Position numbers and translations under genes: made by a program
Shown: piece after piece, positions 1 to 22,350 of the stretch
Position numbering within the stretch: position 1 is the first letter of the stretch
Layout of the letters: the number at the start of each line of letters is the position of its first letter
Notes under the pieces: generated by a model
Seen by the model: the letters and a program-made list of their open reading frames with translations, nothing else
What the model was told of the DNA's origin: nothing
The model's database searches: none
Origin: a virus
DNA length: 22,350 bases
IMG/VR virus record: IMGVR_UViG_3300009012_000009
Coordinates: 1-22,350 of that record
Direction: 5' to 3' (one strand)

Positions 1-477
1 GAGCAAGCACGCGCCGCAGAATTCGATCGGCAACGCCTGACGAAGAGTTGGACCGAGCGCGTCACCGCAGCCAAAGCCAAATATCCTGATTTCGAGGAAG
101 TGGCGCTGCAATCGGACACATCTATTCCGCAAGGGTCACTCATTGATGCGTGGATTCTCGAGGATGAAACCGGCGCGGACGTGCTCTATTACCTTCAGCA
201 ACATCCTGACGAAGTGCAGACCATTCTGAATCAGTCAGTTCTTCAACAAGCGAAGTCTCTTGCGCTGCTGGCGCAGCGATTCAATGGATCTTCTTCGCGC
301 ACGGCGGCCGTCGCTACCGGATCGGCCCCTGCGCCTCCATCCACTCCGACGCCTCGGCCGCCTAATCCGGTGCGGACAGGCCCCTTACGGACGGGTGATG
401 AACCGCCCGACGAAGAAATTGCATCCTTGGCGGATCACGAGAAGTGGTACGCGATGCGACGACGACGCGGGGGCTAG
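1..477 (+). CDS. Scaffolding-like protein, 3' part (5' end outside window)
   Basis: The frame is open from the first base, so the gene starts before the window; the ATG-less start near 100 is only an internal codon. The visible C-terminal part is about 158 residues: a charged helical start with a KYPDFEEVAL segment, an amphipathic stretch rich in Q, L and D (window residues about 60-95), a Pro/Ala/Thr-rich linker, and an acidic then strongly basic tail ending RRRRGG. Position directly before a P22-type coat gene, high charge, a predicted helical middle and a basic C-terminus are what one sees in phage scaffolding proteins, which guide coat assembly and then leave the procapsid. Assignment rests mostly on context; a minor head protein is possible. 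Confidence 0.6.
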   Translation, partial: EQARAAEFDRQRLTKSWTERVTAAKAKYPDFEEVALQSDTSIPQGSLIDAWILEDETGADVLYYLQQHPDEVQTILNQSVLQQAKSLALLAQRFNGSSSRTAAVATGSAPAPPSTPTPRPPNPVRTGPLRTGDEPPDEEIASLADHEKWYAMRRRRGG

Positions 478-504
478 TGAATCACTCGCCAGAGAGGCGA
501 GTCC

Positions 505-1734
505 GTGGCAAATACGATCATAACGCCCACTTGGGTATCCAAGGATGTGGCGGTCGCCTGGAAGAACAACATCAAGCTCATTGCGAACTTCGATCGCCAG
601 TGGGATCGCACCTGGGAGAATCTCCCGCAAGGTGCGAAGATTGGCGATACCGCGCAAGTCCGGCTGCCGCAGCGCTTCGTTGTGACCGAAGGGCAGGCAT
701 TCGTGCAGCAGGCGATTCTGAATCAGACCGTGCCTGTCAGCGTGAATCATCAGTATCAGGTGGGCATGGGCTGGAGTTCGGCGGATAGCGCGCTCCGCGT
801 CGAAGAAGTGCAAGAGCGCTACACCATGCCGGCCGGCCGTGCGTTGGCCTCGAAAGCCGATGTCCAAAGTGGCGCGGAAGTGTATTACACCGTCTACAAC
901 TCCGTCGGGACACCAGGCACCGCCATCACCGACGATGTGACCTACACCGATGGCGTGGCGAAGTTGCGCAATCTCGGCGTACCCGAGGAACTCGTTGCGG
1001 TACTCGATCCGAAATCGCAGAGCAAACTGCTGGCGGCGAACTTCGCGCTGTTCAACCCGCAGGCGCAGATCAGCAAATACTTCCGCAGCGGACAGTTCGC
1101 CGGCGCGGCGCTCGGCGTGGACGAATGGTTCTGGGATCCGTTGCTGCCGACGCATACGACGGGCACGTTCACGACCGCGACACCGATTGTCTCAAGCGCG
1201 GGTCAGACGGGATCGACGCTGGCCATGAGCGGCCTCGGGACGTATGCCTTCAAAAAGGGCGACATCTTCACGGTCGCGGGCGTCAATAGCGTGAATCCAG
1301 TGGGCTACACCGACACCGGCGACTTGCAGCAGTTCGTGATCACCGCCGATACGGCGGGCACGACAACAGGCACGCTGCCGATTTCGCCGCCGATCATCAC
1401 GAGCGGGCAACTCCAGACGGTCACCGCCTCACCCGCGAATAATGCTGTCGTGACGTTCCTCGGAGCGACGGGCACGGTAGCTGCGACGATGGCGGCGACG
1501 GCCAGCAAGCAATCGCTGGTGTTCAATCCCGGCGCGTTCGCGTTCGTGGCGGTGGATCTGCCGAAGAATCTCCCCGGTGCGAACAGCCGTCGCGTGAATG
1601 ATGAGCAAGTGCGCATCTCACTGCGATGGACGGAGCAGTATCAGTTTATGTCCGATCAGTTGCCGAGCAAGGTAGAAATGCTCGTTGGTGTCGCGGCTAT
1701 CGTGCCGCAGTTCGCGTTCCGCTGCTTCTCATAG
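505..1734 (+). CDS. Major capsid (coat) protein, P22 gp5-like
   Basis: This 409-aa protein forms the icosahedral shell. Start is GTG at 505, preceded by a GAGAGG-type ribosome-binding site at about 491-497. The N-terminus (ANTIITPTWVSKDVAVAW) and the following N-arm/E-loop region match the P22 coat-like family as I know it. Residues about 215-330 form a Thr/Gly/Val-rich beta segment containing FKKGDIFTVAGVN, DTGDLQQFVITAD and a PAIITSG-like PPIITSG motif; this corresponds to the inserted I-domain of P22-type coat proteins. The C-terminal part (RISLRWTEQYQFMSDQLPSKVEMLVG) returns to the HK97-fold core. Length is close to the P22 family (about 430 aa). The scaffold-like gene ends 27 bases upstream and the next gene starts 9 bases downstream. 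Confidence 0.92.
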   Translation: MANTIITPTWVSKDVAVAWKNNIKLIANFDRQWDRTWENLPQGAKIGDTAQVRLPQRFVVTEGQAFVQQAILNQTVPVSVNHQYQVGMGWSSADSALRVEEVQERYTMPAGRALASKADVQSGAEVYYTVYNSVGTPGTAITDDVTYTDGVAKLRNLGVPEELVAVLDPKSQSKLLAANFALFNPQAQISKYFRSGQFAGAALGVDEWFWDPLLPTHTTGTFTTATPIVSSAGQTGSTLAMSGLGTYAFKKGDIFTVAGVNSVNPVGYTDTGDLQQFVITADTAGTTTGTLPISPPIITSGQLQTVTASPANNAVVTFLGATGTVAATMAATASKQSLVFNPGAFAFVAVDLPKNLPGANSRRVNDEQVRISLRWTEQYQFMSDQLPSKVEMLVGVAAIVPQFAFRCFS

Positions 1735-1743
1735 GAGATCATC

Positions 1744-2382
1744 ATGGCACTTGTGCATACAACCGTGAGTGCTGCGGTGACGACAGCGGACACGTCGATC
1801 ACCGTGGCGTCAGCAACCGGCTTTTCGGCGGGGTACATCATTCGGATTGGCGACGAGATGATGCGCGTCGGCGGCGCGTATGTTTCCGGCACCTCTATTC
1901 CCGTCATTCGCGGACAGGATGGCACGCTCGTTAGCGCCCATGCCGTGACTTCGGGTGTGGTGTGCGGCATCGCAAGCGATTGGGCGACGCCCGGCGCGCA
2001 GACCACGGCGCAGTATCCGCTCGCCGGACGCAATCGTACGGTGATGACGTACGGCGCAGCCGGGGCCATTAGCTTGCCAACGGCGGGCACCGACATGCTG
2101 GCGATCATCAATGGCACGTCGGCGCTGGCGATGACTGTGGCGGTCCCCACAAAGGATCTCGACGGGTCGCTGCTGTGGATTGCGAGCGACGGCGCCGGCG
2201 CGCACACGGTCACCTTTGCTGGTGGCCTCAGTGGCGCTGGAAGCAGTTACGATGTGGTGACGATCAATGCCACCGCACCTGTTCTGCTCGGCCCATTCAT
2301 GGCGGTTAACTCGCTGTGGCAATGTGCGGTGGCCGTGCCGATGGCGGGAACAGTCACGAATCTGACCGCGACGGTGGCGTAA
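1744..2382 (+). CDS. Head decoration/fibre-like virion protein
   Basis: A 212-aa Ala/Thr/Val-rich beta protein. ATG at 1744 has a clear AGGAG at 1733-1737 overlapping the coat stop codon, so it should be strongly co-translated. Residues about 15-75 (DTSITVASATGF, IRIGDEMMRV, PVIRGQDGTLVSAHA) are the same small domain seen at the start of the tail fibre at 19593-21866 (ILIDNELMIV, WTITRAAEST, AAAHSSGASV). The rest is made of short beta-strand repeats ending GPFMAVNSLWQCAV and a Thr-rich tail. A gene right after the coat gene often encodes a capsid decoration or head fibre protein; that role here is inferred from place and fold type. Confidence 0.6.
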   Translation: MALVHTTVSAAVTTADTSITVASATGFSAGYIIRIGDEMMRVGGAYVSGTSIPVIRGQDGTLVSAHAVTSGVVCGIASDWATPGAQTTAQYPLAGRNRTVMTYGAAGAISLPTAGTDMLAIINGTSALAMTVAVPTKDLDGSLLWIASDGAGAHTVTFAGGLSGAGSSYDVVTINATAPVLLGPFMAVNSLWQCAVAVPMAGTVTNLTATVA

Positions 2383-2383
2383 C

Positions 2384-2842
2384 ATGGATCAAATTCTTTG
2401 GGGACCACAATCGGATTATGCTCGTGAGCGACGGAAGTGGGAAGCGTACCCGACGCAATATGGAGAACCGGAACGCCCGTTCGTCTTTCGCGAATATCCG
2501 TTGATGCTCTATCGCGCGAAGCGGAAACCGGAAGGCGGCAAAGATCCGATCCTTGAGCAGGTCATTGTCGAGGATGATCAGCAGGAGCGCAACATGCACA
2601 GTCGGGGCTGGGTGCGCGGCCCCGACCATGCGATCAAGGTGCTCGAGGAGAGCGAACGCGGGCTGGCGCAAGCGGCGGCCGAGCGCGCCTATCAGGATCG
2701 GTTGATGAGTGATCGCGCGAAAGCAGAAGCGGCCGCCATAGACGAAACAACCATCAGCCATTTAGGTGAAGTGCCAATTACGCCCATACACAAGAAGGGC
2801 TGGCCAAAAGGGAAACCAAGGAAGCAGGTGAATCGTGAGTAA
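2384..2842 (+). CDS. Hypothetical phage structural-region protein
   Basis: A 152-aa hydrophilic protein starting with ATG one base after the stop of the previous gene. It opens with MDQILWGPQSDYARERRKWE, an aromatic/basic N-terminus, has a beta-type middle (FREYPLMLYRAKRKPEGG), then an acidic segment with RGWVRGPDHAIKVLEE, a long Ala/Glu/Arg helix at about 80-115 and a basic tail (KKGWPKGKPRKQ). Similar proteins of unknown role are common between capsid and tail genes of metagenomic phages; the WVxGPxxA pattern resembles short segments that occur in head-associated hypotheticals. No enzyme motif is visible. Confidence 0.7.
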   Translation: MDQILWGPQSDYARERRKWEAYPTQYGEPERPFVFREYPLMLYRAKRKPEGGKDPILEQVIVEDDQQERNMHSRGWVRGPDHAIKVLEESERGLAQAAAERAYQDRLMSDRAKAEAAAIDETTISHLGEVPITPIHKKGWPKGKPRKQVNRE

Positions 2843-3488
2843 TCCGAGTGTTGGAGGGGCATTCAATCCAAACGCAGATTATTCGCCCACGGGGCTCTGG
2901 ACGTTCACGCAAACGCCTGTGATCGGGAGCGGCGCGTATGTGACCACAGGCGCAACACAGACGCTCACAGCCAAAAGTTTGACTTCGCCCACGATTACGG
3001 GCACGGTGACGGGCGCAGCCACGCTGGCGGGCAACATCTATTCCGATTTCAAAGTACTGGCGGCGAGTGCGACCTTCAGCAATACCGCCACCTTGGCGAC
3101 ACTGACCGGTTTCTCCTGGTCGTTGATTGCGGGGGCGACCTATATCTTCGAGGTGAATCTCCCGACAACGATGACGACGGTGGGTGGCTTGTCGGTCGCC
3201 TTCACGTTGACGACGGCCACCCTCACGTCGATGCAGATGCAGACGTATGCGGCCACGGCGGCCGATGCGACGACGGCCGTCAGTACGCAGAGCACCACCA
3301 CCACGTCGGGGACGAAATTCTTCGACAGTAAAACGGCGGCCTATACGCTCGTGACACTCAAGGGATCATTCGTCGTCAATGCAGCGGGAACCTTGGCGGT
3401 GCAGGCGGCCCAGAATACGGCGGCGGGCGGTGGGGATGCCAGCATCGTGCTGCTCGGGGCGTATGCGAAGCTGGAGCGCGTCCTGTAA
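2835..3488 (+). CDS. Fibre-type virion protein with shared C-terminal beta module
   Basis: A 217-aa protein starting at GTG 2835, overlapping the previous stop by 8 bases. Residues 1-60 carry fibre-type Thr/Gly repeats (TLTAKSLTSPTITGTVTGAA). From about residue 66 comes a 150-aa beta module (LATLTGFSW, YIFEVNLP, GGLSVAFTLTTATL, GTLAVQAAQN, LLGAYAKLERV). The same module, diverged, forms the C-terminus of the big fibre at 4033-6630, where GTLAVQAAQN is identical. Such modules, ending in a GSYLRV-like strand, are common at C-termini of phage fibres and head fibres. No catalytic residues are evident. A receptor-binding or decoration role is inferred. Confidence 0.75.
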   Translation: MSNPSVGGAFNPNADYSPTGLWTFTQTPVIGSGAYVTTGATQTLTAKSLTSPTITGTVTGAATLAGNIYSDFKVLAASATFSNTATLATLTGFSWSLIAGATYIFEVNLPTTMTTVGGLSVAFTLTTATLTSMQMQTYAATAADATTAVSTQSTTTTSGTKFFDSKTAAYTLVTLKGSFVVNAAGTLAVQAAQNTAAGGGDASIVLLGAYAKLERVL

Positions 3489-3495
3489 CGCCTAA

Positions 3496-3894
3496 ATGGC
3501 GATCACGCTCAGCGCCGCAGCGGCCAGCACGGCAGCCGATGCTCTCTGCGCCTTGCTGAATGGCGGCAAGGTGCGCTTGTATGACGGGGCGCGACCGATC
3601 ACCGCGGACACGGCCATTACCACGCAGGTGCTCCTCGCGTCACCCACCTTTGCGAATCCGGCCTTTGCGGCCGCGGTGAGCGGTGTGGCAACGGCGAATA
3701 CGGTCGTCTCAGATAGCGACGCGGCTGCTAGTGGCACTGCGACCTTTTTCCGGGCGGTGACGAGTGGCGGGGCATCGGTGTGTGATGGATCAGTAGGTAC
3801 CGCTGATGCGGATTGCATCTTGTCGAGCGTGAGCATTGTGGCGCATGGCACCGTGTCGATCACCTCTGTGATTTATCGTCAACCGCTGGCGTAA
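3496..3894 (+). CDS. Small beta-rich virion protein, paralogue of N-terminal domain of next fibre
   Basis: A 132-aa Ala/Thr/Val-rich protein starting at ATG 3496, 7 bases after the previous stop. The order is helix (ADALCALLNGGKVRLYDG), TTQVLLASPTFANPAFAAAV, a Ser/Asp/Ala stretch, FFRAVTSGGASVCDGSVG and VAHGTVSITSVIYRQPLA. This is a recurrent phage protein type of unknown function. It is closely similar to residues 27-156 of the adjacent large fibre, including a nearly identical TTQxLLASPTFxxPAFAAAV block, so the two arose by tandem duplication or share a recombined module. Expected to be a structural component. Confidence 0.75.
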   Translation: MAITLSAAAASTAADALCALLNGGKVRLYDGARPITADTAITTQVLLASPTFANPAFAAAVSGVATANTVVSDSDAAASGTATFFRAVTSGGASVCDGSVGTADADCILSSVSIVAHGTVSITSVIYRQPLA

Positions 3895-3903
3895 ACTACG
3901 CTG

Positions 3904-4029
3904 ATGCGATTCCATTATCAGAATCTGCAAGAGACGGATCAGCCACGGAAAGGCGTTGAGATTGTCTTGTCCTCGCGTCGTCGCTACGGCATGCCATCCG
4001 AACACGCGATCCAACAAGCACTCACCTAA
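3904..4029 (+). CDS. Small ORF, 41 aa, hypothetical
   Basis: ATG 3904 to TAA 4027-4029 exactly fills the gap between the duplicated-module protein and the large fibre, ending 3 bases before the latter's ATG. The product MRFHYQNLQE...IQQALT is hydrophilic and basic, unlike the Ala/Thr-rich fibre proteins around it. No clear Shine-Dalgarno sequence is visible; expression could rely on coupling from the gene 9 bases upstream. Position and fit support it, but the length alone is not proof. Confidence 0.5.
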   Translation: MRFHYQNLQETDQPRKGVEIVLSSRRRYGMPSEHAIQQALT

Positions 4030-4032
4030 GCG

Positions 4033-6630
4033 ATGCCCGGTGGCGCGACGAGTGCGACCGCGACGCTGATCGCGAGTCTCCCGTATAGCGACAGTTCCAC
4101 GTCGGCGATGACGGTGGGCACCGCTGGTGCGAATGCGTCGGCGGATGCTGTTGCTGCGCTCTTGAATGGCGGCACGATCAGAATTTACACGGCGCCGCAA
4201 CCCGCGAGTGCGGATGTGGCAGTCACCACGCAGACCCTCTTAGCCTCTCCGACGTTTGGGACGCCTGCGTTTGCCGCGGCTGTGGCTGGCGTCTCCACCG
4301 CGAATGCCGTCATCGCGGATGGCAACGCGGCCGCCAGTGGAACCGCGAACTGGGCGCGCTTCGTCACCAGCGGCGGCGCGACAGTCTATGACGGCACCGT
4401 CGGGACAACGCCTGCAGCTCACTGTCGACTACCGAGCACAACGATCACCATTCACGGCACCGTGTCGGTGACGAGTGCGCGCTATCAATCGCCGGTCATC
4501 GATCGCGGCCGATGGTACAAATATCTTGCTGCTACACCTGCCGTGCCGAACGAACTCGGAGTGTTCGTCTACACGGCCGGCAGCAATAACTTAGACCTGC
4601 GGGTGTACACGCCGGATGCCGTCACGCCCTATCAGGCAGGGAACCTCTTTCCGTTCACAGCCATTCGCAATAAGCCCATCCAGTTTCCCGTCAGTGCGGG
4701 CGTCGCCTATTATCTGAATGTCTTCGGCGCCGGGAACGCGGGCGATTACACCCTGTCAGTCCTTGCCGGCGCGACCGATCCGGCCCCCATTGGGTCGATC
4801 TTCGTCAATGATGATCATCTCGCGTGGCCCCTGGTCATCCTGTCCGCGATCGATGGCACGCCGCTGCGGTATATCTCCCCGTTTCCCATTGGCGAAACCG
4901 CGGACATCCTCGCCACGGGCACCTATACCGGGCGCATCCTTGTGCATGACCGGACCAACACCGTTACCGATGATCGACTGAAACTCTACTCGCCACATTT
5001 CGATCTGTTGGCCGATGTGCAATACCTGATGGCGACGGATAGTCAAGTCTGTCCGATCATGTCGAATAAAAGCATCCGCTTTTATATCGGCCGCGGCACA
5101 GATGCCGCGAATGCAAATCATGCCACCGTGACGACGGTTACGGCGACCGGAGCGTTTGGCGCGACGACGTGGAATCTGCCGGCGGCTGGCCTGCGCAGCC
5201 TCGCGCCATCGGTTGATGAGACGATCCTCTATGTGACTGGTCAGGGCGGGTTCCTCAACACGCCGGTCAAACGGTGGGATCTCGTCAATGCCGTGTTTCT
5301 GTCGGATCTCGCGGCCGGCATTCCCAACTACTTCGTCACGTTTGCGTGCGGGATGCTCGTCCTGAATGACGATACGATTCTCGTCAGTTACGAAAACAAT
5401 GTCAGCGAGAACAATCCCCCGATGGTGAAGCACTATGCCACCGATGGCAGCGTGCTCAACACCTACACCATGACGGGGAGTCTCAGCAAAGATGTCCGAT
5501 TGACGCATGCGCTGGACGATCCAGCGAGCTTTTGGATGTGGACGAAGGCCAATACCGGGATCAATCGCTTCACGAATCTCCGCGTCAGTGATGGCGCCAC
5601 CCTCACGACGTTTGATGTCACGCAATTCGAGAATGGTACGTATGCGGGTGTCGTGTCCGCGACGCCTTCGGCGCGCTTTGGGGCCAGCGAGTCTTGTCCA
5701 TTCCTGATTCTCCGCGTCGGCGTCGGGCTCCCACCCATCACGGGCACGATTGATGTGATCGCGCCACCGCCCAACAGTGGTACCGTACCGAATGCGCTGG
5801 CGCTCACTGGCTATCCGTTACCGCCTCGGCATCTCGAGGCGCTGTGCAGGACCATTATGACCATTGCTGCCTTGTCACCCGATGCCCGTCAGCAGATGTT
5901 CAACGCGCTCGGCGTCATGCTCAGCGGCGGGAAGCTGCTGACGCAGGAAGCTGGCACAACCACGAATCTCGCGACCTACAGCGACTCAGCGTTGACGGTC
6001 GCAAACAGCAATCCCGTGATCGCTGACGCATCGGGACTGCTCGGCCCGATTTACCTGCTACCGCAAGCGTACAAATTCACGCTCTATGACAGCAACGATC
6101 TGCTCCAGTGGTCCCAAGACAACGTGTGGGATGTCGGGGAATTACTCCAGGCGACGATTACGACACTTCAAACGCAAGTCACGGCCAATCTGGCCTTGAC
6201 CGAGACGAAATTCTGCACGACGCAACTCACGATGAATTCGACCGCGACGTTGGCCAACATTGTGGGCCTGACCGGCTTCACGCTTGCGGCTAGCGGCGTT
6301 TATGCCTTCGAGATCAATCTCGCGGGGACCAGCACAGCGAATGGTGGGTTGAAAATTGCCTTCAAGTACACAACCGCGACATTGACCAACCTCGAGGCGA
6401 CGGCGCAAGGCTTCACGGCGAGTGCCGTGGCGGTGCAGCATACGACGACGACGACCGATCAGGCGACCTTGTTCGGGCAGACGGCCGCGGTGATCAGCAT
6501 TCGCATCGTGGGCCGGTTGACGGTGAATGTGGCGGGCACGCTGGCCGTCCAAGCCGCGCAGAATGCTAGTCACAGCGATACCTCGGCGATCTACATTGGG
6601 AGTTCAGCGCGGTTCACGAAAGTGTCCTAA
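4033..6630 (+). CDS. Large mosaic tail/head fibre protein
   Basis: An 865-aa fibre built from several modules. Residues 27-156 copy the small protein encoded just upstream. Residues about 158-245 (GRWYKYLAAT, LDLRVYTPD, AYYLNVFGAGNAGDYTLSV) look like a pre-peptidase C-terminal-type beta sandwich. Residues about 250-585 form a repeated beta-strand region with SVDETILYVTGQGG and LVLNDDTILVSYENN, consistent with a beta-propeller. Residues about 595-695 contain the phage-fibre segment GGKLLTQEAGTTTNLATYSD and AYKFTLYDSNDLLQWSQDN. A short coiled coil (TITTLQTQVTANLALTETK) leads to the C-terminal module shared with the protein at 2835-3488. No peptidase or glycan-hydrolase catalytic motif was recognised. 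Likely host-surface contact. Confidence 0.82.
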   Translation: MPGGATSATATLIASLPYSDSSTSAMTVGTAGANASADAVAALLNGGTIRIYTAPQPASADVAVTTQTLLASPTFGTPAFAAAVAGVSTANAVIADGNAAASGTANWARFVTSGGATVYDGTVGTTPAAHCRLPSTTITIHGTVSVTSARYQSPVIDRGRWYKYLAATPAVPNELGVFVYTAGSNNLDLRVYTPDAVTPYQAGNLFPFTAIRNKPIQFPVSAGVAYYLNVFGAGNAGDYTLSVLAGATDPAPIGSIFVNDDHLAWPLVILSAIDGTPLRYISPFPIGETADILATGTYTGRILVHDRTNTVTDDRLKLYSPHFDLLADVQYLMATDSQVCPIMSNKSIRFYIGRGTDAANANHATVTTVTATGAFGATTWNLPAAGLRSLAPSVDETILYVTGQGGFLNTPVKRWDLVNAVFLSDLAAGIPNYFVTFACGMLVLNDDTILVSYENNVSENNPPMVKHYATDGSVLNTYTMTGSLSKDVRLTHALDDPASFWMWTKANTGINRFTNLRVSDGATLTTFDVTQFENGTYAGVVSATPSARFGASESCPFLILRVGVGLPPITGTIDVIAPPPNSGTVPNALALTGYPLPPRHLEALCRTIMTIAALSPDARQQMFNALGVMLSGGKLLTQEAGTTTNLATYSDSALTVANSNPVIADASGLLGPIYLLPQAYKFTLYDSNDLLQWSQDNVWDVGELLQATITTLQTQVTANLALTETKFCTTQLTMNSTATLANIVGLTGFTLAASGVYAFEINLAGTSTANGGLKIAFKYTTATLTNLEATAQGFTASAVAVQHTTTTTDQATLFGQTAAVISIRIVGRLTVNVAGTLAVQAAQNASHSDTSAIYIGSSARFTKVS

Positions 6631-6642
6631 AACCACGGTGGA

Positions 6643-6671
6643 ATGGCATTTAGCCGTATCTGAGCTATACT
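6643..6671 (+). promoter_or_regulatory. Sigma70-like promoter
   Basis: ATGGCA at 6643-6648 (4 of 6 to the -35 consensus), a 17-nt spacer, and TATACT at 6666-6671 (5 of 6 to the -10 consensus). The predicted start, 7 nt past the -10 box, falls at 6678, exactly the first base of the long closing stem of the candidate RNA. Confidence 0.6.
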
Positions 6672-6677
6672 GAGCGT

Positions 6678-6777
6678 GACGCCAGCCGAAGAGGGTGATC
6701 CGGGTTGGACGGCTTGACCCAATTGGGCAATAACCCTTCGGCCGCCGAGAAGATGTGAATCATCGTCGGTTGGCGTC
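6678..6777 (+). ncRNA. Candidate structured RNA (about 100 nt), class unknown
   Basis: A 12-bp closing stem pairs 6678-6689 with 6766-6777 (GACGCCAGCCGA with TCGGTTGGCGTC, one G.U pair). Inside are possible helices AGGGT 6692-6696 with ACCCT 6733-6737, TCGG 6738-6741 with CCGA 6745-6748, GATG 6752-6755 with CATC 6761-6764, and GGGTT/GACCC within the first arm. This gives a closed multi-branch fold. A promoter points straight at its 5' end. No T-run follows, so it may be a processed RNA or the structured leader of the gene at 6803. Not a tRNA; I do not recognise the class. Confidence 0.55.
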
Positions 6778-6802
6778 GCCGTCATGTTGAGGACATGTCC
6801 AA

Positions 6803-7138
6803 ATGCCCGTCGTGAATTGTCGCATCGTCAGCACACCACGGACCGGACATCATGAGATTTCCATTGACAATGATGATGCTCCGATTCTGATCGGGAATGG
6901 CCCAACGAAGAAAGCGGCCTTGCAGGATGCGATGGATACCTTACAGGGGCTTCAATCGGATATTGCCCGGCGACTGGATGACATCGAACGAGAACAGCCA
7001 GGTTTCAAAGAAGAATGGAAAGAGCGAGCACGCCGTTGGATCAATCGTGAAAGCCACATCAATACGGATGGTCCGTTCACGGAGTTGATTGAAGAAGCGC
7101 GGCGAATCATTCGCACGGCATACCACCTTCCGCCGTAG
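6803..7138 (+). CDS. Hypothetical protein, 111 aa
   Basis: ATG 6803 is preceded by TGAGGA at 6788-6793 (spacing 9), inside a GGACATGTCC palindrome that could mask or expose the site. The product has a beta-type N-terminus (VVNCRIVSTPRTGHHEISIDN), a short alpha segment (TKKAALQDAMDTLQGLQSDIARRLDDI) and a charged C-terminal helix. The order beta-beta-alpha recalls small DNA- or RNA-binding-like phage accessory folds, but there is no recognisable motif. It is the first gene after the candidate RNA and begins a cluster of small accessory genes, so it may be an early or regulatory protein; function unknown. Confidence 0.65.
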   Translation: MPVVNCRIVSTPRTGHHEISIDNDDAPILIGNGPTKKAALQDAMDTLQGLQSDIARRLDDIEREQPGFKEEWKERARRWINRESHINTDGPFTELIEEARRIIRTAYHLPP

Positions 7139-7160
7139 ACACACACAGAACGGGATTCCA

Positions 7161-7439
7161 ATGACTGATGCCACTGAAGCCCGTGAAACTCACGAATACA
7201 TCGATCATGGTTTCGGCGGCCATCTCGTCGGAATGTCTTGCTCGATTTGCAAGAGAACATTGCATCTTGCACCGATAATTGAGCGGGTCATGAATCTATC
7301 GCCGTGGATTGAAGAGGGCGACAGCATTTGGTGTTTTTTCTGTGGCATCACCGCTGCCCGTTGCTATCTATCATCGCCGCAGTCAGCCACCCATCAACAA
7401 GACTGTCTCTATCGACTGTGGCGCGAACATGCTGAATGA
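7161..7439 (+). CDS. Cys-rich zinc-ribbon-like small protein
   Basis: A 92-aa protein from ATG 7161; an upstream in-frame extension to 7089 overlaps the previous gene and is less likely. Two knuckles are visible: CSIC at residues about 27-30 and CFFC at about 59-62, a spacing typical of zinc ribbons, followed by HQQDCLYRLW near the C-terminus, a H-x3-C pattern common in small phage zinc proteins. Ribosome-binding site is weak (GGGA at 7152-7155). Its end overlaps the start of the next Cys-rich gene by 11 bases, suggesting coupled translation. Target (nucleic acid or protein) unknown. Confidence 0.65.
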   Translation: MTDATEARETHEYIDHGFGGHLVGMSCSICKRTLHLAPIIERVMNLSPWIEEGDSIWCFFCGITAARCYLSSPQSATHQQDCLYRLWREHAE

Positions 7440-7638
7440 TGACGCGCCTGACCCGCGCGATGTCTGTACCTGTGCGCGGTGTGGACGCACGATTCCGCTC
7501 AGTGCCAGCAGTGAAGCGAATCACGGCCAAGGGATTCTCTATGAGTTCTTCCACTGTGCGGATCGAGCCGCCTGTGATGTGGCTCGGCAACAGCAAAATA
7601 CTTCCTTCTCGCCACATCCCTCGCAGACATCAGGATGA
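7429..7638 (+). CDS. Second Cys-rich small protein, 69 aa
   Basis: ATG 7429 lies inside the end of the previous gene; a longer frame from 7309 would be almost wholly embedded in it. The product has CTCARCGRTIPL and later FHCADRAACDVA, that is CxxC plus a CADRAAC pair able to bind zinc, then a low-complexity tail. Its last 100 bases overlap a minus-strand Cys-rich ORF (7539-7781), so at least one of the two ends needs checking. Codon use and motif order favour a real gene. Possibly a companion of the protein at 7161-7439. Confidence 0.55.
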   Translation: MLNDDAPDPRDVCTCARCGRTIPLSASSEANHGQGILYEFFHCADRAACDVARQQQNTSFSPHPSQTSG

Positions 7639-7781
7639 GGTTTCTGCTGATCGTCATTGCAATCGGCACACGCGACCCAGATGAAATCGCGATGACGACC
7701 ATCAGCACTCATCGGACGCCAGACATGCCAGCCGGAGCCATCGCCGCAATTAGGGCAGAGAATTGTCACGGAGTTTCGCAT
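7539..7781 (-). CDS. Cys-rich zinc-binding-like protein, 80 aa
   Basis: Preferred start is ATG at 7781, giving MRNSVTILCPNCGDGSGWHV; the frame can be extended to 7847 but that part overlaps another minus ORF. Cys pairs are CPNC (residues about 9-12), ACADC (about 36-40), CEGC and a CCC run, enough for two zinc sites. The first two thirds look clearly coding. The 3' end overlaps the plus-strand gene at 7429-7638 tail to tail. It is the last gene of the leftward block; the ORF at 7750-7914 precedes it with a 32-base overlap. Confidence 0.55.
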   Translation of the reverse strand: MRNSVTILCPNCGDGSGWHVWRPMSADGRHRDFIWVACADCNDDQQKPHPDVCEGCGEKEVFCCCRATSQAARSAQWKNS

Positions 7782-7914
7782 CGTGCCATGCCAGAATCGC
7801 GACCATCGCCACCCAAATATCAGCAATCGGTTCACCGTAATCCGCAATCACTCTGGGCAATCTGCGTTGGGCCACGCGAACGCGGCAGAAACGGTCAATT
7901 GCCTGCAAATTCAC
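7750..7914 (-). CDS. Small hypothetical ORF, 54 aa
   Basis: Reading leftward from GTG 7914 to TAA 7752-7750. The product contains a basic start (AIDRFCRVRVAQRRLPRV) and an amphipathic or weakly hydrophobic end (IADIWVAMVAILAWHDAKLR). The amino-acid pattern looks like protein rather than antisense noise, and it runs into the zinc-ribbon gene with a 32-base overlap. There is no good Shine-Dalgarno sequence, and a TTG at 7920 is an alternative start, so the 5' end is uncertain. Confidence 0.4.
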   Translation of the reverse strand: MNLQAIDRFCRVRVAQRRLPRVIADYGEPIADIWVAMVAILAWHDAKLRDNSLP

Positions 7915-7989
7915 GTACAAGCGGGTTTTAGCCGATTTAGCCTTGCGTCGGGCCTAGCTCATCTGTTAGGCTGATCGCAGGAGCAGACC

Positions 7990-8070
7990 ATGCTGATTCT
8001 GGAGATTGCGGCAGCCTTCTACATCGTGCAATGCCTCTTCGGCTTCATTGTGCTCTGGGTCGGTGATTGA
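7990..8070 (+). CDS. 26-aa single-pass membrane peptide
   Basis: ATG 7990 has a perfect AGGAG at 7979-7983 with 6-nt spacing, the best ribosome-binding site in this region. The product, MLILEIAAAFYIVQCLFGFIVLWVGD, is hydrophobic throughout except one Glu and the last Asp, enough for one transmembrane helix. It ends 2 bases from the stop codon of the minus-strand gene at 8073. Small phage membrane peptides can be lysis, superinfection-exclusion or host-modulating factors; nothing here decides between these. Too short for most gene finders. Confidence 0.5.
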   Translation: MLILEIAAAFYIVQCLFGFIVLWVGD

Positions 8071-8072
8071 GG

Positions 8073-9209
8073 TTACGGTTGATCGTCGGGTGATTGCGCC
8101 GCAGCGAGCACGGCCGCCCGAATCAACTGCGGCGACACTTTGGCGACTGATCCCGCTGCTCCATACGCCCCGCGTGCGAGCAGGGATTTGAACATCGGGC
8201 TGCGGTCAGCCAAGGCCGTCAGAAACGTCATTGGATTGTGCGTCACCCAGGCAAAACCGATCGGGTCACGATTGCCAGACATGGCCACGCGGCGTCCCAC
8301 CACATCGGCGGCTTGCAGGAGTTTTCCTTCACGGGCATTCAGGGCCGACACGGCGGGCACTTCAGTGGCAATTTCCTCTTTCAGCCCACGCGCCAAGCCT
8401 TTCTGCGCTTCAATCGTTGCTGATTTGAGCTCGCCGTACTTCCCCGCGAGCTGGCGATACGTGCCCGTTTTCAACGCTTGCGCCTGTTCAATCGGTAAGC
8501 GGCTCCCACCATACGCCTCGAGGAATTCGTTGCCGACATCAGCTACCGCTCCGAGGTCACTGGCCGGATTGACTTGCTGGCTGACGTGTTGGGCGACGGG
8601 CGTCAACCGGGTGACGACGGCGTGAGGGCTAATAGTAGCAGTCGATCCGGCGAGCGCGTCTTTGATTTGCTCATTCGTCGCATCGATCAATGCGCCCAAC
8701 TTGGCTTGTCCCGCTTTCGTGATTGAAATGCCCTCATCAAGCAAGGTTTTGACCAGTTGCGGCGTGCCGCCCGTCGCGCGCTTCGCTGCGGCGAGTGTCG
8801 GTTTGACGGCTGACTGCATCAAGCGAGTGCCGCCTGCTCGCAGCGCTGCGCCAGTGCCAAGGCCCACGGCTTCAGGGACAGCGCCTTGCCAGACACCTTC
8901 CTTTGCCACCGCTTGCACCGCTTCAAGCGGCGTGCTGGGTGCTGGGCGTCCGCGCGCACGATTGATGAGTTGCTTGTAGGCTTCTGCGCCACCGGCGCCA
9001 AACAGCCCACCGACGACCGTGCCACCAGGACCGAGCACGGAGCCGGTGAGGCCGCCCACAATCCCGCCAGCGACCGGCAGCTTATTGATGGCCCAATCCG
9101 CCCAACTTTCCGGTGTTTTCGGTGTCGGTGAAGGCGTCGGACTGACATCTTCGGCGCGAAAGGTTGTCGGCGCGTCGATCTCGGCGGCCGTGAACTTGAC
9201 GGTCTGCAC
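8073..9209 (-). CDS. Ejection/internal virion protein candidate
   Basis: A 378-aa protein starting with GTG 9209 that shares one base with the TAG of the preceding gene, so translation is coupled. After a Pro/Thr linker, residues about 45-80 form a Gly/Val-rich hydrophobic segment (LPVAGGIVGGLTGSVLGPGG, then VVGGLFGAGG), of the sort that enters membranes. The rest is mainly Ala-rich helix with charged turns. Podoviral ejection proteins, packed in the head and released to span the cell envelope during DNA entry, have this makeup and lie next to tail genes. No lytic transglycosylase motif is visible. Assignment is by composition and position. Confidence 0.6.
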   Translation of the reverse strand: MQTVKFTAAEIDAPTTFRAEDVSPTPSPTPKTPESWADWAINKLPVAGGIVGGLTGSVLGPGGTVVGGLFGAGGAEAYKQLINRARGRPAPSTPLEAVQAVAKEGVWQGAVPEAVGLGTGAALRAGGTRLMQSAVKPTLAAAKRATGGTPQLVKTLLDEGISITKAGQAKLGALIDATNEQIKDALAGSTATISPHAVVTRLTPVAQHVSQQVNPASDLGAVADVGNEFLEAYGGSRLPIEQAQALKTGTYRQLAGKYGELKSATIEAQKGLARGLKEEIATEVPAVSALNAREGKLLQAADVVGRRVAMSGNRDPIGFAWVTHNPMTFLTALADRSPMFKSLLARGAYGAAGSVAKVSPQLIRAAVLAAAQSPDDQP

Positions 9210-10789
9210 TATTTCACTCCGACGCCTTCGTAGCTGCCATCGGGATTGATTTTCGTCACCCGCAAGCGAACGCCTTTGACCGTCACAATCTCACCGAGTT
9301 TCGGCGCTGGTGTCGCGGTGACTGTTGGCGTCGGTATCGGCGCGGGTGTGCTCGACAGGCCCGCCGCGCCGATACTCTCGATGGAGTTCTGTCGAATCTT
9401 CAGATTCGTGCGGGCGAGTTGAATGGCGCTGAGCAGTTGATCCTTCGTCCAATCGGCCGACAGGTTCTTTTGTGCGAGGCCGAGCGCATGATCGGTCGGG
9501 GAGTTGCCGCCCATGTAGACGTTGCCGAGTTCGGAGGTCACGTCGGTGATCTGGGCCTGGAGATTGGTCGCAATTTGCTGAGCCTTCGGGCCGAGGGCAC
9601 CATTCACGGCGGCGGCGAGTTGAACTTTGTTCAGGATTGGAAACTTGCCGGCATCCCACTGCTTTGCCAAGTCTTCAATGACGCCTAGTGAGTCGGATGC
9701 TGTACTGATCGCTTGTCGGAGTCGCGTTTGCTGCGCGCCGTTCAACGTCGCGACATGCTTTTGGGCGGCTTGCCAGTCGAGATTGGCTTTGGTCAGATCG
9801 TATCCACGCTTGGAGAGTTCGGCGCGGACTGGACCAGCCATCCGATACAGCCCTCTCACATCAGGCGGTTGCAAGCCTTGCTCAATGGCATCCGCGATCG
9901 AAGCAGCATCGGTGGTTGTTTGCTGAAGGGTGACGGCTGATGCCGGCGGAATAGCTTTGACTTGGCCGGTGACATCTTTCCCTTGATACATCCACTTGCC
10001 GCCCGAGCCGTCTTTGTTCGGCACGTAATCGACGGGCACATCGCCGACGCCGGGCAAGCGCATCGTGTGGGTTTGCGACGGTGACGGCTTCTCAGGCGCC
10101 GTATAGATCGGTTGATTCGTGGTCGGATCCACCAACGTGCCGCCCGCGGGCACTTCGCGCGGCTTGATACGTTCGCTCGCCCCTTTCGACTGCTGGATGT
10201 AGCGTGCTTTGACGGCCGTTCGCGCCTCGGGCGGCATCGACAGATTCCGATTCGCTTCCTCGCGCGTGATCCACTGATTACGCGCCGCGACACCGTTGAA
10301 GACTTGCCAATCGCCCTCGTTGGTCACATCCAGGCCCACGGCGCTATTGCCCAGGCTTTCTCGGTTCTGGTCGAGTAACCGCCCGCGCAACTCCTGCGTC
10401 TTCGCCGCTTCCTCATTCCATTTCGTGCCCTGCTCCAAAATCTTCGGCACGTAATGGCCCATCTTGTTGGCTTGTGCAACCTTCGTGGCCTTTTCGATGC
10501 TGAAGTGGCCTTCATCATCCCAAATCGGCTGGCTCCAGACGTAATCGAGCGCGTCCTGCTCGCCTTGGGCGCGCTGCTCGCCGCGGAGGCGCAGGTCGGT
10601 GAGCTGTTGCTCGGAGGCCGCTTGCTGGTTCAACCGCTGCTCGCGCGACTTCAGCAGATTCTGCTCGGCAACCTGCTGCGGGATCGCGCCGATGTTCTGG
10701 ATGGCCTCTCCCCAAATTCGGCCACGTTCGCGCGCCGCGGCGGCTTGGGATTGGCCGTAAGCGGTGAGAATTGCAGCGACATCACTCAT
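9209..10789 (-). CDS. Large helical internal-virion/ejection-type protein
   Basis: A 526-aa protein from ATG 10789. Residues 1-90 are a coiled-coil-prone Gln/Arg/Glu segment (AYGQSQAAAARERGRIWGEA, QQVAEQNLLKSREQRLNQQ). A Pro-rich middle (residues about 210-260) precedes a beta patch (KDGSGGKWMYQGKDVTGQV). Residues about 290-470 are Ala/Leu/Gln helices, then a Pro/Thr linker and a small C-terminal beta domain (GEIVTVKGVRLRVTKINPDGSYEG). This architecture recurs in proteins of podovirus-like metagenomic phages next to ejection genes. The start is weakly marked; a perfect 10-bp hairpin lies 37 nt upstream. The pentanucleotide cassette separates it from the rest of its operon. Confidence 0.65.
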   Translation of the reverse strand: MSDVAAILTAYGQSQAAAARERGRIWGEAIQNIGAIPQQVAEQNLLKSREQRLNQQAASEQQLTDLRLRGEQRAQGEQDALDYVWSQPIWDDEGHFSIEKATKVAQANKMGHYVPKILEQGTKWNEEAAKTQELRGRLLDQNRESLGNSAVGLDVTNEGDWQVFNGVAARNQWITREEANRNLSMPPEARTAVKARYIQQSKGASERIKPREVPAGGTLVDPTTNQPIYTAPEKPSPSQTHTMRLPGVGDVPVDYVPNKDGSGGKWMYQGKDVTGQVKAIPPASAVTLQQTTTDAASIADAIEQGLQPPDVRGLYRMAGPVRAELSKRGYDLTKANLDWQAAQKHVATLNGAQQTRLRQAISTASDSLGVIEDLAKQWDAGKFPILNKVQLAAAVNGALGPKAQQIATNLQAQITDVTSELGNVYMGGNSPTDHALGLAQKNLSADWTKDQLLSAIQLARTNLKIRQNSIESIGAAGLSSTPAPIPTPTVTATPAPKLGEIVTVKGVRLRVTKINPDGSYEGVGVK

Positions 10790-10825
10790 TTAATGCTCAA
10801 CCGTTCTATGGTAAAGTGAGCGACG

Positions 10826-10852
10826 ACGGTGAGCGTTTTCCGCGCTCACCGT
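10826..10852. other. Perfect 10-bp hairpin upstream of minus-strand gene
   Basis: ACGGTGAGCG at 10826-10835 pairs perfectly with CGCTCACCGT at 10843-10852 across a 7-nt loop. Neither side is followed by a T-run, so it is not an ordinary terminator. It lies in the divergent gap between the minus gene at 10789 and the pentanucleotide array; GTGAGCG also occurs again directly upstream (10817-10823). Could be an operator, an mRNA leader hairpin or a boundary of the inserted cassette. Confidence 0.6.
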
Positions 10853-10914
10853 GTCTAACCACATTCCCCGCAGTTGGAGGCTGCGCGGTCGATGGCTGTC
10901 GAATCTTAGCAAAT

Positions 10915-11159
10915 TCAGGTCGAGTGGGCTCAGGTATGGCCCGGTTTGGTCAGGTATGGTCAGGCGAGATCAGGCATGGCAAGGCTTGGTATGCCAGGGT
11001 AGGCCGGGATTGGGCGGTGTGCGGTATGGCGCGGCAAGGTACAGCGAGGTTGGGTGTGACAGGGTTGGGTCAGGTATGGCGAGGCAGGGTTCGGTTTGCT
11101 CGGGTCAGGCACGGCTAGACGAGGTTCGGCAGGGTTCGCTTCGATGTGGCATGGCGTGG
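10915..11159 (+). repeat. YNNGG pentanucleotide array 1 (49 units)
   Basis: Forty-nine consecutive 5-nt units with no indel; units start at coordinates divisible by 5. Read by eye, position 1 is C or T in 49 of 49, position 4 is G in 46 of 49 and positions 4-5 are GG in 36 of 49, while positions 2 and 3 vary. Typical units: TCAGG, TATGG, CATGG, CAAGG, TTCGG. It ends 21 nt before the ATG of the cassette gene, in its sense orientation. Confidence 0.92.
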
Positions 11160-11167
11160 CTTTATTT

Positions 11168-11173
11168 GGAGGG
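11168..11173 (+). promoter_or_regulatory. Ribosome-binding site of cassette gene
   Basis: GGAGGG, 7 nt before ATG 11181, lies just outside the array. It decides the start: the open frame back to 10851 would read through the whole array and is probably not translated. Confidence 0.8.
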
Positions 11174-11180
11174 TAGAGCG

Positions 11181-11831
11181 ATGGCACAAAACCAAGAGAC
11201 TGAAATTGGCCCCGTTGACAATTCAGCAAAAGGACTCATCGCATTCGGCGAGCCGTACATGGTACGCGCGATATTGGTCGGCGTAGCTGACATCTTGTTT
11301 CACCGATGGTCCGTAGAAGGCGTGGAAGCGAAGGGTCGAGCGGCGAAAGGATCAAAGGCGAAGCGTTCCGACGATTTAGAAAGTTACGTATGGAGGGACG
11401 ATCTCGGCCGACTGTGCGTGCCCGGTGAGTACGTCAGGCAATCAGTCATCAATGCGGCCAAGTTCCGACAAGATCCGCGCAGCCCGCGTAAGTCTGCAAT
11501 GGACCTATACAAAGCTGGCGTCGTGTCACTCACGCATCTTGCGCCAGTGAATGCGAACGGCACGCCACTCGATGCGAAGCCACAAGCGTGGGATTACGAG
11601 CATCGGTGCCGGGTCACGGTGCAACGCAATGGCATCACGCGGACGCGACCGGCGATGAAAGCAGGTTGGACAATCACTTGTGATTTTTTGATCAATTTAC
11701 CGGAGTATGTCGCACCCGATGCGCTTCATGATGTCCTGGTCAACGCTGGCCGTCTGATCGGTCTGGCTGATTTCAGACCGAGCTATGGCCGATTTGCCGT
11801 CAAGTCTTTCGAAGGATTGATCCTCGAATAA
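11181..11831 (+). CDS. Array-flanked protein, possible RAMP (Cas7-like) fold
   Basis: A 216-aa protein on the + strand inside a minus-strand operon, with pentanucleotide arrays on both sides. Residues 26-47 give a beta strand (YMVRAILVGVADILFHRW). A basic loop (KGRAAKGSKAKR, 51-62) and a short beta hairpin lead to LCVPGEYVRQSVINAAK at 78-94, like the strand-PG-helix step of RAMP proteins. Near the C-terminus GLADFRPSYGRFAV (194-207) resembles the Gly-rich RAMP loop. No nuclease or helicase motif is seen. Similarity is by eye only, so homology is unproven; a single-strand annealing protein or another small RNA/ssDNA-binding fold are alternatives. Conserved arrays on both sides suggest the gene and repeats work together. 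Confidence 0.7.
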   Translation: MAQNQETEIGPVDNSAKGLIAFGEPYMVRAILVGVADILFHRWSVEGVEAKGRAAKGSKAKRSDDLESYVWRDDLGRLCVPGEYVRQSVINAAKFRQDPRSPRKSAMDLYKAGVVSLTHLAPVNANGTPLDAKPQAWDYEHRCRVTVQRNGITRTRPAMKAGWTITCDFLINLPEYVAPDALHDVLVNAGRLIGLADFRPSYGRFAVKSFEGLILE

Positions 11832-11839
11832 CGACCAAT

Positions 11840-12154
11840 TGCGGCTCGGCGTGGTGCGGTCGGTCTGGGTACGGTTCGGCGTGGTGGGGCATGGTTAGGC
11901 TCGCTGGGACAGGACTTGGCACGGCGGGGTAAGGCTAGGTGGGATAAGGCGAGGTACGGTGCGGCATGGCCAGGTGTGGCAAGGTCGGATTTGCTAAGGC
12001 GTGGTAAGGCGTGGCGCACTCAGGCGGGCTAGGATTTGGTCTGGTTCGGCGGGGTGGGGCACGGTCAGGCAAGCTGTGGCATGGTGCGGTCGGATTAGGC
12101 GAGGCAAGGCTAGCTGCGGTGAGTTACGGCAGGATTCGGTATGGCATGGTATGG
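11840..12154 (+). repeat. YNNGG pentanucleotide array 2 (63 units)
   Basis: Sixty-three units in unbroken 5-nt phase beginning 9 bases after the stop of the cassette gene. Position 1 is a pyrimidine in 63 of 63, position 4 is G in 62 of 63, and GG occurs in 48 of 63. Same strand and same unit as array 1, yet the unit order is not a copy of array 1. Ends 3 bases before the TAA of the minus gene at 12158. Confidence 0.92.
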
Positions 12155-12175
12155 CCCTTATCCTCCATATAAGGG
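12155..12175. other. Hairpin at the end of array 2
   Basis: CCCTTAT at 12155-12161 pairs with ATAAGGG at 12169-12175 around a 7-nt loop, starting directly at the array edge; five T's follow 8 nt later (12184-12188) on the + strand. It may end or protect a + strand array transcript, but it also lies over the last codons and stop of the minus gene at 12158, so it is a weak terminator candidate only. Confidence 0.4.
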
Positions 12176-12922
12176 TACGCTGGTTTTTGTGCTTTGTCCG
12201 GCTGAAAGTCCACCGGCGTACAAGTCTCGATATCGGTTCCAGGGATCTTGTGATTGGGTCAAGAAGTTTTCTTGATACTTTCTGAACGCCCTGTCATATG
12301 CTGCGCCGTATTCGCCGGACGCGTAGTCTTGCGCGTACCGATTCAAACTTTTCTGCGTGCCACCACTCAAAAGTGAACCCTGTGCGGCTGCGCTCCGTTC
12401 GAGGGCCTGTTGCCCCATGGCCATACGAGCTTGATAACCGGGCTCGGCTTGTAAGTCTGAAAGCGATGGAGCTTGGAACGGTGGCGGGATCGCGCCTGGT
12501 CCCGTGTAAGGACCACCGCCTGCCCCGCCTGCTCCTGCGCCACCAGCGCCCCCTTGGGGAATCCAAACGGGATGCCCTTCACCAAAACCGACGCGCACCC
12601 ACTGCCCATTCGGGAGCTGGATCTTCGTCTGATCACCGACGGCGTTCGGCGGCGTGATCTTGAAGCCGTATTGCTGCAACGTCGGAGCGAGTTCGTTGAA
12701 GGTCTGTTGATTCCACGGCCGATTCCCGACCAACTGCATGAACCATTGCTGTTCGTTGCCGGGTGTGGGGCCACCGCCGCCTGTCAACGCGCCGGATTGC
12801 GAGCCGTAGACGTTCGGCATGGTCGGTGAACCGGGTGTACCAGCGGTCTGCGTCTGCATGCGGCCCGCTTGTTGGCTCCACCAATCACTGCCGCCGTCCG
12901 TCAACGCGAATTGGTTCGGCAT
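12158..12922 (-). CDS. Virion/DNA-transfer-type protein
   Basis: A 254-aa protein from ATG 12922, 3 bases after the TAG of the previous gene. The N-terminal half is Gly/Gln/Pro-rich with a small folded part (QLPNGQWVRVGFGEGHPVW) and a Gly-Ala linker (about 125-145). Residues about 150-230 carry the recurrent phage pattern QQALERSAAAQGSLLSGGTQ followed by LNRYAQDYASGEYGAAYDRA and a QDPWNRYRDLYAGG segment. I know this pattern from phage proteins encoded among podoviral tail and DNA-transfer genes. Function in the virion is inferred. The stop codon lies against array 2, which marks the edge of the inserted cassette. Confidence 0.7.
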   Translation of the reverse strand: MPNQFALTDGGSDWWSQQAGRMQTQTAGTPGSPTMPNVYGSQSGALTGGGGPTPGNEQQWFMQLVGNRPWNQQTFNELAPTLQQYGFKITPPNAVGDQTKIQLPNGQWVRVGFGEGHPVWIPQGGAGGAGAGGAGGGPYTGPGAIPPPFQAPSLSDLQAEPGYQARMAMGQQALERSAAAQGSLLSGGTQKSLNRYAQDYASGEYGAAYDRAFRKYQENFLTQSQDPWNRYRDLYAGGLSAGQSTKTSVPLYGG

Positions 12923-12925
12923 GGT

Positions 12926-14041
12926 CTATCCCACCACTTGCGCGCCCGCCTGCTGATAAAATGACACATGCTCTTGCGGCACGGCTTTGGTGCTCCCATC
13001 GGGCGCTCGCATTGTGATCATCTGTCCAACTGAAGCCGGACGCGGCACCGCGGTGCCTTCGGCTGGTCCGCCTGGTGTCGCGGGTCCGCGCTGACGGATA
13101 TCCGGCTGCACGGCTCCGGTTTCCGATCCCGTGACGCCGGGCCAGGTCTGCGCGGGAGCAAACTGGCTCGGATCGAGGCCGAGAATCTGGGCCATCCGTG
13201 CCCCAGCGCTCTGACCGAGGTTCATGTAGGGCTGCATCCGAGCATTGAACTGCCCATAGCGTTGCGCTTCGAGATTCTGGAGGTACTGATCACGTTGCTT
13301 GGCGTAGGCCAAGGCTTCGCGGGCGGTCTGGGCTTGAATTTCGGCAGCTTTACTGATCCCGCGAGACTGGATGCCCGCCCCGATCAGATTACCCGCCGTG
13401 CCGATCACCGCTCCACCTGCGGTACTGCCGAGAAACTTGCCGACGCCGCCCAGCCAGCTACTCGCACCGGTTCCCGCCGTACCGCCGCTCATTCCAGCAG
13501 CCGCTTCGGTCGCGACATCGGCTCCGAGCGCTCCTGTCGCCCCAGTCGTGCCTGCTGCACCGGCCGTGATCGGGGCCGTGGCGGCTGGCGCGGCACCGGA
13601 GGCCACGCCGGTGCCCGCGCCAGCCTCTCCAGCCCCAGCGGCTCCACCGCCGCCCGTGAGCGCTTGGACGGCATATGGGGCGACCACGGGGGCCGCCATC
13701 AAGGCAATCGTCGTTTTCGGATGCTTTGCGGCCCAGACCAAGGGCGAGAGCGCACTATGGCCCCCTTGCTCCATACTGACGACCCGGCCGTTCTCAAGCC
13801 GATAATCGGTGTCCCCTACGCGAACGGTGGTCGATTGACCGCTCCGCAGCGCCGTTTGAATGCGCGGATCTTGCAGCTCGGCGCGCACCTCTGGCGAGAG
13901 GTTCGGATTGCTCGGGTCGGTGGCCGCATACCGATGGGCCGCTTGATAGAGGCGCGCTTCGGCCAACGTCATGGCGACGGGGCCATTCGGGGTAGGGACC
14001 CAAATCTTGCCGGCCGGGGGTGAGGCGTAACGGTTCGCCAT
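12926..14041 (-). CDS. Ala/Gly-rich ejection/neck-type virion protein
   Basis: A 371-aa protein from ATG 14041. Order: N-terminal helical part (VAMTLAEARLYQAAHRYAA), a small beta part (TTVRVGDTDYRLENGRVVSM), a hydrophobic segment (TTIALMAAPVVAPYAVQAL, about 110-128), a long Gly/Ala/Thr low-complexity stretch with a second hydrophobic patch (STAGGAVIGTAGNLIGAG), then a helix (ISKAAEIQAQTAREALAYAK, YLQNLEAQRY) and a C-terminal motif (ITMRAPDGSTKAVPQEHVSF) often found at C-termini of phage virion proteins. This fits a protein released with the DNA, forming or lining a channel. It directly precedes the gene at 12158-12922, probably in the same complex. Confidence 0.65.
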   Translation of the reverse strand: MANRYASPPAGKIWVPTPNGPVAMTLAEARLYQAAHRYAATDPSNPNLSPEVRAELQDPRIQTALRSGQSTTVRVGDTDYRLENGRVVSMEQGGHSALSPLVWAAKHPKTTIALMAAPVVAPYAVQALTGGGGAAGAGEAGAGTGVASGAAPAATAPITAGAAGTTGATGALGADVATEAAAGMSGGTAGTGASSWLGGVGKFLGSTAGGAVIGTAGNLIGAGIQSRGISKAAEIQAQTAREALAYAKQRDQYLQNLEAQRYGQFNARMQPYMNLGQSAGARMAQILGLDPSQFAPAQTWPGVTGSETGAVQPDIRQRGPATPGGPAEGTAVPRPASVGQMITMRAPDGSTKAVPQEHVSFYQQAGAQVVG

Positions 14042-14133
14042 GTGTTCGGTTTTCCCGAAATCGTGTCAGATCGCGCGATTATGTGCTGATTTCGATGTAA
14101 AGTATCCTGTTTTTCTGTCGATTCGAACACTTC
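14042..14133. other. Short intergenic gap in the minus operon
   Basis: Ninety-two bases, less GC-rich than the flanking genes, separate two otherwise tightly packed minus-strand genes. A CATAAT -10-like hexamer is present on the minus strand, but no matching -35 box at proper spacing, so a promoter is possible but not shown. Confidence 0.3.
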
Positions 14134-14874
14134 TCATATTCGCGCCAGCGCCCAAAATGTCGTCCCGTCCCCTTGCATAAGCACGCTGTTGTACTGGGCC
14201 GCGAGTGTTGGATTGACGACGCCATCGATGGTGCCCGTCAACGTGACGGCATTGGCTGAAGCGTCTGTTTTTTTAACACACAGAATCCGCCCGCTTGTGG
14301 GCGTTGGCAGCGTGATCGTTACGGCTCCGGCTGTGGCATTCACCAGAATCGTCCAATCCGTCGAGAGGACGGTATACGGCGAGTCCGCGAAGACCTTCGT
14401 GACAACTTGATGGGTCACGTTCGTGCCGGTGACGGCCGTCAGCGCCGCAGCATTCAAGGCCGGGAGGGTGCCACTCAGCACCGCCGCATTCAGCGCCGTG
14501 AGGGCTGCCCCAGAGATCGCTGGCAGAGCACCCACCAAATTGCTGGATGTGAGCGATGTCAGCGCCGAGCCATCGAGGGCTGGCAAGGCTCCGGTCAGAT
14601 CCGCGCTCGGAATCGTGGCGGAACTCTGCACCGCTGCCACGGCTCCAGCCACCGTCATGCTCAAATGCCCGGCGGTCAAGGTGCCGAGCGAAAACTCGTC
14701 GGTCAGACTCGGATTACTGGTCAGAACTAGATACCGAGCGTTAGCCGGCGCAACTGCATATGTGACAGTCTGCTGGAGATCGACGTAAAAACGATTCCAC
14801 AGCGCATTGACCTGCCCGCTTTGGTCCGCGAGCGGAGTGTTGACGGGTGGTGGCGCAATCGCCGTGCTGCTCAT
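14134..14874 (-). CDS. Tail-fibre-like protein with decapeptide repeats
   Basis: A 246-aa protein from ATG 14874, adjacent to the gp10-like gene's TAG. The start APPPVNTPLADQSGQVNALW followed by RFYVDLQQTV is a typical short phage fibre N-terminus. Residues about 85-150 repeat a roughly ten-residue unit (LTGALPALDGSALTSL, LVGALPAISGAALTAL, LSGTLPALNAAALTAV), as in elongated beta fibres. The C-terminus (YTVLSTDWTILVNATAGAVT, TLPTPTSGRILCVKKTDASA, GDGTTFWALARI) is a common phage fibre tip module. Likely a short fibre or needle-associated part of the tail. Confidence 0.8.
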   Translation of the reverse strand: MSSTAIAPPPVNTPLADQSGQVNALWNRFYVDLQQTVTYAVAPANARYLVLTSNPSLTDEFSLGTLTAGHLSMTVAGAVAAVQSSATIPSADLTGALPALDGSALTSLTSSNLVGALPAISGAALTALNAAVLSGTLPALNAAALTAVTGTNVTHQVVTKVFADSPYTVLSTDWTILVNATAGAVTITLPTPTSGRILCVKKTDASANAVTLTGTIDGVVNPTLAAQYNSVLMQGDGTTFWALARI

Positions 14875-16344
14875 CTAAAGTGCGCCGCTCCCCTGCGTGA
14901 TTTTCAACCACAGGCCCGGCCCAAACCGCACGGGCACGGGATCACTTCCGCTGATCTCAAACACGAAGCGATCCATCCGCACGCGCCCCAGTCGATGCCA
15001 CACACATCGGGTGAAGTACTCCCCCATGCGCCCGAGTCGTGCGGAGATCGCGGGCGTCCACGTCTGCCCTGCATCACGACTCACACGCGCGAGCACGGTG
15101 GGATTGACGCCTTGCCCTGTTGACGTGCCGATGCCGACTTGGACTCCAAGCTCCACTTGATCCAAAAAGCCGATGTCCGCTTCGGCGGAAAGATACGGCG
15201 CTCGGCGCAGCCAGCGCATCATCGCTCCGTTTTCCGTGAACAGGCTCAAATCAAGGACATAAATGTCCCCGGTTTCGTAGTCACCGCAAATCAATCCCGC
15301 CGATGTGCTCGCCAATCCACGCACACGCCAGCGCAGGAAGATGGCCAGCGTTTCATCCCACGTCCCGCGTTGGTGCCAGAGTTGTTCTTTCGTGTCATAC
15401 ACCCAGGTTTGCCCGCACGTACCAGCACACGGCACGGTCCACGCGATGAAGGTATGGCCTTCAGCGGAATAACAGAGCGCTTCCACGTCATCGAGATTTG
15501 TGGCTTGGGCGACGGCAAAGTCAATCGCATCGGTGCTGATCGGCTGCGCTTGCCCTTCCGTCGCGCGGACCATATAGGCCCGGCCTTGCGAATTCTGCGC
15601 GACGAAGTAGAGGGCCTGACCATCCGTCGCCCAGGCATCCGGCCCCACAATGCCCTCATACAGAATGGCGCCGGGGTACGGCACGAAGGGCACATCGGCC
15701 GCTCCTGAGTCGTACATCAGGTCCGTGCTGGCCGAGCCCATTGCGTACACTCGGTCGCGCACGACGGCAATAGCGACGTAGTTATCGCTGGTCTGCGACC
15801 GCGCCCAGAAGTCGAGGGCATCGATGTTTGTGAAATCTTCTAATGCGGAAAACCAGACGCGAACGGTATCGGCTTCGAGAAGTAAGAGATAACCGTCGAT
15901 GAATTCGATCTGGACGAGTGCATTCGTCAGCGGCAGCGCGACCGGGCCAGTCAGAACATTCGTTTCGAGATCGAGCACATACAGCGACCCGCCGCCGCAA
16001 ATGGCGAGCTGCTCACCGCCGCGGCCATTCGACGCGAATGAAACCGGTTTGCCATCATCCGCAATCGTGCCGCGTGATGTCGCCGTATTGGCGGTCAGGT
16101 CTAACTCATACAACACGCCACCGGTGACGCACCAAGTGCGGCCATCTTCACTGAACAGGCCACGGCAGCCAGTTGTCGCAACGGACATAATGCGCCGCAG
16201 ACCGGGGGTGCCGATGAGGGCTTTTTGTTTCGCGTTGGATTGCGATTCGACCGTGACGGGATACAGGTTGATTGTCGCCTCGTCATCCAGCGTTGGACTG
16301 CGCGAGGTGTAACTGCCTGAACAGAATTTATCCCAGAGCGGCAT
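14875..16344 (-). CDS. Packaged DNA stabilization protein, P22 gp10-like
   Basis: A 489-aa beta-propeller protein. In P22, gp10 forms the tail hub that plugs the portal after packaging, together with gp4 and gp26. The N-terminus (RSPTLDDEATINLYPVTVES, then ALIGTPGLRRIM) is the characteristic family opening. Repeated blades follow, with VTGGVLYELDL, GGGSLYVLDLETN, WFSALEDFTNIDALDFWARS (a strong family motif), DRVYAMGSASTDLMYDSG and LICGDYETGDIYVLDLSLF. The C-terminal SRDAGQTWTPAISARLGRMG strand group also fits. Length agrees with gp10 (472 aa). The gene overlaps none but abuts its neighbours, three bases after the LamG-like gene. Confidence 0.88.
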   Translation of the reverse strand: MPLWDKFCSGSYTSRSPTLDDEATINLYPVTVESQSNAKQKALIGTPGLRRIMSVATTGCRGLFSEDGRTWCVTGGVLYELDLTANTATSRGTIADDGKPVSFASNGRGGEQLAICGGGSLYVLDLETNVLTGPVALPLTNALVQIEFIDGYLLLLEADTVRVWFSALEDFTNIDALDFWARSQTSDNYVAIAVVRDRVYAMGSASTDLMYDSGAADVPFVPYPGAILYEGIVGPDAWATDGQALYFVAQNSQGRAYMVRATEGQAQPISTDAIDFAVAQATNLDDVEALCYSAEGHTFIAWTVPCAGTCGQTWVYDTKEQLWHQRGTWDETLAIFLRWRVRGLASTSAGLICGDYETGDIYVLDLSLFTENGAMMRWLRRAPYLSAEADIGFLDQVELGVQVGIGTSTGQGVNPTVLARVSRDAGQTWTPAISARLGRMGEYFTRCVWHRLGRVRMDRFVFEISGSDPVPVRFGPGLWLKITQGSGAL

Positions 16345-16347
16345 AGG

Positions 16348-17208
16348 TTACCCGGCGCCAGTTGTGGTCAAAAGACCCGTTGGCGCCGCACTCGCTGCGG
16401 CGGCAGCGGCTGCCGCCACGACTGCTGCTGGCAGTTTTCCCTTCCCTTTGGACGATCCGACAAACGTCATCGGTCGCGGATAGAGATGGGCATAGGGCTC
16501 GGCGCTCCACCAGCGACACAGGTCGTCAGACCACTGCACATTGCTGATCTGGAAAAAATTCACATCAGCATTTTCGGCGTCGTAGTTCAAGGTCAGGACA
16601 TCACCGGCTGCGGCACGACTGATTGCGGTTGCCTGGCTGGCGACCTTCACACCGTTCTGCCAAATGGCGGAGCCTTGAGAACCGGCCGTAAAGACCCAAT
16701 GGTCTGGAATCGTGGTGGAAATCGTCAGGCCTGCTTTGGTGAGGCGATTCGGGGCACTTGTTCCGGCATAATCCCAATAGACGGTCCCATCACTGTACGG
16801 CATGTAACACGCGATCAGCTGGGTGCCCACATGAACGAAGCGATTCGAGCCCGGCGTGGCAGTGTTCATTCTCCGAATAATTGCAATCGTGCAAGCTGTT
16901 GTTGGCAACCACGTGCCTGTAGAACCAACGGCAATCGTGCCTGAACTTGTTGTCGTCGTGAGAGACGTTCCCTCACGATTCGAGGTCAAGGCCATGCCCG
17001 TCAGTGCGCCACCCGAAAGTGTCACGGTCTGATTGGCGATACTTCCACCAGGGAGCAACGCGGTGAGTGCGGGATTCCCTGCACTGGCCGTCGGATTGAA
17101 ATCTTGAAACCCCAACGCCACCAATAATCCAGCTGCGAACGGATGCGCTGGGTCGATCTGCGCCCCGAGCGGCGGTTTCATCGTCCCATGCGCGCTGAGA
17201 TAAGCCAT
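16348..17208 (-). CDS. LamG/concanavalin-like phage structural protein
   Basis: A 286-aa protein from ATG 17208. Early residues (DPAHPFAAGLLVALGFQDFN) match the start of phage LamG-like domains. A beta sandwich follows, with TACTIAIIRRMN, NRFVHVGTQLIACYMPYSDG, HWVFTAGSQGSAIWQNGVKV and NADVNFFQISNVQWSDDLCR. The ending WWSAEPYAHLYPRPMTFVGS is the usual tail of this family. The last 30 residues are low complexity, including a run of eight alanines. Laminin-G/concanavalin folds bind glycans, so host surface contact is a reasonable inference. It lies between small virion genes and the gp10-like gene. Confidence 0.78.
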   Translation of the reverse strand: MAYLSAHGTMKPPLGAQIDPAHPFAAGLLVALGFQDFNPTASAGNPALTALLPGGSIANQTVTLSGGALTGMALTSNREGTSLTTTTSSGTIAVGSTGTWLPTTACTIAIIRRMNTATPGSNRFVHVGTQLIACYMPYSDGTVYWDYAGTSAPNRLTKAGLTISTTIPDHWVFTAGSQGSAIWQNGVKVASQATAISRAAAGDVLTLNYDAENADVNFFQISNVQWSDDLCRWWSAEPYAHLYPRPMTFVGSSKGKGKLPAAVVAAAAAAAASAAPTGLLTTTGAG

Positions 17209-17212
17209 CGCC

Positions 17213-17611
17213 TCAGCTCGTCGTCAGATTCGGGATGGTGTCGCCCGTGACACCCGCCGTTACCGCATTGGTTCCATCGAGATTAGTCAGCTTGATGTTG
17301 TACTTCCCAGTGGGCAGAAAGAAGTCCAGCGATTCAGCGGTGCTCGCCGTGGCCGACGGCAGTGTGTAGGTGAGCATGGCGGATTCACCCGTCGTCGGCG
17401 TGGATCCGTAGCGCCGAAACACCTCCACTTTCAAGCCACGCGTCGCTGCGACACTGCTGCTTGGCGTGTTGATGACGTGAATCTGCGCTTCAAAGACGGC
17501 GGAGTAATCCACGTTCGCATTACTTGTCCCACTTGCCGCAATTGAAGCCGACGCAATGACGTTGTTGGCGGTGTTCCCGGTATAACTTGGTATCGTCGTG
17601 GTTGTCGGCAT
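17213..17611 (-). CDS. Small beta-rich virion-type protein
   Basis: A 132-aa protein from ATG 17611, with its stop 4 bases before the LamG-like gene. The sequence alternates Thr/Ser/Ala strands: NVDYSAVFEAQIHVINTPSS, RGLKVEVFRRYGSTPTTGES and SLDFFLPTGKYNIKLTNLDG. This looks like a single beta-sandwich unit, as in small virion decoration or fibre-network proteins. I do not recognise a named family. It is paired with the similarly sized protein at 17615-17953 in the same operon. Confidence 0.7.
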   Translation of the reverse strand: MPTTTTIPSYTGNTANNVIASASIAASGTSNANVDYSAVFEAQIHVINTPSSSVAATRGLKVEVFRRYGSTPTTGESAMLTYTLPSATASTAESLDFFLPTGKYNIKLTNLDGTNAVTAGVTGDTIPNLTTS

Positions 17612-17614
17612 GGT

Positions 17615-17953
17615 TCACCGAAACAGAATATTGATATCTAATCCCGTCGATGGCGCGGTCGATCCGGTCGCTGTTGTGGTCGTCGCCAGCTTCAATCCGT
17701 TCTTGAATTGCCAGCCCGTACCATCGAACAGATTCGCAGCGGCCGTGGCGGGAATGCCGAATGAGAGCGTCGGCGTTGTCGTACCGAGTGTCACGGCGGT
17801 GCCGCTCGCCACATCGAAGAATTGCACATAGGCGACACTGCTATTGGGATTGTAGATGTAATAACCGGTCAAGGCACCCGATTCCGCTTTGACGGTTTGC
17901 ACGGTGGTGGTTTGTGCGGCATAGAAGGCGCTGTGACTCAGAAAGGTCGGCAT
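17615..17953 (-). CDS. Small beta-rich virion-type protein (YYIYNPNSSVAYVQFFD type)
   Basis: A 112-aa protein from ATG 17953, starting one base after the gp4-like gene's stop on the leftward strand. The core, ALTGYYIYNPNSSVAYVQFF then TTPTLSFGIPATAAANLF and NGLKLATTTTATGSTAPSTG, is a pattern I have seen often in uncharacterised phage and prophage proteins. It is predicted to be a compact beta barrel. Context, between the gp4-like and LamG-like genes, suggests a virion component; no enzymatic residue is evident. Confidence 0.72.
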   Translation of the reverse strand: MPTFLSHSAFYAAQTTTVQTVKAESGALTGYYIYNPNSSVAYVQFFDVASGTAVTLGTTTPTLSFGIPATAAANLFDGTGWQFKNGLKLATTTTATGSTAPSTGLDINILFR

Positions 17954-17954
17954 C

Positions 17955-19007
17955 TCACCTCACAAACGTGGTCCCCGAGTTGATATCGTACCATGCGGCC
18001 CGCGCGAATGCGTTCTGCATGTCACTCATCTTGACATTGGCGCGTTTCAGTAGCATTAGCGCCCGATCTGCTCTGTAATTCAAATCTTCTGTCACTTGTC
18101 GCCCATATGGAGCGGCGAGCCGTCGCGCCAAGTTGAAGACAATCCCGTCCTGGTAGGCAGGCGGCAATTGATATGCGGTCGTGAGATTGCCGAATGTCGT
18201 CAACGCCTGTTCGACATACAACACCAACTGCGTGTTCAACGTGCTCGGCACGGGCCACACATGTAGCGCGCCCAGGCCGCTCGTGAACGTTGGGTTGTAG
18301 TAGATCTGCGAGGGTTGCGTGCCCGCCAGACTCTTCACGGGCAACTGATCGTAGGACTGATCGGTCATGATCCTGAGTGGAATTTCCGTCGCGCCGTCCA
18401 CCAGTAACAACATTGCTTGCTGAATGCTGTTCTGATTCACGGGTCTGGCAATGTCGTAATCCCCACCGGACCCGATGGTGTACGGATTCGTCGGGCCACC
18501 TTTTGCAATCGTCCACGACAACACATGACGCGCCGTTGCCGGAATGGTGAGCGGTTGCGTGGCCCATGATCCGATCATCCCGTTCAATGCCCGCAAGCCG
18601 AATTGCGCGTCACTATTTGGAATGGATTCTCCCGGCATGAAAACATTCAACTCAGAGAACGCATCCGTGATGAGATCGAGCGCAGCGACGGCGCCAGCGA
18701 CGGGCACACCTTGTGTCGGCGTGAGCGTCGGGACGGCAGTGCTGAAAATTTGTATTGTTTGAGGGACAGCCCCCGTGCCGATGAAGGTGTAGGCGCAGAG
18801 GATGCCGTCCGTCTCCGCTTGGCTGGGCGAGTACGTCCAGTAGCCTTCGCCTTCGTGGATGCAGGTGCCGCCGGTCCCCGCCGTCTGAGTGCCTGCGTCT
18901 AACGTGATGAACGCGGAGACCGGACCTGTCGTGTACGGCGAGCCATCCGTCGCGCTGGCGAGCTGCGCGCCAATCTTTTGCCCCGCCGTGTTGCGATAGA
19001 AGGCCAT
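17955..19007 (-). CDS. P22 gp4-like tail accessory protein with N-terminal fusion domain
   Basis: A 350-aa protein from ATG 19007. Residues about 105-345 match the P22 tail accessory factor gp4-like family: LITDAFSELNVFMPGESIPN, ALNGMIGSWATQPLTIPATA, YTIGSGGDYDIARPV, LRIMTDQSYDQLPVKSLAGT, LGALHVWPVP, FGNLTTAYQLPPAYQDGIVF. gp4 attaches under the portal, closing the head after DNA packaging and carrying the gp10 hub. The first 92 residues (FYRNTAGQKIGAQLASATDG ... EGYWTYSPSQAETDGILCAY) form a separate beta domain that in other phages can be a stand-alone protein, so this is a fusion. P22 gp4 is only 166 aa. Confidence 0.85.
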   Translation of the reverse strand: MAFYRNTAGQKIGAQLASATDGSPYTTGPVSAFITLDAGTQTAGTGGTCIHEGEGYWTYSPSQAETDGILCAYTFIGTGAVPQTIQIFSTAVPTLTPTQGVPVAGAVAALDLITDAFSELNVFMPGESIPNSDAQFGLRALNGMIGSWATQPLTIPATARHVLSWTIAKGGPTNPYTIGSGGDYDIARPVNQNSIQQAMLLLVDGATEIPLRIMTDQSYDQLPVKSLAGTQPSQIYYNPTFTSGLGALHVWPVPSTLNTQLVLYVEQALTTFGNLTTAYQLPPAYQDGIVFNLARRLAAPYGRQVTEDLNYRADRALMLLKRANVKMSDMQNAFARAAWYDINSGTTFVR

Positions 19008-19010
19008 GCG

Positions 19011-19127
19011 TTATTGCATCACGACATTCAGCGTCGTCCACGCCGGATTGAAGCCGCTCGGCGCTACTGCCCCATTCGCGCCGAGCACGAACACGCCGAG
19101 CGAGGTGCTGCCGAGACTGCCCCTCAT
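19011..19127 (-). CDS. Small ORF, 38 aa, in virion operon
   Basis: ATG 19127 overlaps the stop of the coiled-coil gene in a classic ATGA arrangement, and its TAA ends 3 bases before the ATG of the gp4-like gene. The product reads MRGSLGSTSLGVFVLGANGA and ends FNPAWTTLNVVMQ, a Gly/Val-rich beta-like peptide. The exact fit between two coupled genes is the main support. No known family. Confidence 0.6.
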   Translation of the reverse strand: MRGSLGSTSLGVFVLGANGAVAPSGFNPAWTTLNVVMQ

Positions 19128-19291
19128 GATGCGGGATTCTCGACGCGATGGAGCGGCATTTTCTTCTCCGTTGCTTTCTTCGCTTCGGCGAGTTGCTCGG
19201 TCAAGTCTTCCACCTGCACCTGGAGTGCGGCAATCTGTAATTGCATGGCGCCGAGCATCTCTCGAACGATTGCGTCCATCGTTTTCGGCAT
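19124..19291 (-). CDS. Small coiled-coil protein, 55 aa
   Basis: ATG 19291, one base after the stop of the preceding gene. The product MPKTMDAIVREMLGAMQLQI continues with a heptad-like AALQVQVEDLTEQLAEAKKA and a short basic tail, so most of it is one coiled coil. Such short coiled coils next to fibre genes may act as assembly or trimerisation helpers, but no role is proven. A longer frame to 19309 would overlap the upstream gene and is less likely. Confidence 0.65.
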   Translation of the reverse strand: MPKTMDAIVREMLGAMQLQIAALQVQVEDLTEQLAEAKKATEKKMPLHRVENPAS

Positions 19292-19292
19292 A

Positions 19293-19592
19293 TTACACCG
19301 GCGTGCCACTAATGGTGCCTGTGGCCAACCATTTATCGGTCTGTAATTGCTGCCACAGCATTTTGACCAATGATGTCACCGTGAAATTGCCCGTGTTGAT
19401 CAGGGTAATCAGTTTATCGCCACTTAGCACCGTTTTGGGCGAGGCGGGCGTGACATAGGTGGCATGACCGGGTTCGTTATTCGGTCCCAACCACAGGATT
19501 GTTACTTGTTGATGCTCAAAGTCAATAATCAGCCGGTCCATGCGGACTGACGATTGTGTGAGAGGCGTCGTGAAGGTGAGCACTTCACTCAC
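19293..19592 (-). CDS. Small phage hypothetical following tail fibre
   Basis: A 99-aa protein whose GTG start (19592-19590) immediately follows the TAG of the tail fibre gene, giving no spacer. The N-terminal half is beta (VRMDRLIIDFEHQQVTILWL, then GHATYVTPASP), and the C-terminal half helical (DKLITLINTGNFTVTSLVKM, LWQQLQTDKWL). This combination is frequent in phage operons downstream of fibre genes, role unknown. Tight coupling with the fibre suggests virion or assembly function. Confidence 0.68.
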   Translation of the reverse strand: MSEVLTFTTPLTQSSVRMDRLIIDFEHQQVTILWLGPNNEPGHATYVTPASPKTVLSGDKLITLINTGNFTVTSLVKMLWQQLQTDKWLATGTISGTPV

Positions 19593-21866
19593 CTAGGCAC
19601 TTCCCTTCATTGAACCGAAATTCACCATCGCCGTTCGGATGGCTAGGAGTAAAACGAGAACGCTTGCGAAATTGGCATTGATCTTCGTTGGATCAGCCAA
19701 TCCGGTGGTCGTCACATCCACACATGATGATGCGGCGGTGCCACCCGTACTATCAGTAAGTGCGGCCTGACCCGCCGCTGCGGGCTGGACGATTGGAGTT
19801 TGGTTCCACACTGAAAGTTTCTGCGATGTCGCTGTGCCAATCTTCGTGCCGGTTGTCGCATTGACCGCAATATCACCAGCATCGGGAAGGATCAGACCGC
19901 CACCGAAGGTGATAGCGCCTGACGTAATTGGAACTGAAATTGCGGCTGTCGGTGTGGCCTCGACGCCGCCGTAATCCCATGTCGCTACCCGCGCCGTGCC
20001 GGTGCTGCTGCCGTTGACCGCGCCAAAGCGGAATTGGTTGGCCGTCGTCTTCCAATCGAGCTTGAACCACTCCCCGGCGGTGTCCACCGTGGTGAAGGTG
20101 TTGTAGATGCGAAACTTCTGCGCGGTCGTCAGGGCATTGAGGTTACGCTGCGCTAGGACATTCGCCCCGTCGCGCATGAGATTCACATCTGCGCCGCTGG
20201 TGGCATCCGCCGACGAACTCCAGCCAAACCCTTGGGCTGAGCCGACTTGCAATGTTCCTGTAGATCCCGCTAAGAGGCACAACCGATTCGTCGTGCCGTC
20301 GTAGACGGCGAACCGATTGGAGTTCTGATAGATGAGTGTGGCAGACGACCCAAGGTTGATCCCGCTCGTAAACGTATTCGCATTACCTGTGAATGTTTGA
20401 ATCGCATCCGTGCGTGCGATGGTGGCAGAAGTCGTCGGGAAGGTCATTGTGGTCGCGTCGGTGCCCGCCAACGTCAATGTGTTATTGAATGTCAGCGTCT
20501 TGCCTGCCACACCCGTCAGCGTGTAGGTGCCCGTCGTGAAGGTGTTGCCATTCAGACTGGTCGCTGTCGCCACACCGAGCACGGGCGTGACCAGCGTCGG
20601 AGAGGTCGCGAGCACGTTGTTGCCCGTGCCCGTGGAGGTGTTCCAGCTGACATCCGTGCCATCGCTCTTGAGCACCGTATTCGCCGCGCCAATCGCCAGC
20701 CGCGCCCACTTGGGCGTGCTGTTCCCGATGATCAGATCGCCGCGCACGACCGAGGCCGCGAGAGTGTCGCCGTGCGTCGCGCTGAGGACGTTGTGCGCCG
20801 TGACGCTGGTCAGATAGCCGCTGTCATTCGTCCACTGCGAGATGTTCCCAGTCTTGTTCGTGAAGGCTTCAGCCCCAGCGAGCGTCGCTAGCGTGCCGGT
20901 CGTGGGGAAGGTCACGCCCGTCGCTGCCGTCATCGTGAATGTGCTGGCGAATGCGCCCGCCGTCGTGAGGTTACCGCCGAGCGTGATCATGCCGGTGTTG
21001 CTGACGCCCGTCCCGCCATTCGCCGCTGGGAGGATACCGGTGACACCTGTGGTCAACGGGAGACCGCTGCAACTGGTCAGCGTCCCAGATTGGGGCGTGC
21101 CGAGGATGGGTGTCACCAACGTGGGGGAAGTCGCAAACACGGCCGCGCCCGATCCCGTTTCGTCGGTCAGGGCTGCGGCCAGATTGGCGCTGGAAGGCGT
21201 TCCCAGCCACGTAGACACGCCCGAACCGAGTCCGGTGATGCTGGCGAGGGGTAAGCCCGTACAATTGCTCAGAAGGCCACTGGCGGGCGTCCCGAGTGCT
21301 GGTGTTACCAGAGTGGGACTGGTTGCGAACACCAGTGCCCCGGTTCCAGTTTCATCCGTCATGGCGCTGGCGAGATTCGCGCTTGACGGCGTACCGAGAA
21401 ATGTGGCGATACCAGTCCCGAGGCCCGTCAGATCCGCTAGCAGTAATCCGCTGGCTGTTGGTAATCCGGCGCTGTAACGAATGTATTGACCCGTCGAACC
21501 AGCAGTGAGGGGCGTTGGTGTGCCGGTGCTCGCGAGATATGCGATATCGCCGGTATTTGCTAATGCGCCCGGACTTCTAAGTAAGCCGCCTGCGCTCAAA
21601 ACATGGAACACGCTTGCGCCAGATGAATGCGCAGCAGCGACCGTGCTCTCGGCGGCTCTCGTGATAGTCCAGACCGGACCGATGAGGGCGCTGACGATCA
21701 TCAATTCGTTGTCGATCAGAATTCTGAATTGAGGAACGGCAGGAAAGGACGATGCTGAAGTAACCGTTAGACTGGTATCAGCAGCAAGAATGCTGCTGGC
21801 GAGCGTCGTCCATGCGGCGCTTGGTGTGCTTAAAACGGGCGCGTTCGCGAATTGTTCAAGAGCCAA
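19593..21866 (-). CDS. Tail fibre with long repeats
   Basis: About 757 aa. I prefer TTG 21866, which gives a MALEQFAN start typical of this fibre type, with AGGT 13 nt upstream; the longer TTG at 21893 lies in the T-run of the terminator. Residues about 20-85 are the small domain also seen in the protein at 1744. From about 135 to 270 it repeats LGTPSSANLA / TDETGTGALVFATSPTLVTP / LGTPASGLLSNCTGLPL units, a hallmark of long phage fibres, followed by GGNLTTAGAFASTFTM- and TFPTTGTLA-type repeats. The C-terminus has a predicted helical end (INANFASVLVLLLAIRTAMV). Likely an adhesin or distal fibre; nearly identical repeats make it prone to recombination. Confidence 0.85.
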   Translation of the reverse strand: MALEQFANAPVLSTPSAAWTTLASSILAADTSLTVTSASSFPAVPQFRILIDNELMIVSALIGPVWTITRAAESTVAAAHSSGASVFHVLSAGGLLRSPGALANTGDIAYLASTGTPTPLTAGSTGQYIRYSAGLPTASGLLLADLTGLGTGIATFLGTPSSANLASAMTDETGTGALVFATSPTLVTPALGTPASGLLSNCTGLPLASITGLGSGVSTWLGTPSSANLAAALTDETGSGAAVFATSPTLVTPILGTPQSGTLTSCSGLPLTTGVTGILPAANGGTGVSNTGMITLGGNLTTAGAFASTFTMTAATGVTFPTTGTLATLAGAEAFTNKTGNISQWTNDSGYLTSVTAHNVLSATHGDTLAASVVRGDLIIGNSTPKWARLAIGAANTVLKSDGTDVSWNTSTGTGNNVLATSPTLVTPVLGVATATSLNGNTFTTGTYTLTGVAGKTLTFNNTLTLAGTDATTMTFPTTSATIARTDAIQTFTGNANTFTSGINLGSSATLIYQNSNRFAVYDGTTNRLCLLAGSTGTLQVGSAQGFGWSSSADATSGADVNLMRDGANVLAQRNLNALTTAQKFRIYNTFTTVDTAGEWFKLDWKTTANQFRFGAVNGSSTGTARVATWDYGGVEATPTAAISVPITSGAITFGGGLILPDAGDIAVNATTGTKIGTATSQKLSVWNQTPIVQPAAAGQAALTDSTGGTAASSCVDVTTTGLADPTKINANFASVLVLLLAIRTAMVNFGSMKGSA

Positions 21867-21891
21867 TGTCGGGCATTTTACCTGTGTACAC

Positions 21892-21922
21892 AAAAAAGGC
21901 TGACAGTGATTAACTGTCAGCC
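21892..21922 (-). terminator. Rho-independent terminator
   Basis: Read leftward: GGCTGACAGT (21922-21913), loop TAATC, ACTGTCAGCC (21907-21898), then six T's (21897-21892). A perfect 10-bp stem with a U-run is a strong intrinsic terminator. It ends the transcript that carries the 66-aa gene and array 3, and lies 25 nt before the preferred fibre start, so the fibre needs its own promoter or read-through. Confidence 0.88.
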
Positions 21923-21924
21923 CA

Positions 21925-22029
21925 CCTTGCCAGACCCAGCCTTAGCGCGCCGCACCACGCCACATCTCATCGCGCCCAGCCCTATCGCACCGGACCGTGG
22001 CATACCAGACCGAGCCGAACCACGCCGCA
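21925..22029 (-). repeat. YNNGG pentanucleotide array 3 (21 units, minus strand)
   Basis: On the + strand this reads CCNNR; on the minus strand it is YNNGG in fixed phase. Position 1 is a pyrimidine and position 4 is G in 21 of 21; GG occurs in 16 of 21. It begins 21 nt after the stop of the minus gene at 22051 and runs up to the terminator stem, so it would form the 3' UTR of that transcript. It lies about 9.8 kb from array 2, in the sense direction of its own operon. Confidence 0.88.
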
Positions 22030-22050
22030 AGCCTTGATTATAGCTGAGAT

Positions 22051-22251
22051 TTAGGGCGTGCCCGGCTTGATGAAGGCTTTCCACCAGGGCTGCGAACGCT
22101 GCTGGGCTGTCAGTTGGGCATCAATTCGGCGCATGTCCAAATCCAGCCGATCATCCAGCGCGACGAGTCGAGCCTCCAGCGCCAAGACGAATGCTTCCAG
22201 CGCCTTAATCCGCTCGCTGTCACTCAGGTCGTGATGGCTGAAAATGCTCAT
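22051..22251 (-). CDS. Small coiled-coil protein, 66 aa
   Basis: ATG 22251 overlaps the TGA of the preceding gene in an ATGA arrangement. The product starts MSIFSHHDLSDSERIKALEA and continues with a heptad-rich helix (FVLALEARLVALDDRLDLDM, RRIDAQLTAQQRS), ending WWKAFIKPGTP. One long coiled coil accounts for nearly all of it. Role unknown; the position at the end of a transcript that also carries pentanucleotide array 3 is notable. Confidence 0.65.
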   Translation of the reverse strand: MSIFSHHDLSDSERIKALEAFVLALEARLVALDDRLDLDMRRIDAQLTAQQRSQPWWKAFIKPGTP

Positions 22252-22350
22252 CGCGAGTACTGATCACGCAATTCAATCAGACGCTTTACCCAATGTTCAG
22301 CATCGAATGGTTCGACAGATGCCGCGGCGTTCATCTCCTGCACCAGGCTA
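22248..22350 (-). CDS. Unidentified gene, 3' end only
   Basis: An open frame runs leftward from the window edge to TGA at 22250-22248, overlapping the next ATG. The last residues read SLVQEMNAAASVEPFDAEHW then VKRLIELRDQYSR, a charged helical tail. The start lies either beyond the edge or at an ATG at about 22335. Too little is visible to assign a function. Confidence 0.5.
   Translation of the reverse strand, partial: SLVQEMNAAASVEPFDAEHWVKRLIELRDQYSR

Follow-up and report, generated by a model that had tools for sequence, protein, structure and literature searches.

A phage-borne VIPR locus with long in-phase YNNGG tracts and predicted guides against other phages

The cassette near the middle of the window, the window being the whole stretch of 22,350 nucleotides analyzed here (positions 1 to 22,350 of IMG/VR virus record IMGVR_UViG_3300009012_000009), is very probably part of a phage-borne VIPR system whose guides are aimed at other phages. 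This kind of system has been known since April 2026, when a preprint (PMC13142463) described how Vipr, a family that binds YNNGG RNA, acts with vrRNAs of 9–16 YNNGG repeats between competing phages, the NN letters recognizing double-stranded DNA with a one-nucleotide skip. The code was worked out there mainly in the SUSP1 and Pseudomonas fulva clades, with dsDNA binding by SUSP1 and silencing from either strand; seven VIPR types of differing architecture are described, for which a vap gene is typical but not universal (PMC13142463). What is new relative to the main text of the preprint is the in-phase tracts of up to 116 units, a separate tail-fibre guide, a codon-box hint, and decoding across a whole clade. 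Among the matches listed, as judged by titles and the beginnings of abstracts, there was no work on YNNGG guide RNAs other than PMC13142463. The features of the locus, in window coordinates, are the following:

10930–11159, plus strand: tract A1, upstream of vipr, 46 units scored, or 49 when the weaker three that start at 10915 are included
11090–11149, plus strand: predicted A1 guide, units 33–44, targeting the vipr codons T-D/E-D/E-L-D/E-S-Y-V-W-R-N-D/E
11181–11831, plus strand: vipr gene, 216 residues, predicted RAMP-fold Vipr protein, with GGAGG ahead of the start
11376–11396, plus strand: the virus's own copy of the A1-targeted motif, with Leu TTA, Ser AGT, and Arg AGG
11840–12154, plus strand: tract A2, 63 units, downstream of vipr
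11865–11924, plus strand: predicted A2 guide, units 6–17, targeting the vipr motif V-N-L-P-E-Y-I-P-x-D-V
12155–12175, plus strand: weak hairpin directly 3′ of A2, a possible 3′ end or tail
21897–21923, minus strand: terminator-like 11-pair stem with a T run, immediately 3′ of A3
21925–22029, minus strand: tract A3, 21 units, read 22029–21925
22037–22042, minus strand: TATAAT, a possible –10 element a short distance upstream of A3, noticed by eye

Tracts were scored for a pyrimidine at position 1 and GG at positions 4–5 with a period of 5. A1 scores 29.5 and A2 39, whereas the best of 100 single-base shuffles of the window reaches 4 (plus strand scored); A3 scores 13.5. These are the arrays of 49 and 63 units that an earlier note, made from the letters alone, had described in strict 5-nucleotide phase flanking a gene of 216 codons; the scorer places 46 units in A1, and three weaker ones ahead of them make up the 49. 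That note had placed the system between 10915 and 12154, and it was right about the two tracts and the gene but missed the third tract near 22 kb. Its description of the unit also holds: position 1 is C or T in 109/109 scored units of A1 and A2, all four bases are used at positions 2–3, and position 4 is G in 44/46 units of A1 and 62/63 of A2 (106/109 together, which becomes the 108 of 112 of the note when the three extra A1 units are added). Position 5 is G in 37/46 and 48/63 units, respectively, and the spacing of the units that deviate from GG appears roughly periodic to the eye, from which we draw no conclusion. The 24 of 109 units that deviate at position 5 are what might be expected of degraded tracts, formerly used and now non-functional, but a relic of this kind is very unlikely in view of the nearly invariant Y1 and G4 and of guides whose matches in viral contigs, related or other, reach 24/24 and 40/42 bases (see below).

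Several familiar classes of repeat were considered for the tracts and rejected. Tandem Repeats Finder reports short imperfect fragments only, which speaks against an ordinary tandem repeat, and neither its output nor the unit lists contain the long identical repeats with unique spacers of a CRISPR array, in keeping with what the earlier note had said on both counts. A known RNA family is likewise not indicated, since nothing in the window reaches the gathering score of an Rfam family, and ARAGORN finds no tRNA or tmRNA there. As for the ends of the tracts, the promoter scan gave no sigma-70-type promoter near A1/A2 or A3 and no full promoter at the TATAAT of A3. The stem and T run behind A3 probably form the 3′ end of the A3 guide RNA; the 46-base stretch after A2 folds no better than shuffles (z –0.94). 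Three unrelated sequences follow A1, A2, and A3, with no shared 3′ tail among them. Because architectures vary among the seven types (PMC13142463), the missing common tail speaks against type II, not against VIPR.

The gene between A1 and A2 encodes what is, as judged from profile comparison and a predicted fold, a Vipr protein, a small RAMP. A single-sequence search of the PDB returned two chains, SUSP1 Vipr (36pp) with an E-value of 1.1e-4 and a second with an E-value of 1, and a profile of 27 homologues run against PDB sequences had 36pp as its sole match (E 1.3e-10). Alignment to SUSP1 Vipr with hhalign gave a probability of 98 and an E-value of 2.1e-13, with 28% identity across 155 aligned columns. 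The protein also matches PHROG 4652 (function unknown; E 1.9e-13); searches of Pfam, PADLOC, and NCBIfam gave nothing. An AF2 model (mean pLDDT 87) yielded 125 Foldseek matches at E ≤ 1e-3 to Csm and type VII CRISPR RAMP chains, with TM values of about 0.5 and 9–14% identity; 36pp is absent among the best 50 of the 125 (library up to 8 April 2026). The fold thus resembles that of class 1 CRISPR effectors (Csm3/Cas7 and type VII Cas7), with which Vipr would share a periodic handling of guide RNA; unlike in class 1 CRISPR, an array of identical repeats and spacers is not seen and the pairing is non-contiguous.

The genomic surroundings of the cassette are those of a phage. Its flanking open reading frames lie on the minus strand, one of them matching a DNA-ejection family, and several further genes of the window have matches among head, ejection, and connector families of phages. 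No vap gene was recognized beside vipr. IMG/VR contig 3300009137_000006 carries an identical vipr (100%) together with a piece of an Hc3-like gene at 98%, and a search with the Hc3-like protein matches this virus's contig only. In a comparison aimed at an empty site, neither the flanking gene 9209–10789 nor 12926–14041, the gene past the direct neighbor 12158–12922, has a match in the phage collection.

The association between tracts and gene was followed across relatives. Three relative searches, together with phage DSL-LC04 and the window, yielded a set of 141 usable vipr loci, which merge at 95% into 108 clusters; these come from viral contigs and from bacterial assemblies, a large share of which are metagenome-assembled. 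From the 333 relatives reported by the profile search of viral contigs, 80 were retained. Of the first 34 loci, L001, which is this virus, and seven nearly identical copies were set aside; so were L159, again this virus, and the partial matches L273 and L274 among the loci of the later searches. In 93 clusters the sequence extends 1.5 kb or more to either side of the gene, and 89 of these have a tract within 1.5 kb of vipr: only upstream of it in 22, only downstream in 27, and on both sides in 40; the remaining 4 have none. Over all 108 clusters, 241 of 254 tract segments are near vipr, 238 of these 241 share its strand, and segment length has a median of 17 units and a maximum of 116 in phase. 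The co-occurrence of array and gene homologue that the earlier note had proposed as a check is therefore found, and this co-occurrence, together with the Vipr/RAMP homology, supports its suggestion of a single system made up of array RNA and protein. In 14 relatives searched against Rfam, tRNAs are the only families present; unlike the VIPR arrays interspersed with hammerheads, neither these relatives nor the window have a ribozyme match.

Strict 5-base phase with variable letters, in tracts of up to 116 units, could also mark a structural or protein-binding repeat, such as a packaging site or a nucleoid or origin element, whose NN letters would be uninformative. The two readings can be told apart by the matches of the NN letters. 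We slid 3378 twelve-unit windows from the 108 loci over the fetched loci (5.2 Mb, both strands counted). With one target base skipped between pairs, 292 windows match at ≥21/24 bases, as against 3 at skip 0, 4 at skip 2, and 5 with shuffled unit order; at ≥22/24 the numbers are 106 and 0 for each of the three controls. Skip 3 was omitted because tracts match themselves at that skip. The windows overlap and many of the targets are homologous, and the 292 matches are not independent events. Within vipr genes alone, scores of 21–24 occur at skip 1 only, with none at skip 0, 2, or 3 or in five shuffles. After merging, 125 guide-target pairs remain. Of these, 64 fall in vipr genes, 59 at other places on contigs that carry vipr, and 2 in pattern-selected contigs; none of the 125 is a self target. 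The window's own A3 matches are excluded from both the 292 and the 125, and stretches selected with the A3 pattern served as possible targets of other guides only. The 64 vipr pairs originate from seven tracts of six loci, and in all 64 the skipped base is the wobble position of the codon. At the level of sequence, these counts show that the skip-1 code of VIPR is also used in this divergent Vipr clade. The excess of matches at skip 1 and the codon frame of every vipr target already contradict a purely structural repeat, which we regard as extremely unlikely.

The sense of the pairs differs between the two kinds of target. Sixty of the 64 vipr pairs are antisense to the target gene; in the 59 non-vipr pairs the longest frame is in the guide register in 38, of which 30 are sense and 8 are antisense, or 13 and 6 if every source array counts once. 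The longest open frame at the target differs from the register of the guide in 20/64 vipr pairs and 21/59 others. The best non-vipr targets are a ParB frame (22/24), a ParB-methylase (24), and DUF669 (24 and 23), followed by a DUF3799 nuclease (22/24) and an AlpA-like HTH regulator (23/24). A DEAD-box helicase frame is matched at 21/24 in several contigs. A lone 21/24 in an integrase frame may be due to chance, as shuffles also yield a few scores of 21. With vipr genes and a tail-fibre motif (see below), the decoded targets thus include ParB-domain, ParB-methylase, DUF669, DUF3799 nuclease, and AlpA-like regulator genes, and because the tracts reveal their targets, a network of phage-against-phage targeting becomes computable from metagenomes.

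Each of the two long tracts of the window contains one such guide against the vipr genes of other phages. The NN letters of the A1 guide, read on the other strand with a one-base skip, match 24/24 bases in the vipr gene of L019 and at least 21/24 in 34 vipr genes; the A2 guide matches 22/24 in the vipr gene of L005 and at least 21/24 in 11 vipr genes. On another contig, L193, a second vipr-like frame (12097–12897) is matched by the A1 guide at 22/24. The guides within the long tracts span about 12–16 units, as the short tracts elsewhere do, and the long tracts therefore look like several guides in a row; A1 in particular is probably several guides in succession with no separators. About 80 of the 109 A1 and A2 units gave no convincing target (tblastn covering the decodes of A2).

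Other ways of reading A2 and A1 were tried and rejected or yielded little. As a single long target, A2 gave no convincing phage match to its 63-codon decodes in either reading (best E 4 and 3), and of the 16 and 27 stretches of viral contigs matched by its two-variant decodes, with two short patterns each, none was confirmed. A pattern from A1 units 19–28 had no match. One from A2 units 44–53 had a single match at 20/20 bases, in a P22-like coat-protein gene (L275 9766–9794), which on extension to units 44–57 reached 25/28 bases against 21 as the maximum in each of four shuffles, with the skip off the wobble base. Given the weak extension and the register off the wobble position, we do not claim this gene as a target.

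Since the skip falls on the wobble base, the guides would read codon positions 1 and 2 and tolerate most synonymous changes, and protection of the phage's own gene by a switch of codon box is a simple, testable prediction of such a code. The virus's own Vipr retains D-D-L-E-S-Y-V-W-R at the site targeted by A1, and its Leu, Ser, and Arg codons are all in boxes that the A1 guide does not match. Among 32 other homologues that share these three residues, not one has all three codons off the guide (none off in 10, one in 17, two in 5). In 18 other frames of the same genome, off-box codons make up 14/219 for Arg, 132/509 for Leu, and 215/426 for Ser, with a product of about 0.008. At the same site, which could be compared in 101 sequences (7 of 108 lack a recognizable site), only L018, whose guide is directed against it, has Asn in place of Glu or Ile in place of Val; Glu is replaced in 5/101 and Val in 4/101. 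Across seven anti-vipr arrays, the own vipr gene scores 16–18/24 against 21–24 for the best target. Depletion of self-matches was not seen in these arrays, 17–93% of other vipr genes scoring no higher than the own gene, and self-avoidance as a general rule is accordingly unsupported. The codon-box switch that may protect the own vipr is, given this result, a hint from one post-hoc case.

The third tract, A3, can be read as LSQFAATTSAQLAGVISDET(A), that is, L-S-Q-F-A-A-T-T-S-A-Q-L-A-G-V-I-S-D-E-T-A, with two residues possible at several codons, and in this decoding its target can be read as a widespread phage tail-fibre motif. One reading matched 15 phage records, the best being a tail-fibre protein over all 21 residues (E 0.02); the other 14 (E 0.7–9) are 12 virion structural proteins, one structural protein, and one "ribonuclease E". 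A 24-base pattern made of all fixed bases of 12 of the 21 units has matches in at least 120 viral stretches. Over the 104 complete sites that are distinct, a mean of 12.3 (8–16) of the 18 bases outside the pattern match, compared with 4.5 by chance. All 124 complete occurrences have the skip on the wobble base of the longest open frame, and all 124 are antisense to the gene. The best sites match 40/42 bases; other skips reach at most 26, except for the array itself at skip 3. The virus's own genome reaches at most 25/42, the level of wrong skips elsewhere. A3 lies immediately upstream of a long tail-fibre-like frame of this virus (19593–21893, minus strand), and its decoded motif is that of other phages' tail fibre, not of this one.

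The predominance of antisense sites, in 60/64 vipr pairs and at every complete A3 site, means that the vipr and A3 guides could pair with mRNA too, and a VIPR system that in this clade silences mRNA, antisense-like, rather than DNA has to be weighed. The non-vipr targets occur in both senses, and SUSP1 binds dsDNA and silences from either strand (PMC13142463), which makes mRNA targeting unlikely here. We therefore keep to DNA as the probable target of the guides.

With DNA as the target, the YNNGG tracts would be transcribed into guide RNAs (vrRNAs), and Vipr subunits would grip the letters GG-Y, which are conserved, so that every NN pair stays unbound. The NN pairs would then base-pair with one strand of the target DNA, one target base being skipped between pairs. 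One guide in each long tract would be directed at the vipr genes of other phages and A3, set apart near 22 kb with a terminator-like stem of its own, at the tail-fibre motif. The likely outcome is that the DNA of rival phages or prophages in a shared host is bound and its transcription silenced. The tracts, the gene family, the predicted fold, the co-occurrence, the decoded targets, the in-frame skip, and the lack of an equal self target are read from sequence; guide RNA production, the protein-RNA complex, DNA binding, and silencing are carried over from the preprint. The recurring 5-nucleotide protein contact that the earlier note had suggested stands insofar as the conserved letters form a frame held by the protein in the model of PMC13142463, but the information would reside in the variable NN pairs.

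A more detailed joint reading can be offered tentatively, at somewhat less than an even chance. Guides of 12–16 units, strung together without tails, would be sorted by Vipr loading or by phased processing, and one transcript could thereby arm the phage against several rivals. The anti-vipr guides beside the phage's own vipr would disarm competing VIPR systems first, and the separately transcribed, terminator-tailed A3 guide would attack a very widespread tail-fibre motif. A switch of Leu, Ser, or Arg box, these being the sole synonymous changes that would be visible to a wobble-skipping code, would meanwhile protect the phage itself.

In comparison with characterized systems, the locus shares with the VIPR of Escherichia phage SUSP1 (type II) the Vipr family, YNNGG tracts on both sides and on the strand of vipr, the one-nucleotide-skip code, and wobble-aligned targets in phage genes. 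Our analysis of SUSP1 shows its tracts in this arrangement too. SUSP1 has a vap gene and four separate vrRNAs of ~100 nucleotides that share a conserved structured tail (PMC13142463), whereas the window has long tracts, no common tail, no recognized vap, and one guide 10 kb from vipr. Its tracts contain 21–63 units against the 9–16 repeats of the vrRNAs in PMC13142463. As in the P. fulva prophage clade, some guides target other VIPR systems; in that clade 36 vrRNAs aim at one prophage locus, mainly at lysogeny-switch regulators (PMC13142463), whereas the targets here are conserved vipr motifs and a tail-fibre motif. We claim no new VIPR type for this clade because the preprint, in its main text, mentions "staggered arrays with overlapping vrRNAs" as well as single-vrRNA systems (PMC13142463).

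Some further observations were made on the relatives. Two frames recur beside vipr, a DEAD-box helicase frame ~0.6 kb downstream in 18/108 loci (e.g., L178 8490–9809) and another ~0.7 kb upstream in 21/108 loci; these are candidate accessory genes or simply the replication module of the phages. L024 has two long tracts (3623–4254) in which the GG-deviating units CGATA, CGATC, and CGACA recur, mostly 11–13 units apart and often after CATGG, possibly as guide boundaries or as tails embedded in the tract. In L009 (3855–3867) and L033 (3693–3705), a similar short palindrome, GGCCGAARGGCC, interrupts the tracts and is perhaps a processing or boundary element. In phage DSL-LC04 (L035), whose vipr gene is annotated as a helix-turn-helix regulator, a tract of about ten units lies inside an inverted repeat, CTTAGTGGGG ... 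CCCCACTAAG, at ~4817–4890. Scaffold_35_c1 of the cyanobacterium Stenomitos rutilans carries two vipr loci, L239 and L240, that are at least 95% identical and ~100 kb apart, and nine consecutive tRNA genes (5781–6483) lie ~2 kb from the vipr locus of L031. Distant vipr relatives with 29–31% identity are also present in the plasmid records CP126019.1, NZ_CP054617.1, and NZ_CP054621.1 (Bradyrhizobium and Azospirillum).

Follow-up and report, generated by a model that had tools for sequence, protein, structure and literature searches.

An array of 21 five-base units on the minus strand of this viral DNA, here called A3, is best read as a free-standing guide RNA (vrRNA) belonging to the VIPR system, repressing a tail gene of rival phages while the phage's own tail gene escapes; we put the probability of this reading at about 0.88. 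The array, the family and predicted fold of the Vipr protein, the match between code and target and the mismatch to the phage's own gene were computed here from the window (the whole stretch of DNA analysed, 22,350 nucleotides of IMG/VR record IMGVR_UViG_3300009012_000009) and from related DNA. That the A3 RNA would be made, loaded, bound to DNA and repressive follows by analogy from the system described in PMC13142463.

VIPR (Viral Interference Programmable Repeat) pairs the Vipr protein, an ancestral RAMP with a G-loop, with vrRNAs in which GGY and NN alternate, and seven types have been defined (PMC13142463, a 2026 preprint, doi 10.64898/2026.04.26.720920). As described there, each NN dinucleotide pairs with double-stranded DNA and the base after it is skipped, the skipped base lying at codon wobble positions in the targets. 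The targets are repressed, and in nature they are genes of competing phages, those of other VIPR systems among them. Arrays typically lie in intergenic regions beside vipr, an accessory vap gene is likewise typical, and in the SUSP1 and P. fulva clades an invariable, structured 3' tail comes after the 9-16 units of the vrRNA (PMC13142463).

Structure and surroundings of A3

The features at this end of the window are as follows.

22026-21922, minus strand: array 3 (A3), 21 consecutive five-base units in one phase, G-G/a/c-Y-N-N
21897..21923, minus strand: intrinsic terminator directly 3' of A3, with an 11-pair stem, a loop of 5 and T6
22037..22042, minus strand: TATAAT, a candidate -10 box lying ~10 bases 5' of unit 1 of A3
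22251-22051, minus strand: 66-codon ORF upstream of A3

An earlier note on this DNA had described 21 minus-strand units obeying the same rule as the other arrays of the window. The number of units and their single phase held (the tract is 21925-22029 when phased as YNNGG), but a strict GGY is broken in 5 of the 21, which have GAT or GCY instead. The first G is present in 21/21 units, the second G in 16/21 and the pyrimidine in 21/21, with the last two positions free, so the actual rule is G-(G, some A or C)-Y-N-N; arrays 1 and 2 show the same relaxed rule. The run score of A3 is 10, compared with a maximum of 5 when the remaining window sequence was resampled 200 times under a Markov model and a highest score of 3 in the real window sequence outside the three arrays. 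In RNA order the NN letters of A3 are GT TC TC CT AT AC CC GC AG TG GC GA GT GT GC GC AA TG CT AA GG. A 55-codon ORF runs through the array, and a coding reading was set aside, the guide code already accounting for the NN letters.

The placing of A3 between a small gene and an intrinsic terminator, also claimed in that note, was borne out by the presence of the ORF and by the folding of the terminator (-18.4 kcal/mol, z = -5.8). The ORF has no family match and no phage match. The TATAAT at 22042-22037 is the sole one in the window, and there is no good -35 hexamer for it. Judged from these signals, A3 may be its own transcription unit, alongside or in place of being a 3' UTR, and with a candidate promoter of its own its status as a 3' UTR is uncertain. 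No Rfam family, the hammerhead included, matched in the window or in ten related loci, no near-identical phage DNA was found in named collections, and an exact 7-unit pattern found no second copy of the A3 guide in viral contigs.

The Vipr protein and arrays in related loci

The centre of the window contains a vipr gene flanked by two further arrays.

10933..11162, plus strand: array 1 of 46 units, immediately 5' of vipr
11181-11831, plus strand: vipr gene, 216 aa, PHROG 4652 (function unlisted)
11843..12157, plus strand: array 2 of 63 units, immediately 3' of vipr

The only gene that separates array 1 from array 2 is vipr, and A3 lies ~10 kb from it on the opposite strand. A profile of the Vipr family (27 members) matched one PDB sequence only, the SUSP1 Vipr protein (36pp, E=1.3e-10), and the window's protein used as a single-sequence query gave an E of 1e-4 to the same protein. 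Its AlphaFold model (pLDDT 87) has a predicted RAMP/Cas7-like fold, for which the top Foldseek matches are type VII Cas7 and Csm3 subunits (best E 7.5e-7, TM ~0.5), and a stretch G-x-x-D-x-R-P-x-Y-G-R-F is conserved in the family. A RAMP-type Vipr protein is encoded with the arrays, as in VIPR, and the one trans-acting factor that had been postulated for distant arrays would be this protein of the window itself. The vipr gene of phage DSL-LC04 (L037, OR003939.1, 5001-5618), which has arrays just upstream, carries the annotation of a helix-turn-helix transcriptional regulator.

The structure comparison suggests a likeness to class 1 CRISPR-Cas, in which RAMP proteins of the Cas7/Csm3 kind form filaments on crRNA, and PMC13142463 describes a further likeness in RNA-guided recognition with periodic unpaired bases. 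The difference is that CRISPR repeats and spacers are absent here and the guide information is divided into dinucleotides; direct repeats with contiguous spacers were not found in the window, where a tandem-repeat search gave only short low-copy repeats. A 36-base tandem repeat of 1.9 copies occurs at 14439-14509 inside ORF 14134-14874 on the minus strand. TIGR-Tas shares phage-borne tandem guide arrays and an RNA-guided protein, but that protein is another one, going by its description in PMC12045711.

Relatives of vipr were collected from 34 viral and 36 prokaryotic-genome loci. GGYNN arrays lie beside vipr in nearly all of the viral relatives and in 33 of the 36 prokaryotic-genome loci, with a second-G share of 0.72-1.00, the share over the window being 0.78. 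Since the share of imperfect units is similar in arrays 1 and 2, imperfection appears normal for such arrays. Across ~1.1 Mb of viral relatives and the prokaryotic-genome loci, arrays nearly always adjoin vipr and lie on its strand, in agreement with the single strand sense proposed earlier; the exceptions are A3 and one 37-unit array in L032 (1166-1350, minus strand), which is antisense to vipr and abuts its 3' end. A3 is the only distal array seen among the relatives, many of whose contigs are fragments from which remote arrays may escape.

After vipr, no vap gene is present in the window; the gene following array 2 is on the opposite strand, and the genes downstream vary among relatives. 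The 3' flanks of arrays of the clade have no shared 3' tail discernible by eye. In L020 (3234-5059), nearly perfect and very long arrays of 116, 30 and 84 units surround vipr. A RusA-like ORF (PFPPSTN...), a possible accessory nuclease gene recognised by eye, follows the last array in L004 and L005.

Decoding of A3 to a target in tail-fibre genes

A3 was decoded with the published VIPR rule, by which NN pairs with DNA and one base is skipped per pair, and its units 1-8 and 9-16 were queried in IMG/VR as two separate patterns. At least 120 stretches matched units 1-8 and at least 120 matched units 9-16, and in at least 10 contigs the two halves were adjacent and in register. Three control 8-unit patterns taken as background (array 2 units 24-31, array 2 units 48-55 and array 1 units 17-24) gave only 9, 4 and 10 matches, which did not extend, save for one partial extension to 11 units (L369, score 19). 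Among the matches listed, the best target site agrees with 41/42 guide bases, twelve more agree with 40/42, and no contig agrees with all 42.

In a held-out test, 132 sites were selected with units 1-8 only and then scored over units 9-21. The mean match was 18.5/26 at skip 1, compared with 7.1, 7.7 and 6.9 of 26 at skips 0, 2 and 3, and 8.1/26 when the order of units was shuffled. Read antisense on the target coding strand, codon by codon, A3 gives PLSQFAATTSAQLAGVISDET, which equals the motif in the target proteins; the base skipped by the guide is the wobble base of each codon, and the fit runs along the whole of A3, imperfect units included. Annotations of the products carrying this motif name them as tail fibres or virion structural proteins. 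An independent protein search led to a tail-fibre gene of a named podovirus, and this gene agrees with 35/42 guide bases. The motif is widespread in environmental phages.

At the level of sequence, A3 decodes to a real target with the 1-nt skip code of VIPR. The function as RNA that had been argued from the orientation of the arrays is supported by this decoding of the NN letters, the earlier reading being correct in its main lines but lacking the guide code, and the idea of A3 as a mere protein-binding element in a 3' UTR gives way, as the variable NN positions carry information in the manner of a non-contiguous DNA guide. An RNA acting by its shape or as a protein sponge, whether a two-layer G-quadruplex or a decoy that draws off an RNA-binding protein of the host, would leave the NN letters without a message. 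GG every five bases with 3-base loops suits a two-layer quadruplex, and the strand bias of the arrays also agrees with such an RNA, but the second G is the position that varies while the pyrimidine does not, and the NN letters match tail and vipr genes solely at the 1-nt skip. The held-out test refutes shape or sponge as the main explanation, and this reading is barely credible.

It is improbable, too, that A3 is a formerly working VIPR guide now silent or in decay, an orphan without transcription or loading. The units lacking the second G, the remote site and the lack of another copy in viral contigs by the exact 7-unit pattern are consistent with decay, whereas imperfect units are similarly common in arrays 1 and 2, the NN fit to the motif is intact throughout, and a strong terminator is retained along with a -10-like box at the start.

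Mismatch to the phage's own tail gene

Past the terminator of A3 comes a tail gene containing two versions of the motif.

19593..21893, minus strand: own tail/virion structural protein gene, with a weak match to PHROG 6002
21349..21411, minus strand: own motif version ...TPSSANLASAMTDET, 24/42 A3 guide bases
21157..21219, minus strand: second own motif version ...TPSSANLAAALTDET, 24/42 A3 guide bases

PHROG 6002 is also the family of the product of an A3 target gene. The own motifs have few fully matching units and agree with 24/42 guide bases, compared with 34-41/42 at the foreign sites found, from which the phage's own tail gene is predicted to be spared by A3. The position of A3 directly upstream of an own gene with homologous motifs would suit a regulator of that gene and not of rivals, but the poorer agreement of the own motifs and the absence of any better site in the window, where no target rose above shuffled guides at skip 1, make such regulation very unlikely. 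The reading of A3 as a guide against rivals fits both the foreign matches and the own mismatch.

Targets of arrays 1 and 2 and of related arrays

Two guide segments of the arrays beside vipr were assigned to targets.

11088..11147, plus strand: guide segment, array 1 units 32-43, 24/24 to the vipr gene of L021 (...TDDLESYVWRN)
11868..11922, plus strand: guide segment, array 2 units 6-16, matching the vipr genes of L007 and L008 (VNLPEYIPPDV)

The array 1 segment also matches the vipr gene of L034 (22/22 over 11 units). Most of arrays 1 and 2 (10933-11087 and 11923-12157) yielded no decoded target, and guide borders inside these long arrays are not visible from sequence. When 58 arrays were compared with 29 distinct vipr genes, four scored at least 16 at skip 1 and none did at other skips, and no array among the 58 matched its own vipr gene above background. 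Clade-wide, with A3 left out, 115 arrays gave 20 matches scoring at least 18 at skip 1, skips 0 and 2 yielded no such match, and the signal at skip 3 consisted of arrays matching themselves; near-identical contigs were counted more than once in this test. The clade-wide DNA was partly retrieved with the array patterns of this window, which biases the L369 match of array 2 and spares the vipr matches and the matches of other arrays.

Units 20-30 of the 30-unit array of L020 match the vipr genes of other phages (KKTDNVESYV), guides of L332 and L338 (loci from Phycisphaerae assemblies) match a Walker-A-like stretch VIPTGGGKTPVM at L004:5478 and L005:6784, and a guide of L342 matches L005/L006. 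From such sequence matches, VIPR elements within one lineage seem to target one another.

Discussion

The window resembles VIPR in having a Vipr-family RAMP protein with three GGY/NN arrays of 46, 63 and 21 units, of which arrays 1 and 2 sit beside vipr as is typical in PMC13142463, and its arrays appear by their sequence to fit the 1-nt skip code, with genes of competing phages, vipr included, as targets. A3 departs from the systems reported there in its remote site on the other strand, no remote guide being described in the main text of PMC13142463, in its tolerance for loss of the second G and in its target, a conserved tail-fibre motif. Counting against the guide reading are the 21 units as compared with the 9-16 reported, the distance from vipr, the 5/21 units without the second G, the lack of a vap gene after vipr in the window, the wide occurrence of the motif and the absence of a 42/42 contig.

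By analogy with VIPR, A3 probably switches off the tail genes of rivals. In the mechanism proposed, A3 would be transcribed on the minus strand from the operon of the small ORF or from its own -10 box and would end at the terminator. Vipr, made ~10 kb away, would coat the RNA, each five-base unit probably being taken up by one subunit that grips its GGY bases and displays its NN pair. All 21 pairs would then bind double-stranded DNA, skipping the wobble base of each PLSQFAATTSAQLAGVISDET codon, and the bound complex would block transcription of the rival's tail gene, with the phage's own version of the motif escaping.

A3 might further be a guard of the tail allele, that is, a guide gene within the tail module that silences the common alternative tail version of competitors. 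The guide lies next to the phage's own, exempt version of the gene it targets, which suggests a guard, an exclusion unit that could move along with the tail module and apart from the VIPR locus encoding the protein. This extension is tentative, and we lean against it on balance.

A3 belongs to the known VIPR system and is unusual in its remote position, its 21 units and its decoded natural target. The present results support the 1-nt skip code of VIPR by sequence alone in viruses beyond those tested, and indicate that VIPR guides need not sit in the VIPR locus, making whole genomes worth covering in searches for them. They also name natural targets, a widespread tail-fibre motif read without regard to its wobble bases, and vipr genes carried by other phages, self-matches being absent. 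Guides that can be decoded in this way allow predictions of who fights whom among environmental phages.
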